A stretch of 64,000 nucleotides of DNA from Candidatus Scalindua sp. (lineage in GTDB: Bacteria; Planctomycetota; Brocadiia; Brocadiales; Scalinduaceae): NCBI GenBank assembly GCA_021776915.1, contig JAIQZU010000006.1, positions 62,001 through 126,000 of the forward strand, in the 5' to 3' direction. Both the position numbers and the translations under genes were made by a program. The first letter of the stretch is position 1. The number at the start of each line of letters is the position of its first letter. The notes under the pieces are model-generated. The model did no database searches. It worked only from the letters and a program-made list of their open reading frames with translations, and was not told where the DNA came from. Shown here in pieces: positions 1 to 64,000 of the stretch.

Positions 1-1
1 G

Positions 2-496
2 GTAAACGTCTTTCTTGACGTAGAAACTGACGATGAAGCCCTGGGGCGGATAGTGATTGAATTACGCACGGATATTGTGCCCATTACAGCGGAGAATTTT
101 CGTGCCTTGTGTACGGGAGAAAAAGGGTTTGGATACAAGGACAGTACGTTTCACAGAATCATCCCCAATTTTATGGCACAGGGCGGTGATTTTACGAATC
201 ATAACGGGACGGGAGGCAAGTCGATCTACGGATCAAAATTTGAAGATGAGAACTTTGAACTCAAACACACCGAGCCGGGACTTTTGTCAATGGCAAACGC
301 AGGCCCCAACACAAACGGTTCCCAATTTTTTATCACCACAGCCATTACCTCATGGCTTGACGACAAGCACGTTGTCTTTGGAAAGGTGACCGAGGGCATG
401 GATGTAGTCAGGAAAATAGAGGCTCTGGGATCACGAATGGGCGAACCATCGACACAGGTCACAATCAGCGACTGCGGTGAACTGCCACAGGAATAA
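2..496 (+). CDS. Cyclophilin-type peptidyl-prolyl cis-trans isomerase (5' end outside window)
   Basis: Catalyses cis-trans isomerisation of X-Pro bonds to assist protein folding. The reading frame is open from base 2 and reads [20 protein letters not shown], the normal cyclophilin beginning, so the true start lies upstream; the GTG at 53 is internal. Core signatures are visible: [29 protein letters not shown] (catalytic Arg and Gln), [19 protein letters not shown] and [12 protein letters not shown]. The C-terminus is complete, ending at TAA 494-496. A small YbeD-like gene follows after 25 bases and may be co-transcribed. The family is certain; cell location is unknown because the N-terminus is missing. 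Confidence 0.95.
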
Positions 497-521
497 CTTA
501 TTAATTAAGAAAGGTTAGTAA

Positions 522-815
522 ATGATTGATAAGAGAGATTGCTGTGATCATGGAGATCATATCCATAATCAGGAAGTCAACATAGATTATCCTTGCGAAT
601 GGTTATACAAGGTTATCGGGAGTGATAAAGAGTCAGTGCATAACGCAGTTGCCGGCATAATACAGGACAGGGAGTATCATATCAACGATTCCAATACCAG
701 CAGGACGGGGAAATACCAGAGCTTTAATGTGAAGGTTGTCGTAAGTGATGAAACATACCGTAACAATATCTATCAAGCACTCAAGGGGCATGACGATATA
801 AAATTTGTGTTTTAA
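522..815 (+). CDS. DUF493 / YbeD-like small protein
   Basis: 97-residue protein. After a His/Cys-rich start (CCDHGDHIHN) it has the ACT-like DUF493 pattern: YPCEWLYKVIG near the start, a middle segment with SRTGKYQSFNVKVVVSDE, and a C-terminal YQALKGHDDIKFVF. In YbeD relatives this is a small alpha/beta fold thought to be regulatory; no catalytic residues are known. It starts 25 bases after the cyclophilin, with AAGAAAGG about 9 bases before ATG 522. The Cys/His stretch at the N-terminus could bind a metal, but that is speculation. Confidence 0.8.
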   Translation: MIDKRDCCDHGDHIHNQEVNIDYPCEWLYKVIGSDKESVHNAVAGIIQDREYHINDSNTSRTGKYQSFNVKVVVSDETYRNNIYQALKGHDDIKFVF

Positions 816-1097
816 AAACAGTTGATTTGCAGATTTGGATTTGCGGTTACATTTTGCCACCAGGACACAAAGCCACCAGGATATTTCTTTGGCCACTGAC
901 TTTCACAGACAAACGCTATTACTTCCTGTCCTCTCCACTTTTTGAGTCCTCGATGTTTTCCTCTATATTCTTCGTGCTATTTCGTGTGTTTTCGTGGCTA
1001 GCCTCTCTTTTGATTCTTTCTGAATTGGTGCTTAACAAATAAATAATGCAGTGTTATAATTTTGAGTCTGTTTAAATATTTATTGTTCTGAAAATAG

Positions 1098-1170
1098 CCA
1101 AGGCATCCCTGCCCGACTAATGGCAGGCGGGTTGCCTTGGAATTGCCAATGGTCAGGCAAGATGCCTGAC
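1098..1170. repeat. Two adjacent hairpins in the gap 816-1236
   Basis: The 421-base gap between the YbeD-like gene and the DUF362 gene holds no convincing gene. At 1098-1140 arms CCAAGGCA/TGCCTTGG enclose an inner CTGCC/GGCAG stem. At 1152-1170 a second hairpin has perfect arms GTCAGGCA/TGCCTGAC and a 3-base loop. Neither has a following T-run, so these look like interspersed palindromes rather than terminators. The rest of the gap is low-complexity DNA with words such as CCAGGACACAAAG. Confidence 0.6.
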
Positions 1171-1236
1171 CTATATTAATTCAAAATTCAGGGTTATCTT
1201 CCAACTCGATGAAGAAAAGAGTCTACAAAATTTAAA

Positions 1237-2340
1237 ATGTCTATGAAGAGTAAGGTATTTTTTGTTGAAACCAGAAACGGCGAATCTCTTTCCTCGCAAG
1301 CTAAAAAGGTAAAGCTTCTTTGTGATGCTGTTGGAATCAAGAGTATTATTAATAGAGGTGATATGGTTGCGGTAAAGACCAGTTTCGGGGAGAAGGGGAA
1401 TATCGGCCACCTTAAACCTCCGTTAATAAAGGCGGCTGTGGATAAGGTAAAGTCAAGCGGCGGCAAGCCTTTTCTGGTTGAGACGAATACGCTATATGTG
1501 GGAAAACGTTCCAATGCAATAGACCATTTAATGCTTGCTCATGAGCATGGATTCACGATAGAAAACACGGGGGCTCCTGTTATTATCGGCGATGGGCTTC
1601 TTGGTGAGCACGATTACATTGTTGAAATTAACCAGGAATTGTGTAAGAGCGCTTATATTTCAGGTGTGGCAAAGGCGTCAAACGCCATCATCTCTATTGC
1701 ACATGTTACAGGGCATCTTGCTACCGGCATGGGGGCAACATTCAAGAATATCGGTATGGGGTTGTCTGCAAGGGGTGGCAAATTAGCCCAGCACTCCGGC
1801 GTGATACCTCAGATTATCAGAAAAAAATGTACAACATGCAAGGTCTGTCAGATATGGTGTCCTGCCGATGCAATTACAATGGCAGATGATACGGCAGTGA
1901 TTGATCCTGAAATATGTATCGGCTGTGGAGAATGTCTTGCCGTCTGTCAATTCGATGCTGTCAAGATTGCATGGGACGAAGACACTGCAAATTTACAAAA
2001 GAAGGTAGCCGAATATTGTCTGGCTATTTTGGAAGAAAAGAAGCACAAAGCGGTATTCTTTAACTTCCTTACACACATAACCAAACATTGCGATTGTATG
2101 GACAAGCCTTTTGAACCTGATATTTCTGATATTGGCATAGTGGTTTCCAGAGATCCGGTTGCAGTTGAGAAAGCGACTATAGACTTAATAAACAAACACA
2201 CCGGAAAAGATTATTTCAAGAATATCTGGCCAAAGATCGATTATACTGTACAGCTTGAACATGCCCACAAAATTGGTTTAGGCAATCTTGATTATGATCT
2301 GGAGAATGTTACAGTTGCTGAACAAGTTTCTGTAACTTAG
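1237..2340 (+). CDS. DUF362 domain protein with two 4Fe-4S clusters
   Basis: 367-residue iron-sulfur protein. Residues 1-190 and the C-terminal third carry the DUF362 domain (VAVKTSFGEKGNIGHLKP, NAIISIAHVTGHLATGMGATFKNIGMGL). Between them is a ferredoxin module: CTTCKVCQIWCP near residue 198 and CIGCGECLAVC near 228, each followed by a normal fourth-cysteine region, giving two 4Fe-4S clusters. The C-terminal SRDPVAVEKATIDLI is typical of the family. These proteins are common in anaerobes; no reaction is established. No clear Shine-Dalgarno precedes ATG 1237, and ATG 1243 is an alternative. It stands alone between two repeat-filled gaps. Confidence 0.88.
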   Translation: MSMKSKVFFVETRNGESLSSQAKKVKLLCDAVGIKSIINRGDMVAVKTSFGEKGNIGHLKPPLIKAAVDKVKSSGGKPFLVETNTLYVGKRSNAIDHLMLAHEHGFTIENTGAPVIIGDGLLGEHDYIVEINQELCKSAYISGVAKASNAIISIAHVTGHLATGMGATFKNIGMGLSARGGKLAQHSGVIPQIIRKKCTTCKVCQIWCPADAITMADDTAVIDPEICIGCGECLAVCQFDAVKIAWDEDTANLQKKVAEYCLAILEEKKHKAVFFNFLTHITKHCDCMDKPFEPDISDIGIVVSRDPVAVEKATIDLINKHTGKDYFKNIWPKIDYTVQLEHAHKIGLGNLDYDLENVTVAEQVSVT

Positions 2341-2394
2341 TTTGCTTTGCTAACAATTTGAATGACTGCTTGATGTTTGATTCACGTTTAAACT

Positions 2395-2670
2395 CGAAAT
2401 CAGAATATCGAAATCCGAAACAAATTCTAAATTCATGTATAGGAAATTCAATGTTGATAACACTTCGACGGAGTTTATACTGAGCGTGCGAATGTGCTCA
2501 GTGTGACGTCATCCTGGGCGGAGTCGAAGGATAGTCTTTTGTCGCGATAGCTACCTAACTTGAAATTTTCAAATGTTCAAAACAATACGAGCTAAGCTCA
2601 GCTTTGGATGTTTTCGGATTTTGGTCATTTGATATAGTTTCGTATTTCGAATTTCGTACTTCGGATTTCA
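2395..2670. repeat. AT-rich long palindrome family, copy 1 (gap 2341-2761)
   Basis: The gap after the DUF362 gene contains no gene. Its outer parts form a loose inverted repeat: CGAAATCCGAAAC on the left (about 2410-2422) and TTTCGAATTTCGTACTTCGG on the right (2645-2664). The same vocabulary recurs at 52723-52852. In this copy the centre is occupied by a different palindromic repeat (2457-2568), so one repeat sits within another. Confidence 0.6.
2457..2568. repeat. CTCAGTGTGACGTC palindromic repeat, copy 1
   Basis: Shares long identical stretches with 59144-59232, including CTCAGTGTGACGTCATCCTG and AGTCGAAGGATAGTCTTTTG, followed by GTCGCGATAG and CCTAACTTGAAATTT. The other copy keeps perfect 15-base arms; here the left arm is disrupted by an extra piece (GGAGTTTATACTGAGCGTGC). 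It lies inside the AT-rich palindrome at 2395-2670. Confidence 0.75.
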
Positions 2671-2761
2671 AAAGCCGAGGGTCCAGTATCAATGTGTGAG
2701 GCTATAGACAACAGCTATTAAAAACCTTTAATCTCAATAAATTGTAGAATTTTAAAACGTT

Positions 2762-4153
2762 ATGATTTCATCTAATCGTAAAGTAATAATATTTGGTCTG
2801 GATTCTGCTCCGCCGGAACTGGTTTTTGATAAGTGGCTTGATTACCTGCCTAATATAAAGCGTCTTGTATCAAACGGGATCTCCGGCAAACTGGAAAGCA
2901 CTATACCTGCGATCACATGTCCGGCCTGGGCATCAATGGTTACAAGCACTAACCCAGGCAAACTGGGAATATATGGCTTCAGAAATAGACGCCATTATGA
3001 TTATGAAGGTCTGAGTTTCGCAGACTCGAGCACGGTTAAGGAAGAAACCATATGGGATATACTTTCAAGGCATGGTAAAAGGCCTATCGTTATAGGCGTG
3101 CCGCTGACATACCCTCTCAAACCTGTTAATAATGGACTAATGATAAGCTGTTTCCTCACACCGGACAAAAATCATCAGTTTACGTATCCTGACATGTTAA
3201 GGCATGAGGTGGAACGGGTTGCAGACGGCTATATCCTGGACGTAAAAGATTTCAGAGGTAACGACAAGGAGCAGGTTTTAAATACGATTTATGAAATGAC
3301 TGGAAAGAGATTTAAACTTACAAGGCACTTTATACAAAATGAAGATTGGGATTTCCTGATGATGGTGGAGATGGGGACGGACAGGATACAACATGCCTTC
3401 TGGGGATTCTTTGATAACAGGCATCCAAGGTACCTGCCGGGCAATAAATATGAGAATGTTATATTCGACTATTACAGATATATCGATGATGAAATAGGTA
3501 AAACTCTTGCATTACTGGACGAGGATACCCTTGTCTTGATAGTTTCGGATCACGGTGCCATGATGATGGAAGGGGGAATCTGCATAAATGAATGGTTGAT
3601 AAATAACGGATACCTCAAGCTGACACATTATCCTGATGAGGTTACTCAAATCAGCAAACATATGATTGACTGGGGCAAGACCATGGTCTGGGGTGAGGGG
3701 GGCTACTACGGGCGTCTGTTTTTTAACGTGAAAGATCGTGAACCTGATGGAATAATCCCGAAACAGAATTATGAGCTTGTAAGAAATGAATTAATAGCAG
3801 CGCTTGAAGACCAGAGAGATCAGGCCGGGCAAAAGATAAATACAAAGGTATTTAAGCCGGAGGAAATCTATACAGAATGCAGAAACATACCGCCGGACTT
3901 GATTGTTTATTACGGAGATCTGGCCTGGAGGTCTGTTGGCAGCGTAGGGCACAATACTGTCTGGGCAAATGAGAATGATACAGGCGCTGATGATGCAAAT
4001 CACTCCCGGCACGGGATATTTGTTATGAGCGGTGATAACGGGTATCATTCTGAAAGGAGAGACGGTTTAAAAATAATGGACGTAACACCTACTGTCTTAG
4101 ACCGTATGGGAATTGATATCCCGTGGTATATGGAGGGGGATGTAATTAAATAA
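2762..4153 (+). CDS. Alkaline phosphatase superfamily phosphodiesterase/pyrophosphatase
   Basis: 463-residue hydrolase of the AlkP superfamily, type I phosphodiesterase / nucleotide pyrophosphatase branch. The order of metal-site motifs fits: an N-terminal Asp in IIFGLDSAPPE (about residue 14), the nucleophile region PAITCPAWASM with the attacking Thr, then NPGKLGIYGF, the second Asp set in VEMGTDRIQHAFW (about 203-213), VSDHGAMMM (about 261) and the final His in HSRHGIFVMSG. No signal peptide or membrane segment is visible, so it is probably cytoplasmic. Related proteins occur near sugar or lipid clusters; the substrate here is unknown. It is monocistronic, without a recognisable ribosome-binding site at ATG 2762. 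Confidence 0.88.
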   Translation: MISSNRKVIIFGLDSAPPELVFDKWLDYLPNIKRLVSNGISGKLESTIPAITCPAWASMVTSTNPGKLGIYGFRNRRHYDYEGLSFADSSTVKEETIWDILSRHGKRPIVIGVPLTYPLKPVNNGLMISCFLTPDKNHQFTYPDMLRHEVERVADGYILDVKDFRGNDKEQVLNTIYEMTGKRFKLTRHFIQNEDWDFLMMVEMGTDRIQHAFWGFFDNRHPRYLPGNKYENVIFDYYRYIDDEIGKTLALLDEDTLVLIVSDHGAMMMEGGICINEWLINNGYLKLTHYPDEVTQISKHMIDWGKTMVWGEGGYYGRLFFNVKDREPDGIIPKQNYELVRNELIAALEDQRDQAGQKINTKVFKPEEIYTECRNIPPDLIVYYGDLAWRSVGSVGHNTVWANENDTGADDANHSRHGIFVMSGDNGYHSERRDGLKIMDVTPTVLDRMGIDIPWYMEGDVIK

Positions 4154-4163
4154 GTTAGTATCA

Positions 4164-4292
4164 TGTAAATTGAGCGATTTTGTAGCCGCAACCTTGAGGT
4201 TGCGAAACTTACGTGAACCCATCAAGTGATGAACAACGCAGGCTAAAGCCAGCGGCTACAACGGTATGTGATATATAATCGCTCAATTTAGA
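4164..4292 (+). mobile_element. 129-bp MITE-like element, copy 1
   Basis: Ends are inverted copies of TAAATTGAGCGATT, and the element is flanked by the perfect direct repeat TATCA at 4159-4163 and 4293-4297, a 5-base target duplication. The interior has GTAGCCGC...GCGGCTAC arms plus small hairpins GCAACCT/AGGTTGC and GGCT/AGCC, so the whole can fold into a branched hairpin. Copies of the same length lie at 27718-27846 and 34238-34366. It has no coding capacity. It sits 10 bases after the phosphodiesterase stop. Confidence 0.85.
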
Positions 4293-4300
4293 TATCATGT

Positions 4301-4357
4301 ATCCTTCCTTTCGGAAGGATTCCAGTGTTTGTACCTGGAATCCCCACGAGAGTGGGG
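4301..4357. repeat. Cluster of three overlapping perfect hairpins
   Basis: Directly after the first MITE: ATCCTTCC/GGAAGGAT with a TTTC loop (4301-4320); GGATTCCAG/CTGGAATCC with a 9-base loop (4317-4343), sharing bases with the first; and CCCCAC/GTGGGG with a GAGA tetraloop (4342-4357). The first two are mutually exclusive folds. The remaining DNA to 4583 shows no gene; TTGACA at 4434 has no well-spaced -10 box. Confidence 0.6.
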
Positions 4358-4583
4358 TCTTACTTCGGTTCAGGCTGCCCGCCAGAAAGACATGTCGGGC
4401 TGGCAAGTGTGAACCTGCACAGAGTAACATGCTTGACATACAACTCTTCTATTTATAAAGTACAATTTTAATATCTATGATATCATGCCTTAGTTGCTAA
4501 ATTGAATAATATTACAATAGTGAAGATATACAGGTCTTTATACTTATTTGCTAGTTGCTACGAGAACACGGGAAGGATGCACA

Positions 4584-5669
4584 TTGAAATTACGAAAGGG
4601 GAAAACAAAAGCAATCTTGGAAGCATCCATTGATTCTGCCCTTCTCGGTGTTGAAATATATAATAAGCCAAGAACTAGCTTTAGAAGTGAAGGATTCATT
4701 ACGTTGATGGTCATGGCATGGACTCGTTTATTTCATGCATACTTTAATACAGAAATTGGTGATAAATATTATTACAAAAAGAAAAATGGCCGGTACGATA
4801 CAGCAGATGGTGAAAGGAAGGCGTGGGACTTAACTACATGCATTAAAAAATATGGAAAACTTTCTAGACCAGTTGAAAGCAATTTACTGTTTTTTATAAA
4901 ACTACGAAATAAGATAGAACACCGTCATATTGATAAACGTGAAATAGACACTGTAATATTTGGCGAGTGTCAATCATTATTATTAAACTACGAAAATAAA
5001 CTCATTGAGCTATTTGGAAATGATTATTCTATCAATGAGGCACTAGTCTATAGCCTTCAGTTTTCGCAAATCAGAACCAAGCAACAAGAAAAGGCCAGCA
5101 GATCAGTTCTATCAAAAGACTTAGCTGATATAGTTGGATTTGTTGAAAAATACCGAAATTCATTAGATGAGGATACTTATAATTCACAAGAATACAGCAT
5201 TAAGCTAATTCAAATCCCAAAAATATCAAATACTAATAGAGCCGATGCGGCTGTTGAGTTCGTTAGGTGGGACGAATTAAATGATGAAGATAAAGCGGCC
5301 TATGAGCAAGTAGCGGTAATTATTAAAGACAAAAAAGTTAAAATTGAAGGAGCTAACATACGCCGCCTTAAACCCAGTGAAGTAAAAGACAATGTTAATA
5401 AAGTGTTAAACGATCAAAAAATTACTCAGAATCTTCACGTAGTCCTTTATAAAGTTTTCTCGATAAGACCGCCAAACGGTGCTGAGGATCCTTTTGATAC
5501 AAATTCAGAATTTTGTCTTTATGATGAAACTCACAATGACTATGTGTATCAAGATGCGTGGGTAGATTTCGTTGTACACTTTATGCAGACAACTCAATTT
5601 ATACCAGCACAGTTAAGAGATATGGTAAGAAAAGGTGAAGAATTAAATGTCGAAGAGTTTCGCCGCTAA
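4584..5669 (+). CDS. DUF3644 protein with HEPN-like RNKIEH motif
   Basis: About 361 residues. The start EASIDSALLGVEIYNKPRTSFRSEGF followed by AWTRLFHAYF matches the DUF3644 family, often found in defence islands. In LRNKIEHRHI, R108-N-K-I-E-H113 fits the RN-x3-H active-site pattern of HEPN ribonucleases; assignment to HEPN is inference. The C-terminal half (RADAAVEFVRWDELNDEDKA, LRDMVRKGEELN) is unassigned. Start chosen at TTG 4584 because GGAAGG lies 7 bases before it; the frame extends upstream to TTG 4548 without support. It is AT-rich and directly upstream of a methyltransferase-nuclease set, suggesting a role in the same defence island. Confidence 0.75.
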   Translation: MKLRKGKTKAILEASIDSALLGVEIYNKPRTSFRSEGFITLMVMAWTRLFHAYFNTEIGDKYYYKKKNGRYDTADGERKAWDLTTCIKKYGKLSRPVESNLLFFIKLRNKIEHRHIDKREIDTVIFGECQSLLLNYENKLIELFGNDYSINEALVYSLQFSQIRTKQQEKASRSVLSKDLADIVGFVEKYRNSLDEDTYNSQEYSIKLIQIPKISNTNRADAAVEFVRWDELNDEDKAAYEQVAVIIKDKKVKIEGANIRRLKPSEVKDNVNKVLNDQKITQNLHVVLYKVFSIRPPNGAEDPFDTNSEFCLYDETHNDYVYQDAWVDFVVHFMQTTQFIPAQLRDMVRKGEELNVEEFRR

Positions 5670-5706
5670 CACAGCAAATATTAATTTGGAGTAGGTTCGT
5701 CAGATG

Positions 5707-5765
5707 GCCTGCCTGTGCGTGTCCGCCTGTCTGCGTGCGACGCACAGGCAGGCACGCAGACAGGC
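5707..5765 (+). repeat. Interleaved GC-rich palindromes in the methyltransferase leader
   Basis: Two perfect 14-base inverted repeats are interlocked: arm A 5707-5720 (GCCTGCCTGTGCGT) pairs with 5740-5753, and arm B 5725-5738 (GCCTGTCTGCGTGC) pairs with 5752-5765. The order A-B-A'-B' allows either hairpin or a pseudoknot, and A resembles B so other pairings exist. It ends 21 bases before ATG 5787 in an AT-rich setting. Confidence 0.75.
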
Positions 5766-5786
5766 AAAGGAGAAATAAAAGAAGAT

Positions 5787-8264
5787 ATGGCTAAAAGAAC
5801 TTCTAAAAGAAAGATAGAACAATACGAGCACTCCGATAAAGAACGAGCCAATAACCCTCACGTAGGCTTGGTGACTCCCAGTTCTGATCCTGATACAGGA
5901 GAGAAAAAAACCTACAAGTATGATCCGCACCTTGATCCGCAATTGCAATGGGCAGGGAAAACTGAACACACCAGTTTTGACGTGCCCACGGTAAGCCTGC
6001 ATGTACACGAACGCATCGACCCGAAAACCATCATAGATACGGTAAAAAAAGAAAAAACTGAAGATCGGCAGATGAGTCTGTTTGCAGAAAAGAAACCCCT
6101 GCGGGAAGCCATTGATTTCTACAAACACAAAGAAGGCTGGACAAATAGACTGATAGCCGGGGATAGCCTGCTGGTAATGAACTCTCTATTGGAAAAAGAG
6201 GGCATGGCAGGTAAGGTGCAGATGGTTTATTTTGACCCGCCTTACGGCATTAAATATGGCAGCAATTTTCAACCATATGTTCAACAAAGAGAAGTCAAGG
6301 AACGAGATCAAGATTTATCTTCTGAACCAGAAATGATCAAAGCATTTCGGGATACATGGGAGTTAGGTATACATTCTTACCTAACTTACATCAGAGATAG
6401 AACAAAACTTTTTTACGAATTGCTTCATGAAAGTGGTTGTGTTATTTTTCAAATTAATGCCGAAAATCAACACAGGCTCTGTCTGGTTCTTGATGAAATA
6501 TTTGGGTCTGAAAATCTTGTCGCTAACATTCCTTTTCGCAAGAAGAATTTGCCATTAGGAGGCAAACATGTCGAAATGATGCACGATCACTTATTGATCT
6601 ATGCAAAAGATAAGGAGTCATTGAAATACCATCAACTTTATCTAAAAAAGAAACCTGAAGAATCAACGTCACATTGGGGAAATGTAGAATATGATGATGG
6701 CCGAATTGGGAAAATAGATCCTTTGGATTTTCCAAGCCTTACAAAGGATAAAAATCCAAGATTGTTTCGTGTTGTTTCACTTTTAGCTCCATCATTCTCT
6801 GAGAATAGCGTCTTTCCTGTTGAATTCGAAGGAAAGACTTTCTATCCGCCAAATAATGGATGCTGGATTGTATCAAAGGATAAAATGGCGGAGTTAGTTC
6901 AGCAAAATAGGATAACAATTCAAGGTAAGTCGTTAGTATTTAAAATGTATTTTGATGATTTCCCACTAAAAAAGATTACAGGCTTATGGGATGACATTGC
7001 CTCTTCCTATTCGAAAACATATGCGGTTCAAACATCACCACAAGTACTTGAAAGGTGTATAAATTTGTTTACTGACCCCGGAGATTTGGTGTTAGATACT
7101 ACATGCGGAAGCGGGACTACAGCTTATGCATCAGAAAAATTGGGTAGACGTTGGATCACTTGCGATACATCAAGAGTTGCTATTCAATTAAGCAAACAAC
7201 GTCTAATGACTTCATTGTTTGACTACTATACATTAGCGAGACCTGAAGAAGGTATTGCTTCTGGTTTATCATATCATAGTATAGAAACAATCTCTATGAA
7301 GGCTATTGCGAATAATGAGAGTGTTTCGAAAGTAATATTATATGACTCTCCTAGAATTGATACTTCGAAAGCAAGAGTCACTGGCCCCTTCACCGTAGAA
7401 GCCGTGCCCGCTCCTTATACCAAAGGTTTTGATGAATTGGAGCAAGAAGACAGCGGCTTCGACACTTCCATCGCCCGCACCGGTGAAACCCTGCGCCAAA
7501 GCGAATGGCGGGACGAATTATTACGTACAGGAGTGAGAGCCAAAGGCGGCAATATAATTCAATTCACACGTGTCGAACCTTTAGCCGGCACTAAATATAT
7601 ACAGGCAGAAGCAGAAACCAGAGAAGATGCGCCAAAAAGGGTATTGGTGGTTTTTGGGCCGGAACATGCGCCACTGGAACAACGCATGGTTGAAAATGCC
7701 TGGCAGGAAGCTCGGGCCTTAAAGCCGGACATGCTCCTGTTCTGCGCCTTTCAGTTTGACGAAGAAGCCGCTAAAGATATTGACGAACTCACTCCAGCCG
7801 TTGCCGGTATGCAACTGCTTAAGGCCCAGATGAATGCCGATCTGCTCACTGACGATCTGCGTAAAAAACGCAGCAGTAATGAAAGTTTCTGGCTGGTGGG
7901 TCAGCCTGACATCACAATTCGCAAACTCAAAGACAGCAAAGTGCAGGTGGAAGTTATGGGTTTTGACTACTACAATCCAAAAACGGGCAACGTTGAAAGC
8001 GGAGGCAAAAAGAACATTGCCATGTGGATGCTGGATGCCGATTACGACAATCGATCGCTTTTCCCTTCACAGGTATTTTTCCCCATGGCCGGCAGTGGTG
8101 ACGGCTGGGACAAACTCGCCAGGAATTTGAAAGCAGAAATTGACGAAGAAAAAATTGAATCATTCAAAGGCACTATCTCGCTTCCTTTTAGACCGGGCAG
8201 CGCTGTCGCGGTAAAAATCATTGATGACCGGGGAATTGAAAGTTTACGGGTTATTAATGTATAG
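5787..8264 (+). CDS. Site-specific DNA methyltransferase, type III-like Mod (beta class)
   Basis: 825-residue amino-methyltransferase. The catalytic motif IV D150-PPY in QMVYFDPPYGIKYGSNF comes before the S-adenosylmethionine motif I DTTCGSGTTAYASEKLGRRW (about residue 437), the order of beta-class N6-adenine or N4-cytosine enzymes; the residues between probably hold the target-recognition region. A long C-terminal part (about 510-825) is typical of large Mod proteins paired with BPTD_3080-type nucleases. ATG 5787 is chosen over upstream in-frame codons, which would translate the GC-rich palindrome. The Res-like gene lies 1 kb downstream, separated by a DUF1016 nuclease. Role: protects host DNA by methylating the recognition site. 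Confidence 0.9.
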   Translation: MAKRTSKRKIEQYEHSDKERANNPHVGLVTPSSDPDTGEKKTYKYDPHLDPQLQWAGKTEHTSFDVPTVSLHVHERIDPKTIIDTVKKEKTEDRQMSLFAEKKPLREAIDFYKHKEGWTNRLIAGDSLLVMNSLLEKEGMAGKVQMVYFDPPYGIKYGSNFQPYVQQREVKERDQDLSSEPEMIKAFRDTWELGIHSYLTYIRDRTKLFYELLHESGCVIFQINAENQHRLCLVLDEIFGSENLVANIPFRKKNLPLGGKHVEMMHDHLLIYAKDKESLKYHQLYLKKKPEESTSHWGNVEYDDGRIGKIDPLDFPSLTKDKNPRLFRVVSLLAPSFSENSVFPVEFEGKTFYPPNNGCWIVSKDKMAELVQQNRITIQGKSLVFKMYFDDFPLKKITGLWDDIASSYSKTYAVQTSPQVLERCINLFTDPGDLVLDTTCGSGTTAYASEKLGRRWITCDTSRVAIQLSKQRLMTSLFDYYTLARPEEGIASGLSYHSIETISMKAIANNESVSKVILYDSPRIDTSKARVTGPFTVEAVPAPYTKGFDELEQEDSGFDTSIARTGETLRQSEWRDELLRTGVRAKGGNIIQFTRVEPLAGTKYIQAEAETREDAPKRVLVVFGPEHAPLEQRMVENAWQEARALKPDMLLFCAFQFDEEAAKDIDELTPAVAGMQLLKAQMNADLLTDDLRKKRSSNESFWLVGQPDITIRKLKDSKVQVEVMGFDYYNPKTGNVESGGKKNIAMWMLDADYDNRSLFPSQVFFPMAGSGDGWDKLARNLKAEIDEEKIESFKGTISLPFRPGSAVAVKIIDDRGIESLRVINV

Positions 8265-8272
8265 AGCTTATT

Positions 8273-8314
8273 ATGAGTAAATCAGAAGAGGAATTAGTGA
8301 AGAACGGGGTCTAA
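8273..8314 (+). other. Possible 13-codon leader ORF
   Basis: ATG 8273 reads MSKSEEELVKNGV and stops at TAA 8312-8314, directly against ATG 8315 of the DUF1016 gene (TAAATG). It could couple translation or be the remnant of a start of another gene. Nothing but position supports it. Confidence 0.2.
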
Positions 8315-9343
8315 ATGCGCAAACTTACCACTGATAAAGATTACAAAGCATTCTTTACCCAAGTTAAAAAACGTATTTCAGATGCACAATATGAAGCGTT
8401 AAGGCAGGTCAATCTCCAATTAATCGACCTGTACTGGGATTTGGGAAAAATGATTGTTTCCCGGCAGAAAAAGCACAATTGGGGGAAATCCATTGTTCAG
8501 AATCTGGCAAAAGACTTACAAAACGAATACCCGGGGATGAGTGGGTTTTCGTCTCAAAATCTCTGGTATATGCGCCAGTTTTATCTTACGTATAAGGGTA
8601 AAAAAAGACTCCAACCATTGGTTGGAGAAATCAGTTGGGCAAAACACCTTGTAATAATCAGTCGATGCAAAGCTGATTCTGAAAGAGAATTTTATATAAA
8701 GATGACTAAGAAGTTTGGCTGGACAAAAGACGTCCTTATCCACCAGGTTGACAATAGATCATTTGAGAAATACTTGTTGAATCAGACAAATTTTGATAAA
8801 GCGGTACCGGTTAGATATAGAAATCAAGCAAAATTGGCCGTAAAAGATGAATACACATTTGATTTCCTTGAATTAGGAGAAAAACATTCGGAAAGAGAAT
8901 TAGAAATTGGTCTCATAAACAACATCAGGAAATTTCTATCTGAGATGGGAGGGCATTTTGCTTTTATTGGGAATCAATTCCGGATAGAAGTTGAAGGAGA
9001 TGAGTTTTTTATTGATCTGCTTCTTTATCATCGTGTTTTGAAAAGTCTTGTGGCAATCGAACTTAAAATTGGTGATTTTAAGCCGGAATACGCAGGTAAA
9101 ATGCAGTTTTACCTTTCTGCTCTGGATGATACTATCAGGCTTCATGATGAAAAGGCTTCTATCGGTATTATTATTTGCAAGGGGAAAAAGAGTACTGTTG
9201 TTGAATATGCACTGAAGGATTCTAAAAAACCTATTGGCGTTTCCACATATACGATTGCAAAGAAATTACCGGAAAATATTAAAAAATATCTCCCTTCACC
9301 AAAAGAACTAAGAGAACAGTTGGATAAGTTAGATATTAAATAA
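8315..9343 (+). CDS. DUF1016 / YhcG-type PD-(D/E)XK nuclease domain protein
   Basis: 342 residues. The N-terminal half is the DUF1016 helical domain (QVNLQLIDLYWDLGKMI, NLAKDLQNEYPGMSGFSSQNLWYMRQFY, WAKHLVIISRCK). The C-terminal half is a PD-(D/E)XK nuclease-like domain: FIDLLLYHR with D234, then LVAIELKIGDF with E249-x-K251, and YAGKMQFYLSALDD. These proteins frequently occur inside restriction-modification loci and are probably nucleases acting with the neighbours; the mode of action is not established. It is placed between the methyltransferase and helicase genes with an 8-base gap before the latter, implying one operon. Confidence 0.9.
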   Translation: MRKLTTDKDYKAFFTQVKKRISDAQYEALRQVNLQLIDLYWDLGKMIVSRQKKHNWGKSIVQNLAKDLQNEYPGMSGFSSQNLWYMRQFYLTYKGKKRLQPLVGEISWAKHLVIISRCKADSEREFYIKMTKKFGWTKDVLIHQVDNRSFEKYLLNQTNFDKAVPVRYRNQAKLAVKDEYTFDFLELGEKHSERELEIGLINNIRKFLSEMGGHFAFIGNQFRIEVEGDEFFIDLLLYHRVLKSLVAIELKIGDFKPEYAGKMQFYLSALDDTIRLHDEKASIGIIICKGKKSTVVEYALKDSKKPIGVSTYTIAKKLPENIKKYLPSPKELREQLDKLDIK

Positions 9344-9350
9344 AAAGAAT

Positions 9351-12176
9351 ATGGCAAGGAATATTGACAAACTCATCATTAACAGCCCGCATGAAGAACC
9401 CAAACATTATTGGTTCTATGACAGGGAAAACAGAGATTTTCAGATAAGAGATGGCAGGCGGCCTGCCGGTTATGTCATGGCAACTCCCAATTCCAAAGCC
9501 TTTGATGACCCGGGGATTTTCATAGAAATTGATCTGGTCAATAAAATAAGACCCAGAGTAAAGGCATGGCGGGAAGCGGGCTATCCCGGAGTTACCGGAA
9601 TTACCAAAAGATTATTGGAACATTGGCAAGACCCGGAAGAACGCAAAAATCGCAGGTTTTTCTTCTGCCAGTTAGAGGCGATTGAAACGCTGATCTGGCT
9701 GACTGAAGCGCCTGCTGCTGACAAAGTAGGCATCAACTTCCAGGGAGACGGTGGAGCGTTTGAACGCTTGTGTAGCAAAATGGCAACCGGTTCAGGCAAA
9801 ACCATCATCATGGCAATGATTATAGCATGGAATTTTTTGAATAAAGTTACTAATCCCACTGATGCCCGTTACAGCAAATATGCTTTAGTTGTCGCTCCGG
9901 GACTGACCGTAAAAAGCCGCTTACACGTTTTATATCCTACTAACGAAGAAAATTATTATGAAGAATTTAATATTGTGCCTGCTTCTTTGATGGATAAATT
10001 ACGGCAAGGAAAGATTATTATCCACAACTGGCACTCCTTAGCCTGGGACACCCAGGACAAGATTGATGCAAAAATAGAAAAGGGACAACTTCGTTCCGTG
10101 GACAAGCGCAAGCATATAGAAATAAGCGGTGAAGCCTACGTAAAGCAAGTTTTGGGTGAGATGTCCAATGCCAGAAACATCATTGTCTTGAATGATGAAG
10201 CTCATCACGCCTGGCGGGTAAACCCGGAGGCTGTGGGAAAATACAAACGAACAGGTTCAGAAAAAGACAGCGCGGAAGAAGCAACTATCTGGGTGGGCGG
10301 GTTAGACAGAATTCATAATCAGAGGGGTATTTTGAGATGTTTCGATATGTCAGCAACACCTTTTTCACCTTCGGGTAAAAAAGCTGCGGAAGAATCACTG
10401 TTCTCATGGATTGTTTCAGACTTTGGATTGAATGATGCCATTGAATCCGGTTTAGTAAAAACCCCAAGAGTAGTCGTTCGCGACGATAGTAAAAGAACCA
10501 GAGAATTGAAGTCAAGGCTTTATCATATTTACATGGATGATGAAGTAAAAGATAATATAACTCACAAAGCAGATGAAACGGAACCATTGCCGGATTTAGT
10601 TATAAATGCCTATTATTTACTGGGAAAAGATTGGTTGGAGGCGAAAAAGAAGTGGGAGACTGCCGGTCATAAGGCGCCACCGGTAATGATAACTGTCGCT
10701 AATCGAACAGAAACATCTTCACGAATAAAATATGCTTTTGATCACAACCAGATATTAATCCCTGAGTTGTGCAATAGTGACAAAACTCTACAGATTGACA
10801 GCAAGGTTTTAGAAATAGCCGAATCAGAATCAGAAGCGATTGACCTTGAAACTGAAGTTGAGGAAGAAGAGTCCACACCTAAATTGACAAAAAAACAGCA
10901 GGCAGAATTACTGCGCCAGACAGTTGATTCGGTTGGAAGGATTGGACAGCCGGGCGAGCAGATACAAAACGTTATTTCAGTCGGAATGCTTTCTGAAGGC
11001 TGGGATGCAAAAACGGTTACTCATATAATGGGTTTACGCGCATTTTCCAGTCAGTTGCTATGTGAACAGGTTATTGGCAGAGGATTGAGACGTGTTTCAT
11101 ACGATACAGGAGAAGACGGATTATTTGAAGCTGAATATGTAAATATTTTTGGTGTGCCGTTTACATTCCTGCCTCATGAAGGTGGAGATGGCCCACCGCC
11201 TCCTCCTCCGCCTCCAAAAACAAAAATAGAGCCTGTTCAGGAAAAATCAGGGCATGAAATATCCTGGCCGAATATTATCCGAATTGACCATGTTTACAAA
11301 CCAAAACTGGCTTTGAATTGGGATAACGTTCGGGTTTTGGAAATAGACCCTTACGAATCTATCACGGAAGCTGAACTGGCGGCAATTATTGCAGGGAAAG
11401 CAAACCCAAAAGTTAAAGCTGCAATCGGTTTAGAACAAATAGCGGAAGACACAAGAGTTCAGACAATTGTTTTTAGAATAGCCTCTATTATTTACAATTC
11501 GGAAAAAAGAACGGACTGGAAAGGAAGCAAAGAGGTCTTTTTGGCTCAGGTTGTAAGATTGGTGGAGCAATTCATCGAATCCGACAAAATCCGAATTAAG
11601 CATGATCTGTTCCATCAGGATAATTCAAAACGAAAAATTCTTATCCTTATAAACATGAACAAGATTATACAGCATATCTGGACAGAAATACGCGCTGAAA
11701 ACACTCAAAAACTCACACCAATATTTGACAGGGAAAAACCAATTCGTTCAACTTCTGATGTAAGGACCTGGTACACCAGCAAACCATGCGAATGGACTGA
11801 TAAATCACATATTAGTCATTGTGTCTATGATAGCGGCTGGGAAGCAAGTGAAGCCTACTTTCTGGATAAATCAGATTTGGTTGAATCATTTGTAAAAAAC
11901 GACCATTTAGGTTTTTACATTCTTTACAATCACAAAGGAGTAATAAGAAAATATTACCCGGACTTTATGATTCGATTGGCAAATGGTGAATATTTAATCC
12001 TTGAAACAAAAGGAGTTGACAATCAACAAAACAAGACTAAACGTGAATTTTTGAATGAATGGGTCAACGCGGTAAACAATCATGGCGGTTTTGGAAAATG
12101 GCATTGGAATGTGTCATCCCACCCATCCGACATGAAACAGATATTAAAGAAATGTTTAGAATTAATAACTGCTTGA
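9351..12176 (+). CDS. Type III-like restriction subunit (DEAD helicase plus endonuclease, BPTD_3080 type)
   Basis: 941-residue ATP-dependent restriction enzyme. Superfamily 2 helicase motifs in order: Walker A MATGSGKT (about 144-151), NDEAHHAW (about 281), DMSATPF (about 331) and QVIGRGLRR (about 572) with EGWDAKTVTHIMGLRAF before it. A polyproline linker (GGDGPPPPPPPP) follows at about 620. The C-terminus has a PD-(D/E)XK nuclease: YYPDFMIRL (D about 870) and YLILETKG (E about 885, K about 887). Length and architecture match restriction subunits paired with large beta-class methyltransferases. The partner is the gene at 5787-8264. It cuts unmethylated invading DNA. Confidence 0.9.
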   Translation: MARNIDKLIINSPHEEPKHYWFYDRENRDFQIRDGRRPAGYVMATPNSKAFDDPGIFIEIDLVNKIRPRVKAWREAGYPGVTGITKRLLEHWQDPEERKNRRFFFCQLEAIETLIWLTEAPAADKVGINFQGDGGAFERLCSKMATGSGKTIIMAMIIAWNFLNKVTNPTDARYSKYALVVAPGLTVKSRLHVLYPTNEENYYEEFNIVPASLMDKLRQGKIIIHNWHSLAWDTQDKIDAKIEKGQLRSVDKRKHIEISGEAYVKQVLGEMSNARNIIVLNDEAHHAWRVNPEAVGKYKRTGSEKDSAEEATIWVGGLDRIHNQRGILRCFDMSATPFSPSGKKAAEESLFSWIVSDFGLNDAIESGLVKTPRVVVRDDSKRTRELKSRLYHIYMDDEVKDNITHKADETEPLPDLVINAYYLLGKDWLEAKKKWETAGHKAPPVMITVANRTETSSRIKYAFDHNQILIPELCNSDKTLQIDSKVLEIAESESEAIDLETEVEEEESTPKLTKKQQAELLRQTVDSVGRIGQPGEQIQNVISVGMLSEGWDAKTVTHIMGLRAFSSQLLCEQVIGRGLRRVSYDTGEDGLFEAEYVNIFGVPFTFLPHEGGDGPPPPPPPPKTKIEPVQEKSGHEISWPNIIRIDHVYKPKLALNWDNVRVLEIDPYESITEAELAAIIAGKANPKVKAAIGLEQIAEDTRVQTIVFRIASIIYNSEKRTDWKGSKEVFLAQVVRLVEQFIESDKIRIKHDLFHQDNSKRKILILINMNKIIQHIWTEIRAENTQKLTPIFDREKPIRSTSDVRTWYTSKPCEWTDKSHISHCVYDSGWEASEAYFLDKSDLVESFVKNDHLGFYILYNHKGVIRKYYPDFMIRLANGEYLILETKGVDNQQNKTKREFLNEWVNAVNNHGGFGKWHWNVSSHPSDMKQILKKCLELITA

Positions 12177-12230
12177 GTTTTCGGCTGCGTAAGCGAAATC
12201 CCATTGCAACGGAAGTAACAACCCCCTTAA

Positions 12231-12277
12231 TCCCCCTTTTTTAAGGGGGAATTAAAAGCAAGCCCCCTGTAGGGGGC
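12231..12277. terminator. Two G/C hairpins between the defence island and cobS
   Basis: CCCCCTT/AAGGGGG with a T-rich loop (12231-12249) and GCCCCCT/AGGGGGC with a 2-base loop (12262-12277), 18 bases before cobS. Stems are strong but neither is followed by a T-run, so they may be interspersed repeats; they mark the border of the island and could still impede transcription. Confidence 0.45.
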
Positions 12278-12294
12278 GAAAAGGAATTATCTAA

Positions 12295-13104
12295 ATGAAG
12301 GATTTTCTCTGGGCGCTGAATTTTTTAACAATTGTTCCAACAGGCAGGAGATGGTGTGAAAGAGAGCCAAAGGTAGGGAATGTAGTGTTCTGGTTTCCTA
12401 TAATCGGTATGTTGATGGGAGTTGTACTGACATTTATTTATTTCTACGCAACCTGGTTCTTTCCACATCTGGTCGCCGATGCCGTAATCCTGATAATTTA
12501 TATTGTTATGACGGGCGGTTTTCACCTCGATGGTTTTGCAGATACCTGTGATGGCTTATTTGGAGGGAGCACCAGGGAGAAAAGGCTCGACATAATGCGG
12601 GACAGCCGGACGGGGAGCTATGGCGCATTATGTCTTATATGTACTGTAGGCCTGAAATATATTTGCCTTGTTTCAATTGATCCGGGAGCTGTAGCTGCGC
12701 TGTCCGTTATTTCTGACTACGAGATAATAAAGGATTTGAACCCTTTATATCTGCAAGCTTGTGAAAAGGGTAAAGTACTTTTCTTTATGTGTGCTATTGG
12801 TAGATGGTCTCAAGTACTGGGTGCAGCGCTGTCAAGTTATGCCAGAGATGAAGGGGGTACGGGAAAGATAATTGTTGAAAACGTAAAAACAAGACATGCT
12901 TTATTTTCCTCGATCTTACCGGGAATACTCATATTTTTGTTTTGTGGAATTACTGGCATTCTTATATTCTTTACAGTATTCATTGTGGTTGCCTTGTTCG
13001 TTTCTTATACCAAAGAGAAAATTGGCGGTATGACAGGTGATACCCTTGGCGCAGTAAACGAGATAAGTGAATTGACCGTTTTACTTACCTTTTTAGTTAT
13101 TTGA
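12295..13104 (+). CDS. cobS: Adenosylcobinamide-GDP ribazoletransferase
   Basis: 269-residue integral membrane enzyme that joins adenosylcobinamide-GDP to alpha-ribazole (or its phosphate), the last assembly step of cobalamin. Signatures: LWALNFLTIVPTG at the start, GGFHLDGFADTCDGLFGGSTREKRLDIMRDSRTGSYG (about 78-114) and a C-terminal GGMTGDTLGAVNEISE. Five or six hydrophobic segments. AAAGGAA lies 8 bases before ATG. The region after about residue 132 (VSIDPGAVAALSVISDYEIIKDLNPLYLQ) is a little longer than in short homologues. The partner cobU lies downstream, separated by an apparent insertion (13115-13599). Confidence 0.95.
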   Translation: MKDFLWALNFLTIVPTGRRWCEREPKVGNVVFWFPIIGMLMGVVLTFIYFYATWFFPHLVADAVILIIYIVMTGGFHLDGFADTCDGLFGGSTREKRLDIMRDSRTGSYGALCLICTVGLKYICLVSIDPGAVAALSVISDYEIIKDLNPLYLQACEKGKVLFFMCAIGRWSQVLGAALSSYARDEGGTGKIIVENVKTRHALFSSILPGILIFLFCGITGILIFFTVFIVVALFVSYTKEKIGGMTGDTLGAVNEISELTVLLTFLVI

Positions 13105-13114
13105 TAATCTAGTC

Positions 13115-13599
13115 TACCACGGAAAAGCACGGAATGGCACTGATTAAAAAAGAAAGGAGAGGCTATGGGTAAACTGTTATATGAAGACTTGACTTATAAA
13201 ATCATAGGTGCAGCACAAGAAGTATATAAAGAACTTGGTCCAGGTTATTTAGAATCGGTTTATGAAGATGCATTGTGTTACGAACTGGATTTAATAAATA
13301 TAATTTATGAAAGACAAGTAGAACTAGATGTGCATTATAAAAATACTGTCTTTGAACGTAGATTTCGAGCTGATCTTTTGATAGAAGAAAAGGTTATTGT
13401 GGAAAATAAGGCAATAAAAACTATAACAAATCAGGATGAAGCCCAATTGATAAATTATCTTAAAACAACTCGTTTGAGGGTGGGCCTATTGTTTAACTAT
13501 GGAGCAGATAAATTTGAAAAAGTTAGAAGAATATTCTGATCTATCAGAAATACTCTGTCGGATTGTAATTCAGTGTAACTCCGTGAAAATTCCGTGGTA
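13115..13599. mobile_element. Inverted-repeat-flanked cassette carrying the GxxExxY gene
   Basis: The GxxExxY gene is bracketed by an imperfect inverted repeat: left 13115-13146 (TACCACGGAAAAGCACGGAA then TGGCACTGATTA) and right 13566-13599, whose reverse complement reads TACCACGGAATTTTCACGGA then GTTACACTGAATTA. The cassette falls exactly between cobS and cobU, which belong together, so it looks inserted as a unit. No transposase and no clear target duplication are visible. Confidence 0.55.
13165..13539 (+). CDS. GxxExxY protein (PD-(D/E)XK-like)
   Basis: 124 residues with the defining motif in LGPGYLESVYEDALCYEL (G29-x2-E-x2-Y region), then RADLLIEEKVIVENKAIKTI, an arrangement like D...E-x-K of the PD-(D/E)XK nuclease fold, and YLKTTRLRVGLLFNYG. 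The family is widespread and its function is unknown; nuclease activity is inferred from the fold only. A strong ribosome-binding site (AAAGGAGAGG) precedes ATG 13165. It interrupts the cobS-cobU pair and lies within an inverted-repeat cassette, so it is probably mobile cargo or a selfish gene. Confidence 0.9.
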   Translation: MGKLLYEDLTYKIIGAAQEVYKELGPGYLESVYEDALCYELDLINIIYERQVELDVHYKNTVFERRFRADLLIEEKVIVENKAIKTITNQDEAQLINYLKTTRLRVGLLFNYGADKFEKVRRIF

Positions 13600-13611
13600 A
13601 ATTGAACTTTT

Positions 13612-14154
13612 ATGTCAGAATTAACATTCATAATCGGCGGTGCAAGAAGCGGCAAGTCTGCATTTGCAATGAAACTTGCTGAAAAACACAAGCATGTTTG
13701 TTATATTGCGACTGCAGATTCCTGGCAGGCTTCACAGATTGATGACGGTGAGATGCTGGAGAGGATACAAAACCACCGTAAGAATAGGCCCGCAGACTGG
13801 GAAACGGTAGAAGCTCCACTTGAGTTGGATAGTGCGGTTACAAATCTTAATGGAACCTTCGATGTTGTATTAATTGATTGTATTACCCTTTATGTAACAA
13901 ATATGCTTCTTGGCGGTAGTAAAGAGGCAGGGGATGAGTACATAATTGATGCAATAAACAAATTATGTATTGTTTGTAAGAAGCTACCTTCTCATGTTAT
14001 AATGGTGTCTAATGAAGTTGGTTACGGAATCGTGCCGGATAATGTGCTTTCGAGGAGATTTCGTGATATTGCAGGCTATGCTAATCAAATAATTGCAAAT
14101 GAAGCAGATAATGTATATCTTGTTACTGCAGGGATTGAAACCAAGATTAAATAA
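13612..14154 (+). CDS. cobU: Adenosylcobinamide kinase / adenosylcobinamide-phosphate guanylyltransferase
   Basis: 180-residue bifunctional enzyme that phosphorylates adenosylcobinamide and transfers GMP to it, making the substrate of CobS. P-loop GGARSGKS at residues 8-15, the guanylate-accepting His region [35 protein letters not shown], and [31 protein letters not shown], all family hallmarks. Length matches typical CobU. With cobS it gives a nucleotide-loop assembly pair, suggesting cobinamide salvage or late cobalamin synthesis; no other cob genes are in the window. Confidence 0.95.
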
Positions 14155-14177
14155 TCATTTTTTCGAAAGGAGATATA

Positions 14178-14822
14178 ATGAAATTTTTTATAGATACAGC
14201 GGACGTAAATGAAATAAGAGAGGCAGAGAGTCTGGGTATCCTTGATGGGGTTACAACAAACCCTACACTGGTATCAAAAACAGGACGGCCTTTTAAGGAA
14301 ACCATAGAGGAGATATGTTCAATTGTTAAGGGCCCGGTAAGCGCTGAAGTAGTTAGTGTAGATACTGACGGTATAATTAAAGAGGGAAGAGAGTTGGCAA
14401 AAATAGCTGATAACATAGTCGTCAAGGTCCCTCTTATAAAGGATGGCCTTAAGGCGGTAAAGGCTCTTACCTCAGAAGGAATAAAGGTAAATGTCACCTT
14501 GTGTTTCTCATCAAATCAGGCCTTGCTTGCAGCAAAGGCCGGGGGTACTTATATCAGCCCGTTTGTCGGCAGACTGGATGATAAAGGGCATACGGGAATG
14601 GAGGTAATTGATGAGATTCGTACTATCTATGATAATTATGGTTTTGAGACAGAGATAATCGTTGCCAGTATTCGAAATCCATTACATGTAAGAGATGCCG
14701 CTCTTATGGGCGCTGATATAGCAACAATACCATTTGCGGTATTCAACAATATAGTAAAACATCCATTGACCGATGAAGGACTGAAGCAGTTCCTTGCAGA
14801 CTGGGAAAAGGTTCCCAAATAG
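14178..14822 (+). CDS. Transaldolase / fructose-6-phosphate aldolase family
   Basis: 214-residue small-type transaldolase. [32 protein letters not shown] is the family start; the Schiff-base Lys is K83 in [46 protein letters not shown] and [29 protein letters not shown] follow. Such short enzymes act either as transaldolases in the pentose phosphate pathway or as fructose-6-phosphate aldolases; many bacterial members are transaldolases, and sequence alone does not decide. AAAGGAGAT precedes the ATG by 6 bases; it starts 23 bases after cobU. Confidence 0.93.
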
Positions 14823-14911
14823 AAGCAGCGTCAGTTTAAATGTGGACGTTCAAATTAAACTATTTATAAGTGGATTAAGGACAAAAAGGCGAATCTACAT
14901 TTATCTGATAT

Positions 14912-16165
14912 ATGCATCGAATCAAACTTGCTGTAATATACCTTAACCTATCCGAGGATGGTTCTGAGCTTTTACTGCGGAGGCCTGTGGCCGGAGTGAA
15001 ATTGTTCGATCGTTTGATACTTACCTTAAATCGATCAGGATTGGACAAAATCATTGTTATTTCGCGTGGGTTAACATTTGAAGAAAAAGTAAAGATAGAA
15101 TCCAGGATTGTAGAAGATAACAGGTTCAATGGAAAACTAACGTGGTATGATCAGGAGAATTTTCTTAAAGAAGCAAATGGCCTGGAAAAGATCCGATCGG
15201 TAGTTGGGCCACATGGTTTTCTATTCATCAGAAATAACATCGTGACCACATCCCACCATGTAAAGAATTTTATTCATAATGTGATAGATTCGGAGGTTCT
15301 CGAAAAAAGAGTTGTTGCCGGTATACCTTGCGATCAAAATAGAAATGGTGGGCTTTTCTTTATTTCTACCGACCGCCTGAACTTAATCAACCAATATATT
15401 CAAATGCAGGTTATGGAAGAGCCTGTAGAAATAATCCAACCTGAAGAGAATCATAATTTCTGCGTATCCGTCCATAATGTCAGTGATGTTCGGGCAGCGG
15501 AAAAAGGTTTATTGAAACAACAAAAATTGAATTATACCCAGTTGATGGACATATGGTTCAATTCTCTGTTTTCTATAAGAATTTCCTCCTGGCTTGTAAA
15601 GACTCCATTCACACCCAACCAGCTAACATTGTCAGGTTTAGTCCTCGGTGTATTAACAGGTTGGTTTTTTGCTCAGGGTGATTATATCAACGGTGTTTTT
15701 GGTGGACTGGTATTGATATTCTCCGGCATCTGGGATTGTTGCGACGGCGATGTGGCGCGCCTCAAGTTTGTGGAATCAGATTATGGGGAATATCTAGATA
15801 CGATGTGTGATAACATTATTAATATCCTTACTTTTATCGGGATTGCAATAGGAGTGGCGAAGCAAAATGGCTTGCTTACTTCTCTGATTCCTTTTGTTCT
15901 TCTATTGATAGGAGGGGCATTGATATTTATCCTTATTTACTTTCCAAAAGGTTCAGGTAAAGGATATTCTTTTAAGGGAACACGGATGTATGATGTGATA
16001 CTACTCTTAGCCAGCCGTAATTTTATTTATGTTATCCTTCTCTTTGCCATTCTTGGCAGACTTGATTATTTTCTCTGGCTTGCAGGTTTTGGATCGAATA
16101 TATTCGCTATAACTCTGTTTCTTGCCAAATTCAGGAGAACCTCTGTGGTAAAGATTAACCCGTAA
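14912..16165 (+). CDS. CDP-alcohol phosphatidyltransferase with degenerate nucleotidyltransferase-like N-terminus
   Basis: 417 residues in two parts. Residues 1-210 follow the layout of sugar-phosphate nucleotidyltransferases (KLAVIYLNLSEDGSELLL, VAGVKLFDRLILTLNRSGLDKIIVIS, GPHGFLFIRNNIVTT), but the expected Gly-rich LAAGxGxR loop is absent, so this half may be inactive or altered. Residues 212-415 are a membrane CDP-alcohol phosphotransferase with the full motif D-x2-D-G-x2-A-R...G-x3-D-x3-D in WDCCDGDVARLKFVESDYGE followed by YLDTMCD (about 273-300), and five or six membrane helices. The fusion recalls inositol-phosphate cytidylyltransferase / di-inositol-phosphate synthase. Product unknown: a phospholipid or polar phosphodiester. 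Confidence 0.8.
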   Translation: MHRIKLAVIYLNLSEDGSELLLRRPVAGVKLFDRLILTLNRSGLDKIIVISRGLTFEEKVKIESRIVEDNRFNGKLTWYDQENFLKEANGLEKIRSVVGPHGFLFIRNNIVTTSHHVKNFIHNVIDSEVLEKRVVAGIPCDQNRNGGLFFISTDRLNLINQYIQMQVMEEPVEIIQPEENHNFCVSVHNVSDVRAAEKGLLKQQKLNYTQLMDIWFNSLFSIRISSWLVKTPFTPNQLTLSGLVLGVLTGWFFAQGDYINGVFGGLVLIFSGIWDCCDGDVARLKFVESDYGEYLDTMCDNIINILTFIGIAIGVAKQNGLLTSLIPFVLLLIGGALIFILIYFPKGSGKGYSFKGTRMYDVILLLASRNFIYVILLFAILGRLDYFLWLAGFGSNIFAITLFLAKFRRTSVVKINP

Positions 16166-16231
16166 CCAGAAAGGAGCACAAGGCAGAAATTATACATAGA
16201 TTCTGAGGAAAAAATCTAAGAACATATACTG

Positions 16232-16471
16232 CTACTCAGTCGCCAGCTTACGAACATAGGTATGATATTCACCATCATCAACTTCATCTATTTTCAGCAA
16301 TTCATTTCCTGTTTTTTCACACCAGGCCTTTATGTCACTCTTTATTCCGTCATCGGTTGAAATAATCTCCAGTACCTGCCCGGTCTCCAACTCCTTTATT
16401 TTTTGAGATGCCTTAAATATGGGCATAGGGCAAAGCAATCCATAACAATCCAATGTGAAATCAGCTTCCAT
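16232..16471 (-). CDS. TusA-family sulfurtransferase (SirA-like)
   Basis: 79-residue sulfur carrier. DCYGLLCPMPIFKASQKIKELETGQVLEIISTDDG has the conserved active-site Cys14 in the C-P-x-P motif that carries a persulfide; Cys9 is an additional cysteine. The C-terminal half (DIKAWCEKTGNELLKIDEVDDGEYHTYVRK) is standard. Members donate sulfur for tRNA thiolation, cofactors or sulfur metabolism; the specific acceptor is not shown. It is convergent with the CDP-alcohol transferase gene and divergent from the PIG-L gene, whose shared 252-base gap (16472-16723) should hold both promoters. Confidence 0.93.
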   Translation of the reverse strand: MEADFTLDCYGLLCPMPIFKASQKIKELETGQVLEIISTDDGIKSDIKAWCEKTGNELLKIDEVDDGEYHTYVRKLATE

Positions 16472-16723
16472 AATTTAAAAAGATCTCCTGTTTTGAAAGT
16501 TAATTGAAATACAGTAATTCACATAACTAATTAATAATAAACATGTTATAGACAATTATAGATTGCCGGAACTTATACTGAGCAAACTGAAGAAATTGTT
16601 CTTATCGTGATTGATCCTGAATATTTCCTCGGTATTATATATTTTTTTGTGGCTAATGTAAATCAAGTTGTGTAAATTTTACTAAGATTATAAAGATAAG
16701 AAGATCCTGATCTTGGAGAAACC

Positions 16724-17338
16724 ATGAACGTACTGGCCATTGGTGCTCATCCGGATGATATTGAGTTTGGGTGTGGGGGTACTTTATTAAAATATAGTGA
16801 GAAGGGCCATAAAGTATACATGTTGGTGTTGTCAAAAGGTGGCAAGGGGGGAGACCCTGATGTCAGGCAAAAAGAACAGGAAGATTCGGCAAGGATACTA
16901 AAGGCAGAAAAGTTGTTCCTTAGTGATTATGTAGATACAGAGATTGTACAGAGTCAGAAGCTTATAACCGAGATAGAAGGTTTTTTACAAGAGGTAAAAC
17001 CCGGGTTTATTTTTGTACAATATTTTAATGACACTCATCAAGACCACAGGAATTTGTCCGAATCCACTATATCTGCGACAAGATATATCCAGAATGTGCT
17101 CTTTTACGAAGGGCCAACTACACAGAATTTCACACCTAATGTGTTTGTAGATATTACGAAGGTTTTTGAAAAAAAACTTGAATGCCTGAATGCACATGTC
17201 TCCCAGGTTTCAAAGACAAACATTGAAGGCCTGTCAATTATTGAAGCTGCTAAGTCAGCAGCACACTTTAGAGGTATTCAGGGAAGGGTAAGTTTCGCCG
17301 AAGCATTTCATTCATTACGACTATTCATAAATATTTGA
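16724..17338 (+). CDS. PIG-L (LmbE-like) deacetylase
   Basis: 204-residue zinc-dependent N-acetylglucosamine-type deacetylase. Zinc and catalytic residues: AHPDDIEFGCGG (His8, Asp10-11 region) and FNDTHQDHRNLS (His105, His108). The middle segment VDTEIVQSQKLITEIEGFLQEVKPGFIFV fits the family. PIG-L enzymes remove acetyl groups from GlcNAc-linked substrates in bacillithiol, mycothiol, antibiotic or surface-glycan pathways. The start GAHPDD resembles BshB1. Its stop overlaps the next start (TGATG), so it is translationally coupled to a DegT-type aminotransferase, favouring a role in surface-sugar synthesis. Confidence 0.9.
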   Translation: MNVLAIGAHPDDIEFGCGGTLLKYSEKGHKVYMLVLSKGGKGGDPDVRQKEQEDSARILKAEKLFLSDYVDTEIVQSQKLITEIEGFLQEVKPGFIFVQYFNDTHQDHRNLSESTISATRYIQNVLFYEGPTTQNFTPNVFVDITKVFEKKLECLNAHVSQVSKTNIEGLSIIEAAKSAAHFRGIQGRVSFAEAFHSLRLFINI

Positions 17339-18402
17339 TGGTACAAAAAATTGTGATTCCCCATTCAAGACCTACATTAGATGGAGGTGATGCGTTTTCG
17401 GTATCTGAGGTAATACATTCAGGACAAATTGTCCAGGGTGAAGTGGTGGAGGAATTTGAGAAGAAGGTGGCAAAATACATTGGAGTACACGGTGCAGTGG
17501 CTACGAGTACGGGAACATCTGCGCTGCATCTTTCTCTTCTTGCTATGGGTGTAAAAATGGGAGACCACATAGCTATACCAAGTTTTGTGTGTTCAGCCTT
17601 ACTAAATGTAGTAAAGTATGTTGGCGCTCATCCTGTTTTAGTAGACGTAGATCCGGTAACATATAATATAGATATTCATGATCTTAAAAAAAAGATAAAG
17701 AAGGCTACAAGGGCAATAATCCTGCCGCATCAAGTTGGCCTGCCTGCAGATATCGACGAGGTCAAGTCTCTTGGAGTACCTGTTATTGAGGACTGTGCAC
17801 AGGCGATTGGCGCCGTTTATAAAGGGAAGAAAGCAGGGAGCTTTGGCAGTCTCTCCTGTTTCTCGTTTTATGCAACGAAAGTTCTATCTACAGGGGAAGG
17901 CGGAATGGTAGTCTCTGATTCTAAGAGTCTGTTAAAAAAAATAAGAGACCTCAGGGAATATGATAATAAAAGAAGCTATTCGGTTCGTTATAATTATAAG
18001 ATGACGGACATCCAGGCGGCAATGGGGATATCACAGCTTAAGAAGTTGAACTCTTTTTTACTTAAAAGAGTTAAGATTGCAAAAAGATATTTTTCGGAAC
18101 TACAGGGACTTTGCATTCTCCCTGCAATTAGTTATAAGGACAGGAAACATATCTTTTTTCGTTTCCTTATTCAAATACATGGAAGTGTTTCAAAGGCCCT
18201 TGAGTTTTTTTCCGACAGAGGTGTAACCTGCATGCGGCCTGTTTATAAGCCGCTTCACAAGTATCTCCACATCCATGGATTTCCAGGTTCTGATGCAGTC
18301 TGGAGCAAAACTATTTCTATCCCGATATATCCATCTTTAACAGATAAAGAAATCTGTAAAATTCTGGATGTTTTAAAGCAATACCTGAAAAGGGAGGCTT
18401 AA
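17338..18402 (+). CDS. DegT/DnrJ/EryC1/StrS sugar aminotransferase
   Basis: 354-residue PLP enzyme that converts nucleotide-linked keto-sugars to amino-sugars. Family marks: IPHSRPTLDGGDAFSVSEVI at the start, VATSTGTSALHLSLLAMGV, PVIEDCAQAIGAVYKGKKAG (Asp holding the PLP pyridine) and the Schiff-base Lys181 in FYATKVLSTGEGGMVV, then YDNKRSYSVRYNYKMTDIQA. ATG 17338 overlaps the PIG-L stop. With the deacetylase before and a lipid-carrier sugar transferase after, the three genes probably build an amino-sugar for a cell-surface polysaccharide. Confidence 0.93.
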   Translation: MVQKIVIPHSRPTLDGGDAFSVSEVIHSGQIVQGEVVEEFEKKVAKYIGVHGAVATSTGTSALHLSLLAMGVKMGDHIAIPSFVCSALLNVVKYVGAHPVLVDVDPVTYNIDIHDLKKKIKKATRAIILPHQVGLPADIDEVKSLGVPVIEDCAQAIGAVYKGKKAGSFGSLSCFSFYATKVLSTGEGGMVVSDSKSLLKKIRDLREYDNKRSYSVRYNYKMTDIQAAMGISQLKKLNSFLLKRVKIAKRYFSELQGLCILPAISYKDRKHIFFRFLIQIHGSVSKALEFFSDRGVTCMRPVYKPLHKYLHIHGFPGSDAVWSKTISIPIYPSLTDKEICKILDVLKQYLKREA

Positions 18403-18403
18403 G

Positions 18404-19597
18404 TTGAAAAATACTCTTGCCGATTTCAAAATCAAAGATATTGTTCCATGTAAACATAATATTGTAGTTTTATTCATATTTATCTTTTTCATGTTGCCGG
18501 GGGCGAGACGTTGGTTTTTCTATCATAATCTTGCCTGGTTATATGTATTATTCTTTTCATTCCTGGTTGGCTATTTATTTGTTCCGGTGGTCAGGAGGAT
18601 TGCCTCAAGATTAAATATTGTTGATATTCCTGATAAAAGAAAGACACACGATGGCTCTACTGCTCTTCTAGGCGGGGTTGCCGTGTATGTGGCATTTGCA
18701 AGCGCAATTATTTATAATAATGCTTATTCTGTAGAATTAAAAGGTATTGCTGTTGGCGCTACCATAGTATTTATTGTAGGGCTTATTGACGACATTGTTT
18801 GCCTTCGTGCAAGGTTTAAGCTGCTTGCTCAGGTAGTAGCCGTATCTATCATAATATATTCCGGCGTCGTTGCAGACTTCTTACCAAATGTCTGGTGGGG
18901 TTCTATATTGGAAATTGCTATTACGTTCATATGGATGCTTGGGATAACTAATTCGCTGAACTTTTTTGATGGAATGGATGGTCTTGCTGCCGGCCTTACG
19001 GTTATATGTTCTTTGTTCTTGTGTATTCTTGCTATTCAATCACATCAACCTTATTTAATTATTCCCTCAATTGCACTGGCCGGTAGCTGTTTGGGGTTTT
19101 TACCTTTTAATTTGAGATACAGAAAACCTGCCGTTATTTTCCTCGGTGATGCGGGAAGTACTTTTATGGGATTTATGCTAGCCGGTATGGTCATTATGGG
19201 TGATTGGGGATCTAATGACCCTATAAAGGCCTATGCTATGCCCATACTCATAATGGGCATATTTATTTTTGATATGACTTATACAACAGTTTCCAGGATT
19301 GCCTCTAAAAAGGTTGTTAATTTCAGTGGGTGGTTGGAGTACGTAGGGAAGGATCATCTTCATCATAGATTAACATCCCTGGGTTTGAGTGCTAAACAGA
19401 CGGTTTTCTTTATTTATTTTCTTACTGCATCGTTAGGTTTGAGTGCCCTGGTATTGAGAAATGGGAATTTAATTGATACCCTGCTGCTTCTTATTCAAGC
19501 AGCATTCATATATCTCATAATTGTCATATTGATGATAAGGGTAAAATCAAGCAACAGAAGGAAAGAAGATCAGGTGGAAGAAAAAAAACAGATGTAG
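18404..19597 (+). CDS. WecA/TagO-like undecaprenyl-phosphate sugar-1-phosphate transferase
   Basis: 397-residue polytopic membrane enzyme of the MraY/WecA family, which loads a sugar-1-phosphate (usually GlcNAc-1-P) on undecaprenyl phosphate to begin glycan assembly. Conserved cytoplasmic motifs: DIPDKRKTHDGSTALLGGVAV, GLIDDIVCLRARFKLLAQ, NSLNFFDGMDGLAAG, AVIFLGDAGSTFMGFMLAG and DHLHHRL. About ten membrane helices. TTG 18404 is taken as the start because GGAGG lies 6 bases upstream. It follows the aminotransferase with one base between, making the end of a three-gene surface-sugar operon. Confidence 0.92.
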   Translation: MKNTLADFKIKDIVPCKHNIVVLFIFIFFMLPGARRWFFYHNLAWLYVLFFSFLVGYLFVPVVRRIASRLNIVDIPDKRKTHDGSTALLGGVAVYVAFASAIIYNNAYSVELKGIAVGATIVFIVGLIDDIVCLRARFKLLAQVVAVSIIIYSGVVADFLPNVWWGSILEIAITFIWMLGITNSLNFFDGMDGLAAGLTVICSLFLCILAIQSHQPYLIIPSIALAGSCLGFLPFNLRYRKPAVIFLGDAGSTFMGFMLAGMVIMGDWGSNDPIKAYAMPILIMGIFIFDMTYTTVSRIASKKVVNFSGWLEYVGKDHLHHRLTSLGLSAKQTVFFIYFLTASLGLSALVLRNGNLIDTLLLLIQAAFIYLIIVILMIRVKSSNRRKEDQVEEKKQM

Positions 19598-19667
19598 AAT
19601 GTTATTACTTTTACCATGTTATTCCGACCTCATCATGGAGTAAAAGCAGTCTGGATGTCTTACTACT

Positions 19668-20246
19668 TTACATACCTATAAGTCCTTTTTGGGCATTTAA
19701 AATTTCCCAGCCACGAAAGTTCAATTCAAACTGCTTCTTTTCAACATGACAATCCAGGCATTTCTTGTTGCCGGTTTCTGACCATTTCTGCAGCATCATG
19801 GCTGTCTTTGCCGTTTTCCCCTCATGAGTAAGAATACCTTTTCCTGCATGGCAATAATTACATTCTATATCCATCATTTCTGACAGTTTAAACATTTTTG
19901 CAGCTACTTCTAATTTGTCTGTAAATTGTCCTTTCCCCGCATGGCAATAGTTACACTTTACACCAATTGCCATAGCGGCTCTCATCATAAATTCTGCCTT
20001 ATTTCCTTTTTCCGTAAAATCAGTTACATCGTCGTTATGGCAGAAAGAACATTCTTCTCCTAAAGCCGATGCCACCTCTTTGCTGCACTGTTGGCTCTTT
20101 TCCTCTCTATTACCCTGCAGGTAATCTTCGTGTAATACGTCTGGTTCCGGAATATCTGATTGTCCTGCACTTAATAATAATCCGGATGAGAAAACTATTA
20201 GAATGACGATACCAAAGATATTAGTATTTTTCATATTCTTTATCAT
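19668..20246 (-). CDS. Secreted tetrahaem c-type cytochrome
   Basis: 192 residues. An N-terminal signal peptide (IFGIVILIVFSSGLLLSAG) exports it; four haem c motifs follow: C66-SFC-H70, C98-NYC-H102, C129-NYC-H133 and C163-LDC-H167. The spacing is regular (about 32, 31 and 34 residues) and each unit is preceded by KMFKLSEMM-like helices, similar to the small photosynthetic reaction-centre-type cytochrome repeat. Likely a periplasmic electron carrier. ATG 20246 and an internal Met5 are both possible. No partner enzyme is adjacent; it is convergent with the WecA-like gene. Confidence 0.9.
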   Translation of the reverse strand: MIKNMKNTNIFGIVILIVFSSGLLLSAGQSDIPEPDVLHEDYLQGNREEKSQQCSKEVASALGEECSFCHNDDVTDFTEKGNKAEFMMRAAMAIGVKCNYCHAGKGQFTDKLEVAAKMFKLSEMMDIECNYCHAGKGILTHEGKTAKTAMMLQKWSETGNKKCLDCHVEKKQFELNFRGWEILNAQKGLIGM

Positions 20247-20405
20247 TTTGTGACATCCTTATTTCTAAACTTAGAAAGGCTTTGTAATACTGAACCCGGT
20301 AATTATTTTTTCATGAACAGGCACTGCCCTTCACACGCCAAATCATTTCTGGTGTTCCCTTGTTTAATTCTACTCATAAAACAAGATTGAAAGATTTAGG
20401 TCGTA

Positions 20406-21734
20406 TTACTTAGCCTGCTTTCGTTTTGCCTTGTAAAACGCCAGCCGTTTTTTAATCTCTTTGTCAAAACCATTTTCTGTCGGCTTATAGTATTCTTTAC
20501 CCTGAAGCTCCTCTGGTAAATAGGATTGTTCTATATAACCGCCATGATTGTGAGGATATTTGTATCCTTTGCCATAACCAAGATCCTTCATCAAAGATGT
20601 TGGTGCATTTCTTACGTGAAGCGGCACTCCTAATGCGCCTTTTTCTTTAACATCATTTAATGCGCTTAGATATGCTTTATAAGAGGCGTTACTTTTGGGT
20701 GCAGAGGCAAGATAGGCTACGCCCTGTGACAGAGGTATCCATCCCTCCGGCATGCCGACAAAATGAAATGCATCTTTCACGGCCACTGCTACCTGGACAG
20801 CCGACGGATCAGCATTGCCAATATCCTCAGAGGCAAAAATAACCATACGCCGCGCAATAAAGAGAGGGTCTTCTCCCGCTTCCAGCATACGTGCCAGCCA
20901 ATACAGGGCGGCATCCGGATCACTGCCGCGCATGGATTTGATAAAAGCGGATATTACGTTGTAATGTTCTTCCCCTCCTTTATCGTAAAGAAGAGCCTTT
21001 CGCTGCATGGCTTCCTGGGCAATTTTCAAAGTAATTGTCCTTTTCTCTCCCTTGTCTGGCTTTGTCAGCATTAAGGCCGATTCAAGAGTATTTAAAGCTA
21101 CCCTTGCCTCTCCGTGAGAAAGTTCTACGATAAAATTGAAGGCGTCATCGTCTATCTCTATTTGTAAATTGCCAAGCCCACGTTCATTATTTGATAAGGT
21201 ATTGGTTACTATGGTTTTGATGTTGTCTGCAGAGAGTTGTTCCAGAACCAACACCTTACAGCGTGAGAGAAGGGGTGCGTTGATCTCAAATGAAGGGTTC
21301 TCCGTAGTAGCGCCAATCAGTGTAATAGTGCCGTCTTCTACATGATGGAGAAAGGCGTCCTGTTGGGCCTTATTGAATCTGTGAATCTCGTCGACGAAAA
21401 GGATAGTTCTTTTGCCATAATATTTAAGCTGATGCCTGGCCTCCTCGATGACGGCACGGATATCCTTGACGCCTGATAACACAGCAGAGAAAGAGACAAA
21501 GTGAGCGCCAATTGACTTTGCGACAATTAAGGCTAATGTAGTCTTTCCTACGCCGGGAGGCCCCCAGAAAATCATTGATACTAATTCTTTCCTCTCCATA
21601 AACCCCCTGAGGATTTTATCTGGCCCAACGAGGTGTTCCTGCCCGATAAATTCAGCCATACTTTGCGGCCTCATCCGTTCGGCCAGAGGGGATTTCTTTG
21701 CAGCCTTTGCTCTTGCATCAAATAAATCAGCCAT
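20406..21734 (-). CDS. rarA: Replication-associated recombination protein A (AAA+ clamp-loader-like)
   Basis: 442-residue AAA+ ATPase of the RarA/MgsA/WRNIP1 family, acting at stalled replication forks. PLAERMRPQSMAEFIGQEHLVG at the start, Walker A GPPGVGKTTLA (about 60), Walker B ILFVDEIHRFNKAQQDAFLHHVE, sensor 1 IGATTENPSFEINAPLLSRCK, then the family-specific C-terminal GSDPDAALYWLARMLEAGEDP, RRMVIFASEDIGNADP, LGVPLHVRNAPTSLMK and GYKYPHNHGGYI. Full length. Upstream is a 291-base gap of repeat-like DNA. Confidence 0.96.
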   Translation of the reverse strand: MADLFDARAKAAKKSPLAERMRPQSMAEFIGQEHLVGPDKILRGFMERKELVSMIFWGPPGVGKTTLALIVAKSIGAHFVSFSAVLSGVKDIRAVIEEARHQLKYYGKRTILFVDEIHRFNKAQQDAFLHHVEDGTITLIGATTENPSFEINAPLLSRCKVLVLEQLSADNIKTIVTNTLSNNERGLGNLQIEIDDDAFNFIVELSHGEARVALNTLESALMLTKPDKGEKRTITLKIAQEAMQRKALLYDKGGEEHYNVISAFIKSMRGSDPDAALYWLARMLEAGEDPLFIARRMVIFASEDIGNADPSAVQVAVAVKDAFHFVGMPEGWIPLSQGVAYLASAPKSNASYKAYLSALNDVKEKGALGVPLHVRNAPTSLMKDLGYGKGYKYPHNHGGYIEQSYLPEELQGKEYYKPTENGFDKEIKKRLAFYKAKRKQAK

Positions 21735-21815
21735 TTTCAGTTACCCTTTAAAATTATTTTCACCGCAAGGACGCAGAGAACGCAAAGAAAAAACTTAGAA
21801 AAAAAAGATACAAGA

Positions 21816-21843
21816 GTAGGGGCGTATTGCAATACGCCCCTAC
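21816..21843. repeat. Perfect 28-bp palindrome, GTAGGGGCGTATT family
   Basis: Arms GTAGGGGCGTATT and AATACGCCCCTAC around GC. Related copies: 55300-55327, 57452-57538 (arms separated by an insert) and 59037-59089 (different centre). In this gap it follows low-complexity CACCGCAAGGACGCAGAGAA-type DNA at 21760-21780. Function unknown; no T-run. Confidence 0.7.
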
Positions 21844-22025
21844 AAAACTAATCTGTCACTTTCTAGAAGATAAGAGTTTTGCGGTTTACCCTAACGTGTA
21901 AATCTACATACTGCCCACTGATTAGTCAATCATTTATACTATTACTCTCTGTCTAAATCTTCATTCAGAGAAAAAAGTTGAATTTAAATGATTGTTTTAA
22001 TAGTATTGCCGTGACTTAAGAAGCG

Positions 22026-22688
22026 ATGTTTATTCCACCTGAAGTTTGGACAACACTTATAGAAAGGCATATATCTATGATTAAGATTGTTGATGGTTTT
22101 GAAAATAGCGAACAGATATGTAAGATGATTGAGGACGTTGCCGGAGAGCTGGGTATAAATCAAAAACTGGAAGAAATATCAATTAAACATCCCCCTGACA
22201 CTCCCATAGATATGAACTATCTCAGCTCAGATAACAAATCACTGGAGTTGGAGATAGTGGATTCATTAGATAATCTTGAGGGGCGTGTCAGGCATGAACT
22301 CATGCATGTAGCAGACCAGCTAGACGGGAAGTTTAAGTACAAAGTCAGTCTTGTCCCTCCTGACGGTACCGGCGCATTCAGGAGGTACAAATACCTCTGG
22401 AACGTGTATATTGACAGCCGTCTTGTAAAGAGTGGAAAGCCATCCTATGACACTCAGGAAGCCAGGGAAAAGGAGATAGAAGAATGCTACCCGGAATTGA
22501 GCGCAGATCTCAGGAAAAGGTGCTTTACCTTTCTCTGGGGAATGGGACTACTTGACTTCGAACAGATTTCTGCAATGAGTTACGACCTCTTTTCCACGTT
22601 TGAAGAACTCAAGTCTCTTGCCCGGTCACACGGGGAAAAGCAGATTACGTTTGATACAATTGAGGAACTGAAAAACTACGGAAAGTAG
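22026..22688 (+). CDS. Unknown protein with HELMH zincin-like motif
   Basis: 220 residues, no signal peptide or membrane segment. The notable element is R-H90-E-L-M-H94-VADQLDGKF, an HExxH pattern with a downstream Asp that could be the third ligand, as in some zinc metalloproteases or minimal zincins. The rest (IPPEVWTTLIERHISM at the start, YKYLWNVYIDSRLVKSGKPSYDTQEARE in the middle, RKRCFTFLWGMGLLDFEQISAMS late) matches no family I recognise. It lies 82 bases before cvfB on the same strand. Protease activity is a hypothesis from the motif alone. Confidence 0.7.
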   Translation: MFIPPEVWTTLIERHISMIKIVDGFENSEQICKMIEDVAGELGINQKLEEISIKHPPDTPIDMNYLSSDNKSLELEIVDSLDNLEGRVRHELMHVADQLDGKFKYKVSLVPPDGTGAFRRYKYLWNVYIDSRLVKSGKPSYDTQEAREKEIEECYPELSADLRKRCFTFLWGMGLLDFEQISAMSYDLFSTFEELKSLARSHGEKQITFDTIEELKNYGK

Positions 22689-22770
22689 AGAGATAAAGAA
22701 AACAGGACACACCCGCCAAACTTTCCGTCGGGCAGGGATTTACGCAGATAAAAGCAGATAAGAGGCCGAT

Positions 22771-23685
22771 ATGTTGGTATCGCAAAATGTGATACCTTTA
22801 AAGAGAAGTGTAAGCGGGTTAATGTGCCCGGTGGACGTTAATCTATTTATGTCAGAGATTGGTGTATTAAATAATTTAAGGGTCGTAAAAGAAGTTGATT
22901 TCGGCGTTTATCTTGACGGAGGAGAGCATGGCGAAATCCTGCTGCCGCGCAGGTATGTCCCCGCAAATTGCAAAATTGATGATAACATCAGGGTTTTTAT
23001 CTATCTCGATTCCGAAGATCGTCTTATTGCCACTACTGAAAAACCCTATGCCATGGTAGGTGACTTTGCGTTGCTGAAGGTTGTTGCGGTTAATTCTGTC
23101 GGAGCATTCCTCGACTGGGGTCTACCCAAAGATCTGCTGGTTCCTTTCAGTGAACAACGTCCTCTTATGGAAAAAAGTAAATCGTATATAGTCAGAATTT
23201 ATGTCGACAAACAAAGTAATCGCATTACAGCCACTACGAGGCTGGACAGGTACCTCGACAACGACCCGGGCAACTTTCATGCAGGCCAGGAAGTAAAATT
23301 GCTGATATGCAATCAGACCGATATAGGCTACAAAGCAATTATAAATGGCACGCATTGGGGGGTGCTCTATTCTAACGAAGTGTTTCAGTCATTAAAGAGA
23401 GGACAGAAAACAAAAGGATACATCAAAAAAGTAAGGGACGATAATAAAATAGATCTTTGCCTGCAGAAACCAGGCTATGAAAAAGTCGATGATATAACGG
23501 AAACAATTCTTGCTGTCTTGAAAGAGCAGGGTGGGTTCATTTCAGTAACAGATAAAAGTTCTCCGGAAACTATTTATAAACTGTTCGGCGTAAGTAAGAA
23601 GACGTACAAAAAAGCGATAGGCGCCATTTACAGGAAAAAGCTTATTGCAATTGAAAATAATGGTATTAAGCTGATCAGCAAATAA
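22771..23685 (+). CDS. cvfB: CvfB-like S1-domain RNA-binding protein
   Basis: 304 residues from ATG 22771; 278 from ATG 22849. The CvfB/YitL pattern starts at IGVLNNLRVVKEVDFGVYLDGGEHGEILLP, then LDSEDRLIATTEKPYAMVGDFALLKV, SVGAFLDWGLPKDLLVPFSEQ and a C-terminal winged-helix part (ILAVLKEQGGFISVTDKSSPETIYKLFGVSKKTYKKAIGAIYRKKLI). Three S1-like beta-barrels bind RNA. The first 26 residues from 22771 are not family-like and include a palindrome (22777-22795), so 22849 may be the real start although AGAGG lies before 22771. Confidence 0.85.
   Translation: MLVSQNVIPLKRSVSGLMCPVDVNLFMSEIGVLNNLRVVKEVDFGVYLDGGEHGEILLPRRYVPANCKIDDNIRVFIYLDSEDRLIATTEKPYAMVGDFALLKVVAVNSVGAFLDWGLPKDLLVPFSEQRPLMEKSKSYIVRIYVDKQSNRITATTRLDRYLDNDPGNFHAGQEVKLLICNQTDIGYKAIINGTHWGVLYSNEVFQSLKRGQKTKGYIKKVRDDNKIDLCLQKPGYEKVDDITETILAVLKEQGGFISVTDKSSPETIYKLFGVSKKTYKKAIGAIYRKKLIAIENNGIKLISK
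22777..22795. promoter_or_regulatory. Operator-like dyad GTATCGCA-N3-TGTGATAC
   Basis: An 8+3+8 dyad with one mismatch, just after one possible cvfB start and 53 bases before the other. Near-identical dyads are at 27940-27958 (before the ORF6N gene), 23811-23825 and 29177-29197. The shared core (T-C-A/G-C-A, 3 bases, T-G-Y-G-A) suggests a common protein-binding site; the binding protein is unknown. Confidence 0.4.
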
Positions 23686-23750
23686 GATACGAAATAAATG
23701 TTATCCAGGTTTATTACAAAACCATGATGTTTCAAATCCTCTCTTTTCTC

Positions 23751-23875
23751 TGGACTTCAATAATATACAGATTTACCATCAAGGTATGTACTGCTAACCA
23801 TAAAAGCAGTATCACATTTTGTGATGTTTATGAAATTTCTTGCCACAATATAGTCGTGAGATACGACTTTACATT
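23751..23875 (+). repeat. Interspersed repeat family R2, copy F (partial)
   Basis: Begins TGGACTTCAATAATATACAG and continues with ACCATAAAAGCAGTATCACA then TTTTGTGATG, and TTTCTTGCCACAATATA. These match the start, dyad and end of the family seen at 24837, 27605, 28650, 29856 and 48454, with the central part diverged. It ends about 20 bases before the frameshifted cytochrome gene, whose promoter may lie inside. Confidence 0.5.
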
Positions 23876-23896
23876 TTAATAAGAAAGGAGCGCGCC

Positions 23897-24749
23897 ATGA
23901 AGAACATAACATTGAAGTGTACTCTGTTGGTGTCATTGTTTGCAATGATGCTGACGGTTATGAGCGTGGTAAATGCTGGGGAGATGGACAAGAAGAAAAT
24001 TGACAAGCAGGAGTCCAGCTATGCGCCTGCTGGTCACGCCGGTTGCCCAACAGCAGTTTAACGTAACGGAAGACCGCAAGGCAGACATGGCGCAGGATGC
24101 AGTCTCATGCTTTACGTGTCACACCAGCGGCCATACCAGCGGAGTCTTTCACCTTAATCCTGACAACAGGCCCCAGGATACGCGTTTCCGTATAGATACA
24201 GTCAGTCTGCGAGGTGTAAATATCCAGCACTTCTTCGGTTCCAAGCGTACCTTGAGATCGCTCGAGGATTTCAGCGAGGTTGAGGCAAAGACCGCTTATT
24301 TTGACGGTGACCCTGTAATCGCTTTGAAAAAAGGTGCAAGTCGTTTCATGCGTGAGGAGATTGCGGCAATGGCTGCCATACAGAATATGATCGCCTTTCC
24401 TCCGGCACCAAAGCTGGATATTAGCGGTCACCTTAATCCGGACAAGGCCACAGAATCCGAACTGCGTGGTGAACAGATATTTACAGCGTCATGTTCACAA
24501 TGTCATCCGGCCCCATACTACACTGACAATCTTGCGCATGACCTGCAGGCAGAGCGCTTCTACGATGGGCGTGCCGAGGGCCTGATAAAGACCTTTGCCT
24601 TGCGTGGGATCAAGGACTCCCCTCAGTACATGCACGATGGGCGGTGTCTGACGCTGGAAGACACAGTGGAATTTTTCAATCTGATCCAGGGACTTGAACT
24701 GACGGCTCAGCAGAAAAAAGACCTGGTGGCCTTCATGCGGACACTATAG
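23897..24749 (+). pseudogene. Frameshifted secreted dihaem cytochrome c (peroxidase-like)
   Basis: ATG 23897 (AAAGGAG 6 bases upstream) opens a signal peptide, ITLKCTLLVSLFAMMLTVMS to VNAGEMDKKK, but this frame stops at 24059-24061. A second frame, open from before 23973 to 24749, continues with VTPVAQQQFNVTEDRKADMA, haem motif CFTCH in DAVSCFTCHTSGHTSGVFHL, then RGEQIFTASCSQCHPAPYYT (second CxxCH) and FALRGIKDSPQYMHDGRCLT, typical of MauG/cytochrome-c-peroxidase-like dihaem proteins. The signal peptide and body are in different frames, so a single indel near 24000-24060 is the simplest reading; sequencing error or programmed shifting are alternatives. Confidence 0.65.
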
Positions 24750-24836
24750 GTAAGAGGGTGGAGGCAGATAAAAGCTGATAAGAACCAACCCGTCCGAACA
24801 TACCGTTCGGTACGGGTTAGGTGGCAAAAAGAATTC

Positions 24837-25149
24837 TTGACTTCAAGAATATATAGTTTTAATATCACATTTCATTTTCATTCATTTCAAACAGCATAAA
24901 AGCTATACCACGATATGTGAAGTGGATAAGTTGCCTTAAATAAATGTTTCTGCCTACAGGGATGTTGAGCCCTGCGGGCGAAATCCCTGCTCGCCGTACA
25001 AGACTTTGGCAGGCGCGGCGCCGAAGCATATTCCGTTTTCGTTCTATTGCATGGAACTACGGCGGAGACCCGCAACGTTTTCACTCACAGGTGAGTTAGT
25101 GGCTCGGTGCGTAGGCTGGTAGGTGCATGAACTTTCTTACCACATATAT
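24837..25149 (+). repeat. Interspersed repeat family R2, copy A, with 160-bp inner segment
   Basis: Starts TTGACTTCAAGAATATATAG, has ATCACATTTCATTTTCATTC, AAACAGCATAAAAGCTATAC, the CCACGATATGTGAAGTGG dyad and ATAAGTTGCCTTAAATAAAT, and ends with CATGAACTTTCTTACCACAT. Between TACAGGGA and GCATGAAC lies an extra segment (about 24964-25125) also present in copy C (about 28989-29146) but absent from copy B and, apparently, copy E. Confidence 0.75.
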
Positions 25150-25173
25150 CGTTTTTAAATCTATAGTACCCTT

Positions 25174-25389
25174 TTGAATCAAAATCAGAAAATTGGCCAT
25201 AAGGTCGATTCCAGAGACACAATATTTAATGCCCGTAAACTGTCCTTGAAATTAAGAAATGTGCCTGACCACCGGTCAAAGCCGGTTGAACAGGATGGGG
25301 AGTCCCTGTATTTACATTGTGATAATGGACAGAGTAAGGAATTGATCAAGTCAAATCTTGATATTATAGTTAATGCCACAGACAGGTAA
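25174..25389 (+). CDS. Possible remnant ORF, unknown
   Basis: A 71-codon frame from TTG 25174 (NQKIGHKVDSRDTIFNARKL, then LSLKLRNVPDHRSKPVEQDG, ESLYLHCDNGQSKELIKSNL, DIIVNATDR). Composition is protein-like, but there is no ribosome-binding site and no family match that I recognise. It may be the end of a decayed gene. Confidence 0.2.
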   Translation: MNQNQKIGHKVDSRDTIFNARKLSLKLRNVPDHRSKPVEQDGESLYLHCDNGQSKELIKSNLDIIVNATDR

Positions 25390-25735
25390 AAAAGCCTGAT
25401 TTAATTTGATGTATGAGGAATTTCAAAGTTGTCAGAATAATAAGTTTTGGAGTACATCGACCGTGTCGATGTTTGCCTTAATAAATCTGTCACGCCATAG
25501 GCGGATCTGCCTCAGGCGCGACCTGTGGCAGATGGCATTGACATTGTCAATGCACTCCATAGCAACAAAAAGCAGCCAGCCTTTGGCGAGCATGGATTGC
25601 AAAAGGCCGGATCTCCGATAAGATCGGGGATGACAGGCAATCAAAGATTGTCTTAAGCAATTCTTTGAAGTGTCCGGGCAAAATAGCTTAGTAACTTTAC
25701 TCTGTAGAATCAGCATAAAAGGAGGGGGACGAAAT
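25390..25735. other. Gap with short hairpins, no gene
   Basis: The stretch holds a perfect hairpin ACATCGAC/GTCGATGT with a 3-base loop (25454-25472), a CGGATCTCCGATAAGATCGG-like element near 25609 and other interspersed-repeat vocabulary, but no supported gene. Confidence 0.5.
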
Positions 25736-25906
25736 ATGGCTTCACATTATTGTAATCTATGTAAGGTAGATGTTGATGCTAAGAGGCGTATAAGAGCCGG
25801 GACATTTATAATGATTTTGCTGACAGGCCTTCTCTGGTTAATCGTCATACCTCTTTACCAGAAGCGGTGTCCTCTCTGTAAAAGTAGATTCCTTAAAAAA
25901 ATATAA
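25736..25906 (+). CDS. Small zinc-ribbon membrane protein
   Basis: 56 residues. Two CxxC pairs, CNLC near residue 6 and CPLC near residue 46, flank a single membrane helix (GTFIMILLTGLLWLIVIPLY) and a basic stretch KRRIRAG. The four cysteines could form one zinc ribbon that packs against the membrane. Strong ribosome-binding site GGAGGGGG about 8 bases before ATG 25736 supports translation. Function unknown. Confidence 0.65.
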   Translation: MASHYCNLCKVDVDAKRRIRAGTFIMILLTGLLWLIVIPLYQKRCPLCKSRFLKKI

Positions 25907-25967
25907 AATATCTGTATACCCCGGCACTGCCAGACATGGCGGGCGTAAGGAGTCGCTGCTTTATAAT

Positions 25968-27011
25968 ATGATTGAAATAGACGGTTCATATGGCGAGGGT
26001 GGCGGCCAGATATTAAGGACGGCCCTGACGCTGTCTGCAATAGAGAATAAACCCTTCGAAATGTTTAACATCAGGGCGGGTAGAAAGAAACCTGGCCTCG
26101 CCGCACAGCATTTGCAATGTGTTGAGGCAATGGCTCAGATATGCAATGCGGAGGTGAGCGGCGCCGGAGTCGGTTCTTTATTCCTCAGGTTTCTCCCCGG
26201 AGAGATTGAGCATGGAGAGTACTGTTTCGAAATCGGCACTGCCGGTTCTACTTCTCTGGTACTGCAGACAATCTTTTTGCCTCTTTCTCTCGCGAGTGGG
26301 CCTTCTTCCATAACAATCAGGGGCGGCACACACGTCCCGTTCAGTCCGTGTTTCCATTACCTCAAAGAACAGTGGCTTTACTATCTCAAAAAGATTGGTT
26401 TTGATGCAGAGATTGAAATGGTTCGCGCGGGTTTTTACCCAAAGGGCGGTGGAGAGATAAATGTTTCTATAAAACACGTTGGAAATGTAAAACCATTGAC
26501 ATTAATGGAAAGAGGAAGATTGTTAGGGTTAAGAGGAGTCTCTGCCGTAGGCAACCTTGATTTAAGTATCGCTGAGAGACAGAGAAAACAGGCCATCAAG
26601 CGTTTATCCGAAATAAACATCATACCTGAAATAGACGTTGTCACCATGCCAGCCTTTGCCAGAGGTACCATGTTACTGTTTGTGTGTGAATTCGAAAATT
26701 CTCAATCCTGTTACTTCAGCCTTGGAGCGATTGGTAAGAGGGCGGAAAAAGTAGCCGATGAGGCATGTGAAGGGTTAGAACACTTTCTTGAAACGAAAGG
26801 TGTGGTAGATGAACATCTGGCAGACCAGATCATCCTCCCGCTCTCACTGGCAAATGACACATCCCGGTTTATAACGCCAGAGATTACGCAGCACCTTTTG
26901 ACAAACGCAGAGATCATAAGATTGTTTTCCAATACAAAGATAGATATTAATGGCAATATTGGTGGAGAGGGTGAGGTTATAATAGGAGACACCTCCTTGT
27001 TGTCATTATGA
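25968..27011 (+). CDS. rtcA: RNA 3'-terminal phosphate cyclase
   Basis: 347-residue enzyme converting RNA 3'-phosphates to 2',3'-cyclic phosphates with ATP, via an adenylylated His. [83 protein letters not shown] and [10 protein letters not shown] are family signatures; the nucleophilic His is in [17 protein letters not shown] (about residue 285). Length is normal. No rtcB or rtcR neighbour is present, so the RNA repair partner must be elsewhere. It is preceded by the small zinc-ribbon gene and followed by a toxin-antitoxin pair. Confidence 0.95.
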
Positions 27012-27073
27012 TTGACTCCACATGAGGAAAAAAATCAGTTGCAAGTGTGTTGCATTTGTGAGACAATGCCAAT

Positions 27074-27334
27074 ATGGAAAAATCAGCAACCGTTCATGCC
27101 AGAATTGAGCCCAGGACTAAAAAGAAAGCCGAAGGGGTTCTGAAAAAATTGGGAATGAGTCCTACCGAAGCCATCCGTCTTTTTTATAATCAAATATGCC
27201 TTCGTGGCGGCATTCCATTCCCGATTCTTATTCCTAATGAGACAACAAAAGAAACCTTGAAAAAAAGCAGTCGTGGCGAAGATGTTCAATCTTTTGATTC
27301 TCTTGAAGAAATGTTTGATAGTTGGGAAAAATGA
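27074..27334 (+). CDS. RelB/DinJ-family antitoxin
   Basis: 86 residues. SATVHARIEPRTKKKAEGVLKKLGMSPTEAIRLFYNQI is the ribbon-helix-helix region of RelB/DinJ antitoxins, binding its own promoter; GGIPFPILIPNETTKETL is the usual linker before the toxin-wrapping tail. Its TGA overlaps the toxin ATG (ATGA at 27331-27334). The pair forms a standard type II module: the antitoxin neutralises the ribonuclease and represses transcription. Confidence 0.9.
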   Translation: MEKSATVHARIEPRTKKKAEGVLKKLGMSPTEAIRLFYNQICLRGGIPFPILIPNETTKETLKKSSRGEDVQSFDSLEEMFDSWEK

Positions 27335-27600
27335 AAAGACTATCCCAGACTAACCAGTTCTTAAAAGATATTAAAAGGATGAGAAAGCGTGGCAAGGACA
27401 TCAAAAAGCTGCAACCCGTGGTAAATAAACTTGCCAATAATGAGACCCTTCCTTCCCGTCACCGGGACCATCCTTTGATGGGCGAGTGGAAAACCTGTCG
27501 AGATTGTCACATTGAACCGGATTGGCTTCTCATTTATTACACTGATTCAAAAATTCTTCGTTTGGAACGTACAGGTAGCCATAGTGACTTGTTTAAATAA
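27331..27600 (+). CDS. YafQ-type mRNA interferase toxin
   Basis: 89 residues from ATG 27331. The fold and active site are those of YafQ/RelE: QFLKDIKRMRKRGKDIKKLQ, LANNETLPSRHRDHPLMGEW, CRDCHIEPDWLLIYY and the terminal ILRLERTGSHSDLF, with the catalytic His in GSHSDLF and other His in RHRDH. Cleaves ribosome-bound mRNA and inhibits growth when free. The overlap with the antitoxin couples their translation. An in-frame TTG at 27322 lies in the antitoxin and is not needed. Confidence 0.9.
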   Translation: MKRLSQTNQFLKDIKRMRKRGKDIKKLQPVVNKLANNETLPSRHRDHPLMGEWKTCRDCHIEPDWLLIYYTDSKILRLERTGSHSDLFK

Positions 27601-27604
27601 TTCC

Positions 27605-27905
27605 TTGAACAGAATAATTAAGAGGATATATAGATTTATTATCACATTTCATTTTCATTCATTTCAAACAGCATAAAAACTATACCGCAATATATGATGA
27701 GTATAAGTTGTCTTAAACCTATATTGAGCGATTTCGTAGCCGCAACCTTGAGGTTGCGTAACTTACGTAAACCCATCAAGTGGTGAAAAACGCAGGCTAA
27801 AGCCAGCGGCTACAACGGCATGTAATATAAAATCGCTCAATTTAGGTTAAATAAAGTTTGTTTTTTACAGGGACGTAAACACATGAACTTTCTTGCCACA
27901 TAAAG
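27605..27905 (+). repeat. Interspersed repeat family R2, copy B (interrupted by MITE)
   Basis: Family segments 27605-27717 and 27847-27905 are separated by a MITE (27718-27846). Right of the MITE it reads TTAAATAAAGTTTGTTTTTT then ACAGGGACGTAAACACATGA and ACTTTCTTGCCACATAAA. Removing the MITE and one TTAAA restores the family's uninterrupted order, so R2 was here first. Confidence 0.8.
27718..27846 (+). mobile_element. 129-bp MITE-like element, copy 2
   Basis: Ends CCTATATTGAGCG and CGCTCAATTTAGG, flanked by perfect 5-base duplications TTAAA (27713-27717, 27847-27851). The interior is nearly the same as copy 1 (GTAGCCGCAACCTTGAGG, then GGCTAAAGCCAGCGGCTAC). It lies inside the R2 repeat, which gives direct before/after evidence of insertion. 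Confidence 0.9.
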
Positions 27906-27939
27906 CCGTTCTTATACCATAATATCTTTCTCATTAAAT

Positions 27940-27958
27940 GTATCGCATTTTGCGATAC
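27940..27958. promoter_or_regulatory. Operator-like dyad upstream of ORF6N gene
   Basis: Perfect 8+3+8 dyad GTATCGCA-TTT-TGCGATAC, 39 bases before ATG 27998. Similar dyads are at 22777, 23811 and 29177, and a related TCACAATTTGTGA occurs in the ORF6N coding region at about 28219. A site for autoregulation by the ORF6N protein is a reasonable guess. Confidence 0.5.
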
Positions 27959-27997
27959 CATCAATGAGGAGTTTGAGTAGGACCTCGAAATTATCAT

Positions 27998-28531
27998 ATG
28001 AAGAACAAGAAATACAATGAAACAAGCTTGATACCACAAGAGACAATAGAAAGCAAAATATTACTTATCAGGGGTAAGAAAGTGATGCTTGACAGGGACT
28101 TAGCCGTGATGTATGAGGTAGAGACAAGAGTCTTAAATCAAGCAGTTAAAAGGAATATTAAACGCTTTCCAGAGGACTTTATGTTTCAACTGACAAAACA
28201 AGAAATGGCAAATTGGAAATCACAATTTGTGATATCCAATAAAGAGAAAATGGGGATAAGGAAAAACCCGCACGTTTTTACGGAACAAGGAGTTGCCATG
28301 CTTTCAAGTGTCCTGAACAGTGAACGGGCAATTCAGGTTAACATCCAGATCATGAGAACATTCACCAAGCTCAGAGAAATGCTTGTAACTCATAAGGATT
28401 TACAGAAGAAGATTGAGGCTATGGAGAGAAAGTACGATAAGCAATTCAAAGTTGTCTTTGATGCCTTGAGGGAGTTAATAGCACCACCAGAAAAACCAAA
28501 AGGCAAAATAGGTTTTAAGAGTAACAAGTAA
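27998..28531 (+). CDS. ORF6N domain DNA-binding protein
   Basis: 177 residues. The ORF6N domain fills the N-terminal two-thirds: ILLIRGKKVMLDRDLAVMYEVETRVLNQAVKRNIKRFPEDFMFQLTKQE, then NPHVFTEQGVAMLSSVLNSERAIQVNIQIMRTF. The tail KDLQKKIEAMERKYDKQFKVVFDALRELIAPP is a coiled coil followed by a Lys-rich end. ORF6N proteins are phage or mobile-element-derived DNA-binding proteins. It is surrounded by R2 repeat copies B and C, with an operator-like dyad just upstream, so a link between protein and repeat is worth testing. There is no clear Shine-Dalgarno at ATG 27998. Confidence 0.88.
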   Translation: MKNKKYNETSLIPQETIESKILLIRGKKVMLDRDLAVMYEVETRVLNQAVKRNIKRFPEDFMFQLTKQEMANWKSQFVISNKEKMGIRKNPHVFTEQGVAMLSSVLNSERAIQVNIQIMRTFTKLREMLVTHKDLQKKIEAMERKYDKQFKVVFDALRELIAPPEKPKGKIGFKSNK

Positions 28532-28649
28532 GAGCAAGGCGAATATCGAAGGATGAAATAACTAAATGCTTTGCGTGTTTTGCGCCTGGTTTGCGAGAGA
28601 ACTAAGACGAGAAAGAGCTTGGTGTCATTATGATTGACTCCATTTCCCC

Positions 28650-29170
28650 TTGACTTCAATAATATATAGATTTATTATCACATTTCATTTTCATTCAATT
28701 CAAACAGCATAGAAACGATACCACAACTTGTGATGTGGATATACTAAAACCGGTTTGGTTTTTGGCTTTTCAAAAAACCAAATCTTGGTTGCCTGCCCGA
28801 CATGTCGTTCAGGCGGGCAGTTATCCCCGGGCAAAAAACGCCGAGGACTTTCCCCGGACAAAAAGCGCCGAGGACTTTACTCGCCTGCCTGCCGGTAGGC
28901 AGGGGCAAAATTGTTTTTGGGTTTTTCCGAAAACCATTTTGAGATGAGTATAAGTTGTCTTAAATACAGGTTTATCTTTTACAAGGATGTTGAGCTGGCG
29001 AAATCCCTGCCCGCCGTACAAGACTTTGGCAGGCGCGGCGCCGAAGCATATTCAGCGTTCATTCTATTGCATGGGACTACGGCGGAGACCAGCAACGTTT
29101 TTACCCACAAGTGAGTTCTTGGCTCTGTGCGTAGGTGGATAAATTCATGAACTTTCTTACCGGATATATT
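28650..29170 (+). repeat. Interspersed repeat family R2, copy C, with nested inserts
   Basis: Family start TTGACTTCAATAATATATAG at 28650 and end CATGAACTTTCTTACC at 29147-29162. Two inserts expand it: about 28744-28940, a long imperfect palindrome (left GGTTTGGTTTTTGGCTTTTC; right GGGTTTTTCCGAAAACCATT) carrying two 27-bp units and a GCCTGCCGGTAGGCAGG palindrome; and about 28989-29146, the segment shared with copy A. The open frames here translate repeat DNA and are not genes. Confidence 0.7.
28824..28877. repeat. Tandem pair of a 27-bp short insert unit
   Basis: Two consecutive 27-bp units (28824-28850, 28851-28877), each starting TCCCCGG and ending GCCGAGGACTT or CGCCGAGGACTT, with imperfect TCCCCGG/CCGAGGA arms. 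Single units occur at 61758-61784 and 62999-63025, and a rearranged composite at 57470-57526. All lie in the middle of other palindromes. Confidence 0.75.
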
Positions 29171-29327
29171 CTTTATAAGATCACAATTTGTGACCTTAAA
29201 ACGTAGAAAGTCAAAAAAAACTTGAGTATATTGGTGAAAATGTTGATAATATATCTAAATAGACCATAGGATTAATTAAAATTGATATATAGTCTGTGCT
29301 ATATTTTAAATTAAAACGGAGGTAAAA

Positions 29328-29537
29328 ATGACACAATTATCGGTTGATGAAGAAAAATTAAAAGATTTATTAAAGGAGACACTTATAGAAGTAATCGAGC
29401 AGAAAAAAGATTTGTTCCACGATATCGTTGCAGAAGCAATAGAAGACATTGCTATAACAAATGCAATTAAAGAAGGAGAATCTACCGAATCTATAAGCAG
29501 AGAAGAAGTATTTGATATTATCGAGGGAAAATCGTGA
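29328..29537 (+). CDS. Antitoxin-like small protein
   Basis: 69 residues, strongly acidic and helical: LSVDEEKLKDLLKETLIEVI, then EQKKDLFHDIVAEAIEDIAI and a tail ESTESISREEVFDIIEGKS. It lies directly before a RelE-family toxin and overlaps it (GTGA at 29534-29537). ACGGAGG is 7 bases before ATG. The sequence is typical of antitoxins of RelE/ParE systems of the hypothetical-antitoxin kind; no clear DNA-binding domain is visible in it. Confidence 0.75.
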   Translation: MTQLSVDEEKLKDLLKETLIEVIEQKKDLFHDIVAEAIEDIAITNAIKEGESTESISREEVFDIIEGKS

Positions 29538-29803
29538 AAATCGATTTTAGAAAGAGTTTTTCCAGAGACATTAAAAAGTTAAACGATAAAGATATTTTGA
29601 AGAAGGTTAAAGATGTAATTGATACAATTGAAAATACTCCAAACCTGCTGAAATTAAGAAATATTAAACAACTTACGAGCGGTGGAAAATACTATCGAAT
29701 TAGAATAGGCGATTACCGTATAGGTATCAAACTTGAGAATGAGACCGTAGTTCTCGTAAGGTGTCTTCATCGTAGAGATATTTATAAATATTTCCCTTTC
29801 TAA
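29534..29803 (+). CDS. RelE/ParE-family toxin
   Basis: 89 residues from GTG 29534. IDFRKSFSRDIKKLNDKDIL begins the family's helical hairpin; the core KQLTSGGKYYRIRIGDYRIG, then LENETVVLVRCLHRRDIYKYFP, has the Arg/Tyr/His set used by RelE-like mRNA interferases. It is translationally coupled with the upstream antitoxin. It is one of two toxin-antitoxin pairs in 2.7 kb of the repeat-rich accessory zone. Confidence 0.88.
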   Translation: MKIDFRKSFSRDIKKLNDKDILKKVKDVIDTIENTPNLLKLRNIKQLTSGGKYYRIRIGDYRIGIKLENETVVLVRCLHRRDIYKYFPF

Positions 29804-29855
29804 GAGTAAACCACTCAAGCCAGGCACGATATAGAACAGAGTCGAATCTTTCATA

Positions 29856-29960
29856 TTGACTTAAATAATATATAGCTTTATTATCACATTTCACTTTTAT
29901 TCAATTCAAACAGCATAGAAACTATACCACAATATGTGATGTGGATAAGTTATCTTAATT
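29856..29960 (+). repeat. Interspersed repeat family R2, copy D (truncated at gene start)
   Basis: TTGACTTAAATAATATATAG, ATCACATTTCACTTTTATTC, AAACAGCATAGAAACTATAC, CCACAATATGTGATGTGG and ATAAGTTATCTTAATT, which ends exactly where ATG 29961 of the OLD-like gene begins. The second half of the family is missing, so a new gene took its place or the repeat supplies the upstream region. Confidence 0.75.
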
Positions 29961-31784
29961 ATGAAAATATTAAAATTTCGAATAAAAAATTTTAGATCAA
30001 TAATTGATAGCGGTGATTGCTATCTTACTGATAACGTTACTGTTTTGGCTGGTAAGAATGAATCAGGCAAAACCTCGATATTAGAAGCACTAGTAGATTT
30101 TGATACTGATAAAAATATCCGAAAGGAAGCAATACCAATAAAAAGTCCAGATTCTCTGCCAGAAATATCTATAATTTTTGAAATTGAGGGAGAAAATCTA
30201 AAAGATATTTTTAATGAGATAGGAGTTGATAAAGAGAACCATGATAATATCGAACTTGAAATTACAAAATTATTTCCAGACAAATATTCTATATCAGAAA
30301 CATCACTGAAAAAGCTAAACCTTGAAGATGATATTTCAATTAAAAATGAAATTGAAAAAAACTTAAATAGAATACGTAAAATTCATGACAAACATCCCTC
30401 AATAGGTGGCAACTTGACAGATATAAATATTGACGATGTTCAAAGCTTACAAACGTCAGTTTTACAATTCAAAAAAGCAACTACCCCAAACTTAAATCAA
30501 ATAGAGTCCGAAACAGAAAAATCTGATTTTTCAACATACATTACAGATTTATCTAAAAATCTAGCACAGCTTATAAAATTACAGAATATTGAAACTGATT
30601 TTTTAAATGTTTTAAAAGAAAAATGGATTCCTTATTTTATACTTTTTAATTCTTTTGATGATATATTTCCAAACAAAATACTCTTTTCAGATTTAGAAAC
30701 AAATGAATGGATTAATGATTTATCAATTATTAGTGACTTGGATATTAGTAAAATCAAAGGCACTGAAGATAGGAGTAAGCATAAACACAAAAAAGATTTA
30801 AATATTAGCATAAATAATGATTATGAAAAATTTTGGACTCAAGACATATCAAATCTAAGCATAGATTGGGATTCTGAGCATCTATACTTTTGGATTGAGG
30901 AAGATGGTTATCCTTATGAGCCAAGTTTAAGAAGCAAAGGTCGACAATGGCACCTAGCATTTTATATAAAAGTGTCAGCACGAGCAAAAGAAGATATACC
31001 AAATATAATTCTCATAGATGAGCCTGGACTTTTCTTACATGCGAAAGCACAAAGAGATATTTTAGAAAAACTTGAAGACTCGGCAAAAGAAGCGCAGGTG
31101 ATCTTTTCTACGCATTCACCTTATCTTCTAGAATGGGACAAACTTAATAGAATTCGTTTAGTGCATAGAACTACGCAAAGCGGCACTGTAATCGAAAATA
31201 AAATTCATGCATTAGCCGATAAGGAAACGCTTACTCCAATACTAACAGCCATTGGATTAGAATTAAATTTAGGAATAACACATTTAGATAAAATTAATAA
31301 TGTAATTGTTGAAGGGCAATCAGATTTATTTTATTTAGAATCATTTAAAAGAATTAGCGAAGTTAATGATCTAAATTTTGTATTTGGAGGTGGTTCTGGC
31401 AATATGCCTTTTGTAGGAACAATATTGCATGGGTGGGGGTGTAAGGTAATATATTTATATGATAACGACAAAGGGAAAAAAGATGGTGAAAAGAATTTGA
31501 CAAAAAATTGGTTTGTTTCAAAAGACTTAATTCTATCTGTACTAGACATAGACGGCACTATAGAAGATGTTTTTTCTTTAGAAGATTTTAAAAAATACGT
31601 GTTAAAAGATGATAGAAAATATGCTTGCAAAAATAGTGAATATATAAAAAAAAGCAAAGAGGATAAGGTCCTTTTATCACGGCTTTTTTTGCAATCATTT
31701 GAAGCTGGAGAAGTAAACTTGTCAGGACAATCTAAAGAGAATGTTAAAAAACTTTTGAAAAGAATAGGTGATAAGTTTACATAA
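29961..31784 (+). CDS. OLD-family ATPase / TOPRIM nuclease
   Basis: 607 residues. N-terminal ABC/SMC-like ATPase: FRIKNFRSIIDSG, Walker A AGKNESGKTS (30-39), a long charged helical insert (about 100-260), then SKGRQWHLAFYIK, Walker B NIILIDEPGLFLHAKAQ (about 347-363) and the switch IFSTHSPYLLEW. C-terminal TOPRIM nuclease: VIVEGQSDLFYLESF (about 449) and KVIYLYDNDKGKK (about 495-507). Such OLD-type enzymes often work in phage defence, alone or with partners (e.g. a UvrD helicase in Gabija); no partner is adjacent here. The gene is markedly more AT-rich than its surroundings, indicating transfer. Its start abuts an R2 repeat. Confidence 0.85.
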   Translation: MKILKFRIKNFRSIIDSGDCYLTDNVTVLAGKNESGKTSILEALVDFDTDKNIRKEAIPIKSPDSLPEISIIFEIEGENLKDIFNEIGVDKENHDNIELEITKLFPDKYSISETSLKKLNLEDDISIKNEIEKNLNRIRKIHDKHPSIGGNLTDINIDDVQSLQTSVLQFKKATTPNLNQIESETEKSDFSTYITDLSKNLAQLIKLQNIETDFLNVLKEKWIPYFILFNSFDDIFPNKILFSDLETNEWINDLSIISDLDISKIKGTEDRSKHKHKKDLNISINNDYEKFWTQDISNLSIDWDSEHLYFWIEEDGYPYEPSLRSKGRQWHLAFYIKVSARAKEDIPNIILIDEPGLFLHAKAQRDILEKLEDSAKEAQVIFSTHSPYLLEWDKLNRIRLVHRTTQSGTVIENKIHALADKETLTPILTAIGLELNLGITHLDKINNVIVEGQSDLFYLESFKRISEVNDLNFVFGGGSGNMPFVGTILHGWGCKVIYLYDNDKGKKDGEKNLTKNWFVSKDLILSVLDIDGTIEDVFSLEDFKKYVLKDDRKYACKNSEYIKKSKEDKVLLSRLFLQSFEAGEVNLSGQSKENVKKLLKRIGDKFT

Positions 31785-32237
31785 AAATAGTAGCAAAAAT
31801 TAAGCAAATTCAATTAAATAAATATAATATCAATCATAACAATAATAAATAGTCGTTGGCCCATATTTATTCCAAAATATCAAGAAACAAGACCCTATTC
31901 TTCCGAATAGAGAGAGTAGAGAGTGTCACATTTCGCCACTGGACATAATTCAAATTCCCCCTTTTAATAATCTTTAAGCAAGACAGGGGTCTTTAATCTT
32001 GATATTGCCCAATATTGGAATGCACTAGCTATAAGCAGATTGATGAACAGAGAATCAAACATGAAGGCCAAAGAAAACTTATTATTACTTTCAGAAGATG
32101 GGATTTTTACGTATCTCTGTCTACTTTACCTTGAAATATAATATTTACTAAGAAATCATCTTAGCATTTATAGAGTAAATATCAAAGCAAATGTTGGATC
32201 TACGCGTATCATCTTAATAATCTAAGGAGGCAATCAA
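31785..32237. other. Gap without recognisable gene
   Basis: 453 bases of AT-rich DNA between the OLD-like gene and the beta-propeller gene. No open frame, RNA gene or strong repeat is seen. It should contain the promoter of the gene at 32238. Confidence 0.5.
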
Positions 32238-33608
32238 ATGCCCTATCGATTTCTTAATGTACAGGCAGTTCTTGGATTTCTTTGCCTTTTCGTTCTAATA
32301 GCCGACCTCGCACTTACTTTCGTGCTCGTTAAAAACAGATTGTTTTTCACCGAACCCTGGTCGAGCTATCTCCTAGGGATGATGGACACTATAACCCTAT
32401 GGACTGGTAGAATATTTTGGACCATTGTGGTAATTCTTGTCATAGCGCGAGGCATTCTTAAAGGCAAGCCATCACGTCTTCCATCAACTGATCGAATCAT
32501 CGAAGTGTTTGTCAGCGTTCTCCGAAGCTTCCTACCGCCGCGCCTAGTATTTTCAGTTCCCACCTTCATAGTTCTTTTAATTGTGGTCTTTGTGCTGATT
32601 AAGTTCTTGCCATCCCACTTTCCTTACGTTCCTCCTGCGTCAGCAATTCTCGTTACTGAAGACGAGAAGGAGATTTATGCAGTAGATGAGGTAGCTGGGA
32701 AGATTGTGATCATTGAAAGGAAGCCCAAAGATGGGGGCGGTTTAAAGACGAAAATGAAGGTTGACCTGAACCGATCAGGTGTCCAGGTAAGACCTCAAAG
32801 GCTTGCCATTAGCCCAGATGGAAAATTCGTTTACATTACTAACCCAATTGCAGACGAAATAATAATTATTGACCGAGGCCACAATAATACGGTATTGGAA
32901 CCTCGGTCAGTAGGAAGACTTCCGCGCTCAATCGCATTTACCCCGGATGGGACAAAAGCATATGTAAGCAACGAAGGGCCGATCCCACAGGGGAGCATCA
33001 GCGTAATTCGGGTTATCGATGAAAAGAAAAACTATGTGCATCAAGTCATCCGTAACAAGACGATTACTGGGGTCAATTGTCCAGAGGGTATTGCAATCCC
33101 ATATGACGGCAGAAAACTTTATGTGGCTTCACAATGTGGAATCAATGAAGATCCCGTTTTTGTGATTGACACGGTGACGGACAAGGTACTTAAGCACGAG
33201 ACGATAGGAAAGATGCAGGTTGGGGTAAATGTAGCCTTGTCGCCACAACACCAAAAACTTTACGTAGCCAGAGGAAACTATCCATGGCGAGATAATGTCA
33301 AGAGGCGTGTTGGCTCACCGTTCTCGATAGTTGATACACTAACACGCAAGGTCTTGCGCACGCACACATTACAGACGAGTGTTAATCTTGTGGTGGTTAC
33401 TCCAGATGAACAGTATGTGCTTGTAGGCAATGGGAATAATATTACAGTTTTTGATACAAAGACGGATTCAGAAGTGAAGACTTTCACTCCCCGTGAAGCA
33501 AGCCCTCTAGGAATAGCCGTTTCTAAAGATAATGCGGTCTATGTGCTATACCCAGAAATGGAAGTCTTTACATTTGGATTGAGCGGTCTGCTACCTATTA
33601 AAAGATAA
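32238..33608 (+). CDS. Membrane-anchored YncE-like beta-propeller protein
   Basis: 456 residues. Three hydrophobic helices near the N-terminus (FLNVQAVLGFLCLFVLIADL; IFWTIVVILVIARGIL; VFSVPTFIVLLIVVFVLIKF) anchor it; from residue about 135 onward repeated blades of YncE/NHL type follow: RLAISPDGKFVYITNPIADE, RSIAFTPDGTKAYVSNEGPI, GIAIPYDGRKLYVASQC, NVALSPQHQKLYVARGNY, VVVTPDEQYVLVGNGNN. Probably an extracytoplasmic seven-blade propeller for protein or ligand binding; no enzyme residues. AAGGAGG 10 bases before ATG 32238 is a strong ribosome-binding site. It is a single gene, without a recognisable partner. Confidence 0.8.
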   Translation: MPYRFLNVQAVLGFLCLFVLIADLALTFVLVKNRLFFTEPWSSYLLGMMDTITLWTGRIFWTIVVILVIARGILKGKPSRLPSTDRIIEVFVSVLRSFLPPRLVFSVPTFIVLLIVVFVLIKFLPSHFPYVPPASAILVTEDEKEIYAVDEVAGKIVIIERKPKDGGGLKTKMKVDLNRSGVQVRPQRLAISPDGKFVYITNPIADEIIIIDRGHNNTVLEPRSVGRLPRSIAFTPDGTKAYVSNEGPIPQGSISVIRVIDEKKNYVHQVIRNKTITGVNCPEGIAIPYDGRKLYVASQCGINEDPVFVIDTVTDKVLKHETIGKMQVGVNVALSPQHQKLYVARGNYPWRDNVKRRVGSPFSIVDTLTRKVLRTHTLQTSVNLVVVTPDEQYVLVGNGNNITVFDTKTDSEVKTFTPREASPLGIAVSKDNAVYVLYPEMEVFTFGLSGLLPIKR

Positions 33609-33923
33609 AAAAGGATAAAAAAGTTAGAAGATTATGTTTACTACCGACTCACGTTATTTAGCATTTATTATTAAGTTTGGCATTCTTCACTAGAAGGCCC
33701 AACAAGACGTTCCAGCGAATGCGTAAAAACTGTGCTTGCTGAACTTGATCATCAGCATAAAAAAATCCGTGTATTCATTAAAAATCAAATCTTTTCATGA
33801 AGGCAGAACGCAGTTGACCCGCCAAAAAGACCATCGGGTAAACAATAGGCAAAAGAAAATGAAAGAAGCAACCCGCCCGTACCTAACGGTACATTCGGGT
33901 GGTGAGGAAAGAGGAGTATTGTT

Positions 33924-34237
33924 TTGTCGGGACAACTGTTTAATTTACAAGATTACACAATAACGCAATTGGTGTTTTTCTTCATCTGCTTATTATTCTG
34001 GCTATACACCTCTATGTTTTTGTTGTTAAAGACACAATAAAATATAAATTTGTCCAGATACCTCTCTTTGCAATATTCCTGAATTTCGGATGGGAAATTA
34101 CAACAACATTCCGGGCTCATCCGGATATGGGAGATATTGTGTATACCGGTTATTTCGGTTGGGTAGTAGTTGACAATATTATCGTGATATTATCTTTTAT
34201 GTACGGCAGATCACAGTTAAAACACAAAATAATGAAA
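33924..34237 (+). pseudogene. Broken small membrane protein gene, resembling transmembrane terpene cyclase
   Basis: From TTG 33924 (GAGGAG 7 bases upstream) the frame reads LSGQLFNLQDYTITQLVFFF then ICLLFWLYTSMFLL and stops at 34038. A shifted frame continues with HLYVFVVKDTIKYKFVQIPL, FAIFLNFGWEITTTFRAHPD, then YTGYFGWVVVDNIIVILSFM and YGRSQ until a MITE starts at 34238. The motif N-x-x-W-E followed by W-x3-D resembles the transmembrane terpene cyclase family (PaxB-like). The gene is frameshifted and cut by the MITE; the rest is absent. The gap 33609-33923 before it shows no gene. Confidence 0.45.
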
Positions 34238-34366
34238 CCTAAATTGAGCGATTTTATTTTACATGCCGTTGTAGCCGCTGGCTTTAGCCTGCGTTTTTCC
34301 TCACTTGATGGGGTTGCGTAAGTTACGCAACCTTAAGGTTGCGGCTACAAAATCGCTCAATTTAGG
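34238..34366 (-). mobile_element. 129-bp MITE-like element, copy 3 (reverse orientation)
   Basis: Ends CCTAAATTGAGCGATTTT and AAAATCGCTCAATTTAGG are perfect 18-base inverted repeats. The flanks TGAAA (34233-34237) and TGAGA (34367-34371) are a near-perfect 5-base duplication. Orientation is opposite to copies 1 and 2. It ends 11 bases from the mlaD stop and truncates a membrane-protein frame on its left. Confidence 0.88.
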
Positions 34367-34377
34367 TGAGAGATAAT

Positions 34378-35331
34378 TTATTGCACTTCTTCCGCATTCT
34401 CTTTCTTCATACTGTGGCGGATCATTGTGCGGAGGATGAAGCTCCTGTTTGCACCGCCCAGGAGCTGGATCAGACTGTCGTAAAGGGCAGGGTCATTTAT
34501 AATAGCCCCGATGGAGCCTTCGCCTTCGGCAATCTTTTCGGTTACGGTTTTTAAGTCCTCTGTAGCCAGTGCCAGGTTGTCAAGTATCTTTCTCTTTTCC
34601 TCGTCATATAGAATGTCGTGTAAAAGGCCGTTACCGCTCTTTATCTGATTTGTTATACTGTCAACGTCCTGCGTAACCTTTCTCAGATGTTCGCTGGTCT
34701 TTGAGATGTTATTTATGAGGGTTTCCCCTTCGGGTTCGTATATCAGGGTGTGAAGCATTCCTCTGCCGGTTTTGATCTCTTCTATTACATCATTTAAAGA
34801 TTTGGCGGAGCTGCTTAGTCTTTCAAAGAGTTTTGTCTCTTCGATTTCCTTCAGATTTTTGTAAATAGAATCTACGGCATTTATGCCGTTTTCAAAGGCG
34901 CCGGAAAAATCTGCAGGGTCAATACTTTGAATCAAATCCCCTTCCTTGAGCATAGCGCTGTTACTGTCTCCCATTGATATCTCCACGTAGTAGTCTCCTG
35001 TAACGTAACTCAGCGATTTTATTGATGCGATGGAGTTTGCCCTGACACGACTCTGAAATTTTCTCTCGATCTGCATTACTACTTCAAGTTTCTTTTCTGC
35101 CATATCCCGGGGAACATTTACGCTGTTAACCTTTCCAACGGCAACACCGGACAACCTGACCGGCGCACCAGGCTGAAGCCCCAATACGTTAGAGAATGAC
35201 GCGTAAACAGTAAAAACCTTTTTAAAATATCCTCTTTCCGTTCCAAGTACGAATATTGTGATGGCAGTTGCCGTCAGCATTATGATGACGAATAACCCGG
35301 TTCGAAGGGCAATAGCCTGTTCCTTTTTCAT
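34378..35331 (-). CDS. mlaD: MlaD-like MCE-domain phospholipid transport protein
   Basis: 317 residues. One N-terminal membrane anchor (TGLFVIIMLTATAITIFVLG), then a single MCE/MlaD domain: YASFSNVLGLQPGAPVRLSGVAVGKVNSVNV, SIASIKSLSYVTGDYYVEISMG, LKEGDLIQSIDPADF. The long C-terminal region (about 160-300) is predicted coiled coil. In Gram-negative cells MlaD hexamers in the inner membrane hand phospholipids to MlaFE. It is the third gene of the order lipoprotein-mlaE-mlaF-mlaD on the minus strand. Confidence 0.92.
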   Translation of the reverse strand: MKKEQAIALRTGLFVIIMLTATAITIFVLGTERGYFKKVFTVYASFSNVLGLQPGAPVRLSGVAVGKVNSVNVPRDMAEKKLEVVMQIERKFQSRVRANSIASIKSLSYVTGDYYVEISMGDSNSAMLKEGDLIQSIDPADFSGAFENGINAVDSIYKNLKEIEETKLFERLSSSAKSLNDVIEEIKTGRGMLHTLIYEPEGETLINNISKTSEHLRKVTQDVDSITNQIKSGNGLLHDILYDEEKRKILDNLALATEDLKTVTEKIAEGEGSIGAIINDPALYDSLIQLLGGANRSFILRTMIRHSMKKENAEEVQ

Positions 35332-35380
35332 GTTTAATTACTCCATAAATTCATTACTCGTTTAAGTGTGTTCATTCCTC

Positions 35381-35404
35381 GTTCCCAAGCCGGAGCCTGG
35401 GAAC
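35381..35404. repeat. Hairpin GTTCCCA/TGGGAAC in the mlaF-mlaD gap
   Basis: Perfect 7-base arms with the loop AGCCGGAGCC, in the 94-base spacer between mlaF and mlaD. No T-run; probably an interspersed repeat that could modulate the two genes' relative expression. Confidence 0.4.
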
Positions 35405-35425
35405 AAGGAATAAGCGTTTTATTCA

Positions 35426-36166
35426 TTAATAACGGCTCCCGGCAATAAAGTCTCTTATCACTTTGATTTCAGAGTTTTCAAGGTCGTCCCAGGTGCCTTC
35501 TGTAATGATTTTCCCATTAGAAATCATTGCCAGCCTGTTAGTTACTTTCTTGACACAATGAAGATCGTGTGTGACTACTATGGTAGTTGTTCCCAGTTTA
35601 TTCTGGAGATCGAGTATTAATTCGTTTATCTTGTCGGCATTTATAGGGTCGATTCCGGTGGTAGGTTCATCATACAATATGATCTTTGGTTCCACTGCTA
35701 TAGCCCTTGCAAGGCCGACCCTCTTTTTCATCCCGCCGCTGAGTTCGTCAGGAAATTTCTGTTCTGCTCCATCGAGTCCTACCAGACCCAGTTTTTCTCT
35801 CACTTTTTCCTCAATTTCTTTTTCTTTTAATTTCGTGTGTTCGCGAAGCGGATATGCTATGTTCTCGTATACGGTAAGTGAATCAAAGAGCGCTGCTCCC
35901 TGGAATAGTATCCCTATATTTCTGCGGATCTTTATTAATTCTTCCTCTTTCAATGGGACAATATTCCTGCCCATTACTAATATTTCACCTTTATCAGGTT
36001 TGAGTATACCAATTAATTCTTTTAGAAGCACACTTTTCCCCACGCCGCTGCTTCCTATAAGGGACATTACTTCGCCTTCTTTAACACGCAGGTTTATGCC
36101 CGAATGTACCATCTGGCCATTGAAGGCAGTGTGCACATCTCTTAGTTCTATGATGTTACTATTCAT
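35426..36166 (-). CDS. mlaF: MlaF-like ABC transporter ATPase
   Basis: 246 residues. Walker A SLIGSSGVGKSVLL (about 36-48), Q-loop in IGILFQGAALFDSLTVYENIAYPL, signature LSGGMKKRVGLARAIAVEPKIILYDEPTTGIDP with Walker B, and switch His in TTIVVTHDLHCVKK. FQGAALFDSLTVYEN is characteristic of the Mla/Ttg2A group. It powers phospholipid movement through MlaE. Its ATG overlaps the mlaE stop by one base (TAATG). Confidence 0.95.
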   Translation of the reverse strand: MNSNIIELRDVHTAFNGQMVHSGINLRVKEGEVMSLIGSSGVGKSVLLKELIGILKPDKGEILVMGRNIVPLKEEELIKIRRNIGILFQGAALFDSLTVYENIAYPLREHTKLKEKEIEEKVREKLGLVGLDGAEQKFPDELSGGMKKRVGLARAIAVEPKIILYDEPTTGIDPINADKINELILDLQNKLGTTTIVVTHDLHCVKKVTNRLAMISNGKIITEGTWDDLENSEIKVIRDFIAGSRY

Positions 36167-36945
36167 TAGAAAACCAGAAAGAACAGTTTTGTTATAAAGA
36201 AATCAGAGACGATTATGAGCAGTGCAGTAGTTACGACAGCAACAGTTGTTGATTTTCCTACGCCTGTAGTGCCACCGCGCGTATTAAGGCCAAAATAGCA
36301 CCCTATCAAAACAATTATGAATCCAAAAAAGACTGTTTTCCCTACACCGCTGCAGAAGTCCGAAATGCCAATAGTCCACCATACCGTATTAAGGTAATAT
36401 TGATATCCTATATTTAACTCTGCCATAGCGACTACCATTCCTCCGAAGACTCCAACGATATCAGCCGCAACGGTTAGTAACGGCACCATAAATATTGCCG
36501 CACAAATTTTTGGTGATACCAGCTTCTTAATCGGGTCCGCCCCAAGCGCTCTTATAGCGTCTATCTGTTCAGTAACCTGCATAGACCCGATTTCGGCGGC
36601 AATTCCGGAACCCACGCGCCCTCCTATCATTATTGCTGAGAGAACGGGAGCCATTTCACGCACCATTGATAAGGATACCACGGAGCCTACGTATAATTCA
36701 GCGCCGTAATATCTCAAGCCGTAAATAGTCTGGAGCGCCAGTACCATACCTGCAAAGAGCGCTATTATGCATACTACACCTAACGACTTCACCCCTATGT
36801 TGTCCGCTTCTTTTATTATAAGATTAAAATTAAATGGCGGCCTGAATATTCCGATGAACCCTTTACAGGCAAGTATTGATGCATTCCCTACCGCCATAAT
36901 AAATCTCCTGGCGCTGTCATCCAGATTTAACAGAAATTTCTTCAT
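36166..36945 (-). CDS. mlaE: MlaE-like ABC transporter permease
   Basis: 259 residues, five or six membrane helices. Family features: VKSLGVVCIIALFAGMVLALQTIYGLRYYGAELYVG, REMAPVLSAIMIGGRVGSGIAAEIGSMQVTEQIDAIRALGADPIKKLVSPKICA, FGFIIVLIGCYFGLNTRGGTTGVGKSTTVAVV. It forms the membrane channel of the Mla complex with MlaF and MlaD. The lipoprotein gene ends 6 bases upstream, so the four are one operon. Confidence 0.95.
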   Translation of the reverse strand: MKKFLLNLDDSARRFIMAVGNASILACKGFIGIFRPPFNFNLIIKEADNIGVKSLGVVCIIALFAGMVLALQTIYGLRYYGAELYVGSVVSLSMVREMAPVLSAIMIGGRVGSGIAAEIGSMQVTEQIDAIRALGADPIKKLVSPKICAAIFMVPLLTVAADIVGVFGGMVVAMAELNIGYQYYLNTVWWTIGISDFCSGVGKTVFFGFIIVLIGCYFGLNTRGGTTGVGKSTTVAVVTTALLIIVSDFFITKLFFLVF

Positions 36946-36951
36946 AATAGA

Positions 36952-37470
36952 TTACAGGTGATCTGTTTTATTGTTAATAAATTCGAAGCTATCAATAACC
37001 CTTTTGAAATCTCCCAGGGAGTCGCCGAACTTTTCAGGTACTGACCAATATACAACATCGTGGACCAGATTATCTGCATTAATTATATAAGCGCTGATTT
37101 TTACCTTGAAGCTGTCCAGTTCACCTTCCATTACTATATTTAAAACTTTTCGGTTATTTATGTAAACGAATTGTTTATTAATGATATTCTTTCTTTGTAT
37201 GCCAATGAAGAGTTGTCGGTATAACGTATCTAATGTAGCCTTATTGGCGTCCATGGGATGTGAGATAATTGCGAACATGGCGTTGTTCTCTCTGTTTCGC
37301 ATGGCAATATCTTCCTTATCAATATTGATCCTCTCCCAGGATTTGCCAGGCAGTGTTATCTTATAAAGGCTTTGAGGGTTTAGGAATGTATTGTCAATTA
37401 TTTGTGTAGATTGGCAGTTGTTGATTACCAAAAGAAGGAACAACATTATTATCCACTTTTTGCCTTTCAC
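36952..37470 (-). CDS. Putative lipoprotein, unknown function
   Basis: 172 residues. KGKKWIIMLFLLLVINNCQS is a lipoprotein signal with a lipobox ending at Cys19 (VINNC). The mature part (SLYKITLPGKSWERINIDKE, SHPMDANKATLDTLYRQLFI, HDVVYWSVPEKFGDSLGDFK) has alternating beta/helix pattern as in small periplasmic proteins that bind lipids or proteins; no family recognised. Being the first gene of the mla operon suggests an accessory role in lipid transport. The gap to moeA (37471-37704) should hold both divergent promoters. Confidence 0.75.
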   Translation of the reverse strand: MKGKKWIIMLFLLLVINNCQSTQIIDNTFLNPQSLYKITLPGKSWERINIDKEDIAMRNRENNAMFAIISHPMDANKATLDTLYRQLFIGIQRKNIINKQFVYINNRKVLNIVMEGELDSFKVKISAYIINADNLVHDVVYWSVPEKFGDSLGDFKRVIDSFEFINNKTDHL

Positions 37471-37704
37471 TTTACTCCTTTACTCTTCGGATTTCGTTTT
37501 GCGCAGCAAAACACACATAAATTAGCAACTAACATGAGCTAATTTAAGTATTACAACTTGATATTTTCGTGTCAATTAAAAAGATTTAATGTTTTTATTG
37601 GTAATTACAATCTTGATCCTTGAAAATTGTGCTGAGTAATGCGAAAATAAGTAGGTTAAACAAACTGTTTGAGAATTCATACTTATATAACAAAAGGAGA
37701 AATT

Positions 37705-38910
37705 ATGATAAGCGTTGATGAAGCGTTGCAGATCGTTCTGAAGAAAGGGAAAAGACTATTGCCAGAAAAGGTGAAGCTGGAGAATGCAGCAGGGCTTTGT
37801 CTGGCGGAGGACATCAAGTCAGATTTAAATATGCCTCCATTTAACAGGTCGGCAATGGATGGCTATGCTGTGATTGCAAAGGACATAAATCCACCGGTGG
37901 ATCTTGAAGTCATAGAAAATATACGCGCCGGATACAACCCGAAGAAAAGGGTTGGCAGGGGACAGGCGGCTAAGATCATGACGGGTTCCGTAGTCCCCAA
38001 AGGCGCTGATGCGGTTATAAAGGTAGAGGAAACAAAACCGTTAGACAATGACAGAAAGGTGCGTTTCCTTAAGAAAACAAAAAAGGGCGCTAATATTGCC
38101 AGGAAGGGAGAGGACGTCCGTGTTGGTAATGTGGTGCTTCGCAAGGGAACGAAGATAAGGGCTCAGGAGGCCGGCATCCTTGCCTCAGTTGGCGCAAATT
38201 ACGTTAAGACGTATGCAACTCCAGGTATAGGCATTATCTCTACCGGTGATGAGTTGGTAGAGATTACGCGCAAACCCAAACCATGGCAGATACGTAACAG
38301 TAACAGCTATTCTCTGGCGGCACAGGCTCGACAGATTGTTACAGACGTTGAGATTCTTGGCAGGGTTAATGATAATGAGAAAGAGATAATGAAATTGATT
38401 AAGAAGGGCTTGAGGAAGGATATATTGATATTGTCCGGAGGGGTATCAATGGGGGAGTTTGATCTTGTCGGTGGTGTATTGCAGGATCTCGGTGTTAAGA
38501 TATTTTTTGAGAAAGTAGCGCTCAGGCCTGGCAAACCCACGGTGTTTGGCAAAAAGGACGATAAATTGGTTTTTGCGCTTCCCGGTAATCCCGTGTCAAC
38601 CTTTGTTACCTTTGAACTGTTTGTAAAGCCGTGTATTAAAAAGATGATGGGGTTCACCTCTTATGAACATCCAATAATGCATGCAGAACTGGAAAGGGAT
38701 ATTAAGATCAAGAAAAAGCGCCGCGAATATCGGCCTGCATTATTAAGTCAGGCAGGTTCCGGATGGAAGGTTTCTCTCGTAAACTGGCATGGTTCGGGAG
38801 ATCTGTTTTCAACCACAAAGGCTAATTGTCTGCTTATTGTCAGAGAGTCGGTTGAGAAGCTGAACGCCGGTGATATGGTAGAAGTAATGTTGATAGATGG
38901 TTTGTTTTGA
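37705..38910 (+). CDS. moeA: Molybdopterin molybdenumtransferase
   Basis: 401 residues from ATG 37705, chosen because AAAGGAGAA is 5 bases before; an in-frame upstream extension to 37669 has no support. Inserts molybdate (or tungstate) into molybdopterin. ISVDEALQIVLKK start, NMPPFNRSAMDGYAV, GQAAKIMTGSVVPKGADAVIKVEE, ISTGDELVEITRKPKPWQIRNSNSYSL, LILSGGVSMGEFDLVGGVL (substrate-binding), FGKKDDKLVFALPGNPVSTFVTFELFV. With mobB at 51325 the window has two molybdenum cofactor genes, so molybdo- or tungsto-enzymes exist in the cell. Confidence 0.95.
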   Translation: MISVDEALQIVLKKGKRLLPEKVKLENAAGLCLAEDIKSDLNMPPFNRSAMDGYAVIAKDINPPVDLEVIENIRAGYNPKKRVGRGQAAKIMTGSVVPKGADAVIKVEETKPLDNDRKVRFLKKTKKGANIARKGEDVRVGNVVLRKGTKIRAQEAGILASVGANYVKTYATPGIGIISTGDELVEITRKPKPWQIRNSNSYSLAAQARQIVTDVEILGRVNDNEKEIMKLIKKGLRKDILILSGGVSMGEFDLVGGVLQDLGVKIFFEKVALRPGKPTVFGKKDDKLVFALPGNPVSTFVTFELFVKPCIKKMMGFTSYEHPIMHAELERDIKIKKKRREYRPALLSQAGSGWKVSLVNWHGSGDLFSTTKANCLLIVRESVEKLNAGDMVEVMLIDGLF

Positions 38911-39111
38911 ACAAATGTTTACTGTCAGTTAAATGTTACGAGTTGCGTGTTACGAATTTCTTGCCCGACAACTATTAACAAGCATAATGAAGACGTTAAA
39001 ATTTAGCTTCGCCTCAACTTGTTGATCAAATTTATTTAACTCGCAACCTGTAACACGAAACTCGAAAACCAGGTCGGTGTTAGTCACCGGCTATTTACCG
39101 GGAAAATTATA

Positions 39112-40719
39112 TTGCATAAAAACCGTTTTTATTTAAATCTCTTTCTCTCTTTTCTTACAATCACCCTTCTTTCATTTTCATTTCCAACACCGGGTATAAG
39201 TTACCTGGCCTGGATTGCTTTGGTACCCTGGTTCATAATAATTTCAACCGGATACAGGGTGGGGCTGTTTTCGTATTTAGTTGGTTTACTGTTCTTTGTT
39301 TTCAACTTGTCATGGCTCTGGTTTGTTACAGGTATTGGCTGGTTATTGTTAAGTCTTTTCCTGGCTCTTTACTTCTTTGTTTTTGGTATTGTTTTACATT
39401 ATTTGCGCAGGAGGCTAAGGCTGCCATATGTCTTTGTCGCTCCATTTGTCTGGGTGACTCTCGAGTATTTGAGATCATTTCCATATTTTGGTTTCCCATG
39501 GTTTTTTGCAGGTCACAGTCAATATTTAAATCTGCCTTTAATACAGATTACTGATATCACAGGCGTTTATGGTATATCATTTCTGATTGTTGTCTTTAAT
39601 GCGGCTATTGCAGATTTGATAGAACAACCATTGCTCAACCGTAATTACATATCAGGGATATATTCAGTTATTCCTTCTGATAAAAAGAGAAAAAGGTTTT
39701 GGTTCACCATAATTGTTCCATTTCTTTTGCTGTTTTCAGTCTTAGTCTATGGTTATCTTGATTTAAGAGGCCATAGAGTTTTGCAGGACGGTCCCAACGT
39801 TTGTGTTGTACAGGGAAATATTCCACAAGGCGTCAAGATTGAGGCTGACGATGAACAGAAGGAAAAGATATTGATGAAATACACAAGCTTATCATTAGAG
39901 GCTGTTGGGGATGAAGTTGACATGATCGTCTGGCCGGAGACTATGATGCCAGGTATCCTTAATATTGATCCTGAGATTCTTAACAGGAAGATTGACAGAC
40001 TGTCTAAAGAGTCGGTTTGTAGATTAACAGATGCGACTTCTGCTAATTTGCTGTTGGGAGGTACGGCTATTGATGTAAAGGATGCATCCGCCTTGTATTT
40101 TAATACGGCTTTTTATTTTGACAGGAAGGGAAGATTTGTAGACCGATACGATAAGATATGTCTTGTCCCATTTGGAGAATTCATTCCATTCGAAGACTGG
40201 CTCTCGTTTCTTTCTCGTTTAGTACCTTATAATATAAGTTTGAGTGAAGGGGTGAAGAGAACCATATTTGAACTTGATTCAAAGAAGAACGGTAAAATCT
40301 ACAAGTTTGGTGTAATAATCTGTTACGAAGATACTATTGCGCCTTTAGTAAGAGAGTTCAGGAAAGATGGAGCTGATTTTCTGGTAAATATTACCAATGA
40401 TGCCTGGTTTCATGATAGTTCTGAGCTGGACCAGCATCTGGCAGTGATGGTTTTCAGGGCTGTTGAAAACCGGATCTGTATTACACGTGCTGCTAATAGC
40501 GGCATCTCTTCCTTTGTTGCGCCGGACGGTGAGATATATGATTACCTGTCTGAAGATGGAAGATATAAAGAGGTGGAAGGTATATTGTGTAACAAAATCA
40601 GGTTTGAGGATTCAGTGAATTCGTGGTATACAAATCATGGTGATGTGTTTGCAATTTCATGTCTATTGGTAACCGCTATACTAAGTTTGATTGCGTTAAC
40701 AAGGAGAATTTTAGCTTGA
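39112..40719 (+). CDS. lnt: Apolipoprotein N-acyltransferase
   Basis: 535-residue membrane enzyme that adds the third acyl chain to lipoproteins. N-terminal eight or so membrane helices (LNLFLSFLTITLLSFSFPTP, LAWIALVPWFIII and others), then a nitrilase-fold periplasmic domain with the catalytic triad E276 in IVWPETMMPG, K348 in RYDKICLVPFGEFIPF and C404 in GVIICYEDT. The proposed start is TTG 39112. Fits an outer-membrane organism with Lol-type lipoproteins such as the one upstream. The preceding gap (38911-39111) has a loose inverted repeat (ACGAGTTGCGTGTTACG) and no gene. Confidence 0.95.
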   Translation: MHKNRFYLNLFLSFLTITLLSFSFPTPGISYLAWIALVPWFIIISTGYRVGLFSYLVGLLFFVFNLSWLWFVTGIGWLLLSLFLALYFFVFGIVLHYLRRRLRLPYVFVAPFVWVTLEYLRSFPYFGFPWFFAGHSQYLNLPLIQITDITGVYGISFLIVVFNAAIADLIEQPLLNRNYISGIYSVIPSDKKRKRFWFTIIVPFLLLFSVLVYGYLDLRGHRVLQDGPNVCVVQGNIPQGVKIEADDEQKEKILMKYTSLSLEAVGDEVDMIVWPETMMPGILNIDPEILNRKIDRLSKESVCRLTDATSANLLLGGTAIDVKDASALYFNTAFYFDRKGRFVDRYDKICLVPFGEFIPFEDWLSFLSRLVPYNISLSEGVKRTIFELDSKKNGKIYKFGVIICYEDTIAPLVREFRKDGADFLVNITNDAWFHDSSELDQHLAVMVFRAVENRICITRAANSGISSFVAPDGEIYDYLSEDGRYKEVEGILCNKIRFEDSVNSWYTNHGDVFAISCLLVTAILSLIALTRRILA

Positions 40720-40743
40720 CATTCATATGGGTGAACGTATAAT
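40716..40743 (+). promoter_or_regulatory. Sigma-70-type promoter for the mre operon
   Basis: TTGACA (40716-40721), 16 bases, TATAAT (40738-40743), both perfect consensus, 65 bases before mreB. The -35 box overlaps the lnt stop codon. It should give the cell-wall operon its own strong transcription. Confidence 0.75.
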
Positions 40744-40808
40744 CACTCACGTAAGCCTATGTAAAATTTTAGCTTATATCCAGAACTCAGAAAGAGTACG
40801 ACAAAAAC

Positions 40809-41864
40809 ATGCATCCTTTAGATTATATTTTAGGGTTAGCTTCTACAGATATGGGCATCGACCTGGGAACGGCGAATACTCTGGTATGTATTCCAGGCCA
40901 GGGCATCGTGTTGTTTGAACCATCTGTGGTAGCGGTGAAACCGGGGACAAATAAGGTTTTGTTAAATGGAAATGCCGTAGGGCAATCTGCAAAGGCCATG
41001 CTTGAAAAGGCGCCAAACAGTATTTCCGTTATCAGGCCGATGAAGAATGGAGTTATTGCCGACTTTGATATTACAGAGGCGATGCTTAAGTATTTTATAT
41101 TAAAGGTGCATAAAAGAAAATGGGGGATACGGCCAAGGGTCGTAGTTGCCATTCCATCAGGAATCACTGCTGTGGAAAAACGCGCTGTTGTGAATTCTGC
41201 AGAAAGGGCAGGAGCCAGAGAGGTTTATTTAATATCCGAGCCCAAAGCTGCTGCTATTGGAGCAGGACTTCCCGTTGGAGAACCGGTGGCAAGTATGATA
41301 GTTGACATCGGAGGCGGTACCACAGAAGTAGCTGTTATTTCATTAGGAGATATTTTTGCACATGAGAGCTTAAGAATTGCCGGTGATGCGATGGATGAAG
41401 CGATAGTTCAGTTTGTTCGACGCACTTATAGCCTGGATATTGGTTATAGAACCGCCGAAAGCATTAAGGTCGAGATTGGATCGGCTTACAAATTAGAGGA
41501 AGAAATTACAGCGGAAGTTAGAGGCCGCGATGCCATAGCCGGATTACCAAGGGCAATAACAATTACTTCGGAAGAGATAAGAGAAGCGCTTCTTCCGACA
41601 ACAGAAGCTATTTTAGATGCTATAAGGAAGACGCTGGAAAAGTCGTCACCGGAATTATCTTCTGACTTGTTGACTACGGGTATGGTTCTGATTGGTGGCG
41701 GTGTGATGCTGAGGGGTTTAGATAAATTAGCTGCAGAGGAGACCGGGCTTCCTGTAAGGATGGCAGATGATCCAATTACGGCGGTAGCAAGAGGAACAGG
41801 CATACTTCTGGAAGATCTTGATTTATATAAGGATGTTTTATGGGATAAGGAACTTGAGGCGTAA
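40809..41864 (+). CDS. mreB: Rod shape-determining actin homologue MreB
   Basis: 351 residues. Actin-fold nucleotide loops: MGIDLGTANTLVCIPGQGIV (phosphate 1), VIRPMKNGVIADFDITEAML, IPSGITAVEKRAVVNSAERAGAREVYLISEPKAAAIGAGLPV, VDIGGGTTEVAVISLGDI (phosphate 2) and VLIGGGVMLRGLDKL (adenosine). It forms membrane-bound filaments that position elongation enzymes. First gene of mreB-mreC-mreD-mrdA-rodA. Confidence 0.97.
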   Translation: MHPLDYILGLASTDMGIDLGTANTLVCIPGQGIVLFEPSVVAVKPGTNKVLLNGNAVGQSAKAMLEKAPNSISVIRPMKNGVIADFDITEAMLKYFILKVHKRKWGIRPRVVVAIPSGITAVEKRAVVNSAERAGAREVYLISEPKAAAIGAGLPVGEPVASMIVDIGGGTTEVAVISLGDIFAHESLRIAGDAMDEAIVQFVRRTYSLDIGYRTAESIKVEIGSAYKLEEEITAEVRGRDAIAGLPRAITITSEEIREALLPTTEAILDAIRKTLEKSSPELSSDLLTTGMVLIGGGVMLRGLDKLAAEETGLPVRMADDPITAVARGTGILLEDLDLYKDVLWDKELEA

Positions 41865-42690
41865 TCGTGGCAGGCTTACAAAAAGATTTATAATATTTAT
41901 TTTTGTTATAATATCCATTTCTCTTCTAATCATACCGGAAAACGTTACAGATAAAATCAAAGTAACCGTTACTTCACCTCTTGCACCAGTACAAAAGATA
42001 ATTTCTCAAACATCAAATTTCTTCAAGAATGGGTTTAAGAGACTGGCTGCATCAGCGAAGGCAGCTGATGAAAAAGATGATCTGGGAAAAGAGGTCTTCC
42101 TCCTTAAGAATAAGATAATCAAACAACAGGATATTATAAATGTATTTAAGAAAAAGCTGGAAATTGTATCGGAATATAAAGAGAACATCGATGATAACGA
42201 AAAGCCAATAGTTGCAGATATCATCGGCTACGACGTTTCGAACTTTAGAAAAAGTATTATTATTGATGTTGGAACGAAACAGGGTGTTTCAGTTGGAGAT
42301 GTTGTAGTTTTTGGTAATGCTCTTGTAGGTCGAATCTCAGCAATAGGGAATTCGTCCGGCAGGGTTATGTTGATTACTGATCCCGCGTCGAACGTTCCGG
42401 CACGATTTCTCAAGTTGCGAACACGGGGAATGGTCCAGGGAACCTCTGATGGTAAATGTATGATGAAGTATGTGCCCAGGCAGATCAAAGTGGATAAGCC
42501 TGAGAAGGTTATATCCTCCGGTATTGGAGGGGTATTCCCGAAATCTCTATATATAGGTAATGTTATTGAGGTTAAACAGAAAAGTGCAAATCTCTTTAAA
42601 GATATTAAGATTATGCCAAGGATTGACATCTCAAAGATTGAACATGTATTGGTAATTAAGAGGAAAAGAGAAGAGAATATTCCTGAGTAA
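41833..42690 (+). CDS. mreC: Rod shape-determining protein MreC
   Basis: 285 residues from ATG 41833 (the frame is open from TTG 41818). One N-terminal membrane helix (RFIIFIFVIISISLLIIP), a coiled-coil segment (AADEKDDLGKEVFLLKNKII and following), then the periplasmic beta domain with IIDVGTKQGVSVGDVVVFGNALVGRI and VLVIKRKREE at the end. It overlaps mreB by 32 bases. Links MreB to PBP2 and RodA. Confidence 0.92.
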   Translation: MFYGIRNLRRNRGRLTKRFIIFIFVIISISLLIIPENVTDKIKVTVTSPLAPVQKIISQTSNFFKNGFKRLAASAKAADEKDDLGKEVFLLKNKIIKQQDIINVFKKKLEIVSEYKENIDDNEKPIVADIIGYDVSNFRKSIIIDVGTKQGVSVGDVVVFGNALVGRISAIGNSSGRVMLITDPASNVPARFLKLRTRGMVQGTSDGKCMMKYVPRQIKVDKPEKVISSGIGGVFPKSLYIGNVIEVKQKSANLFKDIKIMPRIDISKIEHVLVIKRKREENIPE

Positions 42691-42738
42691 GCATACCAGG
42701 TTTAAGACATTATTTTAGGAAATATAAAAGGCATTCTC

Positions 42739-43242
42739 ATGCCGTGGATTACAATAATAAGCGTTACTTTATGCATATCATTAATCCAGACAACCTTATT
42801 GCAACACATAAGTTTTCTGGGTATTCAACCTGACCTCTTTATAATCTTCCTGGTTTTTCACTCATTGAACGCTAGCAGCGAACGATCGTTTCATGCCAGT
42901 TGGGTAGTCGGCCTTGCTAAAGATATTTTTTCTGAGGGGCCTCTTGGTCTGAATACCGTTTTGTTCATTATTGCAGGATATCTTATTTCAATAATTAGAG
43001 GCAATATTTTTGGCAGGCATTTGGTAACACAAATTTCAGCTACGTTTATAATTTCAATAATTTATAATCTGCTCTACCTTTGTTTATTATCAATGTTAAT
43101 AACCTCGACAGGCTTATTACCCATGGTGTGGAAATGCCCCATGATCGCAATCTATAATTCCATAATTGTTCCTCCGGTATTCTGGTTGTTCAACAAATTC
43201 TACTCCTCGTTTGGATTTCCATCTTTAAAAAGAAAATTTTAG
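42739..43242 (+). CDS. mreD: Rod shape-determining protein MreD
   Basis: 167 residues, about five membrane helices. ISLIQTTLLQHISFLGIQPDLFIIFLVFHSL is the MreD start, and AKDIFSEGPLGLNTVLFIIAGYLI the conserved central element. Position between mreC and mrdA supports it: 48 bases after mreC, 3 bases before mrdA. Confidence 0.9.
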   Translation: MPWITIISVTLCISLIQTTLLQHISFLGIQPDLFIIFLVFHSLNASSERSFHASWVVGLAKDIFSEGPLGLNTVLFIIAGYLISIIRGNIFGRHLVTQISATFIISIIYNLLYLCLLSMLITSTGLLPMVWKCPMIAIYNSIIVPPVFWLFNKFYSSFGFPSLKRKF

Positions 43243-43245
43243 ATA

Positions 43246-45156
43246 ATGTATAAGAGCCGTTTTAAGATATTTTTTGGAATAATATTAGTTCTTTTCTTTG
43301 TGATCTTCTGCAAACTGTTTTACATCCAGATAATAGAAGGCGGAAAGTTCAGTGGCATGTCTGAAGGCAGAAGGATAAGGACTGTTGATATAGACACGTT
43401 GAGAGGAACTATATATGACAGAAACGGTTCGGTCTTGGCTATAGATAAACATGCCTTTGAACTTATGGTATCTTATGCAAGATTATTTGATGCTTACCTG
43501 TGTATTAAACAAAATATTTTACCTGAAGTATCCGGAGGTAAGGATCAGAAAACAATTCGTAATCTGTGCGGAAAATGCCATTCTGATAATGTGTCGTGGA
43601 TAGAAAAAGTAGCTGAATTCCTTGAAATCCCATATGCGGATATCCTGGAGAAAACTACGGAAATTGTAGAAAGGGTGGAAAAGATTAAGCATTTCGTAGA
43701 GATGAAAAATGGAAGAAAGATACGTATCAAAGAGGAAACTGTGCCGCATTCATTATTATCAAACCTGCCATGGGAAAAGGCTGCAAAGTTTCAGGTAGAA
43801 ATGCTGAATTTGCCCGGTATACAGATAGATACAAATCCTGTAAGATGGTACCCAAATGGTGATTCATCATCGCATCTGGTAGGCTATGTTGGCAAGTTGG
43901 ATGAGAAAGAAATACAAGGCTATAATTTTAAGGAAAGATGGTTTGAAAGCCTGAAGGAGAGTGAAAAACCGGAATCAGAATATTTTATTCAAAAGGCAAT
44001 TTCTATGAATTCCCTGTTTGGAAAAAACGGAATTGAGAAGACATATAATTCAAGGTTGATGGGTGTGCCTGGAGAGAAATTTGAGGAAATAACCCTTGAT
44101 ACAATGAGAGCCGACAGGCTTATTCTTGAAAGGCCGGCAATACCTGGAAATAATATTATTTTAACAATAGATGGCAGGATACAGGGTATTGCAGAAAAGG
44201 CTCTGGGAGAGAGAATGGGTTCGGTTGTAGTAATGGACCCGTGGAACGGTGAAGTGATAGCAATGGCGTCATTTCCCAGATATAACCCAAATACCATGAA
44301 TAAGGATTATTCTACCCTTAGCAGAAACCCACAGAAACCATTCCTCAATAGACCTATTCAAAGCGTTTTGCCTCCGGGGTCAGTCTTTAAGATCGTTACG
44401 GCAATTGCAGCTCTGGAGGAGAATAAAATAGATGAAAATACTCAGTTTGCATGTTACGGGTCATTGAAGGTTGGAGGAATCAGGTTTCGCTGCCTTTCAA
44501 AGTATGGACATGGTTTGTTGAATGTTGAAGAGGCCATACAGTATTCATGTAATGTCTTCTTCTTTGAAGCTGTAAAAGTGTTGGGCGGTTCTTTACTGAA
44601 AGAGTGGGCGGATAAATTTGGCCTGGGAAATACCACAGACATTGATCTTGCCTACGAAAAGAAGGGAAATATGCCGGAATCCAAGTCTATGTCCCAGACT
44701 GTGAATTTATCAATTGGCCAGGGGGCGATGCTGGTCACGCCGATACAGATTACGAAGATGATAGCCATGATTGCAAACGGCGGCTGGTATATCAGCCCTC
44801 ACGTTCTTCAGAAGATAACAGATCATAGCGGTAATATACTCCTGGACAATAAACATAAACCTGCGGAGAGAGTAGATATATCAGAGAAAAATCTGGATAT
44901 TATTAAACGATCGTTACGAAGAGTAGTAACCGGCGGTACAGCAAAGAGGGTCGGTCTGAGTGAACTGCATGTAGCCGGGAAGACAGGGACAACACAGACA
45001 TCACATGACAATATAAACCATGCATGGTTTGTAGGGTATGCGCCTTTTGAAACCCCAAAGTATTGTTTTACCGTTGTAATAGAGCATACGGAAGGTCATG
45101 GCGCTGAAGTAGCGGGCCCGGTAGTTAAGAACCTTTTAACGCAGCTTGGGTTTTAG
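43246..45156 (+). CDS. mrdA: Penicillin-binding protein 2 with CGKCH insert
   Basis: 636 residues: membrane anchor (FKIFFGIILVLFFVIFCKLF), pedestal domain (RRIRTVDIDTLRGTIYDRNG) and class B transpeptidase with S379-V-F-K382, S434-C-N436 and K579-T-G-T. Cross-links peptidoglycan during elongation with RodA. Oddity: the pedestal has an insert with C108-G-K-C-H112 in IRNLCGKCHSDNVSWIEKVA, a CxxCH motif in a protein exposed to the periplasm, where haem c could be attached or a metal bound. Only one CxxCH is present. Co-transcribed with mreBCD. Confidence 0.95.
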   Translation: MYKSRFKIFFGIILVLFFVIFCKLFYIQIIEGGKFSGMSEGRRIRTVDIDTLRGTIYDRNGSVLAIDKHAFELMVSYARLFDAYLCIKQNILPEVSGGKDQKTIRNLCGKCHSDNVSWIEKVAEFLEIPYADILEKTTEIVERVEKIKHFVEMKNGRKIRIKEETVPHSLLSNLPWEKAAKFQVEMLNLPGIQIDTNPVRWYPNGDSSSHLVGYVGKLDEKEIQGYNFKERWFESLKESEKPESEYFIQKAISMNSLFGKNGIEKTYNSRLMGVPGEKFEEITLDTMRADRLILERPAIPGNNIILTIDGRIQGIAEKALGERMGSVVVMDPWNGEVIAMASFPRYNPNTMNKDYSTLSRNPQKPFLNRPIQSVLPPGSVFKIVTAIAALEENKIDENTQFACYGSLKVGGIRFRCLSKYGHGLLNVEEAIQYSCNVFFFEAVKVLGGSLLKEWADKFGLGNTTDIDLAYEKKGNMPESKSMSQTVNLSIGQGAMLVTPIQITKMIAMIANGGWYISPHVLQKITDHSGNILLDNKHKPAERVDISEKNLDIIKRSLRRVVTGGTAKRVGLSELHVAGKTGTTQTSHDNINHAWFVGYAPFETPKYCFTVVIEHTEGHGAEVAGPVVKNLLTQLGF

Positions 45157-45187
45157 GCACTTTTAAATTTTTACAGGGTAATAGTAT

Positions 45188-46291
45188 ATGATAGTTAGTT
45201 TGAGAAATTTTGATTGGCTGATGTTTCTGGTAGTTTGTTTGTTCCTGGTTATAAGTTTTTTCTTTGTGTGGAGCGCTGCATCAGAGGCTTATGCCTTTAA
45301 ACAATTGGTCTGGATAGGCGTTGGCGTGGGTGTTTTTTCCGGCTTGCTGATATTTGATTATTTTTCTGTTGGCAAAATTTCGTATATATTTTATTTAATA
45401 ACCCTCTTTTGTTTGTTTTTAGTTTTGTTATGTGGTAAAACGGTATATGGGGCGCAGAGGTGGTTAATGGCAGGGCCTGTCTCCATACAGCCTTCCGAGA
45501 TTATGAAGATAGTCCTTGTCCTGACACTTTCAAGGTGTTTTATGGATAAAAGGAGTATTTCCGGATTCACCGGTATTATCTTTCCATTAGCCTTGACACT
45601 CCTGCCAATGGCATTAATTATTAAGCAGCCGGATCTGGGCACCAGTTTAATCTTGTTGCCCATCTTTTTTGCTATTATGTTTGTGTCCGGCGTCAGGATT
45701 AAATATATCTTTATACTCATAACTTTCGGCCTGGCCTCAATACCTCTTTTCTGGTTTTTTGTGCTTAAGAGCTATCAAAAGTCGAGAGTTATAAGTTTCC
45801 TCTGGCCTGATACTGTAAGCAGTTGGGGAGAGGGTTACCACAGGATGCAGTCATTAATAGCGGTTGGTTCCGGTGGCAGCTTTGGAAGCGGGTGGGGTAG
45901 CGGCGTACAAAGTCAGCTTAACTTCCTCCCACAGGGGCATACAGACTTTATTTTTTCTGTTGTAGCCGAAGAGTGGGGATTCTATAGAAGCTGTGCAATC
46001 CTGTGCCTTTATGTGGTTTTTCTTGCATGCAGCATAGGTATTGCCGTAAGTACCAGGGATGCTTATGGCAGGTTGATTGTGGCAGGTTTTACGGCAATGT
46101 TTGCATCTCAAGTTCTTATAAATGTTGCCATGACAATAGGGCTTGCCCCTATTACCGGTTTAACATTACCCTTTATCAGTTATGGAGGATCATCTCTGAT
46201 ATCCTCCTTTATAGCATTATCGTTTATGTTTAATGTGAGAATGAGAAGCAGAAGTAGAATAGCGTTATCAAATAAGGAATTTTATGAATAA
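45188..46291 (+). CDS. rodA: Rod shape-determining glycosyltransferase RodA
   Basis: 367 residues, about ten membrane helices, SEDS family peptidoglycan polymerase that partners PBP2. VWSAASEAYAFKQLVWIGVG, GKTVYGAQRWLMAGPVSIQPSEIMKI, LIIKQPDLGTSLILLPIFFA, GSGWGSGVQSQLNFLPQGHTDFIFSVVAEEWGF (with catalytic Asp in HTDFIF) and GLTLPFISYGGSSLISSF. Starts 31 bases after mrdA; its end overlaps the radical SAM gene by 8 bases. Confidence 0.95.
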   Translation: MIVSLRNFDWLMFLVVCLFLVISFFFVWSAASEAYAFKQLVWIGVGVGVFSGLLIFDYFSVGKISYIFYLITLFCLFLVLLCGKTVYGAQRWLMAGPVSIQPSEIMKIVLVLTLSRCFMDKRSISGFTGIIFPLALTLLPMALIIKQPDLGTSLILLPIFFAIMFVSGVRIKYIFILITFGLASIPLFWFFVLKSYQKSRVISFLWPDTVSSWGEGYHRMQSLIAVGSGGSFGSGWGSGVQSQLNFLPQGHTDFIFSVVAEEWGFYRSCAILCLYVVFLACSIGIAVSTRDAYGRLIVAGFTAMFASQVLINVAMTIGLAPITGLTLPFISYGGSSLISSFIALSFMFNVRMRSRSRIALSNKEFYE

Positions 46292-48131
46292 TTTCCGTCG
46301 TTATGTCGAAGACAAAATTTTGCCTTTTGTGGAAACACCCGGACAATATATAGGCGGTGAATGGAATTCCATCAAAAAGGATGACAACAGTGTAGATGTT
46401 ACAGTTGCACTGGCCTTCCCGGATACTTATGCAATCGGGATGTCTCACCAGGGTATGCAGATCCTATACGGTCTCTTAAACGAGCGCAAAGACACGGCTT
46501 GTGAAAGAGTATTTGCGCCATGGTATGATATGGAAGCTGCTTTGAGGAAGCAGGATATACCATTATATTCCCTGGAGTCATTCAGGCCTTTAGGGGAGTT
46601 TGATATTATCGGTTTTTCGCTTCAATATGAGATGTCATATACAAATGTGATTAATATGCTGGACCTTGCAAAGATACCGCTCAGAAGAGAGGAAAGGACA
46701 GAGAAAGACCCTTTAATCATTGCAGGCGGGCCTCTGGCCTTTACCCCTGAACCAATCTCTGATTTTATTGATATTTTCTTTTTGGGTGATGGGGAAGAGA
46801 AACTGCCTCAATTTATCGAATGTTTTAAAGCTCTTAAACATTCTGAAAACCTCTCAAGAGAAGAGAAGATTCTTTCACTTGTTAAAGAGATGAAGAATCT
46901 TTATGCTCCTTCTCTTTATGAAGTGTCTTACGATTCTGAGGGCGTTATAAACAAGATGGAACCAAAACTGCCCGGTATTCCGCCTGTCGTGCGTGGTGCA
47001 TCAATAAGCAATCTCGGGAAGGCGTATTTTCCGGAAAGCCCTATCGTGCCATATGTGAAAACGGTCTTTGAACGCATATCCATTGAAGTTATGAGGGGCT
47101 GCACACAAGGGTGCAGGTTTTGCCAGGCAGGGATGACAAAAAGGCCAAACAGGATACGTTCTGTAGATAAAATCCTGAATATGTCAGGAGATTGTTATCG
47201 TAATACAGGGCATGACGAAATATCACTTGGGGCATTGTCAATAAGTGATTATCCACATCTCAAAGACCTGATGACACGCATGGGTGAGGTCTTTAACCCG
47301 AAAGATGTAAACATATCATTTCCTTCCCTGAGAGTTTCAGAAGAGTTAACTGAGTTGCCTTCTCATCTAAATACCGTACGAAAATCCGGTTTGACGTTTG
47401 CGCCTGAGGCGGCAACAACAAGGCTCAGAAAGGTAATCAACAAGAACATAACAAACGAAGATCTTTTTGCGGGAGTCAGAGAGGCTTATAAAGAGGGATG
47501 GAACCTGGTCAAATTGTACTTTATGGTTGGGCTTCCTACAGAGACAGATGAGGACGTTGAAGAGATAGTAAAGCTGGCTTACAGGGTTTCAGGTCTCGGG
47601 AGAGAGGTTAAGGGTTCGGTTGGAAACGTGAATATAACAGTATCTCCTTTCGTTCCCAAGGCACATACCCCTTTTCAATGGGAACCAATGGTTTCACTGG
47701 AAAGACTAAAAGATATAAGGCGCATGATAATGAGCAAGATCAGGCACAGGAGAATTCGCATCAAATTCAGCAAGCCGGAGAGGAGTATACTGGAAGGAGT
47801 ATTTGCTCGTGGTGACAGAAGGCTGGGAAAAGTGATCCTTCAGGCCTGGCAGGATGGCTGCAGGTTTGATGCATGGGATGACTTCTTTGATTATGATAAA
47901 TGGGTAAGTGCATTTGAGAAAACAGGACTTGATGAAAAGTCTTACTTGTACAGAGAAAGAGGTGAAGGTGAAGTCCTTCCATGGGATCATGTCAGCAGTG
48001 GCATTATAAAGGAATTCCTGGTAAGCGAGAGAAAGAAGTCTTTTGAGCAGGAATTTACTCCTGATTGCTTCAGAGATGGTTGCCCTGACTGCGGTGCCTG
48101 TGCAAGATCAGAGCATTATGTAAAGGTTTGA
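46284..48131 (+). CDS. B12-binding-like radical SAM protein (TIGR03960 type)
   Basis: 615 residues. N-terminal B12-binding-like segment (VDVTVALAFPDTYAIGMSHQGMQILYGLLN to FDIIGFSLQYEMSYTNVINML), then the radical SAM core with C273-TQG-C277-RF-C280 in VMRGCTQGCRFCQAGMTKRP and FAPEAATTRLRKVINKN, NLVKLYFMVGLPTETDEDV. The C-terminus has a Cys-rich end (CFRDGCPDCGACARSEHY) that may carry another cluster. Family members often have a DUF2344 partner; none is beside it here. Function unknown; it closes the cell-wall operon. Confidence 0.92.
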   Translation: MNNFRRYVEDKILPFVETPGQYIGGEWNSIKKDDNSVDVTVALAFPDTYAIGMSHQGMQILYGLLNERKDTACERVFAPWYDMEAALRKQDIPLYSLESFRPLGEFDIIGFSLQYEMSYTNVINMLDLAKIPLRREERTEKDPLIIAGGPLAFTPEPISDFIDIFFLGDGEEKLPQFIECFKALKHSENLSREEKILSLVKEMKNLYAPSLYEVSYDSEGVINKMEPKLPGIPPVVRGASISNLGKAYFPESPIVPYVKTVFERISIEVMRGCTQGCRFCQAGMTKRPNRIRSVDKILNMSGDCYRNTGHDEISLGALSISDYPHLKDLMTRMGEVFNPKDVNISFPSLRVSEELTELPSHLNTVRKSGLTFAPEAATTRLRKVINKNITNEDLFAGVREAYKEGWNLVKLYFMVGLPTETDEDVEEIVKLAYRVSGLGREVKGSVGNVNITVSPFVPKAHTPFQWEPMVSLERLKDIRRMIMSKIRHRRIRIKFSKPERSILEGVFARGDRRLGKVILQAWQDGCRFDAWDDFFDYDKWVSAFEKTGLDEKSYLYRERGEGEVLPWDHVSSGIIKEFLVSERKKSFEQEFTPDCFRDGCPDCGACARSEHYVKV

Positions 48132-48177
48132 AGATGAAAAAAACCTATACATTTCCGTAAGTCCTTGTATGGTAATA

Positions 48178-48224
48178 TGGGCGATATTGGACTCGAACCA
48201 GTGACCCCTTGCTTGTCGAGCAAG
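48178..48224 (-). tRNA. Partial tRNA-like sequence (3' half only)
   Basis: Read on the minus strand: anticodon arm CTTGC-TCGACAA-GCAAG, variable region GGGTC, T-arm ACTGG-TTCGAGT-CCAAT (one mismatch) and acceptor strand ATCGCCC plus A. The 5' acceptor strand and D-arm are missing, and position 33 of the loop is C instead of U, so it is not functional. It resembles a tRNA 3' end left at an integration site. The gap 48132-48763 otherwise holds repeat copy E and no gene. Confidence 0.5.
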
Positions 48225-48453
48225 AAAAAGAAGAGGTAAAGTTTTTTGGATTGTTTTGAAGTGTTTTGTACTGTATGGGTTACAGGTCATTACAGGGGGA
48301 GTAACTAGCCTTCTGTTTTGACCTATTTTGATTTTTTACTTCACATTTACTTCACACCCAGACCCCCTCCATTACAACTACATATAGAGCTTTCACATAT
48401 CAAGCGTAATCAAGTGGTAAATCTGAGGTGTAGTAGGGCTCTCTTTTTACCAC

Positions 48454-48590
48454 TTGACTTACATAACATAATAGGTTTATATTTGGTTTTATCCAATTCA
48501 AACAGCATAAAGACTATACCACAGATTTTGACGTGGATAAGTTGCCTTTAATTAAGTTTATGTTTTGCAAGGAGGTAAATATATAAACTT
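48454..48590 (+). repeat. Interspersed repeat family R2, copy E
   Basis: TTGACTTACATAACATAATA, then ATCCAATTCAAACAGCATAA, AGACTATACCACAGATTTTG, ACGTGGATAAGTTGCCTTTA and TGTTTTGCAAGGAGGTAAAT. Matches the family at 24837 and 27605, 18 kb away from the nearest other copy. The dyad ACCAC...GTGGAT keeps outer arms although the inside differs. Confidence 0.65.
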
Positions 48591-48763
48591 ACCAAATGCT
48601 CCTCCATAAAGTAGTAATCTGGCCTTTCTAGATAATATTACAATAGTGGTGTTATCCTGAAACTTTATAATTACTTGTTAGCTACGGAAATTCGCAGATA
48701 TCAACACAATCGATTTGTGATGATATCTGTTATAATTCTACCTTAGTATAATGGGAGGGTGTT

Positions 48764-49801
48764 ATGAAACTTGTGTACAGAATAACTATGACGTTACTCT
48801 TATGGGGATTAGTTCTTATCCCCATCGTCCCACTTACAGCTCAGGGAACATTGGCCGCCGACGTCGAAGATACACCTGAGTGGTTGGAAGCGGTCGAACT
48901 AAAAAAGGAACTCGATAAAAAGGCAGACATGGTTTCGAGGTCAGAAAAAGAGAAGCTCGACAGAGAATTCGAACGGATTAGACGCAATCATGAAGATTCC
49001 TGCGTCAGAGCAGACAGGTTGGTCGAAAAGGTAAAGAGTCATAACAAAGACGCGCAAGCTCATGCAGAAGAGGTCGCAAGTTTTAACGCCTCATGTTCTG
49101 CGCCCGCATCCCAGTCCGCATGGGAACAGTGTAAGGAGTGGGAGACCCGAATAAATGACTGGGGCAACAGAATTGAAGCAAGCAAAGAGAGACTCGACAT
49201 AATGCTTGAAAAACATAATGGTGAGGCTCTGCACTTCGCACGCTTTGAAGCTGCATTCAATGAGGCTGTTAGGGAAGCGCTAAAGACTATAACTGAAGGC
49301 CAAACATGGGAATTTATCAGCGGAAACGGAAGCCAGTCAATGAGAGTTCAAGTACGTTCTGATGGTACGTTCTATGTGGAGGGATCTCGCCGATGGAAAG
49401 TCTCCGTTCCAGGTTGCAAACCCAATTATTATGACCTGAGATTAATAAATGGAAGATTTAGCGGTCATTCGGTAAATTTCAAAATGGAGGGGTCAGGGTG
49501 TTCAGAAAAGCATGCTACCAACATAGACGCTGAGGGAGAGGCAAACGATTCGTTTCCTAATGCGAGAAGTGTAAGTGGGACGTTCGACAGTGACATTACG
49601 TCCCCCCTCGCTATCAGGTTCATAGATAGCACGGAGTCACTTTCTGAACTGCGCAATTATGTAGTAGATGATTTGATCTCATCGGGCGACTTCGATCGTA
49701 TGGCTGAGGGCAGAGACCTTATAAAAATTAAAGAAGCGGTGAAAAATACGCTGGAACAAGAAATATTTGAGACCCCATGGAGTGGAAGTAGGATTAAATA
49801 A
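48764..49801 (+). CDS. Secreted coiled-coil protein, unknown function
   Basis: 345 residues. Signal peptide with hydrophobic core MTLLLWGLVLIPIVPLTAQG and cleavage near LAADVED. Residues about 40-180 form charged helices, probably coiled coil (EKEKLDREFERIRRNHED, WETRINDWGNRIEASKERLD). A smaller beta-rich part follows (WEFISGNGSQSMRVQVRSDG to FYVEGSRRWKVSVPG) with paired Cys. No family is recognised. A periplasmic or cell-envelope role is inferred from export. Weak GGGAGG before ATG 48764. Confidence 0.7.
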   Translation: MKLVYRITMTLLLWGLVLIPIVPLTAQGTLAADVEDTPEWLEAVELKKELDKKADMVSRSEKEKLDREFERIRRNHEDSCVRADRLVEKVKSHNKDAQAHAEEVASFNASCSAPASQSAWEQCKEWETRINDWGNRIEASKERLDIMLEKHNGEALHFARFEAAFNEAVREALKTITEGQTWEFISGNGSQSMRVQVRSDGTFYVEGSRRWKVSVPGCKPNYYDLRLINGRFSGHSVNFKMEGSGCSEKHATNIDAEGEANDSFPNARSVSGTFDSDITSPLAIRFIDSTESLSELRNYVVDDLISSGDFDRMAEGRDLIKIKEAVKNTLEQEIFETPWSGSRIK

Positions 49802-49997
49802 AAGTAGTAGGGGACGTTCACAAAAGAGTCTGATGCATTCAGTAGCGCTGTGTGTCGTTGCTAATGCCAAGAATATGGCTTTCAAAACTATTTGCCATCC
49901 ATTCACTAGTCTTCCAGTTGTAAATAATAATAAATTATTCTTTATGCTTACAATAATTCTTATTTTTGTTTCTGATTTTGGGAAGGGGGTGGAAAGA

Positions 49998-50345
49998 ATG
50001 AAAAAAAATATTAGTCTAATGATTGTTGTTGCTGTGTTCATTGCCTTAGTTCAAGCTGTGACAGCTGCTGATGCTCTACAGTACCAAAATCTGGTGGCCT
50101 TTGAGTGTGAGACAAAATGCGAGGAGGTACATAGCGCATGCTGGAAGAAGTGTCTTGAAGGGCCAATCGAAGAAAACCAATCTTGTCATGATGCGTGTAA
50201 TGAAGCGTATAGAAAGTGCATCAGCGATTGTTTGGAAGCTTATAATACCTGGCAAACTTACAGCTGGGAAGAAATGTGTGCTTTAATGAAGGAACCATTG
50301 ACGTTCTCTTGCAAGTCATTCCATCTGCCTGCCAGGGGTGACTGA
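49998..50345 (+). CDS. Secreted Cys-rich protein with paired CX3C motifs
   Basis: 115 residues from ATG 49998; the frame is open from 49767 but the signal peptide (KKNISLMIVVAVFIALVQAV, then TAADA) and the GGTGGAAAG ahead of it set the start. Mature part: C-ETK-C, six residues, C-WKK-C, then C-HDA-C, six residues, C-ISD-C: four CX3C pairs in two helical hairpins, as in CHCH or small-Tim-like proteins, plus two C-terminal Cys. Probably disulfide-stabilised in the periplasm. No known family. A paired partner could be the secreted protein just upstream. Confidence 0.65.
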   Translation: MKKNISLMIVVAVFIALVQAVTAADALQYQNLVAFECETKCEEVHSACWKKCLEGPIEENQSCHDACNEAYRKCISDCLEAYNTWQTYSWEEMCALMKEPLTFSCKSFHLPARGD

Positions 50346-50624
50346 GCTAAGCCATTTTAAAACTATTTTTGTCCTAGCGCTATGTTGTTAAATTATATTG
50401 CTGAACTTTCTTGTCAATTAAAAGTTTCACTAATTTGTAGAATAAACATAAAAATTAATGTTAACGAAATCAGAAAATAAGGGGTTTATGTTGTAAGGAA
50501 ATAATGGTGTTGGAATGTTATTAAGAAACTATATAATAACTGGTTCACCAGTGGACCAGAAAGTTACTGGATGGGAAAAGGTTGCAGAAAGGTATCGTGC
50601 TAAGAGAGAGGAGGGAACTTCAGA

Positions 50625-51146
50625 ATGTGGTTGTTTCGAAGGAACGTGAGCACTGAAAAAGTTGTTGCAATACTCGAAGAGCTAATCAAATCAACAAGCG
50701 TCGGTGCTACACATGGGGGGTCGTCAGAAGGAGATACTGATGGCATGCTTTCTGAAAAAAAAGGTGTTAAAAGAGGATATGTCATCAACATTGCTGATTT
50801 GCTGGATCCTTGTGATGAATATGGCGTTCCACGTGGCGAAAAGATAGAATATATAAACTACTACCCTAGAGGTGAAGTGGAAAGCTTTGCTATCAGAATA
50901 GTCATAGGAGGGTCAGAGGAAATGCAATATCACTTAGAAGATCACACGACAATAGAAGCTTGGATGCAGATGAGAGATCAGGAAGAACCCCTTTTCGGCG
51001 CTTACACCATGGACACCATAACTGAAGCCCTTGAGTACTCAACAGAAAATCCTCTTGAGAGAAGGTTCATCCAAGAACTTGGGAAAAATATTATTGGTCT
51101 TATGGATGCTAAAGATAAATACTACAGCAAAAAATATGGAAGGTAA
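50625..51146 (+). CDS. Unknown cytoplasmic protein
   Basis: 173 residues, no signal or membrane segment. Contains a Gly/Ser-rich stretch (THGGSSEGDTDGML), KRGYVINIADLLDPCDEYGV and a C-terminal helical half (LEYSTENPLERRFIQELGKN). No recognised domain. GAGAGGAGGG lies about 9 bases before ATG 50625. The preceding gap (50346-50624) shows no gene. Confidence 0.6.
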   Translation: MWLFRRNVSTEKVVAILEELIKSTSVGATHGGSSEGDTDGMLSEKKGVKRGYVINIADLLDPCDEYGVPRGEKIEYINYYPRGEVESFAIRIVIGGSEEMQYHLEDHTTIEAWMQMRDQEEPLFGAYTMDTITEALEYSTENPLERRFIQELGKNIIGLMDAKDKYYSKKYGR

Positions 51147-51149
51147 ATC

Positions 51150-51237
51150 TTTATCATACCTACAGTAAAATGCGATAACTGCGGTCATTCAGTTGAAGTA
51201 AAAGATGCCAAGATGAAAGGGAAGGGTTTGAAGTAGA
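51150..51237 (+). pseudogene. Remnant of a zinc-ribbon protein
   Basis: A short frame without start reads PTVKCDNCGHSVEVKDAKMK GKGLK and stops at about 51235. CxxC followed by GHSVEVKD resembles the first half of a small zinc ribbon; the second Cys pair is missing. Probably the truncated beginning of a decayed gene. Confidence 0.25.
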
Positions 51238-51324
51238 CTTCATTATAAAAAACCTTTTGATTTCTCAGAATTGACAAAACATATAAATGAATTGTTTATT
51301 TAAGAATTGAAGGATTCCCACCAT

Positions 51325-51828
51325 CTATTTACTCTTTTTAAGATGAATAATGTTTTCTATAAAATCCAGGGCCTTATTTGTGTCTTCTGTTGAGAAGCAT
51401 TTCGTTTTCAGATTTTCATTTATAAGTATTAACTCGTTTTCTCCAGCCTTTTCATCTGTTTTTGTTTCATTTGAATCTATTATCTTGATTCTGGGAAAGT
51501 CATTTCCTCTGTACCCTTCTACAAGCACAATATTCACATCATTAAGATATTTTGTAATAATTTCACTTGCTCCGGGTGGGTCCGCCACTCTCTTGATGAC
51601 GGCGATCTTGTTTTGTGATGTAAGGGCGATTGAATCTGCTCCTGATTGGTAGTACTTGTACGTATCCTTGCCTTCGTGATCGACCTTAAACTCTTTGATG
51701 TTGTATTTGAGGGTTCCTACTCTGTGTCCACGTTCTTTTAATTTTGGAATGAGTGTTCTGATGAGTGTTGTCTTTCCTGCATTCTGCCTTCCTGCGATGG
51801 CTATTATTGTTACTTCTTCAGAATTCAT
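51325..51828 (-). CDS. mobB: Molybdopterin-guanine dinucleotide biosynthesis adaptor protein MobB
   Basis: 167 residues. P-loop AIAGRQNAGKTTLIRTLIPK (about 11-30), GHRVGTLKYNIKEFKVDHEGKDTYKYYQSGADSIAL, and VLVEGYRGNDFPRIKII, all MobB features. A GTP-binding helper in attachment of GMP to molybdopterin. Last gene of the hdr-flx operon, overlapping flxA by 11 bases, which suggests that the electron-bifurcating complex serves a molybdo- or tungsto-enzyme. Confidence 0.9.
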   Translation of the reverse strand: MNSEEVTIIAIAGRQNAGKTTLIRTLIPKLKERGHRVGTLKYNIKEFKVDHEGKDTYKYYQSGADSIALTSQNKIAVIKRVADPPGASEIITKYLNDVNIVLVEGYRGNDFPRIKIIDSNETKTDEKAGENELILINENLKTKCFSTEDTNKALDFIENIIHLKKSK

Positions 51829-52651
51829 CTGGCATCTTGCCTATTTCTTCAGCCGTAAAGACAGGGCCTTCTTTACAAACATAAGTACATCCAATATTAC
51901 ATCTACCGCATTTTCCCAGTCCGCATTTCATTCTGTTCTCAAGGGTAGTGTATACTTTCTCCTGCTTGAAGCCGAGTTTTTCAAGTACAGGCAGAGTGAA
52001 CTTAATCATTATGGGAGGCCCGCATACTATAGCGATTGTGTCCTTGCTATCGGGCGCTGTTTCTTCTACAACAGTTGGTACAAAGCCCACCTTGCCTGTC
52101 CAATCCGGCGTTTCTCCACCCGGGTCAACGGTAGTTACCAGGTTAACGTCATCTCTTGCATTCCATTCCTTAAGTTCGTTCTTATACACCAGGTCTGCAA
52201 CGGTCTTTGCCCCGTAAACGATGGTTACATTTTTGTACTTGTCTCGCAGGTCTAAACAGTTCCAGATAACACACCTTAATGGAGGCAATGCGATACCGCC
52301 TGCAATGAACACGAGGTTCTTTCCTTCCCACTCTTCTATGGGAAATACATTTCCATATGGCCCCCTGAATCCGATAGTATCGCCTACGTTGAGTTCTCTC
52401 AGTGCATTGGTTACCCTGCCAGCCTGTCTGAAAGTACATTCGATGTAGTCTTTCCTTGTGGGTGATGAAGCGATACAAAAGGTAGACTCGCCATAACCAA
52501 ACACAGAATATAGCGCAAACTGTCCTGCCTGGAATTGGAAATTTTTACCTTCTTCTTCGTTTAAGAAATTAAGCCTGAATGTTCTCACACCAGGAGCTTC
52601 ATCTATCGTATCACTGATATTCATAAGATACGGTTTATATATGTTTTCCAT
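51818..52651 (-). CDS. FAD/NAD(P)-binding oxidoreductase, FlxA / hydrogenase gamma-like
   Basis: 277 residues. Ferredoxin-NADP reductase fold: FQAGQFALYSVFGYGESTFCIASSPT (FAD; the usual RxYS is changed), GPYGNVFPIEEWEGKNLVFIAGGIALPPLRCVI and IAIVCGPPIMIKFTLPVLEK (NAD(P)). The C-terminus holds four Cys in MKCGLGKCGRCNIGCTYVC (about 243-261), a 2Fe-2S site. Delivers NADH electrons into the Hdr/Flx complex. As in sulfhydrogenase gamma and FlxA. Confidence 0.88.
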   Translation of the reverse strand: MENIYKPYLMNISDTIDEAPGVRTFRLNFLNEEEGKNFQFQAGQFALYSVFGYGESTFCIASSPTRKDYIECTFRQAGRVTNALRELNVGDTIGFRGPYGNVFPIEEWEGKNLVFIAGGIALPPLRCVIWNCLDLRDKYKNVTIVYGAKTVADLVYKNELKEWNARDDVNLVTTVDPGGETPDWTGKVGFVPTVVEETAPDSKDTIAIVCGPPIMIKFTLPVLEKLGFKQEKVYTTLENRMKCGLGKCGRCNIGCTYVCKEGPVFTAEEIGKMPDEF

Positions 52652-52722
52652 AATATTTACACTTTCTCTCGATAATATGAGAAATTCCTACTCTTCAGGT
52701 GATAATTATAGTTTTATAAATT

Positions 52723-52852
52723 CGAAATCCTAAACTAGAAATACGAAACAAATTCAAATATCTAATGACAGAAATTCAAGACTATGTTTTGGAACATTTG
52801 TATTTGTGATTTAGGCATTGTTTCGAGCTTCGAAATTCGTGCTTCGGATTTT
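52723..52852. repeat. AT-rich long palindrome family, copy 2 (inside flx operon)
   Basis: CGAAATCCTAAACTAGAAAT, ACGAAACAAATTCAAATATC on the left; TTCGAAATTCGTGCTTCGGA on the right. The two sides are imperfect inverted copies. The same family lies at 2395-2670. It occupies the 205-base spacer between flxA and the 4Fe-4S gene, with no other feature. Confidence 0.6.
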
Positions 52853-52856
52853 ATCA

Positions 52857-53876
52857 TCATTCTTTCTGGTTGTCTTCTGTGGCAATTATTTCGAGCATTT
52901 CAGAAATATTCATGTCTGCAGGACAAACTCTCGAACACCTTCCGCAGCCGACACAGAGTATGTTGTCAAATTTTTCTACGTAATATTTAAATTTATGCAT
53001 GATCCTCTGGCGCCATCGCTGGTCTTGTGTAGACCTTGGATTGTGTCCGGACGTATGCAGTGTAAACATCTTGAACTGGCAACCATCCCAGTTCTTAACC
53101 CTGTCACCTTTTGACATCGTACACTCGTCAACAATATCAAAGCAATGGCATGTAGGACACACAAATGTACATGCGCCACAGCCTATACATTTAGTAGAAA
53201 ATTCCGCCCATACTTTGTTTACAAAATTTTCATCGAGCCACGGTTTAACCTTATCAATCTCAAACTTCTTTTCAACTGATGCGATCTGTCGTTCCGGCGT
53301 TCCACCGGCAGGATCGGAAAAAACGGTTTCCAGTTCCTTTATCAGGCCTTCACCCTTTTCGGTTACTGTCTCTACTAAATACTCATCATCAGAAATCTTT
53401 GTAAGCAGCACGTCACTGCCTTCCTTTGAATCCGGAGCCAGATTCACTGATGTGCAAAAGCAATAACTATCACATTTGTCACATGCAATGGTCACTACGG
53501 TAATGGCCTCTCTTCTTTCAACCCAGAACTTGTCGCTGCAATCCCAATTAAAGACCTTGTCCATGACAGGCAGGCTGGCGGCATCACATGGCCTTGATCC
53601 AAAGATAACCGTTTTAACTGCAAAACCTTCAGGCTCTTCCATACTAACCTTATTTTTTTCAATTTTATAAGATAGTATCTTCTCCGTCTTTGGAAGGAAA
53701 AATTCTTTAACAGAATTGTTGGTCTGGACGTGATCAAGGTGGATCTCATCCGCACTCTGTACCTCGTCAAGCATGACAAGGTTATTGTCCTTCTTTGGAG
53801 CAATGGTCTTATAACCCTTATCTTTCAGACCAGTAATTAGAGAATTAAAATTTTCTTTCTTTAAAGTTTTTTCCAC
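52857..53876 (-). CDS. 4Fe-4S dicluster subunit, hydrogenase-beta / FlxB-C-like
   Basis: 339 residues. N-terminal domain with GSRPCDAASLPVMDKVF and IACDKCDSYCFCTSVN, typical for AsrA/hydrogenase beta; C-terminal ferredoxin domain with STKCIGCGACTFVCPTCHCFD and NILCVGCGRCSRVCPADMNI, two 4Fe-4S clusters. Passes electrons between FlxA and the other iron-sulfur subunits. It ends 205 bases before flxA (repeat DNA between) and starts 18 bases after the next subunit. Confidence 0.88.
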   Translation of the reverse strand: MEKTLKKENFNSLITGLKDKGYKTIAPKKDNNLVMLDEVQSADEIHLDHVQTNNSVKEFFLPKTEKILSYKIEKNKVSMEEPEGFAVKTVIFGSRPCDAASLPVMDKVFNWDCSDKFWVERREAITVVTIACDKCDSYCFCTSVNLAPDSKEGSDVLLTKISDDEYLVETVTEKGEGLIKELETVFSDPAGGTPERQIASVEKKFEIDKVKPWLDENFVNKVWAEFSTKCIGCGACTFVCPTCHCFDIVDECTMSKGDRVKNWDGCQFKMFTLHTSGHNPRSTQDQRWRQRIMHKFKYYVEKFDNILCVGCGRCSRVCPADMNISEMLEIIATEDNQKE

Positions 53877-53894
53877 AGCAAAATCCCTGAAATC

Positions 53895-54740
53895 CTATTT
53901 GAAAATATCCTCACTGTCATCTTCTTTGTACGTGGCCATTGCAAGTTCATCGTCTACATTGTAACCGGACCGGTACTTAAAATTCTTCTCCGTCTCCTTG
54001 GCCAGTTTCTTATTAAGGAGATTAAGTGGTATGTCTGCTGGACATACCCTTTGACACTCTTCACAGTTTATGCATCTGCCGGCTAAATGATAAGCCCTTG
54101 TAACGTTCCATGAGAGATTGCCGCGTGGATGTGCGCTTGGGTCGATCCATTGAGGCTGGTTTTTGTCTACGATACATCTATCACAAAAGCAGAGAGGACA
54201 GATACTGCTGCAGGCGTAACACTTGATGCATTTTGCAAACTGTTTCTGCCAGAAATCCCATTTTTCTTTTTCTGATAGTTTCTCATATTCGTCCAGTTCA
54301 GCATATCTTTCATCAAAGGAGAATTCCTTGTTCTCAATCTTCTCACCAATTAACTCATCATATATAAGCGGGGTGTTGACATCACATGCCTTACATTTTG
54401 TTGCCGGAGGTTCTCCTATTCCAGTACATGTGACACCGATGATATAAATGTCTTCACGTTTAATCTGGCTCTCCTTAATGAGTACAGTGATAGTCTTTGC
54501 ATCGCATCCCTTTACTACAATTGCAGGTTTTCCAAGTTTTCTTGCTTCCTGCTTCTTGAGGTACGTTGTAAGGTTATAGACACAATACTTGTTCCATGTT
54601 AATTTGTTTACGTCCTCAGGCTTAGTAATGAATACCGGCCTTGTTCTTTCCGGTACGCTGCCTTCACCATATCCGTAAACAACGTCAACGGTTTTACTCC
54701 TGAGTAATTCCTCAGCCTTTTTTCTTAGAGCCTCAATCAT
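53895..54740 (-). CDS. 4Fe-4S dicluster subunit, F420-hydrogenase-beta-like / FlxC-like
   Basis: 281 residues. The N-terminal half resembles F420-reducing hydrogenase beta and FdhB-like proteins (VDVVYGYGEGSVPERTRPVF, KPAIVVKGCDAKTITVLIKE, DIYIIGVTCTGIGEPPATKC). The C-terminal half has two cluster motifs: AKCIKCYACSSICPLCFCDRC and GRCINCEECQRVCPADIPL. Works with the neighbouring dicluster protein and MvhD-like subunit in electron transfer to HdrA. Whether it corresponds to FlxB or FlxC is not decided here. Confidence 0.85.
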   Translation of the reverse strand: MIEALRKKAEELLRSKTVDVVYGYGEGSVPERTRPVFITKPEDVNKLTWNKYCVYNLTTYLKKQEARKLGKPAIVVKGCDAKTITVLIKESQIKREDIYIIGVTCTGIGEPPATKCKACDVNTPLIYDELIGEKIENKEFSFDERYAELDEYEKLSEKEKWDFWQKQFAKCIKCYACSSICPLCFCDRCIVDKNQPQWIDPSAHPRGNLSWNVTRAYHLAGRCINCEECQRVCPADIPLNLLNKKLAKETEKNFKYRSGYNVDDELAMATYKEDDSEDIFK

Positions 54741-54811
54741 TTAATAATCTCCATATAAAATATAAAAGCAGGTTTGGGAACCTGCCATTACCATACATGA
54801 TTAGTTTATAA

Positions 54812-55273
54812 TCAACTTTTCTCACTGGAAGCGTCCGGACCGATTGCATTAATCTTATGATACCCTTCAAATGGTCCCAACGCTCTGACAGAATCGACTA
54901 CGCCGTTTATCGTTTCAACCCATTTCCCGCCTTCTGCGGCAGATATCCACGAGAATTGAATTCTTTCCGGATTGATTCCACAGAATTCAAGCAGGGGACG
55001 GAAGACATTCCACCTGCGCCTGGCGTGATAATTGCCAGAATTGTAATGGCAGTCTCCTGGATGACATCCTGAAACCAGGATACCATCGGCTCCCCGTTCA
55101 AATGCTTTTATCAGGAATAAAGGATCTATCCCTCCGGTGCATGGGAGTTTGATTACGCGCACATTTGCCTGATATTGCTTTCTCCCTGTACCCGCAAGGT
55201 CTGCGCCTGCATAGGTACACCAGTTACAGAGAAATGCGACTATTCTGGGTTCAAATTTAGTTTCATCTGACAT
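54812..55273 (-). CDS. mvhD: MvhD/FlxD-like iron-sulfur subunit
   Basis: 153 residues. IVAFLCNWCTYAGADLAGTGRKQYQANVRVIKLPCTGGIDPLFLIKAFERGADGILVSGCHPGDCHYNSGNYHARRR is the complete MvhD signature with its 2Fe-2S cysteines (CNWC, CTGG, CHPGDC). The protein docks the electron-input module on HdrA. Located directly between hdrA and the input subunits, as in flxD. Confidence 0.93.
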   Translation of the reverse strand: MSDETKFEPRIVAFLCNWCTYAGADLAGTGRKQYQANVRVIKLPCTGGIDPLFLIKAFERGADGILVSGCHPGDCHYNSGNYHARRRWNVFRPLLEFCGINPERIQFSWISAAEGGKWVETINGVVDSVRALGPFEGYHKINAIGPDASSEKS

Positions 55274-55299
55274 TGTAATTATATAATGAATAAATAAAT

Positions 55300-55327
55300 G
55301 TAAGGGCGTATTATTATACGCCCCTAC
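55300..55327. repeat. GTA(A/G)GGGCGTATT palindrome between mvhD and hdrA
   Basis: Arms GTAAGGGCGTAT and ATACGCCCCTAC around TATT, one mismatch; same family as 21816-21843. Sits in the 91-base spacer of the operon. Confidence 0.65.
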
Positions 55328-55364
55328 TTTGTGGTAACTTTGAAATTCATAAATATCTAGATAT

Positions 55365-57413
55365 TTAATTAAATTCTACGGCGTTAATCTCTGCATATAT
55401 TTGTTCATCATTGAAGCCATCTAACTCTATACTCTTAGATCTGCATGTTGCCGCACACAAACCGCAGCCCTGGCAGAGTCCTTCATTTACTCTTGCAACG
55501 GTCTTTATCACACTGCCGTCACGTGCCTTAATATCTTCTGACTCAATTGCACTGTATGGACATACTTTCTGACAGTAGAAGCATCCAATGCATGTTGAGA
55601 AGACAGGTGGGAGTTGTCTATCTACCCTGGCGACTACAGGTTCACGTTCCAGCTCATCTGATGAAAGCAAGGCAAGTACCTTACTTGCCGCAGCACCCGC
55701 CTGTGCAACAGTCTCCGGTATGTCTTTAGGTCCCTGACATGTTCCGGCAAGAAAGATTCCGGCGCTGCTGCTTTCTACCGGTTTTAGCTTTGGATGTATC
55801 TCTGATAAAAATTTATCTTTATCATACTGTATGCTCAGTTTCTGTGCAATCTCCATCGCATCGTCCTGTGCCTTCATTGCCGATGCAAGTACTACCATGT
55901 CGGCCTCAATCTCGACTACTGAGCCTGTTAATGTGTCTGCTCCGAGTACAACCAGCTTCTCGCCTTTCTTGTAAACCCTTGAGACGCGGCCTCTGAGATA
56001 CGTGGCTCCTTCTTCTTCTATTGCCCTTTGTGAAAATTCTTCGTAGCCTTTTCCGGCACATCTGATATCTATATAGAAGACAAATGCGTGTCCATGATGC
56101 ACCTTGTGCTTGTACAGCATGGTGTGCTTGGCCGTATACATACAACATGTCTTGGAACAGTATGAACACCCTTTTGCAGGGTCTCTGGAACCAACACATT
56201 GAATAAATACTACTATTTCCGGCTCTTTGCCGTCAGAAGGTCTTTTAATTACGCCTTCCGTTGGGCCGGAAGCGCTGGCAAGACGCTCAAATTGCAGTCC
56301 CGTTATTACGTCTTCATATTTACCGCCGCCATATTCACCATAGAGACCATCCTCAAGTTCCTTATAGCCTGTGGCAACGATTATTGCGCCGACTTTTACC
56401 TCTATAATTTCATCTTCCTGGTTGTAGTCAATTGCCTTAACCGGAGCTATCGGACATGCGTCTATACACTTTCTGCAAACCTTGGAATCATTTGGTTTAA
56501 TGTTTTTCTTGCGTGCGTCTTTAAATAATATGCAGTTTTCCCTGTCGATTACAGGCTTGCTGGGAATCGCCTGTGGAAATGGGATATAGATGGCAGTCCT
56601 GTTTCCAAGACCCATATCAAATTCGCTCTTTATTTTTGAGCATGGGCACACCTGCCAGCATGAACTGCATCCGGTACACAAGTCCAGGTCAACAGACCTT
56701 GCCTTCTTACGAATCTTTACAGTGAAATTGCCAATATAACCGTCAACGGATTCTATCTCGGACCATGTGTGCATTGTTATGTTGTCATTTTGCGCAGCTT
56801 CAACCATCTTCGGCGTCATGATACACTGTGAACAGTCGAGGGTAGGGAAAGTTTCGGACAGTTGAGCCATGTGGCCGCCGATTGACGCTTCTCTCTCAAC
56901 CATTATAACTTCATGTCCACCATCAGCTATATCCAATGCCGCTTGAATTCCTGCGATACCGCCTCCGATAACGAGGGCGCGTTTTGTAACGGGAACCTTT
57001 ATTGCATTTAGTGATTTATCCTTTCTGACCTTTTCGGTCATCATCCTTACGAGATCGGTGGATTTTTCTGTCCCTACAGGAATTTCCGGATGAACCCAGG
57101 AACACTGTTCCCTGATGTTTGAGATTTCAACATGATATGGGTTCAGGCCTGTTTTTATAGCGGCGTTACGGAATGTATGTTCGTGCATCTTTGGAGAGCA
57201 GGCGGCGACTACTACACCATCTAATCCTTCTTCCTTGATTTTGTCTCTTAAGAGTTTCTGGCCGGGGTCCGAACACATATACTTGTAGGTAGTTGTATAT
57301 GAAACCCCGGGGTTATTCTTTTTGGTCTCTTCCGCTACTTTCTCAACATCAACTGTAGCAGAGATATTCGTACCACAATGACAGACAAATACACCAATCT
57401 TCTTGTTACCCAC
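55365..57413 (-). CDS. hdrA: CoB-CoM heterodisulfide reductase-like flavoprotein HdrA
   Basis: 682 residues. KIGVFVCHCGTNISATVDVE and VVAACSPKMHEHTF (N-terminal HdrA domain), FAD site ALVIGGGIAGIQAALDIADGGHEVIMVEREASIGGHMAQLSETFPTLDCSQCIMTPKM, a first ferredoxin pair (CTGCSSCWQVCPCSK; CRKCIDACPIAPV), CVGSRDPAKGCSYCSKTCCMYTAKH, and a C-terminal ferredoxin pair (CIGCFYCQKVCPYSAIE; CQGCGLCAATCRSKS). HdrA is the bifurcating flavin subunit: it splits electrons between ferredoxin and HdrB. Confidence 0.95.
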   Translation of the reverse strand: MGNKKIGVFVCHCGTNISATVDVEKVAEETKKNNPGVSYTTTYKYMCSDPGQKLLRDKIKEEGLDGVVVAACSPKMHEHTFRNAAIKTGLNPYHVEISNIREQCSWVHPEIPVGTEKSTDLVRMMTEKVRKDKSLNAIKVPVTKRALVIGGGIAGIQAALDIADGGHEVIMVEREASIGGHMAQLSETFPTLDCSQCIMTPKMVEAAQNDNITMHTWSEIESVDGYIGNFTVKIRKKARSVDLDLCTGCSSCWQVCPCSKIKSEFDMGLGNRTAIYIPFPQAIPSKPVIDRENCILFKDARKKNIKPNDSKVCRKCIDACPIAPVKAIDYNQEDEIIEVKVGAIIVATGYKELEDGLYGEYGGGKYEDVITGLQFERLASASGPTEGVIKRPSDGKEPEIVVFIQCVGSRDPAKGCSYCSKTCCMYTAKHTMLYKHKVHHGHAFVFYIDIRCAGKGYEEFSQRAIEEEGATYLRGRVSRVYKKGEKLVVLGADTLTGSVVEIEADMVVLASAMKAQDDAMEIAQKLSIQYDKDKFLSEIHPKLKPVESSSAGIFLAGTCQGPKDIPETVAQAGAAASKVLALLSSDELEREPVVARVDRQLPPVFSTCIGCFYCQKVCPYSAIESEDIKARDGSVIKTVARVNEGLCQGCGLCAATCRSKSIELDGFNDEQIYAEINAVEFN

Positions 57414-57451
57414 TTACAAACTCCTCAGTGAAAAATTATCTTTTACACATA

Positions 57452-57538
57452 TGTAGCGGCGTATTGCAATCCCCGGACAAACTGCGCTCCCCGGACTGGA
57501 AAGCGCCGAGGACAAGACGAGGACTTTACGCTCCTACA
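57452..57538. repeat. GTAGCGGCGTA palindrome holding a rearranged 27-bp-type insert
   Basis: TGTAGCGGCGTATTGCAA (57452-57469) and TTACGCTCCTACA (57526-57538) are the arms of the GTAGGGGCGTATT palindrome; between them (57470-57526) lies TCCCCGGACAAACTGCGC, then a second TCCCCGGAC...GCGCCGAGGAC and CGAGGACTT. Located in the hdrB-hdrA spacer of 132 bases. Confidence 0.65.
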
Positions 57539-57545
57539 GGATTAA

Positions 57546-58433
57546 TTATGCAAATGCATTAACGACTGATTCAGTATCTATAAAGTGTTTATTCAGACCA
57601 AGACTTATCGGGCCTAAATCTAAAGCAAGACCAATAAGTTCTGAGATGTACACGACAGGAATATCGAATTTGCGATTATATTCCTTTTCTATTTTCTTCT
57701 GCCTCATATCCAGGTTTGCGTGACACATCGGACAAGCTACGGCTATTGCATCTGCGCCTGCGTCTACAGCGCACTCTAAAATATCATTAGTCAGTTTTAA
57801 TACTACGTCTGTCCGGCTGAGTGTAAAGCCTCCGCCGCAGCAATTTGTTTTAAGTTCCCAGTCTACGGGTATGGCTCCTGTTGCCTCCACTATCTCCTCC
57901 ATGGACGTGGGGTTTTCAGGATCATCAAATTTAAGTACCTTTGGAGGCCTTAACAGAAGGCATCCGTAATAGCAGGCAACCTTTAAATCTTTTGGAGTCT
58001 TCTTTTTCTTCTCGGCGATCTCATCCATGCAATAATTCTTGATTAGTTCAAGATAATTTATGATCTTCACATCGCCATTGCAGGGCATTTCTATGGCATC
58101 CTCGACATCCTTTTTCAGTTTTTCATCGTCCGCAACATCTTTTTGAGAAATAATCAACCTTTGAGAACACATAGGGCAGGGTGCAAGTATTTCTTTAAAA
58201 CCAGATTGTTCTGCCAGGCTGATATTTCTGATAGACAAGGCGGTTGAGAGTTTATGGTTTGTTGCGTGAGCCGAAGATGCGCCACAGCAGTTCCAGTCAT
58301 GGATTTCTTCCAGTTCAGGTCCTATTTCTTCGGATACCCTTAATACAGAGGTGCCATATTCCTCTGAACTTGAACCCATCGTGATTGCACAGCCAGGATA
58401 ATAACCGATCTTCGTTCTTTCTTCTATTTGCAT
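57546..58433 (-). CDS. hdrB: Heterodisulfide reductase-like subunit HdrB
   Basis: 295 residues. Two CCG domains, each ligating a noncubane cluster as in methanogen HdrB: YYPGCAITMG ... WNCCGASSAHATN ... CPMCSQRLI, and ACYYGCLLLRPP ... NCCGGGFTLSRTD ... CPMCHANLDMRQ. The catalytic disulfide-reducing subunit; in bacteria with Flx the acceptor may be DsrC-like or another thiol protein, not identified here. Overlaps hdrC by 10 bases. Confidence 0.95.
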   Translation of the reverse strand: MQIEERTKIGYYPGCAITMGSSSEEYGTSVLRVSEEIGPELEEIHDWNCCGASSAHATNHKLSTALSIRNISLAEQSGFKEILAPCPMCSQRLIISQKDVADDEKLKKDVEDAIEMPCNGDVKIINYLELIKNYCMDEIAEKKKKTPKDLKVACYYGCLLLRPPKVLKFDDPENPTSMEEIVEATGAIPVDWELKTNCCGGGFTLSRTDVVLKLTNDILECAVDAGADAIAVACPMCHANLDMRQKKIEKEYNRKFDIPVVYISELIGLALDLGPISLGLNKHFIDTESVVNAFA

Positions 58434-58978
58434 TTTTCAAATATTCGTTTAACTGCATCCTTGCCTTTAATGTCATGGGGCAAGAATGACAACTTTCCTT
58501 TGCTTAACATTTGAGGACCGACTATTAAATCCTGCAATGCGGTTTTAGGCCTCTTCATCTTGTATTCATTCAGCATCCATAATTCAGAGATACGGCCGTG
58601 CTTCTTAACGGAGTTAAGAAATGCTTCGTGAAATGTTGTGATATTTTTTTCCAGCGGGTTGGCCAGGCCTTCTTCAAGTGACATTTCTCTTAAGACGTCC
58701 ATTAATTCCGCTATCTTAACCTCTTTTGGACATCTTGTTGTACATGTTATACAGGAAGCGCATAACCATATGGTTCTTGATGTTAATGCTTCCCGTCTGG
58801 CGCCAATTTGCACAAATCTGATAATCTGATTCGGCATGTAATCCATCTCATATGCGACAGGGCATCCTGCCGTACATTTGCCGCATTGGTAGCATTTCTT
58901 TACATCTATCCCACTTCTCTCTTCAACTTCTTTAGCAAAATCAGACTTTAATTCTTTTGTTGTAATTTTTATCTTCAT
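58424..58978 (-). CDS. hdrC: Heterodisulfide reductase-like subunit HdrC
   Basis: 184 residues. Two 4Fe-4S motifs: KCYQCGKCTAGCPVAYEMDYMPNQIIRFVQIG (about 34-65) and WLCASCITCTTRCPKEVKIAELMDVLREMSLEEG (about 72-104). Conducts electrons from HdrA to HdrB. First gene of the eight-gene operon hdrC-hdrB-hdrA-mvhD-two dicluster subunits-flxA-mobB. Confidence 0.94.
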   Translation of the reverse strand: MKIKITTKELKSDFAKEVEERSGIDVKKCYQCGKCTAGCPVAYEMDYMPNQIIRFVQIGARREALTSRTIWLCASCITCTTRCPKEVKIAELMDVLREMSLEEGLANPLEKNITTFHEAFLNSVKKHGRISELWMLNEYKMKRPKTALQDLIVGPQMLSKGKLSFLPHDIKGKDAVKRIFEKCK

Positions 58979-59534
58979 ATATCTTTAAAACAATTTATAG
59001 AACAAAAAGGTTTCTTTCTAATACGTTTAATAAAATGTAGGGGCGTATGATTGCCGGCCCGAATAGATCCAGGCGGGTACGCCCCTACACAGTGGTATAA
59101 AGTTGCCGAAGGCCTAATTTAGTGCATAAAAATTTCTATGTTTATAACACTTCGACTCCGCTCAGTGTGACGTCATCCTGAGCGGAGTCGAAGGATAGTC
59201 TTTTGTCGCGATAGCGACCTAACTTGAAATTTAGAAAAACCAAGGCTGATTATACTATAAAAAACAAATAAATGTCAAAAGATTAAACTCAGCTTTTTAT
59301 TTTATTGAGGAACTACTCAATACTGAAGATTCTATGTTAATTATTCGCTCTTTGATATTTTTTATTTTAAAATTTTGTATTTATGCATTATATTGTAAAA
59401 TGAATTGATTTAATTGAGGAATTGAAGGATTAAGGGATTGAGGAATTCCTGTCTGCCAAAGGCGGACAGGGACAGGTTGGGGATAATTCCTTAATCCCTG
59501 AATCCCCAAATTCTTAAATTTTTAATTACTTATC
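58979..59534. other. Repeat-filled divergent gap between hdrC and the DUF58 gene
   Basis: No gene. Contains: 59037-59089, GTAGGGGCGTA-type arms with a GATTGCCGGCCCGAATAGAT centre; 59144-59232, the CTCAGTGTGACGTC palindrome with perfect 15-base arms CTTCGACTCCGCTCA (59150-59164) and TGAGCGGAGTCGAAG (59179-59193); and 59410-59520, an inverted repeat built on GAAGGATTAAGGGATT and AATTCCTTAATCCCTG. Promoters for both directions must be among them. Confidence 0.6.
59144..59232. repeat. CTCAGTGTGACGTC palindromic repeat, copy 2
   Basis: Perfect 15-base arms at 59150-59164 and 59179-59193 followed by the tail GATAGTCTTTTGTCGCGATAG and CCTAACTTGAAATTT that is also found at 2457-2568. Confidence 0.8.
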
Positions 59535-60416
59535 ATGATTCCAAAGGAAATATTAAAGAAGGTAAAGCAGATACAGATACGCTCAAGCCGTCTGGTTAAT
59601 GATGTATTGGCCGGTGAGTACGTAAGCGTCTTCAAGGGTCGGGGTATGGAATTTGAAGAGGTGCGGGAATATCAGGCCGGAGATGATATACGCACGATTG
59701 ACTGGAATGTTACCGCGCGCCTGGGGCATCCTTACATAAAAAGATTTAAAGAGGAGAGAGAATTAACCATTATGTTTCTGGTTGACCTCAGTTATTCAGG
59801 TGAATTTGGGAGTGTGAAGCAGTTAAAGAACGAGATTGCGACTGAGATATGCGCCCTGCTTGCCCTTTCTGCCGTAAGAAACAATGACAAGGTTGGCCTT
59901 ATTCTTTTTACTGATAAGATTGAAAAATTTGTGCCGCCAAAGAAAGGAAAGACGCATGTACTTCGAGTGATTAGAGAGGTGCTTTACTACAAACCGGAAA
60001 ATAAGGGGACCGACATATCAATAGCCCTTGAGTATCTTTTAAAGGTTACCAAGCGGAAGACAGTCTGTTTCCTGATATCAGACTTTATAACTGAAGGTTT
60101 TGAACATGCATTGCGCACTGCAAACAAGCGTCATGATATAATTGCAGCTTCTATAACAGATCCCCGTGAATTAGAGATACCAAATGTTGGATTTGTTGAG
60201 TTGGAAGATGCGGAAACAGGCGAGATTACACTTATTGATACATCAGACAGGGAGATGATGGAAAGATTTAACAGATTTAATACAAATAGCATGCAGGATA
60301 GGGAGAAATTATTTAGAGGCATGGGTGTCGATTTGATTGATGTAAGGACGGATAAATCGTATGTAGAACCGATTATGAAATTCTTCAGGACAAGAGAAAA
60401 GAGACTTAAATACTAA
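59535..60416 (+). CDS. DUF58 domain protein
   Basis: 293 residues. Hallmark GRGMEFEEVREYQAGDDIRTIDWNVTARLGHPYIKRFKEERELTIMFLVDLSYSGEFGS: DUF58 with a von Willebrand A-like segment (MIDAS DLSYS). These proteins accompany MoxR ATPase and Bat proteins and function in enzyme maturation or stress response. No moxR gene is in the 556 bases upstream, so that partner lies elsewhere. The gap to the next gene (60417-60713) shows nothing clear. Confidence 0.92.
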   Translation: MIPKEILKKVKQIQIRSSRLVNDVLAGEYVSVFKGRGMEFEEVREYQAGDDIRTIDWNVTARLGHPYIKRFKEERELTIMFLVDLSYSGEFGSVKQLKNEIATEICALLALSAVRNNDKVGLILFTDKIEKFVPPKKGKTHVLRVIREVLYYKPENKGTDISIALEYLLKVTKRKTVCFLISDFITEGFEHALRTANKRHDIIAASITDPRELEIPNVGFVELEDAETGEITLIDTSDREMMERFNRFNTNSMQDREKLFRGMGVDLIDVRTDKSYVEPIMKFFRTREKRLKY

Positions 60417-60713
60417 CCTCCTGGCATTTTTATACAAATTCATTCGACTACGTCATTTACGGGAACATTAAATGTACTTTTTGGGTATATTAGGAAAAGG
60501 CAGGTTAAGTAGTTTATTGCTATTTACTATACCTATAGTACAACTTATCAAACCGATTTCTCTCGCCTTAACGATTGAATATGGCCAGCGCCTTTACCTG
60601 TCAGTTTAATCAGCCAGGAACAGGCTATCTTCAAAAGACTACTAACCTGCTGCCTGATAAAAGAAGTCTATTGAGAGATTTTAAAGTTGGTGCAAATTTC
60701 AGGTTATGTATAA

Positions 60714-61694
60714 ATGGTTCTCAGTATGAATAAAATCATAAAATACGGAATATTTATTCTCATAGTTCTTGTATATGCAGAATATACATATGCGGCCAGG
60801 AAAACTTTAGAGGAAGGAGGTTCCAGGCTTCATGTAGACGCTAATGTTGATAAAGCTAAAATAACAATTGGAGACAAAATAAATTATAAGATAACGGTAG
60901 ATTTTTCTGAAGGAATTGAGGTTTTGCCGCCCGAGATAAAGGATGAGGTAGGGGGGCTTGCCGTAGAGGATTTTGGCATCGAAGAATCCATGAATGAGGA
61001 AGGGGTGATTACGCAGGAAATATGGTATACCCTTGAGACATTTAATACCGGTTCATACATAATACCGGCTTTTGATATAAAATACACAACGAAGCCTGAA
61101 ACAGAGGAGGCGGTAGTAAAAACACCGGAAGTGTTTATTGAGGTTGTAACCACACTGGATGAGAATGCCGGTGATGTAAGAGATATAAAGCCTCCTGTGG
61201 CAATCAAAAGAAATTATTTCAGGCTATACTGTATTATTGCAATAGTTTTTGGGATTTTGGTAATTGTGGGCGCTGTATTATTATATCTAAAGCGTAGAAA
61301 ACAGAGAGAGATTGGATTTGTACCTGAGCCTCTCCCTGCCCATCAGATTGCATATAATGAGCTTGAAAAGTTAAGGGACTTAAACCTGATATCAGAAGGC
61401 CGGATAAAGGAATATTATTATCGTCTGTCAAATATAGTCAGGCGCTATATTGAGAGTAGATTTAAACTCATGGCCCCAGAAAGAACTACGGAAGAGTTTC
61501 TGGCAGAGATGACGGTTACCGACAGGTTGGCAGGAGTGCATAAGGAGCTTATCAGCAATTTCCTTGAACACTGCGATATGGTTAAGTTTGCGGCGTATGG
61601 CCCTGATAGCCGGGAAATAGAAAACGCATTTAACTCGGCAATAAAACTGGTTGACGAAACCAGAGAGGTTTTGCAGAAAGAAGCAGTTCATTAA
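60714..61694 (+). CDS. BatD-like secreted/membrane protein
   Basis: 326 residues; ATG 60714 or 60726. Signal peptide (IIKYGIFILIVLVYAEYTYA), a beta-sandwich periplasmic domain (GSRLHVDANVDKAKITIGDK, GVITQEIWYTLETFNTGSYI, IPAFDIKYT), a membrane helix (LYCIIAIVFGILVIVGAVLL) and a cytoplasmic helical domain (LEKLRDLNLISEGRIKEYYY, RLSNIVRRYIESRFKLMAPE). The order fits BatD/DUF4381-type proteins. Lies between DUF58 and BatA. Confidence 0.82.
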   Translation: MVLSMNKIIKYGIFILIVLVYAEYTYAARKTLEEGGSRLHVDANVDKAKITIGDKINYKITVDFSEGIEVLPPEIKDEVGGLAVEDFGIEESMNEEGVITQEIWYTLETFNTGSYIIPAFDIKYTTKPETEEAVVKTPEVFIEVVTTLDENAGDVRDIKPPVAIKRNYFRLYCIIAIVFGILVIVGAVLLYLKRRKQREIGFVPEPLPAHQIAYNELEKLRDLNLISEGRIKEYYYRLSNIVRRYIESRFKLMAPERTTEEFLAEMTVTDRLAGVHKELISNFLEHCDMVKFAAYGPDSREIENAFNSAIKLVDETREVLQKEAVH

Positions 61695-61757
61695 AGAAAA
61701 TGTTAGACGGGAGCATTTTTATTTTGTTGTAGATAATAAAGGTGGATTCGCTTCACT

Positions 61758-61784
61758 TCCCCGGACAAAAAGCGCCGAGGACTT
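61758..61784. repeat. 27-bp short insert unit
   Basis: One unit starting TCCCCGGACAAAAAGCG, between GGTGGATTCGCTTCAC and TAATCCACCCTAC, that is, inside a GGTGGATT/AATCCACC palindrome. A similar but uninterrupted GTAGGGTGGATTAAGGC and CCGAATCCAC lies at 61822-61853 in the opposite sense. Confidence 0.7.
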
Positions 61785-61879
61785 TAATCCACCCTACATA
61801 TAACGAATGTATGGTATGCTGTAGGGTGGATTAAGGCTATTGGCCGAATCCACATATACACTTAATATATAGATAGATT

Positions 61880-62881
61880 ATGATAACGTTAAAAGATCCA
61901 TTAGTGCTGAGCTTGATAATAATCCTGATTCCACTTATACTTGCAAATTATATCTTAAGAAAAGATAGTGGAAATTTGAGATTTTCTACTCTCAATTATT
62001 TTAAAAAGATAGAGCAGGGAAGTTTTGTTAAATATAGACATGTCCTGATTGCATTAAGGGCGCTGATAATTGTACTGCTGGTAATTGCCCTTGCGAGGCC
62101 TCAATCCGGTAAAGCTCATTCGAAGGTGACGACAGAAGGGATCGACATAATCCTGGCATTAGACGTCTCAAGCAGCATGCTTGCAGAGGATTTTAATCTA
62201 AACAAAAAAAGAAGAAACCGTCTTTACGTAGCCAAAGAGGTGGTAAAGGACTTTATAAAATGGCGTGAGAATGATCGTATAGGGATGGTAGTTTTTGCCG
62301 GACAGGCATATACTCAATGCCCTCTGACGCTTGATTATGATGTCCTGCTGCAATTCCTTGAAAAAGTAGAGATCGGAATGGTTGAGGATGGCACTGCTAT
62401 TGGTTCCGCCATAGGCGTGTGCGTAAACAGACTGAGAACTTCTAAAGCTGAAAGCAAGGTTGTAATACTTCTAACTGATGGCCGTAACAATGCAGGTGAG
62501 ATTGATCCGTTAACGGCGGCTGAATTGTCAAAAACATATGGCATGAAAATATACACAGTAGGTGCCGGTACAAAGGGACTTGCCCCTTATCCTGCCAAAA
62601 ACCTGTTCGGGTTGAAGACGTACAGGTCTATACAGATTGATATTGATGATGAGGGTTTGACAGAAATTGCAAAGATTACAGGAGGTAAATATTTCAGGGC
62701 AACGGATACAGAATCCCTGAAAGAAATTTACCGGCAAATTGATAGTCTGGAAAAGACTAAAATGGAGGAGGCTATATATACCGAGTATGATGAGCTTTTT
62801 CATTACCTGGTTATTCCTGTTTTAGGAATACTTCTCTTTGAGGTTGTACTTGCTAATACAAGATTCAGGAGAATTCCGTGA
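61880..62881 (+). CDS. BatA-like von Willebrand A domain protein
   Basis: 333 residues: N-terminal helices (LSLIIILIPLILANYIL and RALIIVLLVIALARPQSGK), VWA domain with MIDAS DVSSSM (about 95), VVFAGQAYTQCPLTLDY and VILLTDGRNNAGEIDP (Asp/Gly MIDAS loops), and a C-terminal helix (YLVIPVLGILLFEVVLANTRF). Binds metal-dependent ligands in the periplasm or cytoplasm face; partner of BatB next to it. Confidence 0.92.
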   Translation: MITLKDPLVLSLIIILIPLILANYILRKDSGNLRFSTLNYFKKIEQGSFVKYRHVLIALRALIIVLLVIALARPQSGKAHSKVTTEGIDIILALDVSSSMLAEDFNLNKKRRNRLYVAKEVVKDFIKWRENDRIGMVVFAGQAYTQCPLTLDYDVLLQFLEKVEIGMVEDGTAIGSAIGVCVNRLRTSKAESKVVILLTDGRNNAGEIDPLTAAELSKTYGMKIYTVGAGTKGLAPYPAKNLFGLKTYRSIQIDIDDEGLTEIAKITGGKYFRATDTESLKEIYRQIDSLEKTKMEEAIYTEYDELFHYLVIPVLGILLFEVVLANTRFRRIP

Positions 62882-62998
62882 TAATTTAGGGATTCCCGCC
62901 TGCCGGACGGGCAGGGAGGGATTTAGGAATTGAAGGATTAACCAATAACGAATTTTCTGTTAACTCTGGAATCCTCCCGAAAGGGAGGTAGCCTTGCT

Positions 62999-63025
62999 TC
63001 CCCGGACGTAAGGCGCCGAGGACTT
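62999..63025. repeat. 27-bp short insert unit within CCTTGC/GCAAGG palindrome
   Basis: Unit starting TCCCCGGACGTAAGG, flanked by GCCTTGCT and TTCGCAAGG; without it the two sides join as a CCTTGC-TTTC-GCAAGG hairpin. A CCTCCC-GAAA-GGGAGG hairpin lies just before (62973-62988). Confidence 0.7.
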
Positions 63026-63059
63026 TTCGCAAGGAATCCAGTTTTTATAGTTTAAATAT

Positions 63060-64000
63060 ATGAAATACGAAAATATTAATTACCTATACCTATTGCCGTT
63101 GGTTTTCATCATGGCGCTGGCGTACATTGTATTCTTTAAGAGCAGACAAAAGGCTTTAAAGAAATTCGTGCAGGCAGAATTGCTGGATAGCATAGTAACG
63201 GCTGTAAGCAAAAAGAAGCAGATAATAAAGGCAGTCTTTGTTATTTCTGCCATACTCTTTCTGATATTTGCTTTAGTACAGCCGAAATGGGGATACCATT
63301 GGGAAGATGTAGAGAGGAGGGGAATTGATATTGTTGTTGCCGTAGATACATCCCGGAGTATGCTTGCAGACGATATCAAGCCAAATAGATTGGAGGCAGC
63401 CAAGAGAGAGATCAAAGACTTGATTGATATTATAGACGGCGACAGGGTTGGCCTGGTTGCATTTGCTGGTACAGCCTTTCTTCAATGCCCCCTGACCCTT
63501 GACTACGGCGCATTCAGCCTCTTTCTGGACGACTTAGATACGCGTCTGATTCCTGTAGGAGGCACCTCTTTTGGTGAGGCGATAAAAAAGAGTATGTCTG
63601 CATTTAGTGATAAACTGAAAAAACACAAGGCAATCGTACTTATTACTGATGGAGAGGATCATCAGGGTAGCGCTATGGAAATGGCAAAGGCAGCGAAGGA
63701 AAAGGGTATAATTATATATACGGTTGGTGTTGGCAAGAAAGAGGGAGCCTATATTAAAATAAGAGATAATAAAGGAAAAGAAGAGTTGTTAAAAGACAAA
63801 GAAGGAAGGGTTGTCAAATCGCGTCTTGACGAAGTATTATTAAATAAGATAGCCCTGGAGACAGGAGGTGCATATTCTCCTGCATATGGAATCCAATGGG
63901 GTCTGGCTAATATTTATACAAACATCATAGCGAAAATGGAGGAAAAACAATTAGGCGGCAGAAAGATAAAATTATATGAAAACCGCTACCAGATACCACT
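63060..64000 (+). CDS. BatB-like von Willebrand A domain protein (3' end outside window)
   Basis: Begins at ATG 63060 and has no stop before the window end, so it is partial. Reads KYENINYLYLLPLVFIMALA (membrane helix), AVFVISAILFLIFALVQPKW (second helix), then a VWA domain with MIDAS DTSRSML (about 96), LVAFAGTAFLQCPLTLDYGA and IVLITDGEDHQGSAME. A paralogue of the upstream BatA gene. Same strand, 178 bases apart. Confidence 0.9.
   Translation, partial: MKYENINYLYLLPLVFIMALAYIVFFKSRQKALKKFVQAELLDSIVTAVSKKKQIIKAVFVISAILFLIFALVQPKWGYHWEDVERRGIDIVVAVDTSRSMLADDIKPNRLEAAKREIKDLIDIIDGDRVGLVAFAGTAFLQCPLTLDYGAFSLFLDDLDTRLIPVGGTSFGEAIKKSMSAFSDKLKKHKAIVLITDGEDHQGSAMEMAKAAKEKGIIIYTVGVGKKEGAYIKIRDNKGKEELLKDKEGRVVKSRLDEVLLNKIALETGGAYSPAYGIQWGLANIYTNIIAKMEEKQLGGRKIKLYENRYQIP

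Follow-up and report, generated by a model that had tools for sequence, protein, structure and literature searches.

A gene that overlaps its neighbour may be taken for a clue to function when, judging by its relatives, the neighbourhood is inherited. This question is raised by an operon of hdr and flx genes in the marine-type anammox bacterium Candidatus Scalindua sp., in which the last gene, mobB, begins inside the gene before it. The original prediction took mobB as a sign of a molybdo- or tungsto-enzyme that shares electrons with the encoded complex. The reading that we prefer, with a probability of about 85%, is that a bifurcating Hdr-Flx complex is encoded next to a mobB that acts as a general MGD adaptor at an old locus, the two being probably co-expressed and sharing no reaction.

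Genes and subunits of the operon

The operon lies in a 64-kb stretch of DNA, which we call the window. Eight intact open reading frames, all on the minus strand, follow each other in the order hdrC-hdrB-hdrA-flxD/mvhD-flxC-flxB-flxA-mobB. These genes and the surrounding features are:

58424..58978, minus strand: hdrC, 184 aa, with [4Fe-4S] motifs CxxCxxCxxxC at residues 29 and 73
57546..58433, minus strand: hdrB, 295 aa, the disulfide reductase subunit, which has two CCG domains of the non-cubane cluster type
55365..57413, minus strand: hdrA, 682 aa, GTG start, predicted bifurcating FAD and ferredoxin-domain subunit
54812..55273, minus strand: mvhD/flxD, 153 aa, linker subunit with a FlpD/MvhD match of 175 bits
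53895..54740, minus strand: flxC, 281 aa, FdhB-like dicluster subunit
52857..53876, minus strand: flxB, 339 aa, GTG start, sulfhydrogenase-beta/AsrA-like dicluster subunit
51818..52651, minus strand: flxA, 277 aa, FAD/NAD(P) and FeS subunit
51325..51828, minus strand: mobB, 167 aa, P-loop adaptor of MGD biosynthesis, its start codon within the last codons of flxA
59249..59278, minus strand: promoter-like site TTGACA-18-TATAAT, about 270 nt before hdrC
55327-55300: terminator-like hairpin of 12 pairs, between hdrA and mvhD
59535..60416, plus strand: DUF58 gene, first gene of a divergent bat (aerotolerance-type) operon
37669..38910, plus strand: moeA (MoeA_N 160 bits), a further Moco gene outside the operon

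The overlaps are of 10 nt between hdrC and hdrB and of 11 nt between flxA and mobB, the latter as originally predicted. A single transcript from hdrC to mobB is likely on this layout, and only likely because the 205-nt gap upstream of flxA and the hairpin between hdrA and mvhD show that the operon is not perfectly tight. The promoter-like site matches the sigma-70 consensus at 12 of 12 positions, a perfect score, but the whole scan yielded 20 sites compared with 21.1 in shuffles.

The subunits can be named from family models and from alignment to solved structures. HdrA matches the HdrA2 model with 765 bits, and its residues 3-677 align to 5odc_A (E 1.8e-192), with the FAD domain and the ferredoxin domains present and ferredoxin motifs at residues 246, 608 and 647. 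HdrB aligns to 8rvv_B (E 2.8e-43) and is matched by PF02754 as two CCG stretches; a pattern search matched the first CCG motif, and the second, CX39CCX34CxxC, was recognized by eye, just beyond the limits of the pattern. FlxC is matched by FdhB from the Hdr complexes of methanogens (9t1s_M, E 6.7e-30; 7bkb_E, 3.2e-29), FlxB matches 9nez_B (E 5.3e-41), and FlxA, which has FAD, NAD(P) and FeS binding domains (PF00970, PF00175, PF10418), matches 9nez_C (E 1.1e-58). The nearest models to FlxB and FlxA are sulfhydrogenase beta and gamma and AsrA and AsrB, with scores under the model cut-offs, so that the two proteins are relatives of these families and not members. All seven subunit types are encoded together, and on these matches the genes from hdrC to flxA specify a FlxABCD-HdrABC NADH/ferredoxin/disulfide complex of known kind, in agreement with the complete NADH-linked gene set that had been predicted. 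Elsewhere in the genome, a NiFe hydrogenase cluster (locus L063) contains a paralogous FlxB/FlxA-type pair.

The composition of the complex is thus read from sequence, and a path for the electrons can be proposed from solved HdrABC and sulfhydrogenase homologues together with family knowledge. The FAD of FlxA would accept a hydride from NADH, and the clusters of FlxB and FlxC, followed by FlxD/MvhD, of a family known for its [2Fe-2S] cluster, would pass the electrons on to the bifurcating FAD of HdrA. From there the first electron would leave through the ferredoxin domains of HdrA to ferredoxin, and the second would travel by way of HdrC to HdrB, whose two non-cubane clusters would reduce a disulfide. 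The complex is probably reversible (confurcation).

Comparison with known systems places the Scalindua genes among their relatives. The name FlxABCD-HdrABC is used for G. sulfurreducens in the accessible text of PMC4703632. Scalindua has the seven functions in common with Geobacter and with D. vulgaris (DVU2399-2404). In D. vulgaris, FlxC and FlxD form one protein and DsrC is a proposed partner, according to the accessible text of PMC10920352, whereas in Scalindua the two are separate, mobB follows flxA, and DsrC was not found in this genome. Methanogen HdrABC (PDB 5odc, 7bkb, 8rvu) can be aligned over almost the full length of HdrA and HdrB, and FlxC resembles FdhB, but there the input is a hydrogenase or an F420-dependent formate dehydrogenase instead of an NAD(P)-type FlxA/FlxB; moreover, one cluster motif of Scalindua HdrA is longer by about 16 residues than in 5odc_A, the addition falling between its first two cysteines. 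The beta and gamma subunits of sulfhydrogenase 1 (PDB 9nez) match FlxB and FlxA, but the Scalindua operon has no hydrogenase subunits.

For Scalindua itself, the sole mention of an Hdr cluster that we found, others being possible, is one sentence on a 'Heterodisulfide reductase-like gene cluster' in Ca. Scalindua profunda (PMC3655542), where the accessible text, supplements aside, gives no subunit anatomy, Flx assignment or mobB. Flx occurs as a term only in the reference lists in the accessible parts of PMC5861303 and PMC12054007, and a literature search for mobB and HdrA jointly matched only a Sporomusa genome announcement, in the text that could be searched. The complex is a known one; what is new is another member, with mobB at its tail.

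Distribution among anammox bacteria and beyond

HdrA and HdrB are found together in 17 of 62 anammox-order genomes, namely 16 of the 17 Scalinduaceae and one Anammoxibacter. A profile search of the same order finds neither in family f4 (33 genomes), which we infer to be Brocadiaceae. Hdr-Flx sets Scalinduaceae, with the one Anammoxibacter, apart from the other anammox families, and this is a concrete difference in the ways that ferredoxin or NADH may be produced. In a tree of HdrA, a fully supported branch (100/99) splits Scalindua and Anammoxibacter from 24 others.

The order hdrC-B-A-flxD-C-B-A is identical in all 52 loci with the seven genes matched (12 Scalindua-type and 40 others) among the best 80 of 164 relatives; the other 28 loci miss at least one gene, mostly where the locus ends early. 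This order is common to loci of Geobacteraceae, Bacteroidota and Acidobacteriota, and the Geobacteraceae loci that have all seven genes keep it as in Scalindua. The neighbours of Hdr-Flx in other phyla were also compared for pointers to the HdrB substrate. The commonest cluster beyond the operon, at 24 of 66 loci outside Scalinduaceae, again among the best 80 of 164 relatives, is a gene on the opposite strand that by eye was named thioredoxin-like; none was seen within the window.

The mobB gene at the tail

The product of the last gene passes the MobB models of Pfam (115 bits, cut-off 26.6) and TIGR00176 (108 bits, cut-off 76.2), has an intact P-loop and matches 2f1r_A (E 1.1e-20), and its predicted place in molybdenum cofactor synthesis can be kept on these grounds.

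The expectation that relatives keep mobB in the operon holds inside the family and fails outside it. In Scalinduaceae, mobB directly follows flxA in 14 of 16 loci, and the overlapping ATG, with the mobB frame open after it, is seen in 13 of the 15 tested. Outside, mobB follows flxA in none of 66 loci, the nearest relative Anammoxibacter included, in a scan of the best 80 of 164 relatives with a MobB profile built from anammox sequences only, which a divergent MobB could escape. At 62 of these loci at least 700 bp are available past flxA, and for 14 of the 66, inspection by eye of the reading frames behind flxA revealed no MobB. Among the genomes examined, mobB lies beside flxA only in Scalinduaceae. 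There, purifying selection on mobB is weaker than on flxA, yet clear (dN/dS 0.20-0.44 vs. 0.03-0.09, six comparisons). Given the kept overlap and this selection, the linkage has lasted, and that could mean a functional reason, against the view of mobB as a mere neighbour.

Such a reason would be the one first proposed, in which mobB marks a formate dehydrogenase or a tungsten aldehyde:ferredoxin oxidoreductase (AOR) exchanging electrons with the complex, under purposeful co-regulation. Apart from the overlap, this is favoured by three proteins above the cut-off for formate dehydrogenase alpha, encoded elsewhere in the genome, and by the likeness of FlxC to FdhB of methanogen Hdr-formate dehydrogenase complexes. 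We regard it as very unlikely. The operon itself encodes no molybdenum enzyme, as had been noted: of nine molybdopterin-domain proteins in the genome, in a search that left aside the xanthine dehydrogenase and sulfite oxidase types, none is on the operon's contig. A single MobB was found in the whole genome (95% complete) for all nine. Hdr-Flx occurs without mobB at all of the 66 outside loci, and the mobB lineage occurs in anammox families without HdrA/HdrB. An AOR partner can be set aside, as PF01314 is found in 0 of 62 anammox-order genomes and in 5 of 14 control genomes.

The relatives of mobB tell more about its origin. Scalindua MobB, compared with the MobB of PDB 2f1r and 1np6, passes the curated models and belongs to a second lineage, not the order's type-1. 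In the tree, the flx-linked mobB joins the type-2 mobB of family f4 and the mobB of f3 (100/99), apart from type-1, though support for the flx-linked group itself is low (79/56) and the f3 sequences form long branches. At each of the nine f4 type-2 loci examined, out of 27, mobB is preceded by a divergent moxR and followed by rtcA, and there is no match to hdr or flx genes; DUF58 is present at seven, and the remaining two contigs end in moxR. In f4, then, mobB has as its neighbour a bat operon that comes with moxR. In Scalindua, hdr-flx separates mobB from bat: DUF58 adjoins hdrC in the window, and it does so at 7 of the 9 named Scalindua-type loci for which 2 kb or more of upstream sequence is available.

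These arrangements suggest that in an ancestor of Scalinduaceae the hdr-flx operon may have come between mobB and bat, which would have left the start of mobB within the end of flxA. We can only infer such an insertion, because both g2 loci whose upstream sequence is available (L157 and L161) have mobB yet show no bat operon next to hdrC, nor was moxR found at either. Since its relatives sit between moxR and rtcA, in a family without detectable HdrA/HdrB, and since it is the sole MobB for nine molybdopterin-domain proteins on other contigs, mobB looks like an old neighbour that probably serves all MGD enzymes, and the case for it as a sign of an electron-sharing enzyme is weak. Its product would be the cell's general MGD-synthesis adaptor, probably co-expressed with hdr-flx. 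As formate dehydrogenase alpha is encoded elsewhere, a link to the complex through NADH or ferredoxin is possible; mobB is no indication of it.

The disulfide acceptor of HdrB

The original prediction left the substrate of HdrB unassigned, and we agree. A DsrC-type protein as the substrate of HdrB, the proposal made for D. vulgaris, seems highly improbable here. Ramos 2015 and Ferreira 2023 are reportedly the sources for that proposal, which concerns one species and does not define the FlxABCD-HdrABC sequence family. A DsrC-like domain does occur, fused to a NifS-type cysteine desulfurase, in 5 of 17 Scalinduaceae genomes and in both f2 genomes; these seven are all the matching genomes among the 62. 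No DsrC match was found, however, in the present genome, nor altogether in 12 of the 16 Hdr-bearing Scalinduaceae genomes (7 of the 12 at least 90% complete), and one genome (G017) has the fusion with HdrA/HdrB unmatched.

In acetogens, an HdrABC-MvhD-MetVF complex feeds methylene-tetrahydrofolate reductase. A similar use of the Scalindua complex, with MetF of the Wood-Ljungdahl pathway and a MetV-type partner, appears unlikely. The genome has one MetF match, and PF12225 (library label DUF5981), which we take to be MetV, is present in 56 of the 62 genomes, this one included. But PF12225 occurs with and without Hdr, also in whole families without HdrA/HdrB, and the two genes sit on other contigs (C83 and C63 between them). 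In addition, metF adjoins a different redox protein, GltD-like and perhaps MetF's own input module, whose C-terminus corresponds to the final part of the HdrA2 model.

Lacking a DsrC match, HdrB is left as a well-defined orphan, and this raises the question of which disulfide this HdrB reduces. It is very improbable, in our estimate, that the complex of Scalinduaceae has a new disulfide acceptor without DsrC and that the tie of mobB to its tail couples molybdenum cofactor supply to the NADH/ferredoxin state. Oxidised ergothioneine, a small-thiol disulfide, is a speculative candidate for the acceptor, suggested by an apparent metallopterin-dependent ergothioneine synthase encoded beside egtD. 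A molybdoenzyme-desulfurase fusion is a further observation.

The Hdr-Flx operon and its distribution

FlxABCD-HdrABC is a known kind of complex, and a heterodisulfide reductase-like cluster has already been noted for Scalindua profunda (PMC3655542). What we add here is a subunit assignment for the Scalindua cluster, its restriction, within the 62 genomes of the anammox order, to Scalinduaceae and one Anammoxibacter, the absence of any match to DsrC, and an explanation for the presence of mobB. The eight genes of the original prediction (hdrC, hdrB, hdrA, flxD/mvhD, flxC, flxB, flxA and mobB) are all present on the minus strand, with clear family assignments. Residues 3-677 of HdrA align to the HdrA chain in structure 5odc (E 1.8e-192), and HdrB carries two CCG stretches and matches solved HdrB chains as well. 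FlxA matches the gamma subunit of sulfhydrogenase 1 (9nez) and FlxB its beta subunit, while FlxC matches the FdhB subunits of methanogen Hdr complexes. MobB scores above the cut-offs of curated MobB models and can be aligned to 2f1r and 1np6. A perfect sigma-70 consensus lies ~270 nt upstream of hdrC, while promoter-like sites in the overall scan show no excess over shuffles, and there is a hairpin resembling a terminator between hdrA and mvhD.

Searches with HdrB (accepted at E up to 1e-12) and with HdrA (at E up to 1e-50) give matches in 17 of the 62 order genomes, namely 16 of 17 Scalinduaceae and one (Anammoxibacter) of two in the Anammoxibacter-type family f2. At those thresholds, the other anammox families have none (0/9 in f3; 0/33 in f4, which we infer to be Brocadiaceae; 0/1 in f5). 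A scan with flxA gave 164 relatives, and the best 80 of them comprise 14 Scalindua-type loci (12 with mobB) and 66 others. Named records among the relatives are Candidatus Scalindua sediminis, S. arabica and S. rubra, as well as Candidatus Anammoxibacter, and they place the window in the Scalindua family (f1). Among these best 80, all seven hdr/flx genes are matched at 52 loci (12 Scalindua-type, 40 others), in identical order each time. For the HdrA tree, the 55 full-length sequences were thinned by 17, every one of them from locus L183 or later. In the resulting midpoint-rooted tree of 38 rows, 13 Scalindua-type rows and Anammoxibacter, whose row is long, separate from 24 others with branch support 100/99. 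L160 and L165, whose titles name Brocadiaceae, cluster with Scalindua in this tree and are counted as Scalindua-type.

Retention of mobB behind flxA

That relatives retain mobB in the operon holds within Scalinduaceae, where it follows flxA at 14 of 16 loci, and fails outside (0/66, from the best 80 of 164 flxA relatives). The 16 loci, with close flxA (87-100% identity), come from 15 of 17 Scalinduaceae genomes, because the genome G012 has two. One exception is S. rubra (G016), with another sequence behind flxA and a different MobB-FeS protein on a separate contig. The other is G010, in which the mobB frame is interrupted behind flxA (L014:2200-2710), ACG stands in place of the overlapping ATG, and no other MobB match is found in the 82% complete genome. 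Counted among the 14 is G014, in which flxA (residues 1-231) and mobB form a single 400-aa open frame with the junction absent, possibly an effect of assembly or deletion.

The overlapping start was checked at 15 Scalinduaceae loci, excluding that of G014 (L025); ATG and an open mobB frame are retained at 13, with one of these 13 frames running off its contig. This ATG is partly fixed by flxA, whose conserved C-terminus supplies the Asp-Glu codons in which it lies; Anammoxibacter flxA has a different C-terminus, with no overlapping ATG. Compared with six relatives, dN/dS is 0.20-0.44 for mobB and 0.03-0.09 for flxA. The gene is real, and it is kept.

The 66 outside loci were scanned with a MobB profile made solely from anammox sequences, and none matches; 62 of them continue for 700 bp or more beyond flxA. 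The reading frames behind flxA, listed at 14 of the 66, include no MobB by eye and vary between phyla.

We also observe two Hdr-Flx-mobB operons in the single MAG G012 (L067 and L068, contigs C1 and C23). One joins an hdrC-hdrB closely similar to the window's to a more distantly related hdrA-flx-mobB, and the other contig has the reverse combination; this would be either recombination or an assembly chimera.

MobB lineages and a proposed older gene neighbourhood

MobB is found in 51 of the 62 order genomes (E up to 1e-8). In a tree of 57 rows, in which the f3 and S. rubra rows have long branches, flx-linked mobB groups with f3 and with type 2 of the two MobB lineages in f4 (100/99), separate from type 1; support for the flx-linked group itself is only 79/56. 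Many f4 genomes (for example L087-L101 and L104-L108) hold both lineages, type 2 lying beside moxR/rtcA.

By score there are 27 type-2 loci in f4, and we examined nine. Each has a small gene behind mobB, which looks cytochrome-like by eye and has no Pfam match, and then rtcA; moxR is divergent from mobB in every case. Beyond moxR, seven carry DUF58 and more bat genes, and the remaining two contigs stop in moxR. None of the nine has an hdr or flx match. The two f3 mobB loci examined have different surroundings, with only a weak hdrC-like match (31%) at one of them.

In the window, hdrC has DUF58-bat next to it, and mobB is 25 kb away from an rtcA. Nine named Scalindua-type loci have at least 2 kb upstream: DUF58 is beside hdrC at seven and not at the two from genus g2, and moxR is found at none. 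Taken together, the f4 gene neighbours and the DUF58 beside hdrC place the hdr-flx operon, in most of Scalinduaceae, between two genes that are adjacent in f4. The simplest reading of this gene order is that the operon would have been inserted between mobB and the bat genes in the ancestor of Scalinduaceae; loss of hdr-flx in f4 is a possible alternative to insertion.

One MobB, many molybdopterin proteins, and candidate acceptors

The window's genome (3.79 Mb, 89 contigs, 95% complete) has one MobB match and nine molybdopterin-domain proteins, all nine on contigs other than the operon's. Three exceed the formate dehydrogenase alpha cut-off; the others include NapA, a NuoG-like protein encoded within a nuo cluster, two short proteins that resemble formate dehydrogenase and one fused to cysteine desulfurase, and one, by our own reading of its DMSO-reductase type II match, appears NxrA-like. 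moeA lies within the window, outside the operon. The original suggestion that mobB points to a molybdo- or tungsto-enzyme exchanging electrons with the complex is not borne out, given a single MobB with nine molybdopterin-domain proteins elsewhere, and relatives in f4 that lack hdr/flx at the examined loci. From its genomic context, mobB is probably a neighbour of Hdr-Flx and not its partner. AOR, considered as a partner enzyme, was not found in the 62 order genomes.

Fusion proteins and an adjoining gene
L059:5472-8930, minus strand: molybdopterin oxidoreductase fused to NifS-type cysteine desulfurase, 1152 aa (contig C7, window's genome)
L059:9020-10039, minus strand: egtD, adjoining the 1152-aa fusion gene (contig C7)
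L120:268-1707, minus strand: DsrC-like domain fused to cysteine desulfurase (further examples at loci L121-L126)

In Caldithrix, the metallopterin-dependent ergothioneine synthase described in PMC9516567 has the same architecture as the 1152-aa fusion beside egtD; the main text of that paper does not mention anammox, Scalindua or Planctomyc.

As for HdrB, DsrC is proposed as its partner in D. vulgaris in PMC10920352, which cites a title on direct interaction with DsrC in that organism. The window's genome, at 95% completeness, has no DsrC match; it is one of 12 such genomes among the 16 Hdr-bearing Scalinduaceae. Where matches exist, in 7 of the 62 order genomes (5 Scalinduaceae, 2 f2), the DsrC-like domain is N-terminal and fused to cysteine desulfurase.

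The MetV-type family occurs across nearly the whole order. Next to metF is the gene of a GltD-like protein with a C-terminus that matches the last part of the HdrA2 model (L244:7174-10259, plus strand); this protein may serve MetF as an electron input of its own. A NiFe hydrogenase cluster (L063:5699-10255, minus strand, contig C33) includes paralogues of flxA (43%) and flxB (30%).
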